DNA of 64,000 nucleotides from Arsukibacterium sp. UBA5043. GTDB lineage: Bacteria; Pseudomonadota; Gammaproteobacteria; Enterobacterales; Alteromonadaceae. Shown one piece after another: positions 1 through 64,000 of this stretch. The translations under genes and the position numbers were made by a program. The stretch spans positions 310,001 to 374,000 of the forward strand of contig DIBV01000006.1 of NCBI GenBank assembly GCA_002415085.1, read 5' to 3'. Position 1 is the stretch's first letter. Each line of letters begins with the position of its first letter. Below the pieces are notes generated by a model that was not told the DNA's origin, did no database searches, and saw only the letters and a program-made list of their open reading frames with translations.

Positions 1-1
1 C

Positions 2-277
2 CACGATGTTGTTGCCATGCAACTGCACAGTGCTGGTCTGGTGTACAGTCAACGCCGTTTTCGGCTGCTTAATGGCGAGGGGCAGTTAAAACTACAGCGG
101 CAAACTGACGGCACCGCAGCGCTGGTATTAGACAGTCGCGATGGGCAGCAACACGTACTGGCAGATTTAAAAATGATCTCGCCGCTGTGCCCGAACTGTA
201 CCGAGCAATTAAAACTGGACGAGTACCCACGCTGGCTGAAATTGGCAACCTATCGGCATGAAACAGGAGCACACTGA
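2..277 (+). CDS. C-terminal part of an unrecognised protein in a pilin locus (5' end outside window)
   Basis: The reading frame is open from the first bases of the window, so the ATG at 17 is probably internal and the true start lies upstream. About 91 residues are visible. They are hydrophilic, with a CPNC motif near the end and no membrane segment or prepilin signal. The stop codon overlaps the start of the pilE-like gene by one base, so the two are probably co-translated and this is likely the end of a minor-pilin operon (pilV/W/X/Y1 type). I do not recognise the family and make no functional claim beyond the context. Confidence 0.55.
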   Translation, partial: HDVVAMQLHSAGLVYSQRRFRLLNGEGQLKLQRQTDGTAALVLDSRDGQQHVLADLKMISPLCPNCTEQLKLDEYPRWLKLATYRHETGAH

Positions 278-687
278 TGATCGCGATATTTCGCAACGGC
301 TTTACGTTAATTGAGTTGATGGTTGCGGTGGCGATAGTGGGCATATTAAGTGCAATCGCTTACCCGTCTTACCAGCAGTATGTGTTAAAAACCCATCGGG
401 CTGAAGCGAGCAAACTATTATTGACCGCAGCTAATATTCAGGAAAGACAGTTAGCAGATCACGGCCGTTATACCGATAATGTTGCTTTACTGGGGGTGGC
501 GCCAGACGGTATCACCGCAAGTGGTCGTTATCAGTTACAGGTACTGCTGAGTGATGCCAGCAGCTATACCCTTGAAGCAACAGCACAGGGGCCGCAGCGG
601 GCGGATAATGATTGTCTGGTTTTTACCCTCGAGCATACCGGCCAGCGTAATCGTAGTATGCCTTCTTCATTATTTTGTTGGGACTAG
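277..687 (+). CDS. pilE: Type IV pilin / minor pilin PilE
   Basis: A 136-residue type IV pilin-like protein. After a short basic leader it has a prepilin peptidase site (GFTLIELM, cleavage after Gly8), a Glu at mature position 5, and the long hydrophobic N-terminal helix that packs in the pilus core. The globular part ends with two cysteines (NDC and FCWD) placed like the D-region disulphide of pilins. The length fits PilE-class minor pilins. Its start overlaps the stop of the preceding gene, and it converges on a FimT-like gene. It is likely inserted in the inner membrane, processed by PilD and assembled as a minor subunit. Major versus minor role cannot be told from sequence alone. Confidence 0.85.
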   Translation: MIAIFRNGFTLIELMVAVAIVGILSAIAYPSYQQYVLKTHRAEASKLLLTAANIQERQLADHGRYTDNVALLGVAPDGITASGRYQLQVLLSDASSYTLEATAQGPQRADNDCLVFTLEHTGQRNRSMPSSLFCWD

Positions 688-700
688 TCAGTTTTCCCAA

Positions 701-1210
701 TTAGTCAGGGCATGGCGCCCGATGAAAGAGTAAACGATTACGCCCTGCCTGATTTAGCACCAGCGTGTAATGCCAGTTGAACGTTGGCTGTGGGCAATAG
801 TAAAAGGTGCCATTCTCTAATGCATTTAAGCTGCCATCCCGCCTGAATTGTAATTGACTGCGGTTATATTTCAGCTGGTGCTTGCTGAAAACGGGCGGGA
901 TTTGCCGCAGCACAAATTCTGTATCAGTGTGCGGGTTAATTAAGCTTAGTACCAGCGGGTAAGTGCGCCAGTCGCTCTGACATTCGCTCCCTGACAATGG
1001 ACATAGCCTAACCGGCTGCTGGCTGTTCGCAGCCTGGATCCTGGCAAACCCAAGATGACGGCTAAATTGCGCCATATAGCTGCCTGCCCGCTGTTTATTA
1101 ATCAGTTCTGCCATCGTGGGTAACACAATTTGCAGCAAAATAGCCATAATGGCCAGGCCAAGGACTAATTCAAGCAGAGTCAGTCCTGATTGCTTTGACA
1201 AGGTATTCAT
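701..1210 (-). CDS. fimT: GspH/FimT-family pseudopilin
   Basis: A 169-residue protein with a class III leader (SGLTLLELV, prepilin peptidase cut after Gly9) and a hydrophobic helix of about 20 residues, followed by a GspH/FimT-type beta-rich domain with four cysteines (LCP, SEC, YYC, APC). FimT/FimU proteins are minor pilins that prime type IV pilus assembly; some FimT proteins bind DNA for uptake. It faces pilE tail to tail with only 13 bases between the stops, so it is a separate transcription unit. GspH of a type II secretion system is the alternative, but the adjacent pilE favours the pilus role. Confidence 0.75.
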   Translation of the reverse strand: MNTLSKQSGLTLLELVLGLAIMAILLQIVLPTMAELINKQRAGSYMAQFSRHLGFARIQAANSQQPVRLCPLSGSECQSDWRTYPLVLSLINPHTDTEFVLRQIPPVFSKHQLKYNRSQLQFRRDGSLNALENGTFYYCPQPTFNWHYTLVLNQAGRNRLLFHRAPCPD

Positions 1211-1295
1211 TTATCCACCCTTTGCAAACGGGAAATGGTAAGCAAAGTGTAGCAAATATATTTAAAAAATGTTTTAAATGCGTGCTGGCAGCAAA

Positions 1296-1321
1296 ATGGC
1301 CCTGTGTTAAGGGCCGCTTTT
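1296..1321 (-). terminator. Terminator after nadE
   Basis: A GGCCCT/AGGGCC hairpin with a 6-base loop (1298-1315). It lies just downstream of the nadE stop on the minus strand and is followed in that direction by ATTTTG. The short U-run makes it a moderate intrinsic terminator. Confidence 0.5.
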
Positions 1322-1348
1322 AAGGCTGTTATTTACGGGGGCTATGCG

Positions 1349-2179
1349 TTAATCATAGATGGTCGGTATAGGGTCGCGTTTATGCTGAGTTTTGAGGTAA
1401 ATATTAATTAAACGCTGTGCCACTTCAGGTGCCACATGTTTTCCCTCAAGAAAATCATCAATTTGATCGTACGTTAAGCCCAACGCGGCTTCATCGGCTT
1501 TTTGCGGTGCAAGACATTCCAAATCGGCCGTTGGCGTTTTGCGCACTAATATATCAGGTGCAGCTAATTTGGCAGCGATGGCGCGAACCTGCCGTTTACT
1601 TAACCCAAAAAGCGGGGCTAAATCACAGGCTCCGTCACCCCATTTGGTATAAAAGCCAGTAATGTTTTCAGCTGAATGATCGGTGCCCAGCACCAGGCCG
1701 TTATTCAGTGCAGCAATGTGATATTGCGCTATCATCCGGCACCGGGCTTTAACATTACCTTTGGCAAAGTCTGCTTTGGCTTCACTTATCGCACTGTTGC
1801 TGGCATCAGCCAGTGCTATCAGCGTGCTCCGATGCATCGCATCAACCGATGCTTTAATATCGACGCTTATTGATTTGCTCGGCTTAATAAAGCTGATGGC
1901 CAACTGGGCTTCTTCTTCATCACGTTGAGTACCGTAGGGCAGACGAACCGCAATAAACTGATAGCCAGCACCATGTTCTTGGTTTAATTCGTCGATGGCC
2001 AACTGAGCCAGACGGCCACAGGTAGTAGAATCCACTCCGCCACTTATGCCTAGAATCAGACTGGTCATGCCGGCATTGCGCAATTGCTGTTTTATAAACT
2101 TAACCCGGCGCTGGATCTCAACTTGTGTATCTATTTCAGGTAAAACCCGCATTTGGGCAATAATGTGTTCTGCCTGCAT
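1349..2179 (-). CDS. nadE: NH3-dependent NAD+ synthetase
   Basis: Catalyses the last step of NAD+ synthesis: ATP-dependent amidation of nicotinic acid adenine dinucleotide with ammonia, in the cytoplasm. The pyrophosphatase P-loop SGGVDST is present, followed by [14 protein letters not shown] and GTDHSAEN motifs typical of the E. coli-type enzyme. No glutaminase domain is fused, so free ammonia is the donor. The frame stays open upstream to 2242, but the ATG at 2179 gives 276 residues, matching the E. coli protein (275) and its N-terminal alignment, so it is chosen. The gene is divergent from glnB, the nitrogen sensor. Confidence 0.93.
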
Positions 2180-2310
2180 TCTATTTAGCCTGTCATTATA
2201 AAAAGCACAATATCTTAACGTATCTGCGGGAAATAGGATCAACTAATTGCTGCTAAAAAGCTGATGCCGGCGGATGCATGTATTATACTGGCGCTAACTT
2301 CTGGCCCTAA

Positions 2311-2664
<354 letters not shown>

Positions 2665-2695
2665 CATGTTAATGCTTAATTAACTTTGGAAAATT

Positions 2696-3871
2696 ATGCC
2701 GACTTTCTTAAGCCAGAAAATGATAGCGGTAGCCGCTATCATAATGCTCAGTGCATGCAGTACTGTGCAATATCCGGTTAACGAAAAGCCTCAACCTCCC
2801 TATTCTCTGCCACTGGCAACGGCACAGGGAGCTGTACCAACGTTGCACGAAATTTTTTCTCTGACTGCAGCTCAGCAAGCTGAGTTTCTGGTTTATTTTC
2901 ATTCGCCTGAACGCCAACACCTTGCTGCAAATAAGCGACTTTACCGGTTTCTCGAAAATAAAGTTTCTGGCTTTAATTATCTGGGTGAAAATCATACAGC
3001 ATCAGAAGCCTACGCGCTTAATAGCGGTAACTGTATCTCTTTGGCTGTATTAACCAAGGCATTAGCTGATCTGGCTGGAGTCAAAGTTAAATTTCAAAAT
3101 ATTGTTTCTGCGCCTGTCTATAGTATTGATCATGACGTGATGTTGGCGTCAGATCATATCCGGTCACTTCTATATAATCCTGCGTTGTCTTCTGGTGAAG
3201 ATCCATCATTTAAAGGGCAGTCGGTAGTGGTTATTGATTATCTGCCTGAGTTTGGCAGTCGACTACCAGGCCCTGTTATTTCAGATGATACTTTTGTTGC
3301 GATGTTTTATCGTAATCTTGCAGCCGAGGCAATGCTGGCAGAACGATACGAACATGCCTTAGTTCTCATCCGTAAAGCGATCGAATATGCGCCAACCTAC
3401 AGTGCAAGTATTAATCTGGCTGCGGTACTGCACAGGCGGCTGAGTTACCCAGCGTTAGCAGAGCAATTTTATCAATATGGTCTTACGGTAGCAGATAATA
3501 AGATTGCACTGATAAGCAATTTTGCCGTATATAAACAGAGCATCGGCGATCGGGAAGGAGCAGAGGCATTATTCCAAGAATTAACAACCCTGGATGAACG
3601 CGATCCATACCAATGGTATGTATTGGGTAAAACAGCATCCTCGCAGTACAGGCATCATGACGCAGTAAGCTACTTTAAAAAAGCCGTTCAGCAAGCACCT
3701 TACATCGACAAGCTGCAATTAGAACTTGCCCTGGCATATTTTAAAAATAAACAGCTTGTGCTGGCATATCAAACATTAGAGCAAGCCTCACAGCTGGCGC
3801 CGTCTGATAAGGTGCAACAACGCTATTATGCGAAACTTGAAACATTAAAATTGTATCAGTTAGCACAGTAA
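2696..3871 (+). CDS. Lipoprotein with transglutaminase-like and TPR regions
   Basis: 391 residues. The signal peptide ends in a lipobox (LSAC, lipidated Cys21), so the protein is probably anchored to a periplasm-facing membrane leaflet. Residues about 70-200 look like a transglutaminase-like cysteine domain: NSGNC at Cys113, then a helix and a candidate histidine in IDHDV. The C-terminal half is helical with TPR-like repeats (for example YEHALVLIRKAIEYAP and HHDAVSYFKKAVQQAP). Similar Shewanella-type proteins are annotated only as transglutaminase-like TPR proteins. Its stop overlaps the start of the M28 peptidase, suggesting co-expression and a shared envelope proteolysis or peptide-handling role. 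The precise reaction is unknown. Confidence 0.7.
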   Translation: MPTFLSQKMIAVAAIIMLSACSTVQYPVNEKPQPPYSLPLATAQGAVPTLHEIFSLTAAQQAEFLVYFHSPERQHLAANKRLYRFLENKVSGFNYLGENHTASEAYALNSGNCISLAVLTKALADLAGVKVKFQNIVSAPVYSIDHDVMLASDHIRSLLYNPALSSGEDPSFKGQSVVVIDYLPEFGSRLPGPVISDDTFVAMFYRNLAAEAMLAERYEHALVLIRKAIEYAPTYSASINLAAVLHRRLSYPALAEQFYQYGLTVADNKIALISNFAVYKQSIGDREGAEALFQELTTLDERDPYQWYVLGKTASSQYRHHDAVSYFKKAVQQAPYIDKLQLELALAYFKNKQLVLAYQTLEQASQLAPSDKVQQRYYAKLETLKLYQLAQ

Positions 3872-4776
3872 TGATGCGGCTTAATCTTATCTTAATCGTC
3901 GCATGCTGGGGGTTTGGCGTTCAGGCCCAATTATTGGTCGATATTAAGTCACTCAGCAGTACCGAAATGCAGGGCCGTGAGACAGGTTCGCCAGGAGCTG
4001 CACGGGCCCGAAATTATATTGCAGATCGATATGCCAAGTTGCAGCTAGGAGCATTTAACGCGGTTTATCAACAGCCATTTACCTACGGTTTTCAGCAAAA
4101 AAAAACGGGTGTCAATCTGGTAGGCTACCTGCGGGGCTGCACTTACCCAGAGCACTATGTGGTGGTAACAGCGCATTATGATCACCTGGGTACGCAAGGG
4201 AGAACGGTATTTCATGGCGCCGATGACAATGCCTCCGGGGTAGCAGCGATGTTGGAGCTGGCTGCCCGGCTCAGCGACAACTGTCCGGTATACTCATATC
4301 TGCTGGTTGCTACAGATGCGGAAGAAAATGGCCTGTTTGGTGCTAAGGCATTTGTTGACTCGCCTCCGGTACCGTTAAGCAACATAGTGTTGAATGTAAA
4401 TCTGGATATGATTGCCCATCCAGACCGGCGCGGGAAATTATATTTGACCGGGGCCAACCGTTATCCGGCATTAATAGCACAGCTGAAACCCGAATTAACG
4501 CCGCTGAAATTCCTGCATCATCGTGGTCCAGCACGTAAATTGCGTGACAGACAGCGCTATGACTGGCCAAATGCCAGTGATCACGGTCCTTTTTATCGGG
4601 CGGGAATACCTTACTTATTCTTTGGTGGACAAGTTCACCGCTACTATCATACCCCTGATGATACCTGGCAACGTCTTGACCCCCAGTTTGTACAATTGGC
4701 AATGCAGGCTATCTGGCAGACCGTGCAGTGGATTGAGCTGCAACCTCCCACCGCTTTACGTCCCGAATCCAGCTAG
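3871..4776 (+). CDS. M28-family zinc peptidase (exported)
   Basis: A 301-residue co-catalytic zinc aminopeptidase/carboxypeptidase-like protein. An N-terminal signal peptide (about residues 1-19) predicts export to the periplasm. The metal ligands and catalytic residues of family M28 are in order: TAHYDHLG (His, Asp), GADDNASG (bridging Asp), DAEENG (catalytic Glu and ligand Glu), NLDMIAH (Asp) and a late YYHTPDDT histidine. It is probably an aminopeptidase, but the substrate cannot be read from sequence. It overlaps the upstream lipoprotein gene by one base (TAATG). The stop abuts the stop of the converging photolyase-like gene with no intergenic base. Confidence 0.85.
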   Translation: MMRLNLILIVACWGFGVQAQLLVDIKSLSSTEMQGRETGSPGAARARNYIADRYAKLQLGAFNAVYQQPFTYGFQQKKTGVNLVGYLRGCTYPEHYVVVTAHYDHLGTQGRTVFHGADDNASGVAAMLELAARLSDNCPVYSYLLVATDAEENGLFGAKAFVDSPPVPLSNIVLNVNLDMIAHPDRRGKLYLTGANRYPALIAQLKPELTPLKFLHHRGPARKLRDRQRYDWPNASDHGPFYRAGIPYLFFGGQVHRYYHTPDDTWQRLDPQFVQLAMQAIWQTVQWIELQPPTALRPESS

Positions 4777-6288
4777 CTACCAGTCAAAACTAAGTTGGTT
4801 GCTGCTTTTCGCTGTGGTACGAGCCGCAGGCCGCTTGCGACTGGCGTGGCGCTGCACTACTGCCAGTTTTTGCTGTTGCCACTGGTTTTTTTGCCGCTTG
4901 TTAAGCCACAACCCTAATTTTGCTCTGGCTTGTTGCTGCGCGTGCTGTAAATCGACGATTGGTGCCGGATAAGTGACATCAATAATACAGCCATAACGCT
5001 GTTGCAGTGATGGCGGCAGTAACCAGGGGGTATGCAGCCAGCTGTTTGGTAATTGCCGCAGTTCCGGCAGCCACTGGCGGATAAATTGACCATCGGCATC
5101 TTTTTGCTGGCTTTGTTTTACCGGATTATACATGCGATTGGGATTAATCCCGGTAGTGCCCGCCTGCATCTGAATTTGTGAGTAATGAATACCTGGTTCG
5201 TAATCAACAAAACATTGCGCTAAATGCAGTGCGATGGGGCGCCAGTGCAGCCACAGATGATAACTGGCAAAAGCTACTAACATGGCTCGACCACGAAAAT
5301 GCAACCAGCCGGTTGCCAGCAGGCAACGCATGGCGGCGTCAATTAACGGGTAGCCGGTTTGACCGTTTTGCCAGGCCTTGAACAAGGCCGGGTTAAATTC
5401 AGCCTCGCGCATGCCATCAAAACCGCGATGCATATTAAAAAACTCAATCGCTGGTTCATCTTCCAGTTTTTGCATAAAGTGACAATGCCAGCGTAAACGG
5501 CTAAAAAAAGCGTGCAACCCTTGTTTCTGCCGCGGCTCGGTTTGGTGTTTCAGGGCCTGCAGACTCTGTTGCTGCAACTGGCGCATACTTAACTGGCCAT
5601 AACTAATAGCCGGGCTTAAACGGGAACCGCTGCGTTCTGCTTTAGCCGGCGATGAAATATGCTGTCGGTAGTAACGGCTGCGAGTAGTAATAAAGTAGTT
5701 AAACGTATTGTGGACGTCTGCCGCTTTCTGCAATGAGCTGATTGCGGGTAAATCTTTGCCACGATGCATCGGGAGTGACATGATGTTGTCGTGGGTTGCG
5801 GTAAGCCAGGGCAGCGTTTCAGGTGTTGGACATACGGGCGATTTAAGCCAGTTGTCTGCCAGTTCAAACCAATTGTCCCGGTTTACTAATTTGCGAAATA
5901 CCGCAAACTGGCGATACTGATGCCAGGGGATATGCAAGCTCTGCAGCAATCTGCCAACGGCCAAATCACGCTGGTATGTCCATAAATTACCGGTTTCTTC
6001 ATGGCTGAATACACCTTGTATCGCAAACTGCTGGCAAAGTTGGCGCAACACCACAGTGGCAGCACCTTTTACCACTAATAGTGGCTGACCAAGCGCCGTC
6101 AGTTGCTGGTTGAGCTGCTGCAGGGCCGGCGCAATATACTGCCAGTGACGTAGTGAGGTATCCGGTTGCTGCCAGTAATCGGGTTCAACAATGTAGACTG
6201 GCAATACTGCGCCTTCTTTGACTGCATGCCATAAGGGCTGATGATCCTGCAGCCGTAAATCCCGCTTAAACCATACCAGACTGGTCAT
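4777..6288 (-). CDS. Cryptochrome/photolyase-like FAD protein, atypical flavin pocket
   Basis: 503 residues, third gene of the photolyase operon. The N-terminal Rossmann antenna domain starts LVWFKRDLRLQDH, and the helical FAD domain follows with GYPLIDAAMR (313-321), FRGRAM and QFIRQWLPEL. Where E. coli photolyase has the flavin-N5 asparagine loop (NNGGWQW), this protein has EPGIHYSQIQMQAGTTG (364-380), so the usual Asn seems to be replaced. I recall this variant from a subgroup of bacterial photolyase-like proteins, so it is probably lineage-typical. The basic C-terminal tail (about 460-503) extends past the usual end. DNA repair or light sensing are both possible. Confidence 0.8.
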   Translation of the reverse strand: MTSLVWFKRDLRLQDHQPLWHAVKEGAVLPVYIVEPDYWQQPDTSLRHWQYIAPALQQLNQQLTALGQPLLVVKGAATVVLRQLCQQFAIQGVFSHEETGNLWTYQRDLAVGRLLQSLHIPWHQYRQFAVFRKLVNRDNWFELADNWLKSPVCPTPETLPWLTATHDNIMSLPMHRGKDLPAISSLQKAADVHNTFNYFITTRSRYYRQHISSPAKAERSGSRLSPAISYGQLSMRQLQQQSLQALKHQTEPRQKQGLHAFFSRLRWHCHFMQKLEDEPAIEFFNMHRGFDGMREAEFNPALFKAWQNGQTGYPLIDAAMRCLLATGWLHFRGRAMLVAFASYHLWLHWRPIALHLAQCFVDYEPGIHYSQIQMQAGTTGINPNRMYNPVKQSQQKDADGQFIRQWLPELRQLPNSWLHTPWLLPPSLQQRYGCIIDVTYPAPIVDLQHAQQQARAKLGLWLNKRQKNQWQQQKLAVVQRHASRKRPAARTTAKSSNQLSFDW

Positions 6289-6292
6289 TTGC

Positions 6293-7678
6293 TCAGGTTT
6301 TGCTAGCGGTCAGTTTCGACAGCCAGTACTGCCAGTGAGCTGGTACGCTGACTCCCGGGCCGGGCTGATGGATCATCCTGCCTGGCGCCGAAAGCTCCGG
6401 CAACATGGTACGGACAAAGTCACCGTTTGCATCATAGTTAAGCGCCTGCTTAATAGCATTAAACTGGCGTTCCCCGCTATTGCCGCTGCCAGCGATATAG
6501 GCCCAGTTGCCCCAGTTGCTGGCAACATCATAATCGAGCAGACGCTGTTCAAAATAGGCTGCGCCGAGGCGCCAATCTAGCTTAAGATCATGGATCAGGT
6601 AGCTGGCGACGTTCTGCCGGCCACGATTACTCATTAAACCTGTGGTGTTGAGCAATCGCATATTGGCATCAATAAAGGGGACGCCCGTTTGTCCGGCGCA
6701 CCAGTGATTAAATGTGTTTTGCTGCAGTGCGGTAAGAGCAGGCGTGCTGAAATCTGGTGGGCCTTTTATCGCGCTTTTGCTAAACCAGGCCTTACCATAT
6801 TTACGAAACTGCCAGCGGAAAAACTCGCGCCACAATAATTCGAATTTAAGCCAGTAGGTAGAATCATTTGCCAGGTGCTGTTGCTCAAATTGTAAGATCT
6901 GCTGCCAGCAAAATCGCACAGATAAACTGCCCGCAGCCAGTGCTGCTGAAAACTTGCTGGCGTAATAATCCCCCAGCAAGCCATTGCGGCTGGTTTTATA
7001 ATGACGGATAGCCTGTTTTTGCCAGATAAAATCATCAAGCCGGGCCAATGCCTGTTGTTCGCCGCTACCCGCAAGGCTTTCGGGTTGACTGAATGGCGCT
7101 AACTGGCTGAAGTTCTCACAAAATGGAGCGGTCTGTGCGGGTGTCAGCCATTGCTGATCCGGCAGCGGTGTAAACTCTGGAAGTGCAGATTCAACCAGTA
7201 GTAGGGGTTCACGCTGCTTGCGAAACTGACTAAAGCTATCCGGCAATTTACATAATTCCGGTGCAAGTGAGGGGCTACCGAGTAAACTGTTTATATCGTT
7301 GGTAATCACCTCAAAGCGCTGTGCTAATTGCTTAACGAGCTGTTGCTCGGTATAGCCAACCGGAGTTGCAGTAAGAATTTGCCTGACATTAAGTGCTTGG
7401 GCCAGCGCCGTTAACTCTGCTAGCGGATCACCAAATAAGGTCACTAAGCCAATGTTTAATTTAGCCAGTGCCTGTTTGCTATCTGCGATCAGTTGCAACT
7501 GTTGTTGCAGTCGCAACAAGCTGGCACGCGCTACACCGTACTGATGGCCAAAATAAGCCGCTTTATCAAGGCAAACAACCGCAACTAAAAGCTGGCTGCT
7601 ATCAGCCTTGCCTGCCTGACATAACAAGGGGTTGTCATGGATCCGCAGTGCTTTATCCAGCAAAACCAGGCAGGTCAC
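6293..7678 (-). CDS. DASH-family cryptochrome
   Basis: 461 residues, middle gene of the operon; its start overlaps the upstream gene by four bases and the next gene follows after four. CRY-DASH proteins bind FAD and MTHF and repair cyclobutane pyrimidine dimers, mainly in single-stranded or looped DNA. The FAD-domain signature is clear: TGVPFIDANMR (331-341), GLMSNRGRQNVASYL (347-361) and the Asn-containing loop SNWGNWAYIAGSGN (387-400). The N-terminal strand reads LVLLDKALRIHDNP instead of the common WFRNDLR, so the antenna pocket has drifted. Class assignment is firm; whether it acts as a repair enzyme or sensor here is not. Confidence 0.9.
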   Translation of the reverse strand: MTCLVLLDKALRIHDNPLLCQAGKADSSQLLVAVVCLDKAAYFGHQYGVARASLLRLQQQLQLIADSKQALAKLNIGLVTLFGDPLAELTALAQALNVRQILTATPVGYTEQQLVKQLAQRFEVITNDINSLLGSPSLAPELCKLPDSFSQFRKQREPLLLVESALPEFTPLPDQQWLTPAQTAPFCENFSQLAPFSQPESLAGSGEQQALARLDDFIWQKQAIRHYKTSRNGLLGDYYASKFSAALAAGSLSVRFCWQQILQFEQQHLANDSTYWLKFELLWREFFRWQFRKYGKAWFSKSAIKGPPDFSTPALTALQQNTFNHWCAGQTGVPFIDANMRLLNTTGLMSNRGRQNVASYLIHDLKLDWRLGAAYFEQRLLDYDVASNWGNWAYIAGSGNSGERQFNAIKQALNYDANGDFVRTMLPELSAPGRMIHQPGPGVSVPAHWQYWLSKLTASKT

Positions 7679-9201
7679 AGTTGCTCCAGATGTATCAGGT
7701 ATTCTTCTGCTTTATCGCGCAATGCCTGTTGTTGATCTGCTGTTTTGTTGTACCAGTTTTTGTAGGCTAATTGCATGCGGGCATTACCGCCAAGTTTTTG
7801 TTCGTTTCTGGCCAGAAAGTCCCAGTAAAGTGAATTAAACGGACACGCATCCTCGCCAGTGCTTTCTTTTACCTTGTAGTGGCAATGCTGACAGTAGTTA
7901 CTCATCCGGTTAATGTAGGCACCACTGGCGGCATAGGGTTTTGAGGCAAGCACGCCTTCATCGGCAAACAATGCCATGCCCAATGTGTTGGGCAACTCTA
8001 CCCACTCATACGCATCGGCGTACACCGCCAGATACCAATCTGTCACTTCATCAACATCAAGACCGCTGAGCAGCGCGAAATTACCGGTTATCATCAGTCG
8101 TTGAATATGGTGGGAGTAAGCGTGAGTCATGGTATGGCTGACGGCTTGCTGCATGCAGCGCATTTTGGTTTTACCATGCCAGTAAAAACCGGGTAAAGGG
8201 CGTTTAGCCTCTAAAAAGTTGCGTTGTTTATACTCTGGCATCAGCAACCAATATAAGCCACGGACGTATTCGCGCCAGCCAATCAATTGCCGGATAAATC
8301 CTTCAGCCGCATTTATCGCGACCTTATCCTCCTGATACGCCGCCTCAACTTTCTGACACATCCAGCGCACATCAAGCAAGCCGCAATTTAAGTAAATAGA
8401 ACAAATGCTATGAAACAGGAAAGGCTGGTCCAGCACCATGGCATCCTGATAGTCGCCAAATTTAGCCAGCTGCATTTCAATAAAGTGCTTAAAGGCTTCT
8501 CTGGCTTGCTTACCGGTAACAGCGTAGCAGAAGTTATCAGCTGAGCCCGGATTATCTGCAAAGTTCTGCCGCACCAGGGTTATCACATCAGCAGTGATCT
8601 GATCAGGTTCAAATTGTAAAGGGGCAACGGCTTCCAGGTCTGCTGGAGGGCTCTTCCGATTGGCTTTGTCAAAGTTCCACTGGCCACCCAGAGGTTGTTG
8701 TTTTGAGTCGAGTAACAGACCGGTGTAGCGGCGCATCTCGCGATAGAAGTATTCCATTCGAAGTTGCTTGCGCCCATCTGCCCACTTGGCAAACATACTG
8801 GTACTGCACAAAAAGCGGTCATCTTCTAACATATCGACCGGCACATCGAAAGCCTGCTGCCAGCCATTAATTTCCTGTTGCAGGCGATACTCACCACATT
8901 TCGTCAACATAATGCCACTAAGTTGCGACTGCTGTTTCAGGACATGCTCAACCGCGGACGTTAGCGAGCTGCAACCTTGTTGATAATCTACATAAATAAC
9001 ATTCCGGTCTTGCTGGCGTAACACTTCAGCAAAATGCCGCATCGCGCTAAACAGCAAAATAATTTTGTGCTTGTGGTGTTTAACGTAGCTGGCTTCCTGT
9101 TTTACTTCAGCTAGTAAAATAACGTCGTCACCTTTTGCTTCACGCAGCGAGGGCAGTGCCGGACTAAGCTGGTCTGCGAGGATAACGATAAGCTTGGCCA
9201 T
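7675..9201 (-). CDS. Iron-sulfur bacterial (6-4) photolyase (FeS-BCP/CryPro)
   Basis: 508 residues, first gene of the photolyase operon. It belongs to the FeS-containing bacterial cryptochromes/photolyases, of which Agrobacterium PhrB repairs (6-4) photoproducts with FAD and a 4Fe-4S cluster. The four cluster cysteines are present at 349, 437, 440 and 453, almost exactly the PhrB positions (350, 438, 441, 454). The family core is also seen: RQLIGWREYVRG, HAYSHHIQRLMITGNFALL and DAYEWVELPNTLGM. A candidate sigma-E/ChrR-type promoter ends about 30 bases upstream of the ATG. The gene is often called phrB or cryPro; I leave the symbol open because phrB is also used for class I enzymes. Confidence 0.92.
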   Translation of the reverse strand: MAKLIVILADQLSPALPSLREAKGDDVILLAEVKQEASYVKHHKHKIILLFSAMRHFAEVLRQQDRNVIYVDYQQGCSSLTSAVEHVLKQQSQLSGIMLTKCGEYRLQQEINGWQQAFDVPVDMLEDDRFLCSTSMFAKWADGRKQLRMEYFYREMRRYTGLLLDSKQQPLGGQWNFDKANRKSPPADLEAVAPLQFEPDQITADVITLVRQNFADNPGSADNFCYAVTGKQAREAFKHFIEMQLAKFGDYQDAMVLDQPFLFHSICSIYLNCGLLDVRWMCQKVEAAYQEDKVAINAAEGFIRQLIGWREYVRGLYWLLMPEYKQRNFLEAKRPLPGFYWHGKTKMRCMQQAVSHTMTHAYSHHIQRLMITGNFALLSGLDVDEVTDWYLAVYADAYEWVELPNTLGMALFADEGVLASKPYAASGAYINRMSNYCQHCHYKVKESTGEDACPFNSLYWDFLARNEQKLGGNARMQLAYKNWYNKTADQQQALRDKAEEYLIHLEQL

Positions 9202-9229
9202 AATCCTGACTCTTGAGAATAATAGCCAA

Positions 9230-9258
9230 TCTTACGCCTGGCTGCCGCAGCCAGATCA
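9230..9258 (-). promoter_or_regulatory. Candidate ECF sigma-E (ChrR-controlled, ECF11-type) promoter of the photolyase operon
   Basis: On the minus strand, TGATCT (9258-9253) and TAAGA (9234-9230) are separated by exactly 18 bases. The promoter known for Rhodobacter sphaeroides sigma-E, released from ChrR by singlet oxygen, is TGATCC-N18-TAAGA, and photolyase genes are established targets there. Transcription would begin about 25 bases before the ATG at 9201. The sequence match is direct; the regulator is inferred, since neither rpoE nor chrR is in this window. Confidence 0.55.
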
Positions 9259-9359
9259 GCAATTTTACTGTGAAGCTACTAGCAGGGGGCGGCAACATAT
9301 TGCGTTGGATTAGCAAGCAGGTATGATAACAACACTGAGAAAGAGCAAGGATCTGACAG

Positions 9360-9983
9360 ATGGCATTTTTTCGTTTTAACACAGCAACAAGCTGCTGGTT
9401 GCAGGCCATAGCCCTGGGCGGCGCGTTATTAGCACCATCATTAGCGCTGGCTCAACCACCGAATAAACAGCATGATCACCAACAAGAGCACCAGCACCAG
9501 CATGAGCATGAGCAGCAACATCAGCACGACGACGATTTCAGCAGTCCTGGGATGCATGTTCATGGTCAGGCCACTCTTACCATCGTAGTAGAGGGCAACG
9601 AGGCGATGGTGGCCCTGCAATCTGCGGCTTACAACATTGTTGGCTTTGAACATGCACCAAATAATGCAGAGCAGCGCCAGGAAATCGCAGCTGCTCTGGA
9701 TATATTGCGCCAGGGGAACTGGTTTAGTGTGAATCCCCAAGCCGGCTGTGATGTTGGAGACGCCGATGCCAACACCGATTTAACCGCTGAGGTGAGCAGC
9801 AAACATAGCGACTTTTACGCCAACATCAGTTTAATTTGTCAGCAACCGGCGCGATTTAATGAATTGACAGTTGGCTTGTTTAAGCTGGTGCCAACAGTCG
9901 AAACCATATCAGTGCAATGGGTCATTAATGGCCAGCAGGGCGCGACTGAATTAAGTTTAGTAAATAATACCGTCAGTTTTTAA
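9360..9983 (+). CDS. ZrgA-like (DUF2796) periplasmic zinc-binding protein
   Basis: 207 residues with an N-terminal signal peptide (to about ALA-30/31), so periplasmic. Just after it lies a His/Gln/Glu-rich stretch (about 38-60) with eight histidines in 19 residues, a typical zinc-capturing segment. The rest (MHVHGQATLTIVVEG onward) matches the DUF2796 fold of Vibrio ZrgA, the periplasmic part of a zinc-regulated ABC uptake system. The DUF3299 and ABC transporter genes next door fit such a cluster. It is divergent from the photolyase operon. Zinc specificity is inferred from the family and His-rich segment. Confidence 0.75.
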   Translation: MAFFRFNTATSCWLQAIALGGALLAPSLALAQPPNKQHDHQQEHQHQHEHEQQHQHDDDFSSPGMHVHGQATLTIVVEGNEAMVALQSAAYNIVGFEHAPNNAEQRQEIAAALDILRQGNWFSVNPQAGCDVGDADANTDLTAEVSSKHSDFYANISLICQQPARFNELTVGLFKLVPTVETISVQWVINGQQGATELSLVNNTVSF

Positions 9984-10050
9984 AGTCGGTTTGAGCTTCA
10001 GATTTTTGCGGTAATGACAGGTTTCTTTTAGGGGTACTGCAGCCGATGTA

Positions 10051-10087
10051 AAAAGCCCCCGTTACGCCAGATGGTCGCGGGGGCTTG
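10051..10087 (-). terminator. Terminator after the DUF3299 gene
   Basis: A nine-base stem AAGCCCCCG/CGGGGGCTT (10053-10061 with 10078-10086). In the minus direction a TTTTT run follows the stem, as expected for termination of the leftward DUF3299 transcript. Confidence 0.75.
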
Positions 10088-10111
10088 TACTCTTGGGCAA
10101 TCGCTAACTCG

Positions 10112-10657
10112 TCAGTAGGTATACTCTTCCACCGAATCTGCTTTTAAACTATAGGCCGCATTGGCTAAATCATGGCTCATTGGCTGGGTGGTAATGGTAC
10201 CACTAATCCAGAATGGCGAATAAATCATATCGGCCTTCAGGTTTTTTGCGCCGCTGACGTAAATAATCTGATTGGGTGGTGGTGGTGGCACATGAATACA
10301 AGCGCCAAAGTAGGGTACCAGAAAAAAACTGGTAACATTTTGCTCGCTGTCAAACTCCAGCGGGACAATAAAACCCGGAATACGGACTTTGGTATTATTG
10401 TATTCTTCTTTTACCTTGGCTGATTGCAGGATCTGTTCCCATGCACCTGCAGCCGGGTCGTCTCCATTATAGTTATCATCAAACGGCGATGGCTGACTGT
10501 AATCATGCTGAACTTCAGGCATGGCTTGTAATGCCGCTAAATCTTCTTCCGGCATTAAATCGGTCCATTCGATTGTTTTCACTTCGCTGGCACTTAGCAA
10601 CATGCTAAAGCTTGCGACCAATACCATAGATAACGTAACAGATAACTTGTTAAGCAT
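10112..10657 (-). CDS. DUF3299 exported protein of the zinc-transport cluster
   Basis: 181 residues with a signal peptide (about 1-23), probably periplasmic. The body has the DUF3299 pattern: WTDLMPEEDL near the start, KVRIPGFIVPLEF in the middle and FLVPYFGACIHVPPPPPNQ, with one conserved cysteine and histidine. In Vibrio the zinc-regulated zrg cluster includes a member of this family whose function is poorly known. Here it is transcribed opposite to the ABC ATPase/permease pair from a shared 57-base intergenic region. A role as accessory factor in metal uptake is inferred from context only. Confidence 0.7.
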   Translation of the reverse strand: MLNKLSVTLSMVLVASFSMLLSASEVKTIEWTDLMPEEDLAALQAMPEVQHDYSQPSPFDDNYNGDDPAAGAWEQILQSAKVKEEYNNTKVRIPGFIVPLEFDSEQNVTSFFLVPYFGACIHVPPPPPNQIIYVSGAKNLKADMIYSPFWISGTITTQPMSHDLANAAYSLKADSVEEYTY

Positions 10658-10714
10658 TGGAGCTTACCCTCTTAATTTTGCATAATAGACGCCAATTAAT
10701 GGAGTAATCATAAC

Positions 10715-11428
10715 ATGACCGGGATTAAACCTGTGACCGACAAGCCGAAAATTCCTGCTATTGAGCTCAAAAATGTGGTGTTTTATTACCAGCGCGCGGG
10801 CTGGCAGCTGAGTTTGCCAGAACTGTCGTTGCTGCCAGGGCAGCATTTATTTATTAAAGGTGCTTCGGGTAGTGGCAAAACGACATTGCTTAATTTACTG
10901 GCCGGTATTATTTCACCCCGACAAGGCGATATCAGGCTAAATGGCGCGCCTTTTAGCACTGTTTCAGCGGCAAAACGGGATACGCTGCGGGCTCGTCATA
11001 TCGGCGTCGTGTTTCAGCAACTTAATCTTATTTCTTATTTGTCGGTGCTGGACAATGTCTTGTTAAGTGCGCATTTTGCTGGCAGTGATAAACATGAAAG
11101 TGAACAACGGGCAAAAGTGCTGCTGCAAAGTCTGGGGCTTGAACCAGAGCTCAATCATCAGCAAGCTGCAGCGTTAAGTGTTGGTCAGCAGCAGCGGGTT
11201 GCCATTGCCCGTGCTTTGCTAACCCGGCCCGCACTGCTAATTGCCGATGAACCTACCTCTGCTCTTGATGCCGACAACCGGGATAGCTTTATGCAGATAT
11301 TGCTGGAACAGGCTAATGCCTGCCGCACCACGGTGATATTTGTCAGCCATGACCCCGGATTACGTCGTTATTTCGATATGCAACTTGATATGCAACATCT
11401 GGCGAAGGGAGTACAGCCATGTTATTAA
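10715..11428 (+). CDS. ABC transporter ATP-binding protein (MacB/LolD type)
   Basis: 237 residues forming one nucleotide-binding domain: Walker A GASGSGKTT (about 50-58), Q-loop VVFQQLNL, signature LSVGQQQR, Walker B LLIADEPTSALD and an H-loop SHD. It groups with LolD/MacB-like ATPases that pair with FtsX-type permeases. Its end overlaps the permease gene by 10 bases, so the two are coupled. With ZrgA-like and DUF3299 genes next door it is probably the energy unit of a zinc-uptake system like Vibrio zrg, but a lipoprotein or small-molecule exporter cannot be excluded. Confidence 0.85.
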   Translation: MTGIKPVTDKPKIPAIELKNVVFYYQRAGWQLSLPELSLLPGQHLFIKGASGSGKTTLLNLLAGIISPRQGDIRLNGAPFSTVSAAKRDTLRARHIGVVFQQLNLISYLSVLDNVLLSAHFAGSDKHESEQRAKVLLQSLGLEPELNHQQAAALSVGQQQRVAIARALLTRPALLIADEPTSALDADNRDSFMQILLEQANACRTTVIFVSHDPGLRRYFDMQLDMQHLAKGVQPCY

Positions 11429-12675
11429 AACTTGCCCGGCAAAGCCTGTGGAATCGCCGTGGCACAGCGATAATGACCTTGTTTTCGTTAACGATAAGCC
11501 TGGTATTACTGTTTGGCATCGATCATTTACGAAAAGAAGCGCGGCAAAGTTTTACCAGTACCATCTCCGGTACCGATTTAATCGTCGGCGCACGGTCCGG
11601 TCAGCTTAATTTGCTATTGTATTCGGTATTTCGAATTGGCAACGCCACCGCCAACGTGAACTGGGCGACATATCAGCGGATTAGTAAACACCCACAAATT
11701 AGCTGGACTATCCCAATCGCCCTTGGCGACTCACATCGCGGCTACCGGGTGCTGGGTACTAATACCGATTACTTTGTACACTATCGTTACGCAAACGAGC
11801 AGAAATTGCAGTTTAGCAAAGGCCAACAATTCAACGACGTGTACGAGACAGTATTAGGTGCTGAGGTTGCCAGCAAGCTTGGTTATAAGGTTGGCGATGA
11901 AATAACCCTGGCTCACGGTGTGGGCGCGGTCAGTTTCAGTGAACACAAGGACAAACCGTTTACGGTGACGGGTATTCTTGCCGCCACCGGCACCCCGCTG
12001 GATCAAACCGTTCATGTGAGCTTGGAAGGCATAGAGGCTATTCATATCGACTGGCAGCAAGGGGCGCCGGTGCCAGGGCGTAGAATGAGCGCGGAACAAG
12101 CGGTACAGCAAGATTTAACACCAAAAGCCATTACTGCCTTTATGGTCGGATTAGAATCCCGGATGGCCACCTTCGTGGTGCAGCGCCAGATAAACGAATT
12201 TAAAGGCGAAGCATTATCGGCGATATTGCCAGGCGTTGCCCTGGCTGAATTATGGCAAATGCTGGCAATGGTTGAAAACCTGCTGTTATTAATTACCTTG
12301 CTGGTGCTGATTGCTGGTTTAGTGGGCATGATGACCACGCTCCTGGCTTCAATGAAAGAGCGACAGCGGGAAATGGCCGTGCTACGGGCGGTTGGTGCTC
12401 ATCCCTGGTATTTGTTTGTGCTTATTCAGCTTGAGGTACTACTCCTTACTGCTTTTGCATTGCTGGCAGCGGCAATCACGTTGCTGGTAGCTTTGTGGGG
12501 CTTACAGGATATCCTGGCCAGCCGTTACGGCCTGTTTATTAATATTAATCCGTTTAGCCTGCAAAGCCTGTACTGGGCGGTGGCTGTGCTGGCTGTCAGT
12601 GCCCTGCTGGCATGTATTCCGGCGTTTACCGCATACAAGCGGGCGCTAAGTGACGGCTTGGCAATCCGGTTGTAA
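11419..12675 (+). CDS. ABC transporter permease, FtsX/MacB type
   Basis: 418 residues with four predicted transmembrane helices in the MacB/LolC arrangement: one near residues 17-36 and three in the C-terminal third (about 280-310, 335-365, 385-410). A large periplasmic domain lies between, and the conserved cytoplasmic loop (ASMKERQREMAVLRAVGA) couples to the ATPase. It is translated with the upstream ATPase (10-base overlap). Inner membrane. FtsX-type permeases usually move substrates by mechanotransmission; here the neighbours suggest a metal-linked role. Confidence 0.85.
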   Translation: MLLKLARQSLWNRRGTAIMTLFSLTISLVLLFGIDHLRKEARQSFTSTISGTDLIVGARSGQLNLLLYSVFRIGNATANVNWATYQRISKHPQISWTIPIALGDSHRGYRVLGTNTDYFVHYRYANEQKLQFSKGQQFNDVYETVLGAEVASKLGYKVGDEITLAHGVGAVSFSEHKDKPFTVTGILAATGTPLDQTVHVSLEGIEAIHIDWQQGAPVPGRRMSAEQAVQQDLTPKAITAFMVGLESRMATFVVQRQINEFKGEALSAILPGVALAELWQMLAMVENLLLLITLLVLIAGLVGMMTTLLASMKERQREMAVLRAVGAHPWYLFVLIQLEVLLLTAFALLAAAITLLVALWGLQDILASRYGLFININPFSLQSLYWAVAVLAVSALLACIPAFTAYKRALSDGLAIRL

Positions 12676-12691
12676 AACACCAGCTGAAAAT

Positions 12692-12723
12692 GGCAGCAGC
12701 ATTAATCGGCTGCTGCCAACTTT
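12692..12723 (+). terminator. Hairpin between converging permease and DUF457 genes
   Basis: A perfect nine-base stem GGCAGCAGC/GCTGCTGCC with an 8-base loop, followed by AACTTTT in the plus direction. It overlaps the last codons of the minus-strand gene. The T-run is short, so it is a moderate terminator for the permease transcript. Confidence 0.45.
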
Positions 12724-13670
12724 TGCTGCAGCCAACGCAATGTAACAGCCATATCATAAGCTCTGGGAAGCGCCTGTGGCGCAGCATTGGCATCAGGCGT
12801 CACTTCAAAATTAAAAGCATAATTCTGGCGCAGGCCCATTCTTAAGTCGGTCAGAATAAGTTTATTCTGCTGGCGCGTTAAGCTATAAAAGCCATGGCTA
12901 AAAGAGGCAATACGAGCAATATCCGGGTGATCGGCATACTGCTGGCGTAAATCGCTATCCTGAGAAAAGAACTGATAGTCAATGGCTGCATCTTGGTCAA
13001 GCACATTATAAAAACCTTCGTAATATCCTTGCTCAGTCATGATAAGTATCCGCCATAGCAGGGTATTCAAGGGGGTGGGCGTAACCAGTACCGCTTTTGC
13101 TGCCGGTGAGGGAAGTTGTGCGTTAACTCTTACCGTTATCCATTGCTGGGCGCTGAAACTCCAGACTAAATAGAGTGAAGATAGCCCCAGGCCGCATGCC
13201 GCAGCCAAACTGCACCATGCAGGCCTGAATAGCGCTACTATTAACGCAATTAACAGCGGTAAGGTATACAGGGGATCAATAATAAAAATGCTGCCGATAC
13301 CAAATGGGGTATCGGTAAAGGGTAAACCCAGCCGGGTGCCATATATGGTCATCACATCCAGCAATGGGTGAGTAATCAGTACCAGGCTGATGGCCAGCCA
13401 CCAGCGCAAAAACAGCGAAGACTGGCGGTGGATAGCTGAAATCAGCCAGGCAAGAAATGGGCTTAGTAAAGCCAGATAAAGCAGAGCGTGAGAGTTACCA
13501 CGGTGGCTAACCATCTTATCGATCGCGTCGCCAGCGCCGAACAGTACATCCAAGTCTGGTAGTGTACCCGCTACCGCACCCCATATTAACGCTTGCTTTA
13601 GCGGGACTTTTTGCCCCATAACCAGTGTGGCAACGCCGGCACCTAAACATATCTGACTTAATGAGTCCAT
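12702..13670 (-). CDS. Membrane-bound metal-dependent hydrolase, DUF457/YdjM family
   Basis: 322 residues. The N-terminal two thirds have several membrane helices with the family's metal-site motifs: GTLPDLDVLFG, a HRGNSHALL box (about residues 57-65) and ITHPLLDVMTIYGTRLG. The last third is a soluble region with no motif I recognise. E. coli YdjM of this family is LexA-controlled, but I see no LexA box upstream here. The enzyme is thought to be a phospholipase-C-fold membrane hydrolase; the substrate is unknown. It follows the acyltransferase gene on the same strand after 43 bases, so they may share a transcript. Confidence 0.75.
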   Translation of the reverse strand: MDSLSQICLGAGVATLVMGQKVPLKQALIWGAVAGTLPDLDVLFGAGDAIDKMVSHRGNSHALLYLALLSPFLAWLISAIHRQSSLFLRWWLAISLVLITHPLLDVMTIYGTRLGLPFTDTPFGIGSIFIIDPLYTLPLLIALIVALFRPAWCSLAAACGLGLSSLYLVWSFSAQQWITVRVNAQLPSPAAKAVLVTPTPLNTLLWRILIMTEQGYYEGFYNVLDQDAAIDYQFFSQDSDLRQQYADHPDIARIASFSHGFYSLTRQQNKLILTDLRMGLRQNYAFNFEVTPDANAAPQALPRAYDMAVTLRWLQQKLAAAD

Positions 13671-13713
13671 AGTGACTATCTGTTAATCAATGATAATTCA
13701 GATACGCAATCTA

Positions 13714-14556
13714 TCAGGCTGTGGCCCAGTGTAAATCAGAACCTGGATTAATTTGCTGCCGCACACTATGTTGCGCGCTCTTGCTGAGCAATTGCTGACT
13801 TAAACTGTGCATTAATTGCCGGTACTCAGGTTGCAGATTGGCGAAAACCTCGCGACCATCCAAATAATAGGGCGCACGTTTACCGTTAAAGTCGATGGCT
13901 TCGCCAATCTGGGTAAAACTAATGCCGATACGCTGCAGAATTCTGGCCAGACTGGGCTCAATGCTGACAAAACCGTGGAAATACCCTTTTTCAAGGCACA
14001 TTGCTGTCGCAATCAGATAAAGTCCAATAGCAATATAACGATGAAACGGCTGATTGGCGGTGCTTAGCGCAGGTAAATCCTTTGCGGCCGCATCTTTTAA
14101 GCGGCGTCTGAACTTAGCAGCAACAGCCAGCCTGGAGATCTCACAGACATGTTCCCGCGGAAAACACTGTGGGATTAAGTGCGGGGCAGTAAAGCGGCCA
14201 GCATAATACTTTTCAATGGGCAATGGACCAGGTTCTTGCTGACAATGAATTAATCGCACGGTACCGGCTATCTCACCGCTGTGCGCTTCAGTCAGGCTGC
14301 AATGCAATGCCCGTTGGTCATCATCATCCTGTTCAAGCCCTGACGGTCGGGGCGGCTCAAAATTCAGTTCTTCGCAGTAAACTTTATGACGTAAGCGAAA
14401 TACGTTATTCTTTTCATTGGGGCTGATAGCCTGAGACGCTTGGAAAAAAGTACTAAAGTCAGATAAGTTTAGTTCGGTTGCTGATTTCGGTGATGAAATT
14501 GTTGGCACAAAAGCATTTTGCTCCGGCGTTGGCAATGTCGGATTAAACAGTGTCAT
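13714..14556 (-). CDS. PEP-CTERM/exosortase-associated acyltransferase-like protein
   Basis: 280 residues of the autoinducer-synthase/GNAT-like fold seen in the PEP-CTERM/exosortase system acyltransferase family. It shows FRLRHKVYCEELNFEP (about 53-68), a conserved HVCEISRLAV segment and an acyl-carrier-like pocket region (IAIGLYLIATAMC). Family members normally sit in exopolysaccharide/exosortase loci and resemble LuxI-type synthases. No exosortase, PEP-CTERM protein or LuxR gene is visible in this window, so here it is an orphan. A signal-molecule synthase or a protein/lipid acylation role are both possible. Confidence 0.7.
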   Translation of the reverse strand: MTLFNPTLPTPEQNAFVPTISSPKSATELNLSDFSTFFQASQAISPNEKNNVFRLRHKVYCEELNFEPPRPSGLEQDDDDQRALHCSLTEAHSGEIAGTVRLIHCQQEPGPLPIEKYYAGRFTAPHLIPQCFPREHVCEISRLAVAAKFRRRLKDAAAKDLPALSTANQPFHRYIAIGLYLIATAMCLEKGYFHGFVSIEPSLARILQRIGISFTQIGEAIDFNGKRAPYYLDGREVFANLQPEYRQLMHSLSQQLLSKSAQHSVRQQINPGSDLHWATA

Positions 14557-14765
14557 CGTTATACCCTAAAGATGATAGTACTACCCAAGCTATCGATAAA
14601 ATTACGGTTTATGTTTCAGTGCTTAGCCTGCTAAGTCCTAACCGTCCATGATAAAGTAGGGCACTTCACTGTGCTCAGGCACAATTACTATGCAGATCAT
14701 CTTTTTGTGGGTCAAACCCAAAGTCGCCAGATCTGTTCCAATAAAAGCTAATTTTCGAATAATAA

Positions 14766-14795
14766 CTTGATTTTACAGTTGTTAATTTTTTAAAC
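14766..14795 (+). promoter_or_regulatory. Weak candidate sigma-70 promoter of arfB in a 317-base gap
   Basis: The 14557-14873 gap has no gene. It holds TTGATT (14766-14771) and TAAACT (14790-14795) 18 bases apart, about 80 bases before arfB, in an AT-rich stretch. I saw no riboswitch or terminator in the rest of the gap. Only partial consensus matches, so low confidence. Confidence 0.3.
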
Positions 14796-14873
14796 TTTTT
14801 TATCACCAGTTCGTTGATAAATTAAGCTTAAGTTCATAAAACGGCAATTTAAGCGGAAAGAGGAAGGAAATGC

Positions 14874-15293
14874 GTGGCAATTACAATTTCTACAAGTGTC
14901 AGTATCGCCGACAGTGAGCTTGAATGGCAATATATTCGTGCGTCCGGAGCCGGTGGTCAACACGTTAATAAAGTATCGACAGCCGTGCAGATTATCTTCG
15001 ATATCAATGCCTCGTCGTTGCCTGAGTTTTATAAACATCGCTTACTGAATCGCAGTGATCACCGGATTACCAAAAGCGGTAAAGTTATTATTAAGTGTCA
15101 GCAAAGCCGTAGTCAGGAAATGAACCGGGAACAGGCGCTGGTACAGTTTATTGAGCTGGTGCAGTCTGTCGCCAAAGTACAGAAAAGAAGGGTAGCAACC
15201 AAGCCGACTTATGGCAGCCAGCAACGACGGTTAGAAGGCAAAAAGCAGCGCAGTAAAACCAAGGCGTTGCGCCAGGGCAAGCCTGATCACTAG
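14874..15293 (+). CDS. arfB: Alternative ribosome-rescue factor B (peptidyl-tRNA hydrolase)
   Basis: 139 residues of the YaeJ/ArfB family. It enters the empty A site of stalled ribosomes and hydrolyses peptidyl-tRNA as a backup for tmRNA. The catalytic GGQ lies in ASGAGGQHVNK (about 24-34), and the C-terminal basic tail (rich in Lys/Arg, positions about 100-137) that probes the mRNA channel is complete. The start is GTG 14874, preceded by AGGAAGG; the ATG at 14870 is out of frame. A terminator follows. tmRNA and SmpB are encoded about 5 kb away, so both rescue routes exist here. Confidence 0.93.
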   Translation: MAITISTSVSIADSELEWQYIRASGAGGQHVNKVSTAVQIIFDINASSLPEFYKHRLLNRSDHRITKSGKVIIKCQQSRSQEMNREQALVQFIELVQSVAKVQKRRVATKPTYGSQQRRLEGKKQRSKTKALRQGKPDH

Positions 15294-15314
15294 TGTGTTA
15301 TAGCTACAGCAAAC

Positions 15315-15340
15315 AAAAGACCACCTCGAGGTGGTCTTTT
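15315..15340. terminator. Bidirectional terminator between arfB and the amidohydrolase
   Basis: A perfect 26-base palindrome with a stem AAAAGACCACC/GGTGGTCTTTT around TCGA, with A-run and T-run on either side. It can serve both converging genes. Confidence 0.85.
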
Positions 15341-15360
15341 CAGCAGATTGATAAAGAAGG

Positions 15361-17430
15361 TTACTCGCCGTAATGTATCTGCGGTATATCCGTGAAGGGT
15401 TTAATACCAAATTCAGGGTAAACCTCAGAGGGGAAATAAATCTGGCCATCCTTAGACACCATCGATATTGTTTTAATTGCGCGTAAGTCTGCCAGCGGAT
15501 TGCCCGGCACTAAGAAAAAGTCAGCCAGTTTACCTGCTTCAATACTACCTAGTTGCTCACCATAAGCTAAATAGTGAGCCATATCGTAAGAGGCCCGCCG
15601 TAACACTTCGGCATTAGACATCCCTATTTTTGAAAACAGTTCTAATTCGCGATGTAGCTCAAATGCGCCGCCCAAATCGGTGCCGGGAACGATAAAAATG
15701 CCCCGTTGATGCATCAGGCTTAACGTGGCCAGAATTTTATCAAACGCCGCGTTATACGCTTTATCTTCGGCATCATCTGCCACATTCAACAGGGCTTGTT
15801 TGGCAGAGCGCTGCACCCCAATAGGCATGTGATCAATGTAATCTACCATCCCAATCCTGGTTTCGCCGTTGCGGCCGGTAAGCCCGAATTCATGGATCAC
15901 CATGGTGGGGTCGATGGCGATATTTTTATCCACCATAATATCCAGTGACGTTTTAACCGCTTTGCTATTAAGGTCCAAATCTGCAAAGCGTTTCATGCCG
16001 GTGATCCGGAACAAGGTGCGGGTGTCCTCTTCTCTGTCCAGCACCCAGCTCAACATAAGCTGATTAATATGCGTTACTTCGTCATAGCCGCTTAGCATCA
16101 TTTCATCAACTTTAGAAAATGCCGGAATATGGCCAGCCACCCGCATGCCGTGCTTTTTGGCCTCCTCCGCCATCGCTGGCACCCATTCACCTTTAACAGA
16201 GCTGTAAATTTTAATCTGATGATAGCCACCGCGCTCAGCATACATTTTGATCAAATCTACTGCTTCTTGTTCGCTTGCTGCCAACTCGCCGGTAGCGTTA
16301 GAAAACGGACTTTTGCCTTCGATAAAGGCACTTTTGCTGATCCTTGGGCCAATTAACACATTGCGCTTAATTTTATCTTCCAGCGCCTCAAGTACCTCCA
16401 TTTCATTACCCATATCGCGTACCGAGGTAACGCCAGCCATTACATTTAGCAAGGCATCGTCATCACTCATATGGCCATGCATTTCATATAAGCCCGGAAT
16501 AAGGGTGCCACCGTTGCCTTCTATGACGACCTCATTCGGGGAAGGCGTTTGCACTACCGGCTCAATTGCCGCAATTTTATTTTGGTTTAATAGCACTGAT
16601 TTTGGCTCGGAAAGCGATAACGTCTGTGGTTCGAAAATCCTTACATTATTGATACGAACTGGCTTGTTAAATGTATTGGTGGCACGTTTTGCAATTGCTT
16701 CAAAGCGGGATGCATTTAGCTCTGCCGCCAGCTGCCGTAGTGTTTGATCCTCGTCGATCAGATCATTTCTAAGTAGGGTAAAGCGAGGCGACAAAAAGCC
16801 GAGCATGGCCCCGTCATTGGTCAGTGCAATAAAGCTTGGGTCTAAACTGATGCCGGAAATAGCATAAATACTGGCGTCGACTGGCGTATCGGCATTGGCA
16901 CTTTTTAAGGTAACGGTATCAATTTTGTCTATCCGAAGTTCGCCGCCAGGTAGCGCAGGCAACGTATTGTTTTCATTATTGAGCAGCGCACTGGCATAAA
17001 TATACAATGAATAAGGGCTGGCGTTTTGCGCCACATACATCGATTCAGCTGAAAAGCTGGCTTTACCGCCGCCAGCGGCATCTTGCCATGAGGCGCTACC
17101 GTCAGCGGCCTGAAAAGACTCAGCAACGGCATTGCCAAACACGGTTTTGCCGTCAATTTGCCATGCTAACGGCAAACCGGTATCAGACAGTCGCAGGCTT
17201 TCAACGCTGCTTGCCCCGCGACCATTATTGCTATAACCATAATCAATACTCAGCTCATTATTGATTTTCTCTACGTTAAGCTCACCAACTTTGACGCCGC
17301 CAAATAACACCGCATAGGTTTCAGAGCTTGGCGACGTTGTGGGTTTATTGGCGAGAGCCTGCGCTTTATCTGCTGGTGAGCAACTGAATAGGGCAAGACA
17401 TAATAAGCTAAGCGTCAGGTGTTTAAACAT
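15361..17430 (-). CDS. Amidohydrolase-family lipoprotein
   Basis: 689 residues with a lipoprotein signal (LFSC, Cys17), so membrane-anchored in the envelope. About 270 N-terminal residues form a region I do not recognise. The rest is an imidazolonepropionase-like amidohydrolase barrel: EMHGHMS (HxH metal pair), QIKIYSS (the metal-bridging lysine position), AGHIP and THINQ (histidine ligands) and PGTDLGG (catalytic aspartate). Such enzymes hydrolyse cyclic amides or dipeptide-like substrates, often prolidase-like; the substrate here is unknown. It stands alone, flanked by terminator and a cyclase gene on the same strand about 115 bases upstream. Confidence 0.82.
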   Translation of the reverse strand: MFKHLTLSLLCLALFSCSPADKAQALANKPTTSPSSETYAVLFGGVKVGELNVEKINNELSIDYGYSNNGRGASSVESLRLSDTGLPLAWQIDGKTVFGNAVAESFQAADGSASWQDAAGGGKASFSAESMYVAQNASPYSLYIYASALLNNENNTLPALPGGELRIDKIDTVTLKSANADTPVDASIYAISGISLDPSFIALTNDGAMLGFLSPRFTLLRNDLIDEDQTLRQLAAELNASRFEAIAKRATNTFNKPVRINNVRIFEPQTLSLSEPKSVLLNQNKIAAIEPVVQTPSPNEVVIEGNGGTLIPGLYEMHGHMSDDDALLNVMAGVTSVRDMGNEMEVLEALEDKIKRNVLIGPRISKSAFIEGKSPFSNATGELAASEQEAVDLIKMYAERGGYHQIKIYSSVKGEWVPAMAEEAKKHGMRVAGHIPAFSKVDEMMLSGYDEVTHINQLMLSWVLDREEDTRTLFRITGMKRFADLDLNSKAVKTSLDIMVDKNIAIDPTMVIHEFGLTGRNGETRIGMVDYIDHMPIGVQRSAKQALLNVADDAEDKAYNAAFDKILATLSLMHQRGIFIVPGTDLGGAFELHRELELFSKIGMSNAEVLRRASYDMAHYLAYGEQLGSIEAGKLADFFLVPGNPLADLRAIKTISMVSKDGQIYFPSEVYPEFGIKPFTDIPQIHYGE

Positions 17431-17546
17431 GAGAACGGCCTGTATTAAAGTAAGTCAGCAACCAGTATTGCACAGCTTATGAAAAAGACAATCAGCAGGG
17501 TTGCCAGAAGTTTTAGTTTATTCAACACATAAGCAATGATGATTGA

Positions 17547-19268
17547 TCAGATGTTTGCCTTCGGGGTGGACTTGCTATAACTCGTGACAACCACGGTATT
17601 TCTGCCTTTTTCCTTCGCCGAGTAAAGTGCATCGTCAGCCAGGGTAATTAATTTATCCAGCGTTATTTGATCTGGCGTCGTACTCACAACGCCGATACTT
17701 ATCGTCACACTGCCTATTTTATTAATATTAATTTTTTCAATTTGTGCACGTAGATCTTTTGCGAGTTGTTTTGCCTGGTTACTATCGGTATTGGGTAAAA
17801 AGATTAAAAACTCCTCTCCCCCCCAGCGCAAGGCGAGATCAGACTCCCGAATACGACTTTTAATTTCCTTGGCTACCCCCTCTAGTACAAGGTCTCCTGC
17901 GGCATGACCAAATTGGTCATTAATTCGTTTAAACCAATCTAAATCCATCAACATAATGGACATTGGACTATTATTCCTTTTACCCAACTCCCAACTTGGC
18001 TGAACAAGTTTTGAGAATGCCCTGCGGTTATATAAGTTGGTCAATGGGTCGTGCAGGGCGTTGCTTTCGGCACTTTTACGGGCTTCTTGCGCTAATTTGA
18101 AATTAAAACCAAGCGATATAGACAATAATGACATCTCTAATAGCATGCCCACCTCTATCCCTCGAAACGCCCATTGTGAATAAGGAATAACGCCCCAGGT
18201 TGCAAAACTGGAAATGGTGGCGCCTCCGGTTCCCATAATAATTGCCGGAACAAAAAACTTGGCAAGGGGATCATTATTTTTGTATGCCATGTATCCCACC
18301 AGGAGCATCCAGACGGATAGGCTGGTTAACATAATCAACTGAATCATTATGATCAGCGAGCGATCGCCTAACAAAAAAATCAGGCCGGCTATTACGATGA
18401 GACTGACATATATTCGGTGTCTGTAGGCGAACAAAGAGGGTAAAAAAGTACGCGTATTTAAAAAGCCTATGGTAAACATCACCGCCGAAAATATATAGCA
18501 GAACATTAGGCTGGGCATTAACCATTGTTGCATGGAGACAGAGTCAGACCAAACCAGCCAAAAGCCATGGCCGGTATAAGTGAAATTGAATGCGGTAAAC
18601 GCAAACAAATAGGTAGGGTAGAGTAAATACCGAAGTTCCCTTAAGTAAAAATACAATGCGAGGTTATAAATAAGCAGTATCAGTAACCCACCATATAAAG
18701 CGCCGTAAAAATAAGCATTGGCGGCAAAAGCGGACACCATTGCTTTTTCGCTACCGATGTATATAGGAATAGTTAAAGGGTCTTCAGAGTTAAACCGAAA
18801 AAGCACATGAGAGGTGCCCACCGGAAATTGATGCGCCACCGAGGGCATCCTTTCTTTTCGCATGCGCCGGGTAAAAGGCACGTTATCGCCTATCGACACC
18901 TGGTTAACTAATGCGCCGGCAGTGAAAAAATAAAGCTCAACATTGTCCAGCCAGGCATTGTCGATTTTTATAACCCGCTGCAAAGGCCCGTCTGTAATGT
19001 TTTCAATCGGCAATACCGCCCAGATGGTGCTTTGAGTAAAACCAAGACTCACTTTATTATGAATATTCTGAGTAAATGCACCCTGCTTGTATGCCGCAAA
19101 AGCTTGCTGAGGATTTAAGTGGGATGTTTGATCTTCCAGTAAAAACAAACGGTCATTAACCAATATTATTGGCGGATCAGAAGAGGGAGTATTTGCCGTC
19201 GCGAAAAAAGTCCACGCACCAAACAAAGAAAAAAAGAGTGCTCTACCGAGCATTTGGTAACGGCTCAT
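17547..19268 (-). CDS. Diguanylate cyclase with 7TMR-DISM sensor
   Basis: 573 residues. Signal peptide, then a periplasmic 7TMR-DISMED2-type domain (about 30-170), seven transmembrane helices (about 185-395), a short linker and a GGDEF domain (about 405-565). The active site is GGEEF at 483-487, and an intact inhibitory RxxD site (RESD) lies five residues before it, so the enzyme should make c-di-GMP and be feedback-inhibited. DISM domains bind carbohydrate-like or other small ligands; the ligand is unknown. The gene is monocistronic. Confidence 0.92.
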   Translation of the reverse strand: MSRYQMLGRALFFSLFGAWTFFATANTPSSDPPIILVNDRLFLLEDQTSHLNPQQAFAAYKQGAFTQNIHNKVSLGFTQSTIWAVLPIENITDGPLQRVIKIDNAWLDNVELYFFTAGALVNQVSIGDNVPFTRRMRKERMPSVAHQFPVGTSHVLFRFNSEDPLTIPIYIGSEKAMVSAFAANAYFYGALYGGLLILLIYNLALYFYLRELRYLLYPTYLFAFTAFNFTYTGHGFWLVWSDSVSMQQWLMPSLMFCYIFSAVMFTIGFLNTRTFLPSLFAYRHRIYVSLIVIAGLIFLLGDRSLIIMIQLIMLTSLSVWMLLVGYMAYKNNDPLAKFFVPAIIMGTGGATISSFATWGVIPYSQWAFRGIEVGMLLEMSLLSISLGFNFKLAQEARKSAESNALHDPLTNLYNRRAFSKLVQPSWELGKRNNSPMSIMLMDLDWFKRINDQFGHAAGDLVLEGVAKEIKSRIRESDLALRWGGEEFLIFLPNTDSNQAKQLAKDLRAQIEKININKIGSVTISIGVVSTTPDQITLDKLITLADDALYSAKEKGRNTVVVTSYSKSTPKANI

Positions 19269-19443
19269 ACCTGGTTGTTGTTATCCTTTGTACACAAAAT
19301 AATTTATTTAAGGTTACCGGCTCACTTGGTTTCGGACCATAACATTAAATTAAACCGCAATATTGCCAACACCATTAACTATAGCCTATATCTCAGCCCA
19401 TAAAGCAAGTGCTGGTAAGACATCGATTAGCCAACAAAGCAGA

Positions 19444-19479
19444 AAAGCAAAAGGCCACCTTGCGGTGGCCTTTTGCTTT
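19444..19479 (-). terminator. Terminator of ssrA
   Basis: A 16-base perfect stem AAAGCAAAAGGCCACC/GGTGGCCTTTTGCTTT with a four-base loop. It sits four bases beyond the tmRNA 3' end and ends in T-rich sequence in the minus direction. Confidence 0.9.
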
Positions 19480-19482
19480 GTG

Positions 19483-19843
19483 TGGTGGAGCTGGGGGGAG
19501 TTGAACCCCCGTCCGAAAAACCTACATCTTCGGTACTACATGCTTAGCACATTCATTTAGTTAACCCTATGAGCGCCGAATGGCAGGCTATCGTCGGGCG
19601 AGCCTGATTGGTTTTAACGTGTTGTCTCCAGGCGAAGACGCGACGCGATTCTGTTAGGGGTGATCTTCCAGAGTCTCAGCTTACAGACATGCGTGAGGGG
19701 AAGAGCTCTCTACTGCCTATTAAGCAGCGAGTGCGTAGTTTTCGTCGTTTGCGACTAGTTTTTTGCGGTTTTTTTACGAGGCCTACCGCACCTCGGCATG
19801 CACCTAGGAGTTCGTGAATCCCGTCGAATCCAGTATCAGCCCC
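19483..19843 (-). ncRNA. ssrA: tmRNA (transfer-messenger RNA)
   Basis: A 361-base one-piece tmRNA (E. coli 363). The 5' end is GGGGCTGATACTGG and the 3' end GGTTCAACTCC...CAGCTCCACCA, forming the alanyl tRNA-like domain with encoded CCA. The resume codon GCA (19752-19750) opens a reading frame for ANDENYALAA, ending TAA TAG (19722-19717). With the charged alanine this gives AANDENYALAA, the same tag as E. coli, recognised by ClpXP. The partner smpB lies just upstream on the same strand. The RNA frees stalled ribosomes and tags nascent chains. Confidence 0.97.
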
Positions 19844-19883
19844 GAATTCTGTGGTGTAACACTTAAACTCTCAGTGTTTGGCT

Positions 19884-19912
19884 ATTGTACGCCTGCTATC
19901 TGCTTATCACAA
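19884..19912 (-). promoter_or_regulatory. Candidate sigma-70 promoter of ssrA
   Basis: On the minus strand TTGTGA (19912-19907) and TACAAT (19889-19884) are 17 bases apart, ending about 40 bases before the mature tmRNA 5' end. This agrees with a precursor trimmed by RNase P. The flanking gap to smpB contains nothing else I can recognise. Confidence 0.55.
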
Positions 19913-20035
19913 GGAGCAAAGAGTCGCAGTTTGTCCAAACGCCGTTTTTACCAGCAAACTGACTGTGACAATTACCATCTGTCACACGTCTTTAGATGGT
20001 GTTAGTGAACGTTAGTTTCAAGGGTAATTGAAAAA

Positions 20036-20518
20036 TTAACGTTTACTGTGTTTCATCATCCGTTCTTTTTCGCGTGACCAGTCGCGATCTTTAATGTCAT
20101 CGCGCTTATCGTGCTGCTTTTTACCCTTGGCCAGATGAAATTCTACTTTTACCCAACAGGCTTTCCAGTACATGGCTGTGGCAATAAGGGTGTAGCCATC
20201 ACGCTCTTTTAAGCCAATCAGCTTCATTAACTCACGTTTGTTGAGTAATAATTTACGGCTGCGATCCGGGTCACAGATAACATGGCTGGAGGCACTTTTT
20301 AGGGCTTGAATTTGTGCACCAAACAAAAAGGCTTCGCCGTCTTTCAGAATAACGTAAGCATCAGACAAGTTTACTTTGCCTTCACGGATACTTTTAACTT
20401 CCCAGCCCTGCAAGCTAATGCCGGCCTCGTATCTGTCCTCCAGAAAGTATTCATGGCGGGCTTTTTTATTGGTGGCGATAGTACCATTTGTGTTTTTAGT
20501 TGATTTTTTTTTGCTCAT
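20036..20518 (-). CDS. smpB: tmRNA-binding protein SmpB
   Basis: 160 residues with the complete SmpB fold: [25 protein letters not shown] is the opening signature, and the basic C-terminal tail ([17 protein letters not shown]) inserts into the empty mRNA channel and holds the conserved decoding-site residues. SmpB escorts Ala-tmRNA to stalled ribosomes. It lies upstream of ssrA on the same strand and is divergent from ratA, the conserved gammaproteobacterial layout. The N-terminus is Lys/Asn/Thr-rich and slightly longer than usual. I chose the ATG at 20518 because the family motif begins about 20 residues later. Confidence 0.97.
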
Positions 20519-20645
20519 AATTCGCTATTTTTACTAACGCGTAGACCGGGTACGCTGCTCTGGATCCCGATGAAGCCGTGCTATGCCGGCCTTGTTGCCC
20601 CGCGTTATTCTGTTACAATCAGCAGCGAGTTTAAGGGGAGTGAGT

Positions 20646-21089
20646 ATGCCACAAATTGAGCGCAGTGCCTTGGTTTTTTACAGTGCGCAGCAAATGTTTG
20701 ACCTGGTAAACACCATACCAGATTACCCACAATTTCTGCCTGGCTGTACTTCAGCAAATATATTAAGCCAGTCAGAAAATGAGATGGTGGCGAAGTTGCA
20801 GGTTTCCAAGGCGGGTATTGGTCAATCTTTTACTACCCGTAATATTTTGCATCCGAATGAACGGATAGATATGCAATTAGTCGATGGGCCGTTTAAACGT
20901 TTGCAGGGAGGCTGGCACTTTGTACCTCTGAATGAACACTCCTGTAAAGTGGTGCTGCATTTAGAGTTTGAGTTTTCCAGCAGGCTGGTACAGTTTGCCT
21001 TTGGAAAAATATTCACAGAAGTTACCGCGGCCATGGTTAATGCGTTTACTCAGCGGGCCAAGGTAGTTTACGGAGCGAGCCATGGCTGA
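20646..21089 (+). CDS. ratA: RatA-family START/coenzyme Q-binding protein
   Basis: 147 residues from ATG 20646, chosen over the longer frame (20583) because a clear AAGGGGAG ribosome site precedes it and MPQIERS is the family start. RatA belongs to the COQ10/START-like fold; in E. coli it was reported as an anti-association factor for 50S subunits, and relatives bind ubiquinone. The pattern F-Y-S-A-x-Q-M-F-D-L-V and PQFLPGC is visible. The end overlaps rnfH by 8 bases, so they are one operon opposite smpB. Confidence 0.9.
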
Positions 21090-21414
21090 GCATGTTACGG
21101 TAGAAGTAGCTTATGCTTTGCCCACCCAGCAAAGCTTATTAACCATAACGGTACCTATCGGCAGCACGGTTATGCAAGTTATTGAGCAATCAGGCATTTT
21201 GCAGCAATATCCGGAAATTGATTTAAGTCAGCAAAAAATAGGTGTCTGGAGCCGGCCTGTTAAGCATGATGAACAAGTAAATGACGGCGACAGAATCGAA
21301 ATATACCGGCCTTTAATAGCTGATCCGAAAGATTTACGCCGGCGCCGGGCAGAGAAAGCCAAAGAAGAAGGGCGGGCAGATAAAGTGACGGGTGGAAGAA
21401 AGCAGGAACATTAA
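21082..21414 (+). CDS. rnfH: RnfH-family protein (RatB)
   Basis: 110 residues of the RnfH/UPF0125 family with a ubiquitin-like beta-grasp: EVAYALP near the start, KIGVWSRPV and the [16 protein letters not shown] signature. The C-terminus is charged and Lys/Arg-rich. The molecular role is unsettled; the name comes from linkage to rnf genes elsewhere and to ratA here. It overlaps ratA by 8 bases and is followed by an intrinsic terminator. Confidence 0.92.
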
Positions 21415-21420
21415 AAATAA

Positions 21421-21450
21421 AAAGGCCTGCAAGCAGGCCTTTTTATTTTT
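21421..21450 (+). terminator. Terminator after ratA-rnfH
   Basis: A stem AAAGGCCTGC/GCAGGCCTTT followed by TTATTTTT. It separates rnfH from the converging bamE. Confidence 0.85.
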
Positions 21451-21468
21451 AAATACTCTCTGAGTAAA

Positions 21469-21822
21469 TCAGATATCCAGCGGCGTATTGAAGTCTTCAG
21501 ATTTTTCAAAGTCGCCAGAAATATCTTGCAGTTTATCGTCTTCAAATTCGACGATTAATTGCTTTTTAAAGTTATTACCACGGCCACCTTTCAATGAATA
21601 AAAATAATGCCAGGTGTCATTGTCAAATGCGTTTTCGGCAACAGGGCTGCCCAGCACAAATTTCACCTGCTCTTTGGTCATCGCCACCCGCAATTTATCA
21701 ATGTCTTTTTGCTCCAGAAAGTTTCCCTGAGGAACATCTATCCGGTAAATTACGTTAGAGCATGCACTTAAGCTGGCAAGCAGGCCAATTACTACTAAAA
21801 TCTGTACTACTTTATTCATCAT
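21469..21822 (-). CDS. bamE: Outer membrane assembly lipoprotein BamE
   Basis: 117 residues with a lipoprotein signal (LSAC, Cys21) and the SmpA/OmlA domain: QGNFLEQKDIDKLRVAMTKEQV and VLGSPV, then WHYFYS, ending in a two-strand meander. BamE is an outer membrane lipoprotein of the BamABCDE complex that inserts beta-barrel proteins and binds phosphatidylglycerol. Length and motifs match E. coli (113). It is convergent to rnfH and lies downstream of recN on the same strand, an arrangement common in gammaproteobacteria. Confidence 0.95.
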   Translation of the reverse strand: MMNKVVQILVVIGLLASLSACSNVIYRIDVPQGNFLEQKDIDKLRVAMTKEQVKFVLGSPVAENAFDNDTWHYFYSLKGGRGNNFKKQLIVEFEDDKLQDISGDFEKSEDFNTPLDI

Positions 21823-21886
21823 TTTCGTCTGTTAAGTCCGGTTGCGCCTATCATACCCTATGACAGCCTTGCTGAAAAATCTCTTT

Positions 21887-23560
21887 TCAGACTGCTGGTG
21901 CACACAAAAGTTCGCGGGCATTGGCCAGTGCACTGGCACTGATATTTTCACCGGCCAGTAAACGGGCAATTTCGCCAATACGTTGCTCATCATTCAGGAT
22001 CCGCATCCTGGTTTCGGTAGCCTGACCATCAGTATATTTTTCAACAAACAACTGCTGATGTCCCTGGCTGGCCACTTGTGGCAAATGGGTTACACAGATT
22101 ATCTGAGTGGTTTCGCCAAGCTGACGTAACAGTTTACCCACCCCAGCGGCCACCGGGCCACTTATGCCAACATCTACTTCATCGAAAATCAGGGTTGGTG
22201 TAGTAATTTTATCTGCCAGAATGACTTGCACCGCCAGGCTTATTCTGGATAACTCGCCGCCCGATGCTACCTTTGCCAGCGGTTGTAATGGCTGGCCCGG
22301 GTTGGTGGATACCGTAAAGCTGATTTGGTCCCAGCCATGGCTACTGGCGTGTTCTAAGCTAAGCGCTTGAACCTTAATTTCAAATTGCGAATTGGCCATG
22401 CTCAGTTCATGCATACTTCTGGCGATCATTGCACTGAGTTTTTCAGCAGCCTGTTGGCGTTGCTGATGTAAATCTGTGGCAAACTGCTGATAACCTTGTT
22501 CTGCTTCAGTAAGTTCTGCTTCTAATTGCACTAATCGTCGGTCATCGCCGGTTATCTCTGCCAGTTGCTGCGCCAGTTGCTGGTGAAAATCCGGCAATTG
22601 TTCAAAACTTACCTGATGTTTCCGGCTTAAATTCAGCCATTGGCCCAGTCGCTCATCAACCTGCTGTAACCGTTGTGGATCGAGTTCCACTTTGTCGGCA
22701 TAACGGCGAAGCTCGCGGCTGGCTTCTTCAGTTTGCATTAAAGCTTCTGCCAGCATCTGTTGCAGCGGGGTTAAGCTATTATCCAGCTCACAGAGTTGTT
22801 GCAGTTGTTGATTTACTGCAGAGAGCGCCTGGTATATTGAGCTATCGTCGCTATCATATAATTGCTCCAGACATTGCTGGCTTTGGCTGAGTAAGGTTTG
22901 GCCATGACTGAGCCGACTTTGCTCCGCTTCCAGCTGGCTGAACTCGTGTTCAGCGGGCGCAAATTGATCCAGCTCGGCCACCTGATACTCCAGCAACTGG
23001 CGTTGTGCGTCACGCTGCTGCTGACTATGCTGCAATTGCTGGTATTCTTGTTTTAACGCCTGCCACTGCTGATAGCATTGCTTTAACTCGCTACGCAGGG
23101 GCACGTTTTCGGCAAAAGCATCCAGTAACTGGCGCTGATAATCGGGTTTTAATAATTGCTGATGGGCATGCTGGCCATGGATGCTCAGAAGATACTGGCC
23201 CAGCGCTTTAAGTTGCTGCGCTGGTACCTGCACACCGTTGATATAGCCGCGGGAACGACCTTCATTATTGATTACCCGTCGGACAATACATTCATTGCCC
23301 ATTGCTAAATCCTGTTGTTCCAGCCAGTGCTGCGCCTGAGGCAGTGTTGCAATATCAAAGGTTGCAACAATATCAGCTTTGTCGGCACCTGGGCGCACTA
23401 CTGTAGCGTCGGCCCGTTCACCTAAACATAGTGACAACGCATCGATGGCAATAGATTTACCTGCACCCGTTTCACCGGTTATGGTAGACATGCCTGCCAG
23501 CCAGTCTATTTCTAAAGCGCGCACGATGGCAAAATTGCTGATATGAAGGTGGCTAAGCAT
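21887..23560 (-). CDS. recN: DNA repair protein RecN
   Basis: 557 residues, SMC-like ATPase for double-strand break repair. Walker A is GETGAGKS (about 29-36); the long middle part is heptad-rich coiled coil (about 155-365, very rich in Gln/Leu); the C-terminal part carries the ABC signature VASGGELSR, Walker B TLIFDEVDVGISG and the H-loop CVTHLPQVAS. Two tandem LexA boxes lie 81-111 bases upstream (23641-23671), so SOS control is probable. Slightly longer than E. coli RecN (553). Confidence 0.95.
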   Translation of the reverse strand: MLSHLHISNFAIVRALEIDWLAGMSTITGETGAGKSIAIDALSLCLGERADATVVRPGADKADIVATFDIATLPQAQHWLEQQDLAMGNECIVRRVINNEGRSRGYINGVQVPAQQLKALGQYLLSIHGQHAHQQLLKPDYQRQLLDAFAENVPLRSELKQCYQQWQALKQEYQQLQHSQQQRDAQRQLLEYQVAELDQFAPAEHEFSQLEAEQSRLSHGQTLLSQSQQCLEQLYDSDDSSIYQALSAVNQQLQQLCELDNSLTPLQQMLAEALMQTEEASRELRRYADKVELDPQRLQQVDERLGQWLNLSRKHQVSFEQLPDFHQQLAQQLAEITGDDRRLVQLEAELTEAEQGYQQFATDLHQQRQQAAEKLSAMIARSMHELSMANSQFEIKVQALSLEHASSHGWDQISFTVSTNPGQPLQPLAKVASGGELSRISLAVQVILADKITTPTLIFDEVDVGISGPVAAGVGKLLRQLGETTQIICVTHLPQVASQGHQQLFVEKYTDGQATETRMRILNDEQRIGEIARLLAGENISASALANARELLCAPAV

Positions 23561-23640
23561 ACGGTGACTCCCGGCTGAATCGACTGTTAAATACTGTTGG
23601 TAACGCCTGTTTTAATTAACTCAGCAACAGCTATCAATAA

Positions 23641-23671
23641 CTGTGCATGTATACAGTGTAAATTTATACAG
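23641..23671 (-). promoter_or_regulatory. Two overlapping LexA boxes upstream of recN
   Basis: CTGT-N8-ACAG (23641-23656, CTGTGCATGTATACAG) is a full match to the LexA consensus. A second copy, GTGT-N8-ACAG (23656-23671), differs at one base and shares base 23656. Tandem boxes are also found before E. coli recN. Confidence 0.75.
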
Positions 23672-23715
23672 TAATTGTCGAATTTGCAAGCTTGCCTTTA
23701 GAAAAGTGCGACTGT

Positions 23716-24597
23716 TTAGTAAAGTTTTTTACCCCAGCCCAGTTTATTGCGTAATACGTGGTAATAGCTGTAGCCGGGGGGATGCACCAATCGCAGTGGG
23801 GTAGGGTGTTTGCGGATGTAGATTTCATCTCCTGGCATCACTGCCAGAATCACATGGCTGTCGCAACTGATCTGCAGGTGAGCGTCGTTAGTGTCGGCTA
23901 CTTTCAGGCAAATTTCACTGTTGCCTGACACGACCAGTGGCCGGCTGCTTAACGTATGGGGATACATGGGCACCAGACACATAGCGTCCAGATCCGGGGT
24001 AAGTATTGGTCCGCCGCCAGAGAGTGAATAAGCCGTTGAGCCAGTGGGCGTGCTAACGATTAAACCGTCAGAACGCTGGCTATAAACGAACTCGTTGTTA
24101 ATATAGGCTTCGAACTCAATCATATGAGCCACTTTATCAGCATGCAATACGGCCTCATTCACTGCGCTGTTGCTGCTTTTAATGCTGCCATGCCGGTGTA
24201 CCGATATTTCCAGTAGGTTTCTTTTTTCGGTAACAAAGTTGCCGTCCAGCACATCGGCTAAAGGTTGTTCAAAAAGCTCGGGTGATAAATCCGTTAAAAA
24301 GCCTAAATTGCCCCGATTAACACCAAGCACTGCCACATCAAACCGGGCCAGCACCCTTGCGGCACCAAGCATATTACCATCACCACCGACCACAATGGCC
24401 AGATCACAGGTTTTACCCAGGTCCACTAAGTCGAGAACCCTGGCATCGGCCAAAGCAAGTGAATGGGCAACCCGCTCTTCAACAAACACCTCAAGGCCTT
24501 TAGCACAAAGGAAATGATACAGGCTAACCAGGGTATGGTTAGCACCCTGATGATTGGGTTTTCCAATCAAACCAATTTTTGTAAAAGCATGACTCAT
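23716..24597 (-). CDS. nadK: NAD kinase
   Basis: 293 residues, identical in length class to E. coli NadK (292). It phosphorylates NAD+ to NADP+ with ATP. The [13 protein letters not shown] motif (about 71-83), the [10 protein letters not shown] segment and [21 protein letters not shown] nucleotide loop are intact. It is cytoplasmic. It lies between recN and a divergent hrcA-grpE unit; in E. coli the same nadK/grpE/recN neighbourhood occurs, which supports vertical inheritance. Confidence 0.96.
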
Positions 24598-24682
24598 ATA
24601 AGGGTTCCTGGCTGGTGTTGTGCCAGTATAGCGGTCACATTAGCCGACGACCAGCCTCTGCGCTATTTTGGTGATTTATCAA

Positions 24683-24710
24683 CTTGATATTGCTGTTTTA
24701 GCCCCCAGAT
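24683..24710 (+). promoter_or_regulatory. Candidate sigma-32 promoter of hrcA-grpE
   Basis: CTTGAT (24683-24688), 14 bases, then CCCCAGAT (24703-24710). This resembles the heat-shock sigma consensus CTTGAAA-N13-15-CCCCATNT. Transcription would begin about 25 bases before hrcA. No CIRCE repeat is seen here. Confidence 0.5.
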
Positions 24711-24743
24711 CCATAACCAACACTGAATAAGGTATTATGTAGT

Positions 24744-25772
24744 ATGGCGGTGGACCTCAGCAGGACTGAGCTGATCTTAAAGCTGATCGTAGAGCAATAT
24801 CTGGCTGATGGTCTGCCGGTATCCAGTAAGCTTATTGCTGAAAATAAGGCACTGGATGTCAGCTCTGCCACCGTGCGCAACACTATGGTGCAGCTTGAAC
24901 AGCAAGGCTTTATTCGCTCACCCCATACATCGGCCGGTCGTGTGCCCACCACCAGTGGTATCCGCTTATTCATAGATAAAATGCTAACCATGCAACCGTT
25001 AAATGGTCGCTGGCAGGCTGAAATACAGCGCCAGCTGGTACCGACGTTGCCGGTATCGTTGTTGTGTCAGCAAGCCGGCCAGTTATTAACTAACCTGACC
25101 GGCTGTGTTGCCATTATCAGTGCGCCCAAAGCCAGTGGCCGCGAAGTGCGGCAAATCGATCTGGTGCGCCTGGCCAGTGACCGCTTACTGCTGGTGGTGG
25201 TGGATGAAGATGGCGATATTTTACACCGGGTTCTTGACTGCGCCCAGAGTATCGACAGCGCTACATTGAGCAAAGTATTGTGTTTGCTCAATGCAGCTTT
25301 GTCGAACGGCCAGTGGCAGGACGGCATTGCCCGTCTGGCAGGCATTGCCAGAAATGAAAGTGGCTGTAGTCAATTATTGATTAACAAAGTGTTGGGGCAA
25401 CTTAGCCTGGATGAGTTTTTGCAGCATCAACCCCTTATTTTTGGTCAGCACCAATTACTGTTGAGCCCGGAGTACCAGCAAAATCCGGTACTTCAGCAAG
25501 TATTTCAAATGCTGGAGCAACCTGCCGGCTTAATTAATTTATTGCAAAAGATTTCCAGTGACGCGCACCCAAAGCTTATATTGGGCAAAGAATCGGGGTT
25601 TGTGGAGCTGGCCCCGGTGAGTATTATCAGTCAGCGTTATCAAACAGAGCCGCATCGCTTTATCGCATTGCTTGGACCACGGCGCATGAATTACGCCAGG
25701 TTGGTGCCACTGGTGGAAGCTTGTGCGCATCGTTTAAATTTAAACTTGAATCGACAGAATCCATCCCCATAA
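24744..25772 (+). CDS. hrcA: Heat-inducible transcription repressor HrcA
   Basis: 342 residues. An N-terminal winged helix (about 1-90) contains the HrcA signatures [28 protein letters not shown] and [11 protein letters not shown]; the GAF-like middle and the C-terminal dimerisation part ([16 protein letters not shown]) follow. HrcA binds CIRCE repeats and is stabilised by GroEL. It is uncommon in enteric bacteria but known in other gammaproteobacteria. It lies directly before grpE (29 bases), so both share a transcript, with a sigma-32-like promoter in front. No CIRCE was found upstream of hrcA, grpE, dnaK or dnaJ in this window. Confidence 0.93.
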
Positions 25773-25801
25773 TAGACCTACTTTCATTTGGAGTAGTTAG
25801 C

Positions 25802-26395
25802 ATGACAGAGCAAGCAAAGCCGAACGAGCAGGCTGAAGAGATTAAGCAGGATAACCCGAACCAGGAAAGCCAGGCTAATGATCAAGCCGATACTGTTGAA
25901 TTGTCTGGTGAACAAGCGGTAATTTCGAAACTGGAAACCGAACTGGCTCAGGCCCAGGCCAAACTGGCAGATCAGCAGGATTTAATGCTGCGCATTAAAG
26001 CAGATGCGGAAAATGCCCGTCGTCGCGCCAGTCAGGATGTGGAAAAAGCCCACAAATTTGCGCTGGAAAAATTTGCAGGTGATTTGTTGCCGGTGGTCGA
26101 TAATCTGGAGCGGGCGCTGGCGTTTATTAACCGCGAAGATGAAGCCTTTGCCGGTATTATTGAAGGCGTAGAGCTGACCATGAAAAGCTTTCTGGATACG
26201 GTCGCCAAATACGGTGTGCAGCAAATTGACCCGCAAGGTGAGCCCTTTAACCCGGATCAGCATCAGGCGATGACTATTCAACCTTCTGCTGATGTTGCGC
26301 CGAATACTGTGACTTTTGTGATGCAAAAAGGCTATGAATTAAATGGCCGGTTATTACGTCCGGCCATGGTTGGGGTGTCAAAAGCACCGGAATAA
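25802..26395 (+). CDS. grpE: Nucleotide exchange factor GrpE
   Basis: 197 residues from ATG 25802, chosen over an upstream extension because the acidic, Gln/Glu-rich opening (residues about 1-45) is typical. A long coiled coil follows, then the signature beta domain: FNPDQHQAM and [27 protein letters not shown]. GrpE releases ADP from DnaK and acts as thermosensor through its helix. It is the second gene of the hrcA-grpE unit and ends at a strong terminator. dnaK and dnaJ are 12 kb away, as separate units. Confidence 0.96.
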
Positions 26396-26408
26396 ACTAT
26401 CTGATTAA

Positions 26409-26438
26409 TAAAAAAACCGGCGGCAGCCGGTTTTTTTA
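26409..26438 (+). terminator. Terminator after grpE
   Basis: A 12-base stem AAAAAAACCGGC/GCCGGTTTTTTT with a GGCA loop. Confidence 0.9.
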
Positions 26439-26627
26439 TTGCCAGAATAATTGACTGCTTAAAATAAGGCTGGCAGAACCAGCGATTAGTTAGTGTCTGG
26501 ATTAGCCAGCTGCTATTGTTATAAATAGACAGTGATAGTTAATAAGCCAGTAGGCGGGAAAGACACGCGCATTGGCAACCCACTGACATTGCTAACCAAC
26601 TAAAAACCGTCTTTTAAGGAGCAATAT

Positions 26628-27584
26628 ATGATCAAACGTATTGTGCTGATGGGCGAATGTCTGGTTGAGTTTTGGCAGGTAGAAAGGAACAATTATCAGC
26701 TGAACTTTGCCGGCGATGTGTTTAATACTGCTGTCTATTTAACGCGCAGCTGCGAAGTGCCGGTAAACGTGCAGTTTTTCACCGCAGTGGGCACCGACAG
26801 AATAAGTGACAAGCTGCTAACGGCGGCTGAGCAAGAAAAAATTGATACCACTCTGATGCTGCGCAGCAAAACAGCCCGCCCCGGCCTGTATATGATCAAT
26901 TCCGATGCCGTTGGCGAGCGCAGCTTTGTTTACTGGCGTGACAACTCTGCCGCCAAACAGGTCATGCAGTGTTATACGGTGCAACGTAACTACGATGCGC
27001 TTAAAGGCTGTGATATGTTTTATTTTACTGGCATTACCCTGGCGATGTTATCCGATGCTGACCGCACCACTTTATTCACCTTGCTGGAACAACTAAAACA
27101 GGACGGCAGCCAGATTGTGTTTGATCCTAATTACCGGCCGACACTGTGGCCCAATGCCAATATTGCTAAAGCGGCCTTTGTCCAGGCGTACCGGTTAGCC
27201 GATATCGCCCTGCCTGGATTGGCTGACCATAAAGTGCTGTTTGACGCTGAGCGCACCGATCAGGTGGTGGAACAGCTAACGGAACTGGGTGTAGCTGAAA
27301 TTATTGTTAAAGATGGCAAAAACGGCATTAATGGTCGTGTTGAACAACAATGCTTTAGCGTCATGGCCCATCCGGTGAAAAAAGTGGTTGATACCACGGC
27401 TGCCGGTGACGCTTTCAACGGTGGATACTTAGCAGCCCGCCTTGGCGGCATTGCCCCACAACAAGCTGTTAAGTTCGCTGCCCGGCTGGCTGGCTTTGTG
27501 GTCGGGCATGTCGGTGCTATTGTCGGCGAAGAGCAATTTAAACGCTTTGGTGCCAGCCACCGGCCATCAGATTTTGCAAATTAA
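26628..27584 (+). CDS. kdgK: PfkB-family sugar kinase, probably 2-keto-3-deoxygluconate kinase
   Basis: 318 residues. PfkB/ribokinase fold with an N-terminal GECLVEFW strand, a substrate lid region, VFDPNYRPTLWP, and the C-terminal anion-hole/catalytic signature DTTAAGDAFNGGYLAA (about 261-276, catalytic Asp in AGDAF). The sequence is nearest to KDG kinases, which phosphorylate 2-keto-3-deoxygluconate before the Entner-Doudoroff aldolase, but other hexose or deoxysugar kinases of the family are possible. A good ribosome site AAGGAG precedes ATG 26628. No kdgA or uronate genes are adjacent. Confidence 0.7.
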   Translation: MIKRIVLMGECLVEFWQVERNNYQLNFAGDVFNTAVYLTRSCEVPVNVQFFTAVGTDRISDKLLTAAEQEKIDTTLMLRSKTARPGLYMINSDAVGERSFVYWRDNSAAKQVMQCYTVQRNYDALKGCDMFYFTGITLAMLSDADRTTLFTLLEQLKQDGSQIVFDPNYRPTLWPNANIAKAAFVQAYRLADIALPGLADHKVLFDAERTDQVVEQLTELGVAEIIVKDGKNGINGRVEQQCFSVMAHPVKKVVDTTAAGDAFNGGYLAARLGGIAPQQAVKFAARLAGFVVGHVGAIVGEEQFKRFGASHRPSDFAN

Positions 27585-27666
27585 AGTTATGCATTCTGTT
27601 ATGTCTTGCTGATCAGGGCATAGCCAAAAAAGTTAAAACCTGATATCACTTAAGCTAACTGTAGTT

Positions 27667-30435
27667 TTGAGACGTTTTGCTGTGCCATTACCTGTTGCAT
27701 TCCAAAAAGCCGTAAAACAGCTTATTCCCGCTAAGCGCTATTTTGACGACCCTATCGCTACGTTAGCTTATGGTACCGACGCCAGCTTTTATCGCCTGTT
27801 ACCCAAACTTGTGCTGCGGGTAGAATCTGAGGCCGAGGTGGTGGCGCTGCTGAAACTGGCGAATCAGCATAAGGTAGCCATTACCTTTCGGGCGGCGGGT
27901 ACCAGTTTATCCGGCCAGGCAGTCACCGACTCGGTGCTGCTGGTATTGGGGGAAAACTGGCAGCAGCGCGAGGTGCGTGGTCTGGGTGAACAAATTCGCT
28001 TGCAGCCCGGGGTAATTGGCGCCGCGGCCAATAGTGTCCTGAGTAAGTTTCAGCGCAAAATCGGCCCTGATCCGGCATCAATTAACAGCTGCAAAATTGG
28101 TGGTATTGTCGCCAATAATGCCAGTGGTATGTGTTGCGGTACTGCCCACAACAGCTTTAATACCCTGGCCGCGATGCGTCTGGTGCTGTTCGATGGCACG
28201 GTGCTGGATACCGAAGACGGTGACAGTGTCGCATCTTTTAGGCAAAGCCACGCCAGCTTGCTGGCCGATTTGGCGTTGCTGGCTGAGCAAACCCGGCAGG
28301 ACGAAGAACTTTGTGCCAAAATCCGCCATAAATACCGTTTAAAAAACACCACGGGCTTTTCGCTGAATGCGTTAACCGAATTTACTGATCCGATTGATAT
28401 TCTTACTCATTTAATGGTCGGCTCTGAGGGCTGCCTCGGTTTTATCAGTGCCGTAACCTATAACACGGTGCCGGATTATCCGCACCGGGCCAGTGGCCTG
28501 CTGGTATTTCCCTCGGTTAATGAGTGCTGTCAGGCAGTAACTGTACTAAAGCCATTGAGGGTATCTGCGGTGGAGCTGCTCGACCGGCGCAGTTTACGCT
28601 CGGTTGAACATAAAGCCGGCATGCCAGGGTGGGTTAAGCAGGTATCAGATAATGCCTGCGCCTTACTGATTGAAACTACCGCGGTATCCGCTCAGGTATT
28701 ACAGCAGCAGCTTGCTGAGCTTCGTACGATTGTGCAGGGCTTTACCCTGGAGCAGCAGGTGGATTTCAGTACTGATCCGAAAGTCTTTAACCAGCTTTGG
28801 GCCATTCGCAAAGGCACTTTTCCGGCAGTGGGTGCAGTACGCCAGACCGGCACTACGGTGATTATTGAAGATGTCACTTTTGAGCTTTCGCAGCTGGCAG
28901 ATGGCGTGGCCCGACTGCAGCAGTTATTTGCTAAATACCGCTATGATGAAGCGATTATTTTTGGTCATGCTTTAGAGGGCAATCTGCATTTTGTGTTTAC
29001 CCAGGGCTTTGACGATCCGGCTGAAGTTAAGCGCTATGCCAGCTTTATGCAGGAGGTCACCCAACTGGTGGCCGTCGAATTTGGCGGCTCGCTTAAAGCC
29101 GAGCATGGCACGGGTCGGAATATGGCGCCGTTTGTTGCGCTGGAGTGGGGACAGGATGCCTATCAGCTGATGTGGCGGCTGAAAAAGTTGTTGGACCCAC
29201 AGCATATTCTTAACCCGGACGTGGTACTTAGTGATAACCCGCAGTTGCATTTGCAGAATTTAAAACCATTGCCGGCGACTAATCCACTGGTCGATAAATG
29301 CATTGAGTGCGGTTTTTGCGAGCCGGTTTGCCCGTCGCGTAAGTTAACCCTGACCCCGCGCCAGCGCATTGTCACGCAGCGGGAAATTTCACGGTTGCAA
29401 ACAACGGGCGAGGATGCAGTGCGGCTGAAGGCCCTGAATAAAGCTTATCAGTATGCCGGCAATGATACCTGTGCAGCCTGCGGTATGTGCAGCAGCGCTT
29501 GCCCGGTTGGTATTAATACCGGTGATTTAACCCGGCTTCTTCGCGCTGAAAACAACCGGCGCTGGCAGGGGCTGGCAATCTTTATGGCCCGCCATTTTGC
29601 CGTGGTAAGCTCGATGGCACGCTTTGGCCTTAACGCAGGGCAGCGCTTGGCTAAGGTGTTACCCGGCTGGCACCGTGCCATGCCTACTGCTATGCCCAAT
29701 GTTAAGGATGCTGCATTAAATAAAACAAATCCTGCGCGTAAGCCTGTTATCTATCTGGCCAGTTGCAGCAGCCGGGTAATGGCGCCGCAGGCTGATAGTC
29801 AGGACAGCCGCAGCCTGATGCAGGTAAGTACTGACTTACTGGCTAAAGCCGGTTATCAGCTGATCACGGCGCCCGGGCTGGCTAGCCAGTGCTGCGGCAT
29901 GCCGTTTTTATCAAAAGGTCAGCTTGCTGCAGCTGAACTTAAGCAAACCGCGCTTAACCAGTGGTTGTTAGAAACCAGTAATGGGGGTCAGATCCCGATT
30001 TATTCCGACAGCAGCCCCTGCAGTTTAACCTTGCAGGGCAAGCTGGACCCACGCCTGACAATCATCGACAGCGTCGATTTTCTGTATCAGCAGGTACTGC
30101 CAAAGCTGAGCATAATACCGCAGCCAGAGCCGGTGGCGCTGCATACCAGTTGCAGCGCCAGTCAGTTAGGGCAGGCGGCAACGCTTAAGCAATTAACTGC
30201 TGCCTGTACCGGCCAGGTAGTGATCCCTGAGGGGATCAGCTGCTGCGGTTTTGCCGGTGACAAAGGTTTTGTGCTACCAGAGCTTAATGCCTCAGCCTTG
30301 TCCGATTTAGCTGCTCAGGTAAGTAAGTGCTCACGGGGGGTATCGACCAGCCGCACCTGCGAAATTGGCTTATCTCATCATAGTGGTATTGAATATCAGC
30401 ATATTATTTATTTGCTGGATAAGTGCGCACGGTAA
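27667..30435 (+). CDS. dld: Respiratory D-lactate dehydrogenase Dld-II type (FAD/Fe-S)
   Basis: 922 residues. An N-terminal FAD-binding PCMH domain (about 40-260; FRAAGTSLSGQAV) and FAD-oxidase C domain precede two 4Fe-4S cysteine sets (CIECGFCEPVCP and CAACGMCSSACP, about 536-620) and CCG-type cysteine clusters (CCGMPF, CCGFAGDKG). The layout fits Shewanella Dld-II (934 residues), which feeds D-lactate electrons to the quinone pool; it is an inner-membrane-associated enzyme. The start is uncertain: TTG 27667 opens the frame, GTG 27682 is an alternative, and neither has a good ribosome site. The lldEFG genes are not adjacent. Confidence 0.86.
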   Translation: MRRFAVPLPVAFQKAVKQLIPAKRYFDDPIATLAYGTDASFYRLLPKLVLRVESEAEVVALLKLANQHKVAITFRAAGTSLSGQAVTDSVLLVLGENWQQREVRGLGEQIRLQPGVIGAAANSVLSKFQRKIGPDPASINSCKIGGIVANNASGMCCGTAHNSFNTLAAMRLVLFDGTVLDTEDGDSVASFRQSHASLLADLALLAEQTRQDEELCAKIRHKYRLKNTTGFSLNALTEFTDPIDILTHLMVGSEGCLGFISAVTYNTVPDYPHRASGLLVFPSVNECCQAVTVLKPLRVSAVELLDRRSLRSVEHKAGMPGWVKQVSDNACALLIETTAVSAQVLQQQLAELRTIVQGFTLEQQVDFSTDPKVFNQLWAIRKGTFPAVGAVRQTGTTVIIEDVTFELSQLADGVARLQQLFAKYRYDEAIIFGHALEGNLHFVFTQGFDDPAEVKRYASFMQEVTQLVAVEFGGSLKAEHGTGRNMAPFVALEWGQDAYQLMWRLKKLLDPQHILNPDVVLSDNPQLHLQNLKPLPATNPLVDKCIECGFCEPVCPSRKLTLTPRQRIVTQREISRLQTTGEDAVRLKALNKAYQYAGNDTCAACGMCSSACPVGINTGDLTRLLRAENNRRWQGLAIFMARHFAVVSSMARFGLNAGQRLAKVLPGWHRAMPTAMPNVKDAALNKTNPARKPVIYLASCSSRVMAPQADSQDSRSLMQVSTDLLAKAGYQLITAPGLASQCCGMPFLSKGQLAAAELKQTALNQWLLETSNGGQIPIYSDSSPCSLTLQGKLDPRLTIIDSVDFLYQQVLPKLSIIPQPEPVALHTSCSASQLGQAATLKQLTAACTGQVVIPEGISCCGFAGDKGFVLPELNASALSDLAAQVSKCSRGVSTSRTCEIGLSHHSGIEYQHIIYLLDKCAR

Positions 30436-30503
30436 TGTAATAGTTTGCATAGCACCCGCAAATACATGATGCTGCAAGGGATAGAGTATCAGGAGACAGC
30501 AAG

Positions 30504-33419
30504 TTGACAGAATCTGATCAGCAAAAAAGTAATGTTACTAAAAGCTACATAGTTGCCGCACTGATGATCCTGATTACTTTTCTGTTGGCTGCCTGGTATG
30601 CCAATACGCAGCGGGAAAGTCACTTTCAGTCACGACTCAATGACATTCAGCTGCTGCAACTGACAAAACAACAATTGCTGCAACAGGAAGCTGAACGAAA
30701 ACTTGAATTAGCCGTCGATCTTATTGCTGCTGACCCCACCCTGCAACAGTTGCTGTTGCAAGCTGTCGAACGCTATCAGCAACAAGGGCCCAAGGCTGAC
30801 CTTAGCGCAATTCGTCAGCAACTTTTACCAATCCTCAATGGTTATTGGCAGAAAGTTACACTGTATGGCGCCAGTCAGTTACACCTGCATCTGGCGCCGG
30901 ATGCCTTTACCTTACTGCGTGCTCATCGGCCGGAACGTCATAGTGACAGCTTAATAAATATCCGGCCGCTGGTGATGCACAGCTTAACCAGTGGTACCCG
31001 GGTTACCGGAACAGAACTTGGCCGCCACGGTTTAAGCCTGCGAGCGGTAGTGCCGGTGTTTAATAGTCGGCATGAAGTGCAGGCCGCTGTTGAGCTTGGT
31101 TTTGATTTGCAATCCGTTTTTGCCGCTCGCCAGCAATACTATGCAGCAAGTGGAGTTTCTACTGACAACTTGGTTAAAGAAGCCAGACAGAGTACGATAT
31201 TACTGGTTAAACCCACAATGACAATTGCCCTGCATGATGATGTCAAAGCAAAATGGTTGACGTCACGGCTCTGGCACAGTCCTACCCAATCAGATATGTT
31301 GCAATTCTGGTTGAACAATCAGCTGATACCTGAAAACGTCAGCAGCCCGCAGCAGCTTATTTTAGAATTTAACGAAAGAATTTATGCTGTGTCATTATTA
31401 CCATGGCCGGTGTGGGGGCAAAATAACCAGCAAAACGGACAAGTAGTCAGTCTGAGCTGGCACGATATTAGCGCCCAGGTGAATACGCAACAGCGAACAG
31501 ATAAAATTATCTGGCTGATATGGCTGGCAGCCTGTTTTAGCATGTTATTTCTTGCGGTGTTGCTTATAACCTTTTTGCGACGCCAGGCCCGGCGCGAAGT
31601 ATCGCAGCAACAAAAACTGGTTAAACAGTCAGAACAAAAGTTGTCTGCGTTATATCAGTTATCGCCGCTCCCTATTTTATTAAACCGGTTTAGTGACGGT
31701 GCTTTTGTTGAGTCGAATCCGGCCATGGAGAAACTTACCGGCTATTCACTGGCCGAAATAAAGCAATTAAGTTATTGGGATCTGACCCCGGAGCATTATG
31801 CTGCTGCGGAGCAGGAGCAACTAAAAGCGCTGACAGAATACGGTCGCTACGGCCCTTATATTAAGCAGTACCGGCATAAAAACGGCGAGCTGATAGATAT
31901 TGAACTTAACGGTGTACTGTTTAGTGATGATCGCGATGAAAAGTTTATTTGGACAATCATCAAAGATATCCGTGAAATTAAACGCATAGAGAAACTCAAA
32001 GATGATTTTGTTTCTACTGTTAGCCACGAGCTGAGAACGCCATTAACCTCAATTAGTGGATCGCTCGGGTTAGTGTTGGGCGGGGCCGGTGGCGCGCTCA
32101 GTCCAAAAGCGGAAAAATTGCTTGGTATTGCTCATAAGAATAGCCAGCGCTTAAATTTGCTTATCAACGATTTGCTCGATATCGAAAAGCTTGTAGCTGG
32201 AAAAATGCGCTTTGACGAAGTTGCGGTAGCATTACCAGGTATACTGCAGGACGCACTGGAGCAGCATCAGCCATTTGCACAGCAGCATAACGTTACGCTA
32301 ACGCTAAATCCGGTTCCGGATGTGCTGTTGTGGGTAGATGCAGCCCGTGTGCAGCAGGTGTTGGCTAATTTTTTATCCAATGCAGTCAAGTTTTCGCCGC
32401 CACAAGCAACGGTTTCAGTGGGAGCAGAAGTGCACGGCCAAATGGTAAAAATATGGGTGCAGGACCAAGGGCCGGGCATTGCTTTGGCAGACCAGGGGCA
32501 GCTATTTAAGCGTTTTTCTCAGTTAAAGCATGAAGATAATCAGGCCAAAACAGGTACCGGACTTGGTTTGGCGATTAGCCGCGAAATAGCGTTGCAATCG
32601 GCAGGGGATATTGGTGTTAACTCCGTCTCGGGTGAGGGGGCTACGTTTTGGCTGGAGTTGCCAATTCATCAGACACTAGTTCATCCCGGGCTTCATGAAG
32701 CGATACTGGTAATAGAAGATGATGCAGATACGGCAATGGTGCTGTGTGAGTTTTTGCAGACTCAGCATTATATTGCCGATTGGGCGCCAGATAGTGCAAC
32801 CGCATGGCAGCGGTTAGCAGAAAAGGATTATGCGGCGATAACGCTGGATTTGAAGTTGGATGAAGAAAGCGGAGCTGATTTCTTTCTGCGGCTGCGTGAT
32901 AACCCCGCAACAGCCAATTTACCGGTACTTGTTATCTCTGCCTTTATCGAACAAGGGAAATTGCAGTTAGCCGCTATAGCGAATGCGCTGGATTGGCTGG
33001 AAAAGCCGGTGACCCCAGAGCTATTAAGCGTGAAACTTGGGCGGTTATTAACTGAACTACCTTATGCAAACCGCCACCAACGCATTTTACATGTTGAAGA
33101 TGATAACGATATCATCACTATAATGCGGCTGCAGCTGGCGAATCTTTGTGAATATCATGCAGCTTCATCGCTGGAGCAAGCAAAAAAAATGCTGCAGCAG
33201 CAACAATTTGATCTTATCTTACTGGACTTGGGCTTGCCTGATGGTAATGGCATGAGTTTGTTGCATGATATTACCGATTGTCAGGGAGACATTCCGGTAG
33301 TCATTTTCTCTGCACAGGATTTAAGCGTTGAAAATAAACAAAAAGTACGTGCTGTATTTAGTAAAAGCCGTATAAATACTGAGATACTGGCAAAGTATTT
33401 AAAAAACATCCTTGATTAA
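30504..33419 (+). CDS. Hybrid histidine kinase with PAS and two receivers
   Basis: 971 residues; start TTG 30504 preceded by AGGAGA (30491-30496). Membrane segments at about 15-33 and 335-358 enclose a periplasmic sensor domain (about 40-330). PAS follows (about 380-490), then HisKA (phospho-acceptor His508 in VSHELRTP), HATPase with DQGPGI and GTGLGLAIS, and two receiver domains with acceptors Asp782 (TLDLKLDEE) and Asp908 (LLDLGLPDG). There is no Hpt domain. It heads a four-gene signalling cluster and shares a very similar HisKA dimerisation segment with the second kinase. The ligand is unknown. Confidence 0.92.
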   Translation: MTESDQQKSNVTKSYIVAALMILITFLLAAWYANTQRESHFQSRLNDIQLLQLTKQQLLQQEAERKLELAVDLIAADPTLQQLLLQAVERYQQQGPKADLSAIRQQLLPILNGYWQKVTLYGASQLHLHLAPDAFTLLRAHRPERHSDSLINIRPLVMHSLTSGTRVTGTELGRHGLSLRAVVPVFNSRHEVQAAVELGFDLQSVFAARQQYYAASGVSTDNLVKEARQSTILLVKPTMTIALHDDVKAKWLTSRLWHSPTQSDMLQFWLNNQLIPENVSSPQQLILEFNERIYAVSLLPWPVWGQNNQQNGQVVSLSWHDISAQVNTQQRTDKIIWLIWLAACFSMLFLAVLLITFLRRQARREVSQQQKLVKQSEQKLSALYQLSPLPILLNRFSDGAFVESNPAMEKLTGYSLAEIKQLSYWDLTPEHYAAAEQEQLKALTEYGRYGPYIKQYRHKNGELIDIELNGVLFSDDRDEKFIWTIIKDIREIKRIEKLKDDFVSTVSHELRTPLTSISGSLGLVLGGAGGALSPKAEKLLGIAHKNSQRLNLLINDLLDIEKLVAGKMRFDEVAVALPGILQDALEQHQPFAQQHNVTLTLNPVPDVLLWVDAARVQQVLANFLSNAVKFSPPQATVSVGAEVHGQMVKIWVQDQGPGIALADQGQLFKRFSQLKHEDNQAKTGTGLGLAISREIALQSAGDIGVNSVSGEGATFWLELPIHQTLVHPGLHEAILVIEDDADTAMVLCEFLQTQHYIADWAPDSATAWQRLAEKDYAAITLDLKLDEESGADFFLRLRDNPATANLPVLVISAFIEQGKLQLAAIANALDWLEKPVTPELLSVKLGRLLTELPYANRHQRILHVEDDNDIITIMRLQLANLCEYHAASSLEQAKKMLQQQQFDLILLDLGLPDGNGMSLLHDITDCQGDIPVVIFSAQDLSVENKQKVRAVFSKSRINTEILAKYLKNILD

Positions 33420-33436
33420 GTATACAAGAGGCAGAA

Positions 33437-33826
33437 ATGGTACTAAAACGGGTAATGCATGTCGAAGATGATGAATCAATCCGTACGGTCGCAGAAATTG
33501 CCCTGGTAGATGTGGCCGGTTTTGAGTTACTTAGCTGCGATAGTGGTCAAAGCGCACTGGCTCAGGCCGCAGATTTTGCACCGCAGCTTATTCTGCTGGA
33601 TGTAATGATGCCGCAAATGGATGGCTTGCAGACCCTGGCTGCGTTGCGGCAGTTACCGGTAACAACACACACACCGGTAGTGTTTATGACGGCAAAAATT
33701 CAGCAAAATGAAAAGCAGCAATATATCGATGCCGGCGCCATTGCGGTGATTGAAAAGCCATTCGACCCCATGCTATTGGGGGATACTTTACATCAGTTGT
33801 ATAATCAGCAATCTGGCAGTCGTTAA
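33437..33826 (+). CDS. Single-domain response regulator (CheY-like)
   Basis: 129 residues, one receiver domain: HVEDDES acidic pair near the start, acceptor Asp55 in LLDVMMPQMDG, FMTAK threonine/lysine switch and EKPFDP at the end. No output domain. It lies 17 bases after the hybrid kinase, so it is co-transcribed and probably acts as a phosphate shuttle or sink between the kinases and the Hpt-cyclase. A protein-interaction role (as with Spo0F or CheY) is possible. Confidence 0.9.
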   Translation: MVLKRVMHVEDDESIRTVAEIALVDVAGFELLSCDSGQSALAQAADFAPQLILLDVMMPQMDGLQTLAALRQLPVTTHTPVVFMTAKIQQNEKQQYIDAGAIAVIEKPFDPMLLGDTLHQLYNQQSGSR

Positions 33827-33935
33827 CGCACAGATAAAATGAGGGCGTCATCCTTTTGCGCAAGCTTCAGCTAGAAATTTAAAAACCGGTAAACGCTGCG
33901 ACGCTTACGCCTAAATTGTGACACCTGGAGATAAT

Positions 33936-36332
33936 ATGCAACAGCCGCCAGTACCCGCAAACGAAAAAGAACGCCTGCAGGCTCTGTTTGATACTGCACT
34001 TCTTGATACTGTTGCCGAGACCAGGTTTGATCGGCTAACCCAGCTGGTGCAGCAATGCCTGAATACCGAAATTGTTCTTATTTCATTAATTGACAGCAAT
34101 CGGCAGTGGTTTAAGTCCCGCCAGGGGCTGGATGCTTGTGAAACGGGGCGCGATATCTCTTTTTGCGGGCATGCTATTTTGGATGCAGATATTTTTGAAG
34201 TGGCTGATGCCAGTAAGGACCCTCGCTTTGCTGATAACCCTTTAGTTACCAGTGCCCCTTTTATTCGCTTTTACGCCGGGGCTCCGCTGCAATTTAATGA
34301 TCAACGCATTGGTACACTTTGTATTATTGAGTCAAAGCCCAGGCAGTTAACAGACACAGAGCGGCTAATCCTGTGCAATTTTGCTAATGTTATTGAGCAG
34401 GAAATTGCGGACCGGTTACAAGAGCAAGCACATCAAAAACTTGCTGCCAGTGAACTGATGCACAGATCTGTACTAGATGGCACCCGAATTGGTACCTGGC
34501 AGTGGAATGTTCAGACCGGAGAAACGGTATTTAACGAGCGCTGGGCGGAAATTGTCGGGCATACTCTCGAGTCATTAGCACCGGTATCCATCGACACCTG
34601 GATGGGTTTGGCCCACCCGGAAGATTTGGCTGAATCGGGTCGATTACTGGAGCAGCATTTTAATGGTGAGTTAGCTTTCTATGATTGTAAATGCCGGATG
34701 CGCCACAAAGACGGACATTGGGTATGGGTGCATGACCGTGGCCGGGTCGTCAGCCGGACCGAAGATGGCAAGCCGTTAATGATGTACGGCACCCATGCCG
34801 ATATTACTGAACAAAAGCAAGTCGAGCTGGAGGTAAAAGCCAGCCGTGACCAGTTTAAAAATTTATTAGCCAATATTCCGGGTATGGTTTACCAGTATCA
34901 GCAGTGGCCTGATGGCAAAGCCGCCTTTCCCTACACCAGTGATAACATAAAGAAGATTTATGGGGTAACAGCAGAGCAGGTTAAACAGGATTCTACTTTC
35001 CTGTTTGATAAAATTCATCAGGATGACCTGGAAGGCCTGGCTCTGAGTATAGAAAAGTCAGCAAAGAATTTATCGCTTTGGCAGTATCAGTACCGGATTT
35101 ATCAGGATAATGAACAACCAATATGGCTGTCTGGTCGCGGCACTCCAGAGCGAATGGCTGATGGCAGTACCCTTTGGCATGGATATATTGAGGATATTAC
35201 CGACATCAAGCTGCACTATCTGGAGCTTGAGCGCGTAAATAAAGCGTTAAAAATAACCCAACAACGACTCGATACCGCTAGTGAAAATGCGCTAATTGGT
35301 TTTTGGCAGGCTTCGTTGAAAACCGGAGAACTCTGGTGGTCGCCGGTGATTTACCAGATATTTGGTTTTAGTGAAACAATAACGCCAAGTGTTGAATTGT
35401 TTAAAAGCACCTTACACCCGCAAGATGCTCAGTTGGTTGCAGAAAGTGAACAGCGCGCACTTGAAACCGGGCTGCACGATGTTGTGCACCGGATTATCAG
35501 GCAAGACGGCACGATCCGTTGGGTACATGAACTTGCCAGAATGTTACCGCCAGAGGAAAATCCCCAGCTGATTATGGTAGGGTCAGTTCAGGATGTTACC
35601 GAGAGAATGCAGCTGCAGCAGATGAAAGATCAGTTTGTATCAACGGTAAGTCATGAGCTACGTACTCCATTAACCGCAATGAATGGTGCGCTCGGTCTGC
35701 TGCTGTCTGGCCAGCTTGCTGAATTTGATCCCAAAGTGAGTAAGTTGCTGCATATTGCGCAGAGTAATAATAATCGCTTACAGCATTTGATTAATGATTT
35801 GCTGGATATTGAAAAACTGACAGCAGGTAAGATTGAGCTGAATACAGAGGCCTTATTGCTACAGCCTCAGCTTGAGTTGGCGCTAAGTAATTTGCAACCC
35901 TACGCGTTGGACTATCAGGTAAGGTTGGCATTAAAACCCTGCTCAACGCAATTGCAAATAGTTGCCGATAGCCAGCGATTACAGCAGATACTGGCAAATC
36001 TGCTGTCAAATGCGATTAAGTTTTCCGGAGCCGGTAAAACGGTAACGTTATCAGCAGCCGTTGTAGCGGATAACATCAGAGTATCAGTACAGGATCAGGG
36101 CCCTGGGATCCCGTTAGAATTTCAATCCCGATTATTTGAACGGTTTGCGCAAGCTGATGGCTCCAACCGTGGCCATAAAGGGGGCACTGGCTTAGGCCTG
36201 GCCATCAGTAAAAGTTTACTTATGCAAATGAATGGTCAAATCGGTTTTCAGACGCAGCAGGATGTTGGAACTACTTTTTATTTTGAATTGCCGCTGGTGT
36301 CCGTTAGTATCAGTGACAACAGTGACCATTAA
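33936..36332 (+). CDS. Soluble GAF-PAS histidine kinase
   Basis: 798 residues from ATG 33936 (GGAG at 33926; a GTG six codons upstream is less likely). A GAF domain (about 20-165; FCGHAILDADIFEV) and three PAS-type regions (about 175-300, 305-430, 445-560) precede HisKA with His573 (STVSHELRTPLTA) and a complete HATPase (DQGPGI, GTGLGLAIS). No transmembrane segment or receiver is visible, so it is a cytoplasmic sensor. The kinase core closely resembles that of the first hybrid kinase; the two are probably related by duplication. It lies 110 bases after the response regulator gene. Confidence 0.9.
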   Translation: MQQPPVPANEKERLQALFDTALLDTVAETRFDRLTQLVQQCLNTEIVLISLIDSNRQWFKSRQGLDACETGRDISFCGHAILDADIFEVADASKDPRFADNPLVTSAPFIRFYAGAPLQFNDQRIGTLCIIESKPRQLTDTERLILCNFANVIEQEIADRLQEQAHQKLAASELMHRSVLDGTRIGTWQWNVQTGETVFNERWAEIVGHTLESLAPVSIDTWMGLAHPEDLAESGRLLEQHFNGELAFYDCKCRMRHKDGHWVWVHDRGRVVSRTEDGKPLMMYGTHADITEQKQVELEVKASRDQFKNLLANIPGMVYQYQQWPDGKAAFPYTSDNIKKIYGVTAEQVKQDSTFLFDKIHQDDLEGLALSIEKSAKNLSLWQYQYRIYQDNEQPIWLSGRGTPERMADGSTLWHGYIEDITDIKLHYLELERVNKALKITQQRLDTASENALIGFWQASLKTGELWWSPVIYQIFGFSETITPSVELFKSTLHPQDAQLVAESEQRALETGLHDVVHRIIRQDGTIRWVHELARMLPPEENPQLIMVGSVQDVTERMQLQQMKDQFVSTVSHELRTPLTAMNGALGLLLSGQLAEFDPKVSKLLHIAQSNNNRLQHLINDLLDIEKLTAGKIELNTEALLLQPQLELALSNLQPYALDYQVRLALKPCSTQLQIVADSQRLQQILANLLSNAIKFSGAGKTVTLSAAVVADNIRVSVQDQGPGIPLEFQSRLFERFAQADGSNRGHKGGTGLGLAISKSLLMQMNGQIGFQTQQDVGTTFYFELPLVSVSISDNSDH

Positions 36333-36398
36333 GCCGTTTATGCAAAATGGTGAGCAATGGCATGTGGCGACAACACTATTAGCCCGGGCAGTATTTGA

Positions 36399-38030
36399 AT
36401 GAGTAGTAGCAAAAGTAAAGTTGATTTGTCATCCGCATTTTCCGCCTTGCGTCTGAGGTTCGAGCAAACATTACCGGAACGCGCCGCAAATTTGCAGGTT
36501 ATACTGGCCGCCGCCGACACTGAAGCTGCCGCTTTATTACCGTCAGTGATCAATGAAGCGCATAAACTGGCGGGAGCTTGTGGTACCTTTGGCTTTGCTA
36601 CTCTGGGTAGTCTTGCCCGCCAGATTGAACAGTTGGCGGTGGCGGTGCAGGGTAAAACATCCGCAGAGCAGCTGTATTCATTATCACAATTAAAGCACTT
36701 ATTGCTGGAATTTGATGTTGCCGTGAGTATGGCATTGCAGTCTGGTCAGCATGATACAGTTGCCAGCATCATGCCGCTGGCTGAAAATACCAGTGTATGG
36801 TTATTGCTTGATAACCAGCAGCTTATTGCTGAGCTTACCGGGCAGCTAGAGGCTTTTGGTCATAACGTGACCTTGTTTTCAGATTTTGACAGCTGTTTAA
36901 GACAGTTGCAGCAAACAGCACCCGCAGTGCTGTTCGCCGACACTGAACTGAAGCGGGGCGGCTCACTGTTTCAGCAAAAGCTATTGCTGGAGTCTCTGGT
37001 TAAAAGACACGCGCGATTGCTGGTATATTCAACCACCGATAGCTTTGAACTGAGAATTAAAGCAGCAGAATACAGGGCGGCTGCTTTTTTTATTTCGCCA
37101 TTGAATATTCCAGACATGGTTACATCCATTGGCGAAATGCTTGAAGAAAGCATTGGTAAAACCGGCAGAGTTTTTATTGTCGAAGATGATAAGTTGCTGG
37201 CAGAGCATTATGCACTGGTGTTGAGTAGTATGGGAATCGAAACCCAGGTAGTGGGTCGGATCCGTAATATTATCGATGAGTTAACCCGGTTTCAGCCTGA
37301 TTTGATCTTGATGGATATGTATATGCCGGAATTCTCCGGTGCCGAGGTGGCAGGGTTAATCCGCCAATATAAATCGTTAAAAAGACTGCCGATCGTTTAT
37401 CTTTCTTCTGAAACCAACAAAACATTGCAAATAAAAGCCATGGCTCATGGCGCTGATGATTTTATTACCAAACCTATAGATGACCTGCAACTAGCTCAGG
37501 CAATAAAAGTGCGGCTGGCACGTAGTTTACAAATTAAAAACCTGATTGAAAAAGACAGTTTAACGGCACTGATTAAGCACAGCGCTATCAAAGAGGCTGC
37601 TGAACTGGAATACGAACGCAGTGAACGGAGCAAAAAACCAATGAGTGTGGTGATGCTGGATATCGACCATTTTAAAAAGGTCAATGACAGCTATGGCCAC
37701 GCGGTGGGTGATTTAGTTATTACATCATTGGCGACACTGCTGCGCAAAAGGATCCGTAAAACCGACCGGGCTGGTCGCTACGGGGGGGAGGAGTTTATGC
37801 TGGTATTGCCAGAGTGTCCTGCAGAGCAAGCCAGAATGCTGGCCAATCAGTTATTGACGGCTTTTGCCACCTTGCAGTTCAACATTAATGATCGGCCATT
37901 TTCCTGTACCTTTTCGGCTGGAGTTGCGTCGGCACCAGCCAATAATATTGCAAGCGCAGCAGAATTAATTAACGCTGCCGATGAGGCCTTATACCGGGCA
38001 AAACGTGCCGGACGCAATCAGGTATGTTAG
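36399..38030 (+). CDS. Hpt-REC-REC-GGDEF diguanylate cyclase
   Basis: 543 residues. Residues about 10-115 form an Hpt-like domain with HKLAGACGTFGF, putative phospho-acceptor His55. A divergent receiver-like region (about 130-250; acceptor position in FADTEL) and a canonical receiver (about 255-370; Asp306 in LMDMYMPE) follow, then GGDEF (about 380-543) with GGEEF at 462-466 and an intact RKTD inhibitory site. So it should be an active, feedback-inhibited cyclase. Combination with Hpt is uncommon; here it supplies the Hpt that the upstream hybrid kinases lack. The gene is the last of the signalling cluster. Confidence 0.9.
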   Translation: MSSSKSKVDLSSAFSALRLRFEQTLPERAANLQVILAAADTEAAALLPSVINEAHKLAGACGTFGFATLGSLARQIEQLAVAVQGKTSAEQLYSLSQLKHLLLEFDVAVSMALQSGQHDTVASIMPLAENTSVWLLLDNQQLIAELTGQLEAFGHNVTLFSDFDSCLRQLQQTAPAVLFADTELKRGGSLFQQKLLLESLVKRHARLLVYSTTDSFELRIKAAEYRAAAFFISPLNIPDMVTSIGEMLEESIGKTGRVFIVEDDKLLAEHYALVLSSMGIETQVVGRIRNIIDELTRFQPDLILMDMYMPEFSGAEVAGLIRQYKSLKRLPIVYLSSETNKTLQIKAMAHGADDFITKPIDDLQLAQAIKVRLARSLQIKNLIEKDSLTALIKHSAIKEAAELEYERSERSKKPMSVVMLDIDHFKKVNDSYGHAVGDLVITSLATLLRKRIRKTDRAGRYGGEEFMLVLPECPAEQARMLANQLLTAFATLQFNINDRPFSCTFSAGVASAPANNIASAAELINAADEALYRAKRAGRNQVC

Positions 38031-38087
38031 TTATTTTGCCGGTTTGCACATAACAGCCACTCTTTCTAAATTTTTTTAACTAATAAC

Positions 38088-38118
38088 CTTGAATCGATCA
38101 GGGCTAATCCCCACTAAT
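38088..38118 (+). promoter_or_regulatory. Candidate sigma-32 promoter of dnaK
   Basis: CTTGAA (38088-38093), 15 bases, then CCCCACTAAT (38109-38118). Near the heat-shock sigma consensus. Transcription would start about 40 bases before dnaK. The region contains no CIRCE inverted repeat. Confidence 0.6.
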
Positions 38119-38165
38119 CAGTCAACGCAATTTTTAATTGTTCAGAATATAAGTGGAGAGCAGTT

Positions 38166-40079
38166 ATGGGTAGAATAATCGGTATTGACTTGGGTACAAC
38201 CAATTCATGTGTTGCTGTGTTAGATGGCGACAAACCTCGGGTTTTAGAGAACGCAGAAGGCACACGTACTACGCCTTCAATTATTGCTTATGCTGAAGAT
38301 GGTGAAGTATTAGTAGGTCAGCCAGCAAAACGTCAGGCTGTTACTAATCCTAAAAATACCCTGTATGCGATAAAGCGTTTAATTGGTCGTCGCTTTGAAG
38401 ACGAAGAAGTGCAACGCGACATTAAAATTATGCCGTTTAAAATTATTAAAGCGGATAACGGCGATGCCTGGGTTGAAGTTAAAGACAAAAAACTGGCCGC
38501 GCCGCAAATTTCAGCTGAAGTGCTGAAAAAAATGAAGAAAACGGCTGAAGATTTCTTAGGCGAACCGGTTACCGCCGCCGTTATTACGGTGCCGGCCTAT
38601 TTTAATGATGCACAGCGCCAGGCAACCAAAGATGCTGGCCGCATTGCTGGTTTAGACGTAAAACGGATTATCAACGAGCCAACTGCTGCGGCGCTGGCTT
38701 ATGGTATGGATAAGAAGAAAGGCGACACCAAGATTGCAGTGTATGACTTAGGTGGCGGTACCTTCGATATTTCTATCATTGAAATTGACGATGTAGACGG
38801 CGAGCAAACCTTTGAAGTGTTGTCCACCAATGGTGATACCCACTTAGGTGGAGAAGACTTCGATAACCGGGTAATTAACTATCTGGTTGATGAATTCAAA
38901 AAAGAGCAGGGCATGGACCTGCGTAACGATTCGTTAGCGATGCAGCGGGTAAAAGAAGCTGCTGAAAAAGCTAAGATTGAGTTGTCATCCGCCTCGCAAA
39001 CTGAAGTTAATTTGCCTTACATCACTGCGGATGCGTCAGGCCCGAAACATTTAAATATTAAAGTGACCCGCGCCAAGCTGGAATCTTTAGTAGAAGATTT
39101 GGTGCAGCGTACTTTAGAGCCGCTGAAAAAAGCCTTAGCTGATGCCGATTTAAGCGTAAGCGAAATTAATGAAATTATCCTGGTTGGTGGCCAGACCCGG
39201 ATGCCTAAAGTGCAGGAAGCGGTAACGGCTTTCTTCGGTAAAGAGCCACGTAAAGATGTCAACCCGGATGAGGCGGTAGCGGTAGGTGCAGCCATCCAGG
39301 GTGCGGTACTCTCTGGTGACGTTAAAGACGTATTGCTGCTGGATGTTACTCCGCTGTCGCTGGGTATTGAAACGATGGGTAGCGTGATGACCGCGCTGAT
39401 TGAGAAAAACACCACTATCCCGACTAAAAAGTCGCAAGTGTTCTCAACCGCCGATGATAATCAGGCGGCAGTTACCATTCATGTGTTGCAGGGCGAGCGT
39501 AAGCGCGCCACAGACAATAAATCACTAGGCCAGTTCAACCTGGAAGGTATTCGTCCGGGGCGTCGTGGTGAGCCACAAATTGAAGTGACCTTCGATTTGG
39601 ATGCTGATGGTATTTTACATGTGTCGGCGAAAGATAAAGACACCGGTAAAGAGCAGAAGATTACCATCAAGTCGTCTTCAGGTTTATCAGAAGATGAAAT
39701 TGCTGCCATGGTACGTGATGCAGAAGCACACGCTGAGGAAGACAAAAAGTTTGAAGAACTGGTGCAAACCCGTAATCAGGCTGATGCGATGGTACATGCT
39801 ACCCGTAAGCAACTGGAAGAAGCAGGTGATAGTTTAGCCAGTGAAGACAAAGCCGCTATTGAAACGGCAATCAACGAGCTGGAAACTGCACTGAAAGGCA
39901 GCGATAAGGCAGAAATTGATGCTAAATCGCAGGCGCTGATTCAGGCTTCACAGAAGTTGATGGAAGCGGCTCAGGCGAAAGCCCAACAGGGCGGTGCCGA
40001 TGCCGGCCAGCAACAATCTGCTGGTGCTGACGATGTTGTTGACGCTGAGTTTGAAGAAGTAAAAGACGACAACAAATAA
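38166..40079 (+). CDS. dnaK: Molecular chaperone DnaK (Hsp70)
   Basis: 637 residues (E. coli 638). ATPase domain with [14 protein letters not shown] at the start, [12 protein letters not shown] phosphate loop and [11 protein letters not shown]; interdomain linker [14 protein letters not shown]; substrate-binding domain and helical lid; acidic C-terminus ending EEVKDDNK. Cytoplasmic chaperone working with DnaJ and GrpE and feeding back on sigma-32. It begins a dnaK-dnaJ pair with a sigma-32-like promoter; an intercistronic hairpin follows. Confidence 0.98.
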
Positions 40080-40088
40080 TACGGGCCC

Positions 40089-40109
40089 GGGCTGCATCTA
40101 ATGCAGCCC
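40089..40109 (+). other. Intercistronic hairpin between dnaK and dnaJ
   Basis: A nine-base perfect stem GGGCTGCAT/ATGCAGCCC with a CTA loop, ten bases after the dnaK stop and not followed by a T-run. It may protect dnaK mRNA and lower dnaJ expression rather than terminate transcription. Confidence 0.6.
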
Positions 40110-40136
40110 TATGACTAAGAAGTAAGTACTGAATTT

Positions 40137-41282
40137 ATGTCAAAGCGTGACTACTATGAAGTATTGGGTGTCGCTAAAGGCGCCGATGATAAAGACATCA
40201 AAAAGGCTTATAAACGCCTCGCTATGAAATTTCACCCTGACCGTACTCAGGGTGATAAAGGCATGGAGGAGAAGTTTAAAGAAGTTCAGGAAGCCTATGA
40301 GGTTTTATCAGACGAGCAAAAACGCGCTGCCTATGATCGTTTTGGCCATGCCGGGGTAGATCCTAACCGCGGCGGCGGTGGTTTTGGTGGCGGCGCGGGC
40401 GCTGGCGACTTTGGTGATATTTTTGGCGATGTGTTCGGCGATATTTTTGGTGGCGGCGGTGCTCGTCGCGGCCAGTCGCGGGCGCAGCGTGGTTCAGATC
40501 TGCGTTACAATCTGGAACTCAATCTGGAAGAAGCGGTTAAAGGTAAGTCGGTTGATATTAAAGTACCAACTTACGTTAACTGTGACAGCTGTGATGGTTC
40601 AGGTGCAAAAAAAGGTACGTCTGCCAAAAGTTGTCCAACCTGCCATGGCGCGGGTCAGGTAACCATGCGTCAGGGCTTTTTTGCAGTACAGCAAACATGT
40701 CCTACCTGTAATGGTCGCGGTAAAATTATTCCGGAGCCTTGTAGCAAATGTCATGGCGAAGGCCGGGTTGAGAAAACCAAAACGCTATCGGTTAAAATTC
40801 CGGCAGGTGTTGATACCGGCGATCGTATTCGTCTAACCGGCGAAGGCGAAGCAGGCATGCATGGTGCGCCAGCAGGCGATTTGTATGTGCAGGTTAATGT
40901 TAAAGCGCACCCTATTTTTCAACGCGATGGTAATAACTTGTACTGTGATGTACCACTGAGCTTTGCTACTGCAGCCCTTGGTGGTGAAATTGCGGTGCCT
41001 ACGCTGGATGGACGGATCAAGCTGAAAATACCAGCGGAAACCCAGACCGACAAAATGTTCCGCTTGCGGGGCAAAGGTGTGCAATCGGTCCGCGGTGGCG
41101 GGGTGGGCGATTTGGTTTGCAAAGTGGTGATTGAAACGCCAGTTAACCTGAGCGACAAGCAGAAAGAGTTGTTGCGACAGCTTGAAGACACCATGGGCGG
41201 TGAAGGTGAAGCAAAACATCGGCCTAAATCAAAGGGTTTTTTTGATGGTGTAAAAAAATTCTTCGATGATTTAACTGGTTAA
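40137..41282 (+). CDS. dnaJ: Chaperone DnaJ (Hsp40)
   Basis: 381 residues. J domain (about 1-70, HPD motif in KFHPDRT), Gly/Phe-rich linker (about 75-115), four CxxCxGxG-type zinc repeats ([32 protein letters not shown]), then the C-terminal client domains. Stimulates DnaK ATPase and delivers clients. Co-transcribed with dnaK (57-base gap with a hairpin). A TTCG-looped terminator follows 10 bases after the stop, closing the operon. Confidence 0.97.
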
Positions 41283-41290
41283 ATAAACAT

Positions 41291-41318
41291 AAAACCACCT
41301 TCGGGTGGTTTTTTTTTC
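41291..41318 (+). terminator. Terminator of dnaK-dnaJ
   Basis: A stem AAAACCACC/GGTGGTTTT with a TTCG tetraloop and a long T-run; a textbook intrinsic terminator. Confidence 0.95.
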
Positions 41319-41381
41319 AACTGCCGATACAATTAACAACATGGGTACATTCGGTGGCCCTGCCTTAATAAGGATTTTGAT

Positions 41382-42182
41382 ATGTTGAAGAAGTTTTCAC
41401 TGGCTGCAGTAGCTGCTATGGTTGTTATGTCATGCGCACAATCACCAACGGGGCGTAATCAGATTATGCTGTTTGATAGCAAACAGTTGAGTACGATGGG
41501 TGAGCAAACTTTTGAAACAATGAAGGCTGAAACACCGATCAGTAAAGACGTCAGAACCAATGATTATGTGCAGTGCATCGCCAGTGCTTTATTGCGGGTA
41601 ACGCCGGAAGAATATTTGATTAACCCATGGGAAGTTGTGGTATTTGACAGTGAACAAGTAAATGCCTTTGCTTTGCCTGGCGGTAAAATAGGGGTGTATA
41701 CCGGTCTGTTAAACGTAGCCGAGAATCAAGAGCAACTGGCTGCCGTTATTGGTCATGAAATAGCCCACGTTATTGCCAGTCACAGTAATGAGCGCTTATC
41801 CACCAACCAGTTTTTACAGTCCGCGTTAGCGCTGGGCGATGCAGGCACCAAGGCTTATGGTGTGCAGTATCAACAGGAAATTATGGCTGCTCTTGGTTTG
41901 GGCGCACAATTAGGGGTAACTCTGCCATTTAGCCGAACGCATGAAACTGAAGCAGATGTAATCGGACTGGATTTAATGGCTAAAGCTGGCTTTGAACCAC
42001 GCCAGGCGGTAAATTTGTGGCAGAATATGGCAGCAGCCAGCAGCAATAACACCCCGCAGTTTCTATCCAGCCATCCGATACCGGAAAACAGGATAGCGGA
42101 ATTGCGCACAAGAATGCCGGCTGCGATGGCTACTTTTACGGAACGGAAACAGGCGGGGCGTTTACCAGCTTGCCGTAAATAA
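41382..42182 (+). CDS. M48-family metalloprotease lipoprotein (LoiP/YggG-like)
   Basis: 266 residues. A lipobox-like MSCAQ at Cys18 suggests lipidation. The catalytic zinc site is HEIAH (His125, Glu126, His129), with the third ligand in the downstream EADVIGLDLMAKAG helix. Similar enzymes (E. coli LoiP, BepA-like family) are periplasmic proteases of envelope quality control, often linked with heat or osmotic stress. It follows the dnaK-dnaJ terminator, on its own promoter, so its location next to the chaperones may be incidental. The end QAGRLPACRK is short; no TPR domain is fused. Confidence 0.88.
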   Translation: MLKKFSLAAVAAMVVMSCAQSPTGRNQIMLFDSKQLSTMGEQTFETMKAETPISKDVRTNDYVQCIASALLRVTPEEYLINPWEVVVFDSEQVNAFALPGGKIGVYTGLLNVAENQEQLAAVIGHEIAHVIASHSNERLSTNQFLQSALALGDAGTKAYGVQYQQEIMAALGLGAQLGVTLPFSRTHETEADVIGLDLMAKAGFEPRQAVNLWQNMAAASSNNTPQFLSSHPIPENRIAELRTRMPAAMATFTERKQAGRLPACRK

Positions 42183-42357
42183 TGGAGGCGGCAGCGGGCT
42201 GTAGCCGTCAGATAAATTTACAATATAACTGTTTTCTGAAGCACGATTTTTGATAAATCTGCTATTTTCAACGAATTACAGTGTTGGATTGGAATTTGCA
42301 TGATGCAGGCAATAGTTCAATTTGCACTGCACTATCAGGACAAGGGTGACAGAGTCT

Positions 42358-42945
42358 ATGGATAATAAGGATATTAAAACAACGAACAGCCGCCGTAAAT
42401 TTATAGTGCGGGCAGGTATGGGTTCGTTGCCAGTGCTAATGGCCCTGAAAAGCAAGGGTGCCTGGGGTTACACTACCCAGAATTGTAATTTAAGTGCGTC
42501 GATGTCGCAAATGCAGTCGACACAGGCGGATCAGTTTGAATCCTGTGTAGGGGGATTTAAATCTCACGGTTCAGGAAAGCAGTATTTTAAAACCAATTCT
42601 GGCAATGAACAATTTGGTTATTTTTTATCAACACACAGTAACTACCATTCAAAGGGCGCTGAAACTTTTAATTTTGGATCCGTGAGCATTAATGAGAATA
42701 CCACTTTTAGTGATATTTTTGGTGGCGGCGATACGACTAAACTTAAAATGGCCTTACAAGGTGGTGGTCCATCACTACGAAGAAACATCACTAGCCTTTT
42801 CCTTCACTCTATGTTTTACAGACACCAGGAAATGTTTCCTGATCCGGAAGTCGTTGTTAGTTCATATAATAATGCTATTCTTTATGGCAGAACTAAAGAA
42901 CTGGAAGAAATTTTAGTGCTCTATATAGATGGAGTACCTGATTAG
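42358..42945 (+). CDS. Unrecognised exported protein with twin-arginine-like leader (first gene of HprK-like cluster)
   Basis: 195 residues from ATG 42358 (an upstream TTG frame is less likely). The leader SRRKFIVRAGMGSLPVLMAL has a double-Arg motif (about 14-17) and a hydrophobic core, similar to a Tat signal but without a perfect consensus. The body begins with cysteines (QNCNLS, ESCVGG) and ends without a membrane anchor. Residues about 120-160 (TTFSDIFGGGD, KLKMALQGGG, LRRNITSLFLHSMF) resemble, from memory, a motif of PEP-CTERM-type surface proteins (tFxdvFG...LLxAL...GGG...R...aaLLNA). The function is unknown; as the exported first gene it could be the product handled by the cluster. Confidence 0.55.
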   Translation: MDNKDIKTTNSRRKFIVRAGMGSLPVLMALKSKGAWGYTTQNCNLSASMSQMQSTQADQFESCVGGFKSHGSGKQYFKTNSGNEQFGYFLSTHSNYHSKGAETFNFGSVSINENTTFSDIFGGGDTTKLKMALQGGGPSLRRNITSLFLHSMFYRHQEMFPDPEVVVSSYNNAILYGRTKELEEILVLYIDGVPD

Positions 42946-42947
42946 CA

Positions 42948-43142
42948 ATGAGCAATGACGGCTCACCTTTAACGTCATTGAGTAGCTATGCTGTCTGGCT
43001 AAATCAAGCCAGGCAGATATTAACGGAACAGCAGCATCTGGTCAGCGTTAGTTTTTCTGCAGATAATACTGCTGTCAGTTTTGACAATATCAGTTATGCT
43101 ACTGCCAAAGTGATATCGGAACAGTCTGCTGTGCAGGAGTGA
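42948..43142 (+). CDS. Small protein of unknown function (64 residues)
   Basis: The ATG lies two bases after the preceding stop, and the TGA stop overlaps the next gene's GTG. So it is tightly coupled on both sides and probably real. Acidic, no signal peptide, no cysteine, no membrane segment. In HprK-related kinase A loci elsewhere a PqqD-like peptide chaperone of about 80-90 residues often occupies this slot; I do not see convincing PqqD similarity here, so it may be a diverged version or an unrelated protein. Function not assigned. Confidence 0.5.
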   Translation: MSNDGSPLTSLSSYAVWLNQARQILTEQQHLVSVSFSADNTAVSFDNISYATAKVISEQSAVQE

Positions 43143-44005
43143 GCTTGCCGTTTTTTTCACTACATACCCCGCCGTTCACCGTTCGTATCGAAACTGACAG
43201 CCCGACGTTATTTAACGATTTATTAAGGCTTTATCCAGCTGATGTGTTGCGTTCTGCGCCTCTTGCTGAGCATATCTATGACTTTCAAATCGATTATAAA
43301 AAACATTTCAGCGGCAAAAGCCGGCCTTATCATTTTCGAGCTGGCAGTGATCATTTCCGGATGGCCGATGCCAATCAGCTGATTCCTACCTTTGAGTGGG
43401 GGCTGAACTGGTGTGTCTCTGCTTATCAGCAGCAATATCTGGCCATTCATGCTGCAGTATTGGAAAAAAATGGCAATGCGTTAATTATGCCGGCGCCGCC
43501 AGGTAGTGGTAAAAGTACCTTATGTGCGCTGCTGATGCTAAAGGGCTGGCGCTTATTATCGGACGAAATGTGCCTGATTGACCCAACTAACGGCCAGTTG
43601 CAACCTTACGTGCGTCCGGTAAGTTTAAAAAATGCTTCAATTGACGTTGTTCAGCAGCATCAAGCCGGGGTGGAAGTATTCCATCGTACTCCAGATACTG
43701 AAAAAGGCACTGTCGCCTATTTACGACCCACTGATTTCAGCTGGCAGCAACTGGACACCCAGGCAAAGCCAGCCTGGATCCTATTTCCCGCCTATCAGGC
43801 TGACGCAACAGAGCCGGTTGCGCTGTTTACTATGCCCAAAGCCGATACCCTGCTTTATCTGGCGCAAAACAGCTTTAATTACGCCGTTTTTGCGGCTGAA
43901 GGTTTTAATTTATTAAGTCAGCTGGTAGAAAACACCGAGAGCTTCCGGCTGGAGTACCATGATACCAGGCAAATGCTGGAATTACTGGAGCAGGTGCTAT
44001 GTTAG
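43139..44005 (+). CDS. HprK-related kinase A-like protein
   Basis: 288 residues. Similar to the HprK-related kinase A family: Walker A APPGSGKST (about 119-127), preceded by a LAIHAAVLEKNG strand and followed by WRLLSDEMCLID, the HPr-kinase-like acidic pair. True HPr kinase/phosphorylase acts on HPr Ser46, but this group lacks the standard N-domain and is of unknown target. GTG 43139 overlaps the previous stop; TTG 43145 has a better placed AGGAG and could be the real start. The last 7 bases overlap the nucleotidyltransferase-fold gene. The kinase probably phosphorylates a partner from the same locus. Confidence 0.72.
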   Translation: MSLPFFSLHTPPFTVRIETDSPTLFNDLLRLYPADVLRSAPLAEHIYDFQIDYKKHFSGKSRPYHFRAGSDHFRMADANQLIPTFEWGLNWCVSAYQQQYLAIHAAVLEKNGNALIMPAPPGSGKSTLCALLMLKGWRLLSDEMCLIDPTNGQLQPYVRPVSLKNASIDVVQQHQAGVEVFHRTPDTEKGTVAYLRPTDFSWQQLDTQAKPAWILFPAYQADATEPVALFTMPKADTLLYLAQNSFNYAVFAAEGFNLLSQLVENTESFRLEYHDTRQMLELLEQVLC

Positions 44006-45057
44006 TGCCATTGTTGATTCAGTGCTTTCGAAACCCGAAGCAATTTCTGGCCACAGCCAATGCTGCCTGTTGGAGTGACTTGTTGCAACAGGCACGGAGT
44101 CTGGGGTTGACGGCACAGCTGAAAGCGCTGTTTGAACGTCATAATATGCTGAACGAGTTACCGGAGACAGTACAAAAGCACTGTGCCTGGGGTTGGCGTT
44201 ATTATCAGAAACAGCGAGCCAGTTTATTTTACGAATTAATGCAGCTTGAGCCCGCACTGGCGCAGACTAATTATCCTTGCGTGTTGCTTAAAGGCGCAGC
44301 CTATCAGGCGCTGGGCCTGGCAGTAAGTGAAGGACGACTCTATTCTGATATTGATTTGCTGGTAAACCGGTCGCAGCTATCGGATTGCAAAGCTAAGTTA
44401 TTTTTTGCCGGTTTTTTCGAACCGGCCATGTCAGCATACGACAAACATTTTTACCTGGAGCTGTCGCATGAAAACCCGCCGCTTTACCATGTAAAACGTG
44501 GTACGACGCTGGATTTACATTTTGCCTTGTTTCCATTGGCAGGCCACAAAAATCTCGTCACTGAGCAGGTTTTTGCCAGTGCCAGCCTACTCGAGGGTTC
44601 CTGTTTTCAGGTGCCCAGCCTGAGTTATTTATATATTCATGCTGCTATCCACTTCTTCTGGCAAGAAGAACGGCATAAGTTAATTAAAGATTTAATTGAT
44701 TTGGATCTGCTGTACAACCAGCTAGCTGAAAGACAGCTGTTGCAGCAGCTATTGAACGACAGCAAGCAGTTTGGTGCGCTGGAACCTGTTGTGAATACGC
44801 TGCTGCTGGTTGAAAAACTGTTCAACCGCCAGTTGCCAGCAGAGATTGCCAGCCAACTGGCTAATAGCCCTGAGCGCCGGAATTTTGCCCGGGCTTTACT
44901 GCTCAGGCAACTGCAAGCAGGGACAATAGCAACATTAGCCGGTGCAATTTGGTACCTGCGGGGCTACCGGCACAAAATGCACTGGCGGGTATTACTACGC
45001 CATATCTGGGTTAAAAGCAGCCTGATGCTCCGACAGTACCGGCAGCGAACCAGTTGA
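43999..45057 (+). CDS. Nucleotidyltransferase-fold protein (NTP_transf_5 type)
   Basis: 352 residues. The core CVLLKGAAYQALGL, GRLYSDIDLLV and TLDLHF pattern (about 90-185) matches the putative nucleotidyltransferase family NTP_transf_5 (PF14907), with the DxD metal pair in SDIDLLV; the C-terminal part is helical (about 215-350). Members often accompany HprK-related kinase A and PqqD-like proteins. It could transfer a nucleotide to a sugar or protein; the substrate is unknown. It overlaps the kinase gene by 7 bases and ends this cluster, 17 bases from the converging nhaC. Confidence 0.72.
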   Translation: MLVPLLIQCFRNPKQFLATANAACWSDLLQQARSLGLTAQLKALFERHNMLNELPETVQKHCAWGWRYYQKQRASLFYELMQLEPALAQTNYPCVLLKGAAYQALGLAVSEGRLYSDIDLLVNRSQLSDCKAKLFFAGFFEPAMSAYDKHFYLELSHENPPLYHVKRGTTLDLHFALFPLAGHKNLVTEQVFASASLLEGSCFQVPSLSYLYIHAAIHFFWQEERHKLIKDLIDLDLLYNQLAERQLLQQLLNDSKQFGALEPVVNTLLLVEKLFNRQLPAEIASQLANSPERRNFARALLLRQLQAGTIATLAGAIWYLRGYRHKMHWRVLLRHIWVKSSLMLRQYRQRTS

Positions 45058-45074
45058 TCGCATCTGCGCTCGGC

Positions 45075-46412
45075 TTATGCGGTTTCAGTGTTAGCTGCGT
45101 TTACATCAGCCTGGCGCAGTAAAATAACGAAGCTGGCAACTACCAGTAAAATCAGGCAGTAAAAGCTGTGCGTTACCACCTGCCAGGGCGAGATACCAAA
45201 GCTGGCACCAAGCAGCAGCGCCTGCGCACCATAGGGCACTAAGCCCTGACTGATACAGGCAAAGATATCCAGTAAGCTGGCGCTTCGCCGTGGTGTGATC
45301 TGGTGTTGCTGCGCCAGATTTTTAGCAACATCGCCGGTCAGCACGATAGCAACAGTATTATTGGCGATACACAGGTTGCTGCTAAAGGCCAGCGCCGCTA
45401 TTGCCAGCTGCTGCGCTTTATTGCCCGCCAGTTTCAGCCTGCCGGTCAGGCGCTGAATTTGGGCGGAAATCCAACTTAAGCCCCCCTGTTGTTTAATAAA
45501 CTCACTTAAGCCGCTGACCAGCATTGCCAGCAAGAAAATCTCCTGCACGCTGACAAAGCCGGTCGCGATATCTTTACCTAAACCCGCAAGCTGATAGTCA
45601 GCAAATATACTGCCCTGCAATGCTGCCAGAATAATGCCAAGCACCAGTACAACAAATACATTTAATCCCAGCACGGCTAATACTAGGATGGCGGCGTAGG
45701 GCAGCACCCCGGTCCAGCTGAAATCAGCTGCTGCAACCGGAGCCGTAGCGCTGGTCAGAAATGAGTACAGCAGCAGGGTCAGAATGGCAGCGGGCAAGGC
45801 AATTTTTATATTTTCTTTAAATTTATCTGCCATTCTGGCGCCCTGGGTACGGGTCGAAGCGATGGTGGTGTCGGAAATAATTGACAAATTATCGCCAAAC
45901 ATCGCCCCGCTTAGCAGCACCCCTGCTACCAGTGCCGGGTCCAGGTTAGCCTGGGTAGCCAAACCTGCAGCGATAGGCGCCAGAGAGCCGATGGTACCCA
46001 TTGACGTGCCCATGGCTGTCGAAATCAGCGCAGCAATAATAAATAAACCCGGTAACAGCCAGGCCGCCGGAACAATACTCAGGCCGGCATTTACCGCAGC
46101 ATCTACGCCGCCGGTGGCAGTGGCAACGCTGGCAAAGGCACCGGCCAGCAGATAAATCAGACACATGGTAATAATATTATGGTTACCGGCACCTTTAATC
46201 AGCACGTCTATTGACTGTTGCAGTGGCGCCCGGTGCAGCCAGATAGCCAACATAATTGCCGGAATAATTGCCACATGACCAGGCAGCTGATAAAACGCAT
46301 AGTCAATTTGTTGTGCCTGAAAATACAAACCACTGCCTAAAAACAGCAATACAAACAGCCCTAACGGGATAAGAGAGCGTTTAGCGCCAGGCGGGCTTAG
46401 TGGGTTAACCAT
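45075..46412 (-). CDS. NhaC-family Na+/H+ antiporter
   Basis: 445 residues with about eleven or twelve hydrophobic helices. The NhaC-type signature is seen in STAMGTSMGTIGSLAPIA and GAMFGDNLSIISDTTIASTRTQG (about 140-190), where the conserved Asp and Thr/Ser bind cation. Secondary antiporter of the inner membrane exchanging Na+ for H+; related members carry dicarboxylates or malate/lactate, so substrate is not certain. It is convergent to the nucleotidyltransferase gene and divergent from the transporter-acyltransferase gene. Confidence 0.85.
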   Translation of the reverse strand: MVNPLSPPGAKRSLIPLGLFVLLFLGSGLYFQAQQIDYAFYQLPGHVAIIPAIMLAIWLHRAPLQQSIDVLIKGAGNHNIITMCLIYLLAGAFASVATATGGVDAAVNAGLSIVPAAWLLPGLFIIAALISTAMGTSMGTIGSLAPIAAGLATQANLDPALVAGVLLSGAMFGDNLSIISDTTIASTRTQGARMADKFKENIKIALPAAILTLLLYSFLTSATAPVAAADFSWTGVLPYAAILVLAVLGLNVFVVLVLGIILAALQGSIFADYQLAGLGKDIATGFVSVQEIFLLAMLVSGLSEFIKQQGGLSWISAQIQRLTGRLKLAGNKAQQLAIAALAFSSNLCIANNTVAIVLTGDVAKNLAQQHQITPRRSASLLDIFACISQGLVPYGAQALLLGASFGISPWQVVTHSFYCLILLVVASFVILLRQADVNAANTETA

Positions 46413-46578
46413 GATTTACCTCATCAAAAACGGCTGCGAACTATATAGATGGCCAGACGTCTTGTCAATATTTGCAGGAACTGCTGGTATCAGGTGACTA
46501 ACTTAGGGTATTTTGATGAAAAAACCTACCGTTTTTCAGTGCAGCGAAAGCCTGGACGCCGTCACATAGGGTATTGCA

Positions 46579-48450
46579 ATGTCAGAGCGTAACATTATTA
46601 ACAGTCGTCGCTTTTTACCGTTTTTTTTAACTCAGGCGCTGGGGGCCTTTAACGACAACGTATTTAAAAACTCCCTGATGTTATTACTGACATTTACTGC
46701 CGCTCAGGCCTTGCCCTGGAGTACCGACGTGACGATGAACCTGGCTGCAGGCTTATTTATTTTGCCGTTTCTGCTGTTCTCGGCCACGGCCGGCACCCTG
46801 GCCGACAGCATGTGTAAAAGCAGGCTTATCCGGGTACTGAAGCTCACCGAAATTATCCTGATGGCAGCTGCTGCCGTTGCCTTCTTTTTCCAGCAATATC
46901 TGGTACTGCTGGGCTTATTGTTTCTGATGGGCAGCCAGTCAGCGTTTTTTGGTCCGGTAAAATACGCCATATTGCCGCAGTTACTGGATGACAAGGAATT
47001 ACTAGCAGGCAATGCCTGGGTGGAAATGGGCACTTTTATTGCGATATTACTGGGCACCATCGTCGGTGGACTGGTTGTCGGGGTGGCGCATGCTTCATTA
47101 TGGATTGGCGCTATGGTGATCGTGTTTGCAGTGCTTGGCTATCTCAGCAGCCGGGCCATTCCAGCTGTCGGTAAAATAGATAATGCTGAGCGTTTTCGTT
47201 TCGCGCCCCTTAAGCAAACCTTGCAGACCATTAAAATCAGTTATGCTAACCGCACCTTATATCTGGCCATAATGGCGATCAGCTGGTTCTGGTTTCTGGG
47301 GGCCAGCTATTTAACCCAGTTCCCAAATTTTACCAAAACGGTGCTGGCCGGTGACAATACGGTGGTCACGGCATTACTGGTTGCTTTTTCGGTTGGGGTG
47401 GGGCTGGGTTCCATGTTGTGCGAGCGTTTATCGGGTAACCGGGTGGAGCTTGGCATAGTGCCGCTGGGTTCTCTTGGCTTAACAGTATTTGGTTGCAGTT
47501 TATATTTCAGCACACCGCAATTTATCTCAGGCGAGCTACTTAATCTAAGCGCATTTTTGCAATCAGGATACGGCTGGTGGGTGCTGTTTAACCTTACGCT
47601 AATTGGCGTTTCCGGCGGTTTGTTTATTGTGCCCTTGTATGCGTTATTGCAAAAAAGGGCTGAGCCTGGCCAGCGGGCCAGAATGATTGCGGCCAATAAT
47701 ATTTTTAATGCGCTTTTTATGGTGGCGAGCGCCGTGGCTGCTGTCGTGTTTTTAGCAGTGCTGGGATTAACCATACCGGAGTATTTTTTAATTCTGGCCG
47801 TTATGAATGCGGTGGTTGCTTTATATGTTTACAGTCAGGTACCGGAATTTGCCCTGCGGTTTGTGATTTATCTGCTAAGCCACACCCTGTACCGGGTTAA
47901 AAGTCAGGGGCTGGATAATATTCCCGATGAAGGTGCAGCGGTATTGGTGGCTAACCATGTCAGCTATGTGGATGCGCTGCTGATTGCCGGTGCGGTGCGC
48001 CGGCCCGTGCGCTTTGTTATGGAAAAAGCGATTTATGATTTGCCGGTTGCTAACTGGTTATTCCGGGCCGCCCGCACTATTCCTATCTGCAGCAAACAAA
48101 AAGATGAGCAGGTGTATGAAGCGGCCTTTACTGCGATAAAGCGTGAACTGGCTGCAGGCAATCTGGTGTGTATTTTTCCGGAAGGGCGGCTGACCAAAAC
48201 CGGCGATATTGATAATTTCCGGCCCGGTATCGAACGTATTATCGCTGAAAGTCCGGTACCGGTGGTGCCCATGGCGCTGCAGGGCTTATGGGGATCGTTT
48301 TTCAGTCATCATGGCAAAGGCGCTTTTAAGCCAAAAGGCCGATTGTGGTCTAGAATTACTCTGCACGCCAGCAACGCAATACCAGCCATTACCGTAAGTG
48401 CGGCAGTACTGGAGCAAAAAGTGCGGTTATTGCGTGGTGATGCAGTCTGA
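46579..48450 (+). CDS. MFS transporter-acyltransferase fusion (LplT-PlsC like)
   Basis: 623 residues. Residues about 1-415 form a twelve-helix MFS transporter resembling LplT, the lysophospholipid flippase (FFLTQALGAFNDNVFKN start; RARMIAANNIFNA). Residues about 430-610 are a PlsC-type acyltransferase with NHVSYVD (N459-D465) and FPEGRLT. In E. coli the separate LplT imports lysophospholipids and Aas reacylates them; this fusion joins transport and reacylation, but without the acyl-ACP synthetase part of Aas, so the acyl donor must come from elsewhere. Inner membrane. Confidence 0.88.
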   Translation: MSERNIINSRRFLPFFLTQALGAFNDNVFKNSLMLLLTFTAAQALPWSTDVTMNLAAGLFILPFLLFSATAGTLADSMCKSRLIRVLKLTEIILMAAAAVAFFFQQYLVLLGLLFLMGSQSAFFGPVKYAILPQLLDDKELLAGNAWVEMGTFIAILLGTIVGGLVVGVAHASLWIGAMVIVFAVLGYLSSRAIPAVGKIDNAERFRFAPLKQTLQTIKISYANRTLYLAIMAISWFWFLGASYLTQFPNFTKTVLAGDNTVVTALLVAFSVGVGLGSMLCERLSGNRVELGIVPLGSLGLTVFGCSLYFSTPQFISGELLNLSAFLQSGYGWWVLFNLTLIGVSGGLFIVPLYALLQKRAEPGQRARMIAANNIFNALFMVASAVAAVVFLAVLGLTIPEYFLILAVMNAVVALYVYSQVPEFALRFVIYLLSHTLYRVKSQGLDNIPDEGAAVLVANHVSYVDALLIAGAVRRPVRFVMEKAIYDLPVANWLFRAARTIPICSKQKDEQVYEAAFTAIKRELAAGNLVCIFPEGRLTKTGDIDNFRPGIERIIAESPVPVVPMALQGLWGSFFSHHGKGAFKPKGRLWSRITLHASNAIPAITVSAAVLEQKVRLLRGDAV

Positions 48451-48530
48451 GATATTTCATAGGCAATCAATAATCACACCTGATATGACGTGTATCGAAA
48501 AACTTTTTTAATAGTTTAAGGAGATACACT

Positions 48531-50258
48531 ATGAAAAAGCTAGTTATGTTATTGATTGTAATCAGTACTGTTGCCGGCATAAGTTATACCGTGTACAGCA
48601 GGCAACTGAATCATTCTGCAGTGGCTACACCAGCATCAACATCAGCAGCAATAGCCGCTAAAAACTATTTACCTGAAATTGCCCCTGTCGGCGCCACGTT
48701 TCTCGAAGGCCTCGGTAGCTTCAGCCTGCCAGTCAGCACGACTAACCCGGAAGCGCAGCGCTGGTTTAATCAGGCGATGATTCTGACCTATGGTTTTAAT
48801 CATCAGGCGGCAGAGCGCTCGTTTCTGAAAGCGATTGAGTCAGATCCTGCGTGTGCAATGTGCTGGTGGGGGGCGGCTTTGGTACTGGGGCCTCATGTTA
48901 ATGCCGCGATGGATCCGGCGAACAACGCGCCGGCATGGCAGCGGTTGCAAAAGGCGCAAGCACTGGCCGACGCTGCCAAACCCTGGGAGCAGGCATTTAT
49001 TAGCGCGTTAGCGGCACGTTATGCTGTGCCGGCCAACGCAGATCGCGCTGCTTTGGATAAAGCCTATGCCAGCGCGATGGCCAGTCTGGCAAAGTCCCTG
49101 CCGGATAATCTGGAAGCGGCTACCTTGTATGCCGAAGCAATGATGAACCTGCAGCCCTGGAATTACTGGGACGACAGCGGTAAGCCTGTTGGTGACACCC
49201 TTAACATTGTCCAGGTATTAGAAGGCGTTATGGCGCGCGATGCCAATCACGCCGGTGCTCTGCATTTGTATATTCATGCGGTGGAAGCGTCAGCTGAGCC
49301 AGAGCGCGGTGTGGTCGCAGCTGATCGGTTGCGCACCCTGATCCCGGGCTCTGGCCATTTGGTGCATATGCCAGCCCATATTTATGCCCGCGTCGGGCGC
49401 TGGCAGGATGCAGTGATTGCCAACCAACGGGCAATTGAAGCTGATGATGCTTACCTTGCAGCATGCAGGCCTGGCCCGGGTGTTTATCCGCTTGGTTATG
49501 TGCCACACAATCACCATTTTTTGTGGTTTGCGGCGACGATGACGGGTAATAAAAAAGTGGCTCTGGCTGCTGCCGACTCAACATATCAGCGAACCAGTGA
49601 CGCTAATCTGATGCGGATGCCGGGGATGGAGGCAATGCAGAATTTCGCGTCTACCCCGTTGTTTGCGATGGTCCGGTTTGGTCAGTGGCAGGATATCACT
49701 GCTATGACAAGACCGGCTGACGATTTACCCTATATGGTTGCGATATGGGAATACGCCCGGGGAATGGCAGCGCTGCGTACCGGTAATATCAGCCAGGCTA
49801 CTGCTCATCATGAAGCCTTAACCGGGCTTACCACATCGCCAGTCATCGACGCGATGACAGTCTGGAACCGCTATTCGCTGATCCACTCGGTAAAGCTGGC
49901 TGAGCGGATACTCGCAGCAGAACTGGCATGGCAGGCTAAAGAGCCTGATGCAGCCTTTACGGCGCTGCGTCAGGCGCTGACAATTGAAGATAAGCTTTTG
50001 TATGACGAGCCACCGGCATGGCATGCCCCGGTCAGGCAGACTCTTGGTTTTATGCTGCTGAATTCAGGGCAGGCGGCCGAGGCTGAAACCGTATACCAGG
50101 AAGAGTTACGCCGCAACCCGGAGAACGGCTGGTCACTGTTCGGCCTGGAGCAGGCATTACGGCAACAAGGTAAAACTGACGATGCGGATACGGTGGCAAA
50201 ACGGTTTGAGCAGGCGTGGATACATGCCGATATTACCCTGACTGCGTCCAGGTTGTAG
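48531..50258 (+). CDS. Exported TPR protein with Cys/His motifs
   Basis: 575 residues with an N-terminal signal/anchor helix (about 3-22), so periplasmic. Most of the protein is helical repeats of TPR type (AAERSFLKAIESDP, AETVYQEELRRNPENG). It has conserved motifs CAMCWWGAALVLGPHVN (about 106-122), HLYIHAVEAS, HMPAHIYAR and PHNHHFLWFA; the first is CxxCWW, not the CxxCH of cytochrome c. These could bind metal. Family proteins are commonly annotated only as tetratricopeptide proteins. It is followed four bases later by the converging SCO gene, a copper protein, which may be coincidental. Confidence 0.72.
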   Translation: MKKLVMLLIVISTVAGISYTVYSRQLNHSAVATPASTSAAIAAKNYLPEIAPVGATFLEGLGSFSLPVSTTNPEAQRWFNQAMILTYGFNHQAAERSFLKAIESDPACAMCWWGAALVLGPHVNAAMDPANNAPAWQRLQKAQALADAAKPWEQAFISALAARYAVPANADRAALDKAYASAMASLAKSLPDNLEAATLYAEAMMNLQPWNYWDDSGKPVGDTLNIVQVLEGVMARDANHAGALHLYIHAVEASAEPERGVVAADRLRTLIPGSGHLVHMPAHIYARVGRWQDAVIANQRAIEADDAYLAACRPGPGVYPLGYVPHNHHFLWFAATMTGNKKVALAAADSTYQRTSDANLMRMPGMEAMQNFASTPLFAMVRFGQWQDITAMTRPADDLPYMVAIWEYARGMAALRTGNISQATAHHEALTGLTTSPVIDAMTVWNRYSLIHSVKLAERILAAELAWQAKEPDAAFTALRQALTIEDKLLYDEPPAWHAPVRQTLGFMLLNSGQAAEAETVYQEELRRNPENGWSLFGLEQALRQQGKTDDADTVAKRFEQAWIHADITLTASRL

Positions 50259-50262
50259 CAGG

Positions 50263-50907
50263 CTAAGGCGCTGGCAGCGCTGAGAAATCCGCTGCCAGCT
50301 CAGCCGGATCCAACGGCGCCTTCCAGTACCCGGCCATGCGACCTTGCGGGTCCAGCAACACCAGCGCGGTTGAGTGTTCAATACTATAATTTTCACCCTC
50401 TAAGGCGGGCAGTTTTACCTGCGCCATGCCTAAACTTGCCAATAAAGAACTCAGTTCTTTATTCGCCCCGGTCAGGCCGGTCCAGCGGGGTTCAAACCAG
50501 TTTATAAATTGTTTCAGGCTGGCTGCAGTATCACGTTCTGGGTCAACCGTTATAAATACCACCTGGTGATGTCGTTGTCCGCGCATCTGTTCCTCGGCCG
50601 ACTTTAATAGTGCCAGGGTTAACGGACAGATATCAGGGCAGGAGGTAAAACCTGAGAAAATCACGGTCCATTGACCCACAAAATTGGCATTGGCAAAGGC
50701 AGTACCATGCTGATCAGTCAGCACAAACGCCGCCAATGGCCGTGGCGCTGGCAGCACCGTGCCATAGCGCAGCGTCAATGGGGACAGCGCCAAGGAGGGG
50801 CTGGATACCGTTGGCAGTGTCGAAGCTGGCTGAGGTTCGGTGCAGCCGATAAGCGTCATCATCAGTGCCAGTACCGGCACGGCAATCGCTTGGTTTAGTG
50901 ATGGCAT
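50263..50907 (-). CDS. SCO family copper chaperone/thiol protein
   Basis: 214 residues. Lipoprotein signal (LIGC, Cys22) and a thioredoxin-fold SCO1/SenC domain: CPDIC (CxxxC copper-binding pair), VDPERD and a late histidine in IEHSTALVLLD. SCO proteins deliver copper to CuA of cytochrome c oxidase or act as thiol reductants. The length is typical. No cytochrome oxidase gene is in this window. Confidence 0.92.
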   Translation of the reverse strand: MPSLNQAIAVPVLALMMTLIGCTEPQPASTLPTVSSPSLALSPLTLRYGTVLPAPRPLAAFVLTDQHGTAFANANFVGQWTVIFSGFTSCPDICPLTLALLKSAEEQMRGQRHHQVVFITVDPERDTAASLKQFINWFEPRWTGLTGANKELSSLLASLGMAQVKLPALEGENYSIEHSTALVLLDPQGRMAGYWKAPLDPAELAADFSALPAP

Positions 50908-51069
50908 AACAGTGATTTCATCCAGGATGGCCGGCTATGTCCGTTCATAGTAAGACTAAAGAGTATTACGGTAAAAGGTAAAAATAGCTAACTGCAACTT
51001 GAACTAGCGGCGTTTGCCCACATAACTCTGGAATGTCTGCAACGATGCAGTAGCTTACCCGGAGTATAA

Positions 51070-52224
51070 ATGCTTAATTTTTCCTATCAGAACCCCACCC
51101 GCATTGTGTTTGGTAAAGATCAGCTCAGCCAGTTAGCCAAATTAATTCCCGCTGGCAGTAAGGTGTTGATGTTGTATGGCGGCGGCTCCATTAAGCACAA
51201 TGGCGTTTATGAGCAGGTTACAACCGCCCTGGCAGATTATGACTGGCAGGAATTCAGTGGTATTGAACCTAACCCCAGCTTTGAAACCCTGATGAAAGCA
51301 GCAGATTTAGTCCGCGAACAAAAAATTGACTTTCTGTTGCCGGTAGGCGGTGGCAGTGTGATTGATGGTGCTAAATTTGTCGCTGCTGCTGCGGTATATC
51401 CGGGTGATGCCTGGGATATTCTGGCCAATCGCGGCACAGTAGAGCAGGCGGTAGCGCTTGGCTGCGTGTTAACCCTGCCAGCGACAGGCACTGAGAGTAA
51501 TGGTAATTCTGTGGTCACCCGTTATGAAACCCAGCAAAAGCTAGCGTTCAGCAGCCCGTTAGTGTATCCACAATTTGCTATTCTTGACCCTTCTGTCACC
51601 TTCAGCCTGCCTCCGCGCCAGGTTGCCAACGGTGTGGTTGACGCCTTTGTCCATGTGATAGAGCAGTATTTAACCTACCCGGTTAATGCGCCGGTGCAGG
51701 ACCGTTTTGCTGAAGGTTTATTGCAAACCCTGATTGAAGAAGGGCCGAAAGCGCTAAGTAACCCGGATGACTACGAGGTGCGGGCAAATATTATGTGGGC
51801 CGCGACGATGGCGCTCAACGGCTTGATAGGTCAGGGGGTGCCACAAGACTGGGCGACCCATATGATTGGCCATGAAATTACCGCACTGTATGGCCTGGAC
51901 CATGCCCAGACGTTGGCCATCGTGTTACCAGCCTTAATGCAACAGCAGCGCGCGCAAAAGCGCGACAAGTTGCTGCAGTTCGGTCAGCGGGTCTGGCAGC
52001 TGAGTCATCAGGATGAAGAGCGGCTAATTGATGACACGATTACCCACACCCGGGCGTTTTTCGAGCAGATGGGTGTGCCAACCCGCCTGGCGGATTATGG
52101 CATCGCTGCCGATGCGGTGGATAAACTGCTGGCCAAGCTGCAAGCCAATGGCATGGTAAAACTGGGCGAGCATGGCGATATTGATTTAGACGTTTCACGG
52201 CAGATTTTGCAAAAAGCGGTGTAA
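51070..52224 (+). CDS. Iron/zinc-dependent alcohol dehydrogenase YqhD-like
   Basis: 384 residues of the group III Fe-ADH family. NADPH site GGGSIKHNG and PVGGGSVIDGAKF (about 38-105), and the metal ligands are in the pattern DAFVHVIEQYL, MIGHEITALYGLDHAQ (His/Asp/His). YqhD in E. coli reduces toxic aldehydes with NADPH and is part of the aldehyde-stress response. Length and motifs match YqhD (387). No yqhC regulator is adjacent; a fold-back element and terminator follow. Confidence 0.9.
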   Translation: MLNFSYQNPTRIVFGKDQLSQLAKLIPAGSKVLMLYGGGSIKHNGVYEQVTTALADYDWQEFSGIEPNPSFETLMKAADLVREQKIDFLLPVGGGSVIDGAKFVAAAAVYPGDAWDILANRGTVEQAVALGCVLTLPATGTESNGNSVVTRYETQQKLAFSSPLVYPQFAILDPSVTFSLPPRQVANGVVDAFVHVIEQYLTYPVNAPVQDRFAEGLLQTLIEEGPKALSNPDDYEVRANIMWAATMALNGLIGQGVPQDWATHMIGHEITALYGLDHAQTLAIVLPALMQQQRAQKRDKLLQFGQRVWQLSHQDEERLIDDTITHTRAFFEQMGVPTRLADYGIAADAVDKLLAKLQANGMVKLGEHGDIDLDVSRQILQKAV

Positions 52225-52241
52225 CGAAGTTTAATCGGGGA

Positions 52242-52404
52242 GGGGGCTAATACCTGATGGGGCGACACAGAGTGTCTGAGCGAACGCGTAAGCGGTAGCG
52301 ACAAATTCGTCAGGAACGAATTTGAACAGCTTAGCTGGCCCGAAGGGCGAAAGGCTGGACGCCTGCAGTAGTTGCTGTGGCGAGCCCGGCAGGTGTTAGG
52401 GCCC
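52242..52404. repeat. Fold-back structured element, four internal hairpins
   Basis: No gene covers 52225-52524. An outer stem CTAATACCTG (52247-52256) pairs with CAGGTGTTAG (52390-52399). Inside are stems GACAC/GTGTC (52264-52276), CGC/GCG with GTAA loop (52285-52294), CAAATTCGT/ACGAATTTG (52302-52324, nine perfect pairs) and GCCC/GGGC with GAA loop (52338-52348). Together they form a multi-branched fold of about 160 bases. It may be a dispersed repeat, a folded RNA or the remains of a small element; I cannot tell. A minus-strand open frame across it (52095-52445) is not taken as a gene. Confidence 0.55.
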
Positions 52405-52436
52405 GGACTGCGCAACATTATTTGTAATAGTTCAGA

Positions 52437-52462
52437 AATAGCCATTAAGATGGCTATTTTGC
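52437..52462 (+). terminator. Terminator after the YqhD-like gene
   Basis: AAATAGCCAT/ATGGCTATTT stem with a short TAAG loop and T-run. Confidence 0.8.
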
Positions 52463-52473
52463 TTCCTAGTAAC

Positions 52474-52498
52474 GGCCGCTTTTGTTTTAATAGCGGCC
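52474..52498 (+). other. Second hairpin before dapB
   Basis: A perfect seven-base stem GGCCGCT/AGCGGCC around an 11-base T/A-rich loop, followed by ATTCTTGTTAATTTTT, between the terminator and dapB. Its role is unknown; it could be part of the dapB leader. Confidence 0.4.
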
Positions 52499-52524
52499 AT
52501 TCTTGTTAATTTTTGAGTCAGAAT

Positions 52525-53334
52525 ATGCCTGCAATCGGAATTTTCGGCGCGAACGGCCGGATGGGGCGTGCCCTTACCACTGTTGCCAATGAGCAGCAGT
52601 TGAATTTAACGGCGGCGACGGTGCGTGCCGGTTCGACATTAGTTGGCGTTGATGCCGGTGAGCTGGCCGGCTGTGGCAAGCTGGGGCTGGCGCTGAGTGA
52701 AACCGGCGCAAGCAGTATCAACAATGCCGATATCTGGGTTGATTTCACTATGCCTGACGCCATGCTGACCCATCTTAAGCTGGCAGTCGCCGCGAAAAAA
52801 GCCATGGTAATTGGCGTAACCGGCCTAACTGATGAGCAGTATCAGCAGTTACAACAGGCCAGTGAGCATATTCCGATTGTCTGGGCGCCGAATATGAGTG
52901 TCGGTGTCAACCTGTTACTGCACCTGGTGCAAACGGCAGCCCGGGTCATGGGTCAGACCGCCGATATAGAAATTATCGAAGCGCATCACCGCTATAAAAA
53001 AGACGCCCCTTCAGGCACCGCCATGGCCATTGGCGCCAGTATTGCCAAAACACTTGGTCGTAATTTAAACGACGTGGCGGTATATGGCCGTGAGGGCATA
53101 ACGGGTGAGCGGGAGCAGCACACCATTGGTTTTGCCACGGTTCGGGGCGGTGATATTATTGGCGATCACACCGCACTTTTTGCAGATTTAGGCGAAAGAC
53201 TGGAAATAAGCCACAAAGCATCCAGCCGTAATACCTTTGCCCAAGGCGCGCTGCGTGCTGCTTTGTGGTTGCAAAATAAACAGCCGGGACTTTATTCTAT
53301 GCAGCAAGTGCTGGGATTGGCAGACTTAACATAA
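52525..53334 (+). CDS. dapB: 4-hydroxy-tetrahydrodipicolinate reductase
   Basis: 269 residues from ATG 52525 (an in-frame TTG at 52513 would give 273, the E. coli length; no convincing ribosome site decides). Reduces HTPA to tetrahydrodipicolinate with NAD(P)H in lysine and peptidoglycan precursor synthesis. N-terminal GANGRMG nucleotide motif, then VIGVTGL, the conserved [15 protein letters not shown] (catalytic His-His-x4-Lys) and the C-terminal [16 protein letters not shown]. It lies upstream of carAB, a common gammaproteobacterial order. Confidence 0.95.
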
Positions 53335-53484
53335 GCTTTTGAGCAACTAAACATAAAAATGAGTTAAAGCAGGTATTTTTGTAAAAATGCAAAATAGCCA
53401 TAGCCAAAAGCATGCTTATCGCCTAAAATAATCAGGTTTGCCCGGTCACTTGCCCGGTCGAATACGAAGTTTAGAATTTTGGGT

Positions 53485-53526
53485 CAAAACGGGTTGTAAA
53501 ACACAGTAAGTTTTCGCCCGTTTTTT
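53485..53526 (+). terminator. Terminator-like hairpin in the carA leader (candidate attenuator)
   Basis: AAAACGGG (53486-53493) pairs with CCCGTTTT (53517-53524), with an inner AAAAC/GTTTT stem (53498-53502 with 53510-53514), followed by T-rich sequence. It ends 18 bases before the carA start. It may terminate dapB transcription, but its position suggests control of carAB. Confidence 0.55.
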
Positions 53527-53543
53527 GCTGTTTGGAGGTTATT

Positions 53544-54674
53544 TTGACTAAGTCCGCCCTGCTCGTACTGGAAGACGGCACCGTATTTCACGGTACAGCC
53601 ATTGGCGCTGAAGGAGTTTCTGTAGGTGAGGTGGTGTTTAACACCTCGATGACCGGGTATCAGGAAATATTAACTGATCCCTCATACGCAGAGCAGATAG
53701 TAACACTCACTTACCCACATATTGGCAACACCGGTACCAATAGTGAAGACGAAGAATCCGGCCAGGTTTGGGCCAAAGGCCTGATTATCCGTGATCTTCC
53801 GCTGTTAGCCAGTAACTTTCGTAATCAACTCTCTCTTAGTCAATACCTGTCACAACATAATATCCTTGGTATCGCCGATATCGATACCCGTAAGTTAACC
53901 CGCATTTTGCGCGAAAAAGGTGCCCAAAACGGCTGTATTCTGGCCGGAGACAACCTTGACCAGGCCAAAGCACTGCAACTTGCTAAAGGCTTTGCCGGCC
54001 TGGCCGGAATGGATTTAGCCAAGGAAGTAAGCGTAAAACAGCAATATCAGTGGACTGAAGGCAGCTGGGCTTTAGGTGAAGGCCATCGCGCGGGCGCAGC
54101 TGAGCAATTTCATGTTGTCGCTTACGATTATGGCGTTAAGCGCAATATTCTGCGCATGCTGGCTGACCGTGGCTGCAAACTGACCGTAGTGCCGGCACAA
54201 ACCCCGGCCAGTGATGTGTTGGCCCTGAAGCCCGATGGTATTTTTCTGTCAAATGGTCCTGGCGACCCGGCACCGTGTGACTATGCCATTGCTGCGATTA
54301 AACAATTTTTAGAAACCGATATTCCGATGTTTGGTATTTGTTTAGGCCATCAATTACTGGCGCTTGCCAGCGGTGCCAAAACCTCGAAAATGAAGTTTGG
54401 TCACCATGGTGCCAACCACCCGGTGCAAAATGTTGATAGTAAAAAGGTGCTGATTACTGCCCAAAACCACGGTTTTGCGGTAGATGAAGCGACACTACCG
54501 GCCAATTTACGGGCCACCCATAAATCGCTGTTTGATGGTTCACTGCAGGGTATTCACCGCACTGATAAGCCGGCATTTAGTTTTCAGGGTCACCCTGAAG
54601 CCAGCCCCGGACCGCATGAAGCCTCTGAGCTGTTCGACCACTTTATTACGCTGATGCAACAGCACACAGCCTAA
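53544..54674 (+). CDS. carA: Carbamoyl phosphate synthetase, small (glutaminase) subunit
   Basis: 376 residues. TTG 53544 is chosen as start: it follows GGAGG with five bases spacing and gives [12 protein letters not shown], matching the E. coli N-terminus, whose carA also starts with UUG. An upstream TTG (53532) is less likely. The C-terminal class I amidotransferase domain has the catalytic Cys in FGICLGHQ and the His/Glu in [11 protein letters not shown]. It hydrolyses glutamine and channels ammonia to CarB for arginine and pyrimidine synthesis. Followed by carB after 30 bases. Confidence 0.96.
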
Positions 54675-54704
54675 GCAAACACGAATTACGGAGAGAGCGA
54701 CCCC

Positions 54705-57700
54705 ATGCCAAAACGTACCGACATAAAAAGCATTCTGATTATTGGCGCCGGCCCTATCGTAATTGGCCAGGCCTGCGAATTTGACTACTCAGGCGCCCAG
54801 GCTTGTAAAGCACTGCGCGAAGAAGGTTACCGGGTCATTCTGGTGAACTCTAACCCTGCTACCATCATGACCGATCCTGAAATGGCCGATGCCACTTACA
54901 TTGAGCCGATTCACTGGCAGGTAGTGGAAAAAATTATTGAAAAAGAACGCCCTTGTGCAGTATTACCTACCATGGGTGGCCAAACTGCACTTAACTGTGC
55001 GCTGGATTTAGAGCGGCACGGTGTGCTGGCTAAATATAACGTGGAAATGATAGGTGCGACTGCGGATGCTATCGACAAAGCAGAAGACCGCAGCCGCTTT
55101 GATAAAGCGATGCGCTCCATTGGCCTGGCCTGCCCGCGGGCCGGCTTTGCCCATTCAATGGAAGAAGCTTATCAGGTACTGGATGATATTGGTTTCCCCT
55201 GTATTATCCGGCCGTCTTTTACCATGGGTGGTTCGGGCGGCGGTATTGCTTATAACCGCGAAGAATTTGAAGAAGTCTGTACCCGTGGCCTTGATTTATC
55301 GCCGACCAAAGAGCTGCTCATTGATGAGTCGTTAATTGGCTGGAAAGAATACGAAATGGAGGTGGTACGTGATAAAAACGATAACTGTATTATCGTCTGT
55401 GCCATCGAGAACTTTGATCCGATGGGCGTACATACCGGCGACTCGATCACGGTAGCTCCGGCGCAAACCCTGACCGACAAAGAATATCAGATTATGCGTA
55501 ATGCATCGCTGGCGGTACTTAGGGAAATTGGCGTTGAAACCGGCGGTTCTAACGTCCAGTTTGGGATTAACCCCGTTGATGGCCGGATGGTAATCATTGA
55601 GATGAACCCCAGGGTGTCACGCTCATCGGCCTTAGCGTCAAAAGCAACCGGTTTCCCGATAGCTAAAGTGGCGGCAAAACTGGCAGTGGGTTATACCCTG
55701 GATGAACTGGCCAATGACATTACCGGTGGCCGTACCCCGGCGTCGTTCGAGCCAAGCATCGATTATGTGGTGACTAAGGTGCCACGGTTTAACTTTGAAA
55801 AGTTTGCCGGAGCCAACGATCGCCTGACCACTCAGATGAAATCGGTGGGTGAAGTGATGGCCATCGGCCGTAACCAGCAGGAGTCGTTGCAAAAAGCGTT
55901 ACGTGGTTTGGAAATCGGCGTCTCTGGCCTGGACCCGATCATCGACCTGAGTCAGCCTGAAGCGAAAGAAAAATTAACCCGTGAACTGCGTGAGCCTGGT
56001 TCACACCGCATTTGGTACATTGCGGATGCGTTCCGTTTTGGTATGAGCATGGATGAAATCTTCAGCCTGACCAATATCGACCGCTGGTTTCTGGTACAGA
56101 TTGAAGATTTAGTGAAAGAAGAACAGTCGCTGGCGACAGATGGTTTTGCGGCCCTTGACGAAGTACGCTTAAAGCGACTGAAACGCAAAGGTTTCGCCGA
56201 CAGTCGCATCGCGGCCGTGTTGGGTGTCAGTGAAAACGAAGTACGCAAAAAGCGTCATGGCTACAAGTTACATCCGGTATACAAGCGGGTAGATACCTGC
56301 GCGGCAGAGTTTGCCTCAGATACCGCCTACATGTACAGCACCTACGATGAAGAGTGTGAAGCTGCGCCGACCAATCGTGACAAAATAATGATTATTGGCG
56401 GCGGCCCTAACCGGATTGGTCAGGGTATCGAATTCGATTACTGCTGTGTGCATGCCGCCCTGGCGCTGCGTGAAGATGGTTATGAAACCATTATGGTTAA
56501 CTGTAACCCGGAAACCGTATCAACCGACTATGATACCTCTGACCGGCTATACTTTGAGCCTATTACCTTAGAAGACGTACTGGAAATTGTGCGCATCGAG
56601 CAGCCAAAAGGCGTTATCGTCCAGTATGGCGGCCAGACGCCATTAAAATTAGCCCGGGCTCTTGAAGCGAATGGCGTGCCAATTATCGGCACTTCGCCCG
56701 ACGCGATTGACCGCGCTGAAGATCGCGAGCGCTTTCAGCAGGCCGTAGAGCGTTTGGGCTTAAAGCAGCCGCAAAATGCCACGGTAACCAGTGTCGAAGA
56801 AGCGTTATCGCGTGCCCATGAAATTGGCTTTCCGATGGTGGTGCGTCCGTCGTACGTATTGGGCGGCCGCGCTATGGAAATCGTTTACGATGACCAGGAT
56901 TTACGTCGTTACATGACAGAAGCTGTCAGCGTGTCGAATGACTCGCCGGTATTATTGGATAACTTCCTTGATGATGCGATTGAGGTGGATATCGATGCGA
57001 TCTGTGATGGCAAGGAAGTCATTATCGGCGGTATTATGGAGCATATCGAACAAGCCGGGGTGCACTCCGGGGATTCGGCCTGCTCATTACCACCACACAG
57101 CTTAAGTCCGGCTATTCAGGACGTGATGCGCGATCAGGTTAAAAAGCTGGCAATGGAGCTGGGCGTAGTAGGCTTAATGAATACCCAGTTCGCGGTAAAA
57201 GACAATGAGGTTTACTTAATCGAAGTTAACCCACGTGCTGCCCGTACCGTACCTTTCGTGTCAAAAGCGACAGGGGTGGCGGTGGCCAAAGTTGGTGCCC
57301 GCTGTATGGCGGGGCAGTCACTGGCGTCGCAAGGTATTACCAAAGAAATTATTCCACCGTATTTCTCGGTGAAAGAAGTGGTCATTCCGTTTAATAAATT
57401 CCCGGGCGTTGACCCTATTCTTGGCCCTGAGATGCGTTCTACTGGTGAAGTAATGGGTATAGGCGATACTTTCGAAGAAGCCTTTGCCAAAGGTGAGCTG
57501 GGTTCGGGTACCTTGATCCCAACCGGTGGCCGTGCCTTGCTTTCGGTACGTGACAGCGATAAAGTGCGCGTTGTTGAGCTGGCAAAACGGATGGTGGAAA
57601 TTGGTTTTGAGCTTGACGCCACTGGCGGCACTGCTAGAGCACTGGCGGCTGCAGGGGTGCCATGTCGTACTGTGAACAAAGTGTACGAAGGCCGGCCGCA

Positions 57701-57926
57701 TATTCTGGACCGGATTAAAAACGGCGAATACAGTTACATTGTTAACACCACCGAAGGGCGCCAGGCTATTGAAGACTCTAAAGTTTTACGCCGTGGTGCA
57801 CTGCAGCATAAAGCCAACTATACTACAACGCTTAACGCTGCATTTGCGACGTGTAAAGCAAATACAGCCAGTGCTTTTAATAACGTCAATTCTATTCAGG
57901 AATTACATAAGAGAGTGAACGGATGA
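54705..57926 (+). CDS. carB: Carbamoyl phosphate synthetase, large subunit
   Basis: 1073 residues, same length as the E. coli enzyme. Two homologous ATP-grasp halves (about 1-400 and 555-935), oligomerisation domain (about 400-550) and C-terminal allosteric domain (about 936-1073). [17 protein letters not shown] opens the first half and [17 protein letters not shown] the second. Makes carbamoyl phosphate from bicarbonate, ammonia and two ATP; UMP inhibits and ornithine activates through the C-terminal domain. Operon with carA; its end overlaps greA by 4 bases (ATGA), an unusual but known neighbour. Confidence 0.98.
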
Positions 57927-58399
57927 GTCAAATTCCGATGACAGTTCAGGGCGCAGAAGCATTGCGGATTGAACTGCACGAGCTTAAATCGGTAAAGCGG
58001 CCTGCCATTATTCAGGCTATTGCTGAAGCCCGCGCCCATGGTGATTTAAAAGAAAACGCCGAATACCACGCTGCCCGGGAGCAGCAAGGCTTTTGTGAAG
58101 GCCGTATTCAGGATATCGAAGGTAAACTGTCTAATGCACAGATTATTGATATCAGCAAAATGCCAAACAACGGCAAAGTTATTTTTGGCGCCACGGTCTC
58201 TATTTTAAACTTGGATACCGACGAAGAAGTGACTTACCGCATCGTAGGTGATGACGAAGCAGATATTAAAAACAATTTAATTTCTGTTAATTCACCCATC
58301 GCCCGCGGTTTAATTGGCAAAACAACCGATGACGTTGCAAATATTACTACCCCGAAAGGTGTGGTTGAGTTTGAAATAACGGACGTTAAATATATCTGA
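57923..58399 (+). CDS. greA: Transcription elongation factor GreA
   Basis: 158 residues (E. coli 158). N-terminal coiled coil with the catalytic acidic tip in [20 protein letters not shown] (about 33-52; Asp/Glu of DLKENAEY) and the C-terminal FKBP-like domain ending [12 protein letters not shown]. GreA binds backtracked RNA polymerase and stimulates transcript cleavage. The start overlaps the carB stop by four bases, so it is co-translated with carAB, and a terminator follows. Confidence 0.97.
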
Positions 58400-58420
58400 C
58401 GCTAAAAGCGTTAACTGACT

Positions 58421-58451
58421 AAAAACGCCAGGCTTGCCCTGGCGTTTTTTT
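58421..58451 (+). terminator. Terminator of carA-carB-greA
   Basis: A stem AACGCCAGG/CCTGGCGTT with a CTTGC loop and a T-run. Confidence 0.92.
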
Positions 58452-58462
58452 ATTTGAAAATC

Positions 58463-58536
58463 TGGAGCGGGTGGCGGGAATCGAACCCGTGTCTAAAGCT
58501 TGGGAAGCTTTCATTCTGCCATTGAACTACACCCGC
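58463..58536 (-). tRNA. glyU: tRNA-Gly (anticodon CCC)
   Basis: 74 bases with encoded CCA. Acceptor stem GCGGGTG pairs with CACCCGC; T arm GGGTTCGATTCCC; anticodon arm AAAGC-TTCCCAA-GCTTT gives CCC, reading GGG. The sequence closely resembles E. coli glyU. It lies opposite to greA, between terminator and a gene-free stretch (58537-58747) in which I see nothing more than a short AGCAGC-rich segment and the ribosome site of the next gene. Confidence 0.96.
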
Positions 58537-58747
58537 CAATAGCACTGCGCTAAATTACTGCAATGCTTACTATGCAGTCAACTGTCAGGTACCTGGGTAG
58601 GTTGCTTTTTATCAGGGTGTTGCACTTTCCTGATTAATTCGAGCGCTATCTGTGTTGCAGCAGCAATAGCAGCTGCTAACCTTTATGTTATTAACGGCGG
58701 TGAAAGACCGTATCAACACCTTACTGACCCCAAAGAAGGAGCACACT

Positions 58748-59014
58748 ATGGCAGGCGGATGGTCGCGTGATGGCGCGGTGCAGGATCAAATTGATGCGAG
58801 CGTGGATGATGCGGTGCAACGGGTCCGGAATAAATTAACAGTGGGTGATAGTGCAGTTCATTGTGAGGAATGTGACAAGCGTATTCCTGAGCAGCGGCGT
58901 GAGGCGGTGCCGGGCGTTCGTTTGTGTATTGCCTGCCAGGCCGCATTTGAAAAAAAGGACAAGCAAGCTGGTGGCATTAACCGTCGCGGCAGCAAGGACA
59001 GTCAACTAAGATAA
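58748..59014 (+). CDS. ybiI: DksA/TraR-type zinc finger protein (YbiI-like)
   Basis: 88 residues from ATG 58748 (AAGGAG seven bases before it; the longer frame from 58685 is rejected). Similar in length and sequence to E. coli YbiI: GGWSRDGAVQDQI start, a CEEC-x17-CIAC zinc finger (about 40-65, with RREAVPGVRLC) and the end NRRGSKDSQLR. This family is related to DksA but lacks the long coiled coil tip, and its role in transcription is unclear. Monocistronic. Confidence 0.9.
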   Translation: MAGGWSRDGAVQDQIDASVDDAVQRVRNKLTVGDSAVHCEECDKRIPEQRREAVPGVRLCIACQAAFEKKDKQAGGINRRGSKDSQLR

Positions 59015-59067
59015 CGATACAGCGACAATTGGTCTGATTACATGGCTATAGGGATAAACAGACATAA

Positions 59068-59515
59068 ATGGAAATTCGTAAATACTGGCGTGTAGTTCGA
59101 CGCATCTGGATAACCGTGGCCCTCAGTGCAACGGCCATATTCGTTATATGGTCGTTGTATGCTTACCGGGCCGACACTGAGGCTAAAACGGCAGCCGTCA
59201 GTGATGCTAATGTTGCGGTTAGCTTTACTGACGGTATCTGGCAGTTTAAACCTGCAATAGGGTTGCAACCAACCACACAGCTGTTTTTCCCGGGATGGAC
59301 TGGCATCACCCCGGAAGGTAAGAGCAAACGCCTATTTATTGCCTGAACATACACACTGGTTGTGGATAGAAGGGGCGAATCACTCCCAGTTTGGCTGGTA
59401 TGGTTTCCAGCCGATGGATAAAAAAGCCACCATTTCTGCTGCAGAGCAGCGAAGAGTAATGACGGATGCCGTTATTGGGCTTTTACAGTTAATTGAAGAA
59501 AGTAACACTCTTTAA
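59068..59515 (+). pseudogene. Alpha/beta hydrolase remnant with internal deletion and frameshift
   Basis: An opening frame (59068-59346) encodes a membrane/leader segment (about 12-32) and the start of an alpha/beta-hydrolase fold, LFFPGW. It then runs into a stop. From about 59310 a second frame continues as ANAYLLPEHTHWLWIEG, ANHSQFGWYG and KATISAAEQRR to the TAA at 59515. This is the C-terminal end of the same hydrolase family, including the catalytic histidine loop (NHxQFG). The central part with the nucleophile elbow (GxSxG) is missing. So it looks like a gene that lost about 150 or more residues. The exact junction cannot be placed. Confidence 0.7.
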
Positions 59516-59528
59516 ATACCGAATCAGA

Positions 59529-61292
59529 TTATTCGGCTGCATCAGAATAAGTATCAGAATTATGGTAACGGCCACTGTAATCAAAGAAAATATCCAGTTG
59601 CTGCCAGCCTTTGGCCTGCTTTTTAAGCAGAATAAGTTGCGGCATGCGGAATATATGCTGATCCGCTACCAGCTCGCTGGCAGTATGATATTTCTTTTGT
59701 GTAATACCGGGCGTGCGACTGTGCGGTTTAATAAATAACGCATATACAGCCCGGCGCTGTGCCACTGTTTGCATTTTAAAATAGCGGTAAAACGGATTAC
59801 CGTCATTGTCCTGGTAATGTACTTTTAAATCGCCATTATGATCAAAAAGTTGCATCTGCTGGCAGCGAAATAAATGATGATGCTGCTTACTGAGCACTTC
59901 TTTTAAGCGTTTATCCGGATCAATGAGCTGTGACTGACACTGTTGGCATTGCCGGGCGGCAATATCATTCTCGCCGCCGCAGTCCGGGCATATTCTGGCT
60001 CTGAAGCGGTAACTGCATTGCTTGGCTGCGGCGCCCGTATGGTGCGCCAGTAATCCCTGGCAGCGCCTGCCATAGTGCTCAATAAGATCGCCGTCGCTAT
60101 CAGTAAGCCCCCAGAAAATATTGGCAAAGCCACACTCAGGGCAGGGTACCTGCACCGGCACCGACTTGCTGCTCGGGCGCGGGCTGCCTACTTCCGGATA
60201 AAACAAATCGTAGCCATTGGCCGCGTAGTCAATGATTAGGCACTGCTTTTTGTCCGGCGCACTGCGCAGGCCTCTACCGACCATTTGCTGAAATAAACTT
60301 ACCGATGCGGTGGGTCTCAAGATAGCAATTAAATCGACATGAGGCGCATCGAAGCCGGTAGTCAATACCGCCACATTCACCAGAAACTTCAGTTGTTTTG
60401 CTTTAAATGCTGCGATCAACTGATCACGTTCTTTGTCAGGCGTTGTCGCGATAAGCAGCGCCGCGTTCTGGTTATGCTGTTGCAGCAGGCTTAGCACTTC
60501 ATTGGCGTGACGCACCGTAGCCGCAAAAATAATAACACCCTGCTTACTGGCGGCCAGTTGAACTAACTGGCCAGCAATCAGCTTTGTAGCCCGGCCCATT
60601 TTTCCCAGCACAGATTCAATCTGTTGTTCGCTATAATCCATCCCGCTCAAAGGCTGCAGGGCGCTAAAGTCATACTGAGCGGCCAACCCATCGAGCAATA
60701 TCGGTTTAGCCAGATACCCTTGGTTAATTAACGGTCTTAACGGCAGATCGAAAATACAATGTTCGAAACTGGCATTTTCAGCAGAGCCAATCCGGCCATG
60801 ATAATGACTCTGATAGATCCAGCCAGTACCTAATCGATAAGGGGTGGCAGTCAGGCCCAGAATTTTCAGCGCGGGGTTTTGCCGGCGCAATTGTGTGAAT
60901 AACAGTTGGTACTGGCTATCAGCATTCAAACTAACCCGGTGACACTCGTCAATAATCAGTAAGGAAAATGCCTGATTGAACTGCGCCAGATTACGAGCAG
61001 CGGATTGGACGCTGGCAATCACCGTTTTCGCCGAACTGTCTTTCTGATTAAGACCAGCGGCATAAATACTGGCAGGCTGGCTGAGTAATCCCACTTTCTC
61101 AGCGTTCTGGGCAACCAGCTCTTTCACATGAGTAAGAATAAGCACCCGCCCGTGCGCTATCCTGGCCAGTTCTGCCAACACCAGGCTTTTGCCCGCGCCG
61201 GTAGGTAGTACCATGACTGCGGACTGATGACTCTGTTTAAAGTGGGCGATAGCTGTGGCAACGGCCTGCTGCTGGTAGTCTCTTAATTTCAT
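59529..61292 (-). CDS. radD: DEAD/DEAH ATPase RadD (YejH)
   Basis: 587 residues (E. coli RadD 586). Superfamily 2 helicase-like core: PTGAGKS (about 30-36), IIDECHR (DECH box), TATPYRLGTGW, then QMVGRGLRS (motif VI) and zinc-binding cysteines CPECGFAN, CPDCGGEN and CQQCQ. RadD interacts with SSB and aids RecA-dependent repair and crosslink tolerance. It is convergent to the hydrolase pseudogene. No LexA box is seen upstream. Confidence 0.92.
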   Translation of the reverse strand: MKLRDYQQQAVATAIAHFKQSHQSAVMVLPTGAGKSLVLAELARIAHGRVLILTHVKELVAQNAEKVGLLSQPASIYAAGLNQKDSSAKTVIASVQSAARNLAQFNQAFSLLIIDECHRVSLNADSQYQLLFTQLRRQNPALKILGLTATPYRLGTGWIYQSHYHGRIGSAENASFEHCIFDLPLRPLINQGYLAKPILLDGLAAQYDFSALQPLSGMDYSEQQIESVLGKMGRATKLIAGQLVQLAASKQGVIIFAATVRHANEVLSLLQQHNQNAALLIATTPDKERDQLIAAFKAKQLKFLVNVAVLTTGFDAPHVDLIAILRPTASVSLFQQMVGRGLRSAPDKKQCLIIDYAANGYDLFYPEVGSPRPSSKSVPVQVPCPECGFANIFWGLTDSDGDLIEHYGRRCQGLLAHHTGAAAKQCSYRFRARICPDCGGENDIAARQCQQCQSQLIDPDKRLKEVLSKQHHHLFRCQQMQLFDHNGDLKVHYQDNDGNPFYRYFKMQTVAQRRAVYALFIKPHSRTPGITQKKYHTASELVADQHIFRMPQLILLKKQAKGWQQLDIFFDYSGRYHNSDTYSDAAE

Positions 61293-61446
61293 AATCTTAG
61301 TGGCTTATCGGGTTTTTAATTTGCTTATTAGCTGCTGGTAACTTCAATGAGCTATCTATTCATAAATATTTACAATTTAAACACAGGTCAGAGTTTAGAT
61401 TTACCGCGTATAGGGTACAGTAACCAGGCTATAGCGGGAGTAATTA

Positions 61447-61848
61447 ATGAAAAATAAAAAAGCGTTCAGTCTTGCTGTTGAACAACGGGTGTTGTGGGTA
61501 CGGGCAGATGGCATCTGGAATGAAAGAACCGCAAAAGATTATGTGCTGGAGCTTCGCACCCTGGTGCAGGGTCTGATCGCTCAGCCCTGGGCAATTGTGT
61601 TGGATATCCGGCACTGGCAACTTAGCCCGGCAGCGGTTTTCGGTATCTTAAAAGACAATACCCATTGGTGCTTTGAGCATAATTTAATGCACGTTGAAAT
61701 CATTTATGCCGACAATGCAGTGGTGATGTGGCAGTTTGAGAAAGCGACAGAAGTGGACAACCGGCCGGCAAGTTTGATCAGTCAGGTTGCAATAGACGAT
61801 AAAGCTGCCCGCATCGCGCTGCAGACAGCGGGCTATCTGGCCGGATAA
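61447..61848 (+). CDS. Hypothetical STAS/SpoIIAA-like protein
   Basis: 133 residues. Not firmly recognised. The pattern of a beta strand, GIWNERTAKDYVLELRTLV, an Asp-containing strand (AIVLDIRHWQLSP) and alternating helices and strands is reminiscent of SpoIIAA-like STAS folds found as orphan proteins in related bacteria. No signal peptide or membrane helix, so cytoplasmic. It ends one base from the converging yhbY. Confidence 0.5.
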   Translation: MKNKKAFSLAVEQRVLWVRADGIWNERTAKDYVLELRTLVQGLIAQPWAIVLDIRHWQLSPAAVFGILKDNTHWCFEHNLMHVEIIYADNAVVMWQFEKATEVDNRPASLISQVAIDDKAARIALQTAGYLAG

Positions 61849-61849
61849 A

Positions 61850-62146
61850 TCAGTTACGTGGCAACTGAATTTTTTTGGCTTCGCTCTGGCGATACAGTAC
61901 CAGCGTTTTACCAATAACCTGTACTTTTTCAGCTTTGGTTTCCCGGATAATTGCATCCATGATCAGTACTTTTTGCTCGCGATCTTCGGTCGGCACTTTA
62001 ATTTTAATTAACTCATGAAAACCCAGCGCCACTTCAATCTCAGCGATCACGCCTTCCGTCAGGCCATTGCCACCCAGTAAAATTACGGGTTTAAGCTCAT
62101 GGGCTTTGGCTTTTAAAAATTGTTTTTGTTTATTGGTTAAACTCAT
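61850..62146 (-). CDS. yhbY: Ribosome-assembly RNA-binding protein YhbY (CRM domain)
   Basis: 98 residues (E. coli 97). The CRM domain is complete: [20 protein letters not shown] opening, GxxG loop (GGNGLTEGV), [13 protein letters not shown], and end [10 protein letters not shown]. Binds precursor 50S subunits near the 23S rRNA. It is divergent from rlmE, also a 50S factor; this pair with ftsH following is conserved in gammaproteobacteria. Confidence 0.95.
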
Positions 62147-62228
62147 ATGGGTAGAATATCCAGATTCAAGCTTGATTTTTGCCTATTGTAGCGCCATCTC
62201 AGGCATAACACTATTTAAGAGTGGTACT

Positions 62229-62858
62229 ATGACCAAGAAAAAGCGTTCTGCCAGTTCAACCCGATGGTTAAAAGAGCATTTTGATGATCATTTTGTGCAA
62301 AAAGCACAAAAGTTGGGTTTGCGGTCGCGGGCTTCGTTTAAGTTGGAAGAAATTCAGCAGCAGGATAAGCTGATGAAGCCGGGAATGACAGTGGTCGACT
62401 TAGGTTCAGCGCCAGGCAGCTGGTCGCAATACGTTGTAGGTGTCGTCGGACAAAGTGGCACGGTGATAGCGTGTGACATATTGCCGATGGATCCTCTGGC
62501 AGGTGTCGCTTTTTTGCAGGGAGATTTTCGGGAGGAAGCTGTTTTGGACGCATTACTGAGCCGGATCGGTGGTAAAACCGTAGATGTGGTACTATCTGAT
62601 ATGGCGCCAAATATGAGCGGTAATGATACAACCGATCAGGCCCGTTCAATGTATCTGGTAGAACTGGCTTTAGATATGTGTGGAAAAACATTGAAGCAAA
62701 ATGGTAGTTTTGTTGTCAAAGTGTTTCAGGGTGATGGCTTTGAAGCCTTTTTGAAGGATATCAGAGCGTTATTTACCACAGTAAAAATACGCAAGCCCGA
62801 TTCATCCCGTGCCAGGTCTCGGGAAACATATATCGTGGCGACCGGCTTCAAAGTCTAG
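62229..62858 (+). CDS. rlmE: 23S rRNA 2'-O-ribose U2552 methyltransferase
   Basis: 209 residues (E. coli 209) from ATG 62229; the longer frame from 62067 is rejected as it runs through yhbY's promoter side. Class I SAM methyltransferase: [10 protein letters not shown] (catalytic Lys), [11 protein letters not shown] (SAM loop), [13 protein letters not shown] (catalytic Asp) and [10 protein letters not shown] (Lys), the K-D-K-E set. Modifies U2552 in the A loop during late 50S assembly. Next gene is ftsH, 45 bases downstream. Confidence 0.96.
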
Positions 62859-62903
62859 TAAAGTAGCCGGTAAATTTTTTTTAGCGAAGATGAGGTTATA
62901 ACC

Positions 62904-64000
62904 TTGAGCGACATGGCAAAAAATCTGATTGTCTGGTTGGTTATCGCAGTAGTACTGATGTCGGTGTTTAACAGCTTCGGCCCCAGTGAAAATGCAGACA
63001 GGCAAACCAGTTACACCCAGTTTATTAAAGACGTAAATCAGGGCCAGATCCGTGATGTCAAGATTGAGCGCAGCGGCGTGATTACCGGTTTACGCAGCAG
63101 CGGCGAGCGGTTTGAAACGGTATTGCCAGTGAATGATCCTGGTTTAATAAAAGATTTATTCGACCATGACGTACGGGTTGTTGGCGCTAAACCAGAGGAA
63201 AGCAGCTGGTTAGCCACTATTTTTATTTCCTGGTTCCCGATGTTGTTGTTAATTGGGGTTTGGATTTTCTTCATGCGCCAGATGCAGGGCGGCGGTGGCA
63301 AAGGTGCGATGTCGTTTGGTAAGAGTAAAGCGCGTCTGATGGGCGAAGACCAAATCAAAACGACTTTTGCCGATGTTGCCGGCTGCGACGAAGCCAAAGA
63401 AGAAGTGTCTGAGCTGGTTGACTATCTGCGTGATCCGTCACGTTTTCAAAAGCTCGGTGGCAAAATTCCTAAAGGCGTGTTGATGGTAGGCCCGCCTGGC
63501 ACGGGTAAAACCTTATTGGCTAAAGCGATAGCCGGTGAAGCGAAAGTGCCGTTTTTCACTATTTCTGGTTCTGATTTTGTTGAAATGTTTGTTGGTGTTG
63601 GTGCATCGCGGGTACGCGACATGTTCGAACAAGCCAAGAAGGCTGCACCCTGTATTATTTTCATCGATGAAATTGATGCGGTCGGCCGGCAGCGCGGTGC
63701 TGGTTTGGGGGGTGGTCATGATGAGCGTGAACAAACGTTAAACCAGATGTTGGTCGAGATGGATGGTTTTGACGGCAACGAAGGGATTATCGTCATCGCT
63801 GCCACTAACCGGCCAGATGTGCTTGACCCCGCATTGTTACGCCCGGGCAGGTTTGACCGTCAGGTAGTGGTAGGGTTACCCGATGTCAAAGGTCGTGAGC
63901 AGATTTTGAAAGTCCACATGCGTAAAGTGCCATTAGCCGATGGGGTTGATCCCTCAGTGATTGCCCGTGGTACGCCGGGTTTCTCAGGCGCCGATTTGGC
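62904..64000 (+). CDS. ftsH: ATP-dependent membrane protease FtsH (3' end outside window)
   Basis: About 366 residues of an enzyme near 640 residues. TTG 62904 is chosen: GAGG lies eight bases before it, and it gives MSDMAKNL, the start also annotated for E. coli; ATG 62913 is the alternative. Two membrane helices (about 8-25 and 100-125) flank a periplasmic domain; the AAA+ domain has Walker A GPPGTGKT, Walker B IIFIDEID and the FVG pore loop. The zinc HEAGH protease part is beyond the window edge. Degrades membrane proteins, sigma-32 and LpxC in related bacteria. Confidence 0.97.

Follow-up and report, generated by a model that had tools for sequence, protein, structure and literature searches.

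A conserved four-gene cassette around an HprK-related kinase in exosortase-A genomes, a candidate protein-tailoring module

We found that four adjoining genes in a 64,000-nucleotide stretch of Arsukibacterium sp. UBA5043 DNA (the window) form a cassette that recurs across its bacterial family and is nested in the exosortase-A genomes of that family. On the best explanation, to which we give about an even chance, the cassette is a protein-tailoring module in which serines of the gene 1 protein are modified in the cytosol ahead of export through the Tat pathway. We infer that the unprocessed gene 1 protein would be held in the cytosol by gene 2 (PqqD/RRE-like) or, in this genus, by the enzymes themselves, that the HprK-related kinase would phosphorylate at least one serine of the S-x3-S-x3-S stretch of gene 1, and that the NTP_transf_5 enzyme would attach a further group to the phosphoserine, a hexose or a nucleotidyl unit being the likeliest. 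The folded, modified protein would be exported by Tat, and its N-terminal tail may then serve the XrtA-type exopolysaccharide envelope or matrix.

ORF calls placed the four genes on the same strand at 42358-45057, with spacings of +2, -4 and -7 (Table 1). The first-pass annotation had described four overlapping genes here, with an exported first product, an HprK-related kinase A with intact Walker A and an NTP_transf_5-type protein with DxD. The coordinates and spacings are borne out, the window kinase (TIGR04352 HprK_rel_A, 276.2 bits against a curated cut-off of 200) carries an intact PGSGKST, and gene 4 (PF14907 NTP_transf_5, 117 bits against a gathering cut-off of 31.2) has D117-x-D119. 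A scan for regulatory signals (promoter-like sites 6 versus 4.5 expected; terminator-like sites 10 versus 3.8 expected) was uninformative and none of these sites were used.

Table 1 Coordinates of the cassette genes and their features in the window
Feature	Position	Strand	Description
Gene 1, proposed substrate	42358..42945	+	Likely exported protein with Tat signal, 195 aa from ATG
Twin-arginine motif RRKFI of gene 1	42391..42405	+	Read in sequence
Serine ladder S46-x3-S50-x3-S54 of gene 1	42493..42519	+	Candidate modification site
Gene 1 C-terminal domain	42670..42930	+	Predicted folded, mainly helical; residues about 105-191, AlphaFold2
Gene 2	42948..43142	+	64 aa, looks like a shortened PqqD/RRE-like adaptor
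Gene 3	43139..44005	+	HprK-related kinase A, 288 aa, GTG start
Kinase H104	43448..43450	+	Invariant, 86/86
Kinase Walker A stretch	43493..43519	+	G122, G124, K125, S126, T127 invariant, 86/86
Kinase D142-E143	43562..43567	+	Invariant, 86/86
Gene 4	43999..45057	+	NTP_transf_5-type nucleotidyltransferase/transferase, 352 aa, PF14907
Gene 4 probable active-site stretch	44290..44355	+	K98-G99..Y102..R113..D117-x-D119, 85-86 of 86

Kinase and transferase were adjacent in all 86 family loci (one kinase is frame-split), a gene 1 with a twin-arginine signal was an open frame beside the kinase in 85/86, and the small gene 2 was present in 85/86, one being doubtful; the first-pass annotation had staked its reading on such conservation of genes 1 and 2 beside the kinase in relatives. 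Conserved kinase and transferase positions are kept in the window copy too. Compared with two congeners, dN was below dS for all four genes, with some dS values saturated, and gene 2 was under the weakest constraint and evolves fastest. Since the family loci examined share this gene order and dN is below dS in all four genes, the cassette is more than a chance arrangement. A gene 1 profile gave any match in 4 of 111 kinase-negative family genomes, none of them whole: in G156 a fragment at a contig edge, in G181 the remains of a broken gene, and in G169 and G135 other Tat proteins that match in the signal region.

The kinase is far from the true HPr kinases, scoring 11.2 bits (E 0.16) with TIGR00679 against a cut-off of 240, and 1jb1 was matched at E 0.058, ranking seventh behind other P-loop proteins; searching by sequence with the kinase alone returned no solved relatives. 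Likeness to HPr(Ser) kinase/phosphorylase consists of distant P-loop similarity and of the invariant H104, K125 and D142, which appear to correspond, and by analogy with HPr kinases the D142-E143 pair is likely catalytic. PADLOC matches to the kinase were weak (E 0.0017-0.0025) with no others, and a defence system was set aside. It is highly improbable that the target of the kinase is a remote HPr-like protein, namely the NPr of this genome, and that its neighbours are unrelated: an HPr-like (NPr-like) protein is indeed encoded outside the window (G000:C8:26730-26969), yet nothing ties the kinase to it, while of the 86 loci 85 have gene 1, 85 have gene 2 and all 86 have gene 4 together with the kinase. 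The genome also gave no Hpr_kinase_C match at E<=0.001, and the HPr-like gene lies in what seems an ordinary PTS-Ntr setting, beside ORFs that are presumably rapZ-like and ptsN-like. For gene 4, a search for solved relatives by sequence gave one match of 40 residues (E 0.03).

The 64-residue gene 2 protein, which had first been taken for the peptide or carrier, looks instead like a degenerate PqqD/RRE-like adaptor, a call judged from its longer relatives. The window copy has no NCBIfam match at E<=1, TIGR04353 included, and no Pfam match over cut-off. When it was aligned with 70 relatives, TIGR04353 matched 17 of the 71 at E<=0.1, and the alignment indicates that the window copy, shortened in this genus, is without the helical half of an RRE. 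For a full-length relative (L081), the top Foldseek matches were to TbiB1 with leader peptide, and these are weak (E 0.1-0.2; TM-scores of 0.36-0.47 over four TbiB1 chains). Nor did we find anything for the first-pass suggestion that kinase and transferase make up an export system; the Tat signal of gene 1 would account for export.

Gene 1 has at its N-terminus the twin-arginine motif by which Tat substrates are recognized, with R12 in 84/85 and R13 in 85/85 aligned copies, and is likely an exported client, via Tat, in line with its first-pass reading as the exported product. The TIGR01409 Tat model matched 29 of 85 gene 1 copies at E<=0.1, the window copy not being among them. Just behind the signal peptide lies the serine ladder, conserved at S46 in 83/85, S50 in 78/85 and S54 in 73/85 aligned copies, in a stretch that is probably disordered (residues 31-56 with pLDDT < 50 in the AlphaFold2 model); the cysteines of the window copy are residues 43 and 63. 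The C-terminal domain was modeled with pLDDT of about 79-93 in blocks (whole-model mean of 69.2), and its fold had no match in the PDB at E<=0.001. Sequence searches with gene 1 returned no solved relatives, and the window copy had no NCBIfam match at E<=1 and no Pfam match over cut-off. Counter to tailoring, the conserved serines by the signal cleavage site could instead serve export or folding. Among 49 distant kinase loci, 43 have a Tat-signal gene of other sequence near the kinase; these genes do not have the serine ladder but instead carry serines before a first Cys, so that no universal modification site emerges.

Lasso peptides offer a precedent for such chemistry. In the portions of two reviews that we draw on (PMC9266682, PMC8498205), the HPr-kinase-like PadeK, ThcoK and SyanK phosphorylate a precursor serine and the attachment of one or two hexoses to the serine phosphate requires PsmN, and a section of a further source (PMC7533575) has kinase, PqqD and an 'uncharacterized nucleotidyltransferase' recurring in lasso clusters. 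From these extracts, lasso tailoring (paeninodin PadeK, pseudomycoidin PsmK/PsmN, B1) would employ the same three protein kinds as the cassette, a PqqD-type leader binder, an HPr-kinase-like serine kinase and a nucleotidyltransferase-like enzyme, with kinship of PsmN and PF14907 assumed. It is on this sharing of kinds, as far as the extracts go, that the cassette might be read as a RiPP cluster, with gene 1 as a precursor from which the short N-terminal part, once modified, would be cleaved to give a free active peptide, like phosphorylated lasso peptides. We consider this improbable, as gene 1 products are 169-306 aa long (79 copies measured) and the C-terminal domain is modeled as folded. 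The client here is exported and of about 200 aa with a Tat-type signal, unlike a small lasso precursor with C-terminal Ser; the window gene 1 (this copy only) ends in Asp. Seven neighbouring proteins at 36399-50258 were scanned against NCBIfam (E<=1e-10) and comprise DnaK, DnaJ, one protein each of diguanylate cyclase, M48 peptidase, antiporter and acyltransferase type, and one without match, with no lasso leader protease B2 or cyclase C among them.

By the curated TIGR03109 cut-off, exosortase A was called in 85/85 kinase-positive versus 24/111 kinase-negative family genomes, the latter being exosortase-A genomes of the family without the cassette; this call replaced a first comparison at a 190-bit threshold picked post hoc (84/85 versus 24/111). 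The source genome's own XrtA scored 343.7 bits against the cut-off of 208. In the phylum sample, no exosortase was detected in 29 of 61 kinase-positive genomes, which, like the 24 exosortase-A genomes without the cassette, counts against the best explanation. Many distant cassettes sit within XrtA-type exopolysaccharide loci, and tblastn placed TIGR03088 glycosyltransferase-like genes in 23 and TIGR03108 amidotransferase-like genes in 21 of the 49 distant loci. Within 5 kb of the family loci are genes that we take to be sugar-epimerase-like (30/86) and nucleotide-sugar-dehydrogenase-like (15/86). What the cassette has in common with the XrtA/PEP-CTERM system is its distribution, nested within that system in the family, and in many cases its location, but the window cassette adjoins dnaK-dnaJ with XrtA on another contig, no exopolysaccharide gene was found beside it, and its gene 1, judged by eye, has no PEP-CTERM-like hydrophobic tail.

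These sugar-gene neighbours favour a sugar-activation module, in which a small sugar, once phosphorylated by the kinase, would be activated by the nucleotidyltransferase for exopolysaccharide synthesis, with gene 1 encoding an enzyme or binding protein that is exported to serve this pathway. We regard this as unlikely, since it does not account for the PqqD-like gene, for the constant presence of a Tat gene 1 or for the serine ladder, and since none of these epimerase-, dehydrogenase-, glycosyltransferase- or amidotransferase-like genes neighbours the window cassette; moreover, the HPr-kinase-like enzymes in the review portions cited act on peptide serine (PMC9266682, PMC8498205). The same association with exosortase-A genomes and with exopolysaccharide loci would suit a signalling device, with gene 1 as an unmodified exported sensor and the kinase phosphorylating gene 2 or 4 to regulate exopolysaccharide. 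This is quite unlikely, as no known DNA-binding or signalling domain exceeded cut-off in the window's four proteins (NCBIfam, Pfam) and this reading, too, gives no reason for the ladder or for the export of gene 1 by Tat. Under protein tailoring, lasso-type tailoring enzymes would act on whole exported proteins. A further, clearly doubtful step is that a glycan or nucleotidyl anchor, attached through phosphoserine to the Tat-exported tail, ties XrtA-locus exopolysaccharide covalently to a protein carrier; if true, it would be a protein-exopolysaccharide linkage system using the lasso tailoring trio on whole proteins.

The first-pass annotation had proposed an undescribed system. The conserved four-gene unit is real, but it is not wholly undescribed, as NCBIfam models the kinase and the PqqD-like partner of an HPr-rel-A system (TIGR04352 HprK_rel_A, TIGR04353 PqqD_rel_X). 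The kinase fits, and so does the position of the PqqD-like partner in relatives, with two distant gene 2 copies scanned and both over the TIGR04353 cut-off of 35, whereas the shortened window gene 2 matches no model; the window cassette is therefore, by sequence, a divergent relative of this system and not a full member. The model descriptions retrieved name no Tat client and no NTP_transf_5 partner. In the open-licence PMC literature we found no paper on HprK-related kinase, TIGR04352, HPr-rel-A, TIGR04353, PqqD_rel_X, PF14907 or NTP_transf_5, and none joining exosortase with HPr kinase. Under the tailoring reading, a named kinase family, uncharacterised in the literature found, would gain a specific client protein, a candidate modification site and a pathway to which it is linked. 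As for extra clients sharing the gene 1 N-terminus, the matches in G040, G080 and G169 are Tat proteins of about 400 aa, which we take to be DUF1501-like and which resemble gene 1 in the signal region only.

An ORF check of the window confirmed the positions and spacings of the four genes claimed in the first-pass annotation. Gene 3 was identified as HprK-related kinase A (TIGR04352, 276.2 bits versus a cut-off of 200) and gene 4, the transferase, as PF14907 NTP_transf_5 (117 bits versus a cut-off of 31.2); for window genes 1 and 2, NCBIfam gave no match at E ≤ 1 and Pfam none above a family cut-off. Arsukibacterium tuosuense was the only named record found with gene 1 (62% identity to that of the window), in a neighbourhood as in the window and with a gene 2 likewise of the short kind.

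Coordinates of the cassette and of a side feature elsewhere in the same genome.
Feature	Sequence	Coordinates	Strand	Content
Cassette	window	42358-45057	+	gene 1 (Tat-signal), gene 2 (64 aa), gene 3 (HprK-related kinase A), gene 4 (NTP_transf_5)
Tandem asparagine-synthase-like proteins	L217, XrtA locus of own genome	15243-19129		two proteins

Across 196 searched genomes of the bacterial family, HprK_rel_A was above its cut-off in 85, the window's genome among them, giving 86 kinase copies with two in genome G149; the following counts cover all 86 loci. Kinase and transferase are neighbours in 86/86, and 85 loci have an open Tat-signal gene 1 upstream (79 by signal pattern and 6 more by reading, with W in the signal motif). 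The exception, G035 (locus L117), carries a decaying cassette in which gene 1 is interrupted, the kinase is split across two reading frames, and gene 2 and the transferase remain open. Position and size identify a small gene 2 in 85 of the 86 loci (84 from the locus scan plus one in G035, with L115 doubtful at 31 aa after start trimming); in G047 no gene 2 of at least 35 aa was found. Median gaps are 10, -1 and -4 bases, as measured from longest-ORF starts. Matches to a gene 1 profile are expected by construction in kinase-positive genomes, and in the informative kinase-negative set they occurred in just 4 of 111 genomes, as a fragment at a contig edge, the remnant of a broken cassette, and likenesses to other Tat proteins in the signal region. 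The remnant (L214, G181:C99) has gene 1 in broken pieces next to a sugar-epimerase-like gene, with no kinase detected. The two cassettes of G149 (L046 and L113) differ in gene 1 sequence.

Among 398 genomes drawn over the phylum, the kinase was above the cut-off in 61, comprising 8 family genomes already counted and 53 others. Of these 53, we examined 49 distant loci, leaving out G215, G270 and G365 (contig ends or fragments) and G381 (L208). Of these 49 loci, 43 have a Tat-signal gene close to the kinase: 38 emerged from a scan once visual inspection had removed false matches in L190 and L192, and a second look added five (L168, on the opposite strand to the kinase; L176, a fragment; L192, L195 and L197). 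None was seen near the kinase in L153, L169, L170, L183, L190 and L201. The distant Tat proteins are unlike the window's gene 1 family in sequence. A rough script placed Ser/Thr no more than 7 residues ahead of the first Cys in 38 of 41 distant Tat segments; with at least four of the 41 being false segments (L154, L170, L190 and L191), this count is only a lead.

In the alignment of 85 gene 1 copies (interrupted copy excluded), the most conserved columns were R13 (85), R12 (84), M1 (84), S46 (83) and S50 (78), followed by Leu 149 (74), S54 (73) and Asn 150 (73). The resulting serine ladder, S46-x3-S50-x3-S54, is placed after the presumed signal end W-[A/G]; departures at its three serines occur in two, seven and twelve copies, respectively, and several departing copies have serines one to two places away. 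In the predicted model (mean pLDDT 69.2, pTM 0.64), residues 31-56, serines included, have pLDDT below 50, residues about 105-191 form a helical domain of higher confidence, and no PDB structure matched at E ≤ 0.001. A gene for a protein of about 250 aa resembling a trypsin-like serine protease was detected by tblastn within 5 kb of the cassette in 56/86 family loci (e.g., L045, L047, L049, L050, L069 and L073) and 4/49 distant loci, and is absent within 5 kb of the kinase in the window. This neighbouring protein may process the exported protein.

Gene 2 is the least constrained of the four (dN 0.28-0.59, dS 0.56-1.5 in three pairwise comparisons) and ranges from 31 to 110 aa over 84 copies. 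When 71 of these were aligned and scanned with TIGR04353 ('HPr-rel-A system PqqD family peptide chaperone'), 17 matched at E ≤ 0.1, and both distant copies scanned were above its cut-off. A full-length relative, L081, was predicted to form three strands then helices (mean pLDDT 82), and its first PDB matches, all weak (E 0.1-0.2, TM-scores 0.29-0.47 on the query), were four chains of the lasso leader-binding protein TbiB1 with lasso leader peptides, then 5why, a sactipeptide enzyme. In the window, as in five congeners (L033, L034, L035, L037 and L038), gene 2 is 55-64 aa long, and in the window and close congeners it ends after the strands. Since genes of 55-64 aa were also observed in L040, L041, L114 and L108, and thus in more than one genus, adaptor shrinkage may have happened more than once.

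Residues invariant in 86/86 copies are H104, G122, G124, K125, S126, T127, D142, E143, K164, N165, T187, K189, G190 and N247 in the kinase and K98, G99, Y102, R113, D119, H157, D172, H174, H214, H218, D234, H335 and K339 in the transferase, with D117 kept in 85. The window enzymes keep all of them, D117 included; the window transferase departs at 151, 155, 175 and 323, positions conserved in 78-83 of 86. Tat transports folded proteins, consistent with a cytosolic modification step ahead of export. Reviews report that lasso-cluster HPr-kinase-like enzymes put phosphate on a precursor serine and have an essential His-Lys-Asp-Asp set, and that attachment of one or two hexoses to the phosphoserine requires PsmN, which acts either as a glycosyltransferase or through nucleotidylation preceding hexose addition (PMC8498205, PMC9266682). 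H104, K125, D142 and E143 would correspond to this set. Kinase, PqqD and an uncharacterised nucleotidyltransferase are described in another paper as recurrent in lasso clusters (PMC7533575). The cassette has the same three kinds of protein, but no lasso-forming enzymes occur in its scanned neighbourhood and a constant Tat-signal protein occupies the precursor's place. Taken together, the lasso precedent, the shared trio, the place of the Tat-signal protein and the transport of folded proteins by Tat lead us to infer that gene 1 would be phosphorylated on serines at S46-S54, and then decorated further, prior to export.

Exosortase A (XrtA, curated TIGR03109) was found in 109/196 family genomes, that is, in 85/85 kinase-positive versus 24/111 kinase-negative genomes (Fisher p 8e-34, ignoring kinship). 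Within six genera, picked because both traits vary in them and counted among the genomes listed, the values were 20/20 versus 3/17, which 0 of 200,000 within-genus shuffles reached. An exosortase (PF09721, >190 bits) lies on the kinase contig, within 65 kb, in 46/85 genomes. The association with any exosortase loosens in the phylum sample relative to the family (32/61 kinase-positive versus 49/337 kinase-negative), yet 23 of 25 loci from exosortase-negative genomes, the examined part of 29 kinase-positive genomes without a detected exosortase, have an exopolysaccharide marker-like gene within 5 kb (six markers, tblastn); the partner of the cassette may therefore be XrtA-type exopolysaccharide machinery rather than exosortase itself. 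Overall, marker-like genes are near the cassette in 33/86 family and 32/49 distant loci, and none of the six was detected by tblastn within 5 kb of the window's cassette.

The existing kinase and PqqD models mean that part of this unit has already been seen by others. Within the literature searched (open-licence PMC papers), the features that appear to be new are a Tat client that is constant and bears the serine ladder, the transferase as a fixed partner, the cassette's nesting within exosortase-A genomes, and an adaptor shortened in the window's genus. In the window's own genome, the XrtA locus is on a different contig from the cassette and is above cut-offs for TIGR03109, TIGR03088, TIGR03108, TIGR03006, TIGR03007, TIGR03018 and TIGR03015. 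The first of its tandem asparagine-synthase-like proteins is above the TIGR03108 cut-off and the second below it (560 versus 816.9 bits), and both resemble the lasso cyclase model at scores under its cut-off.
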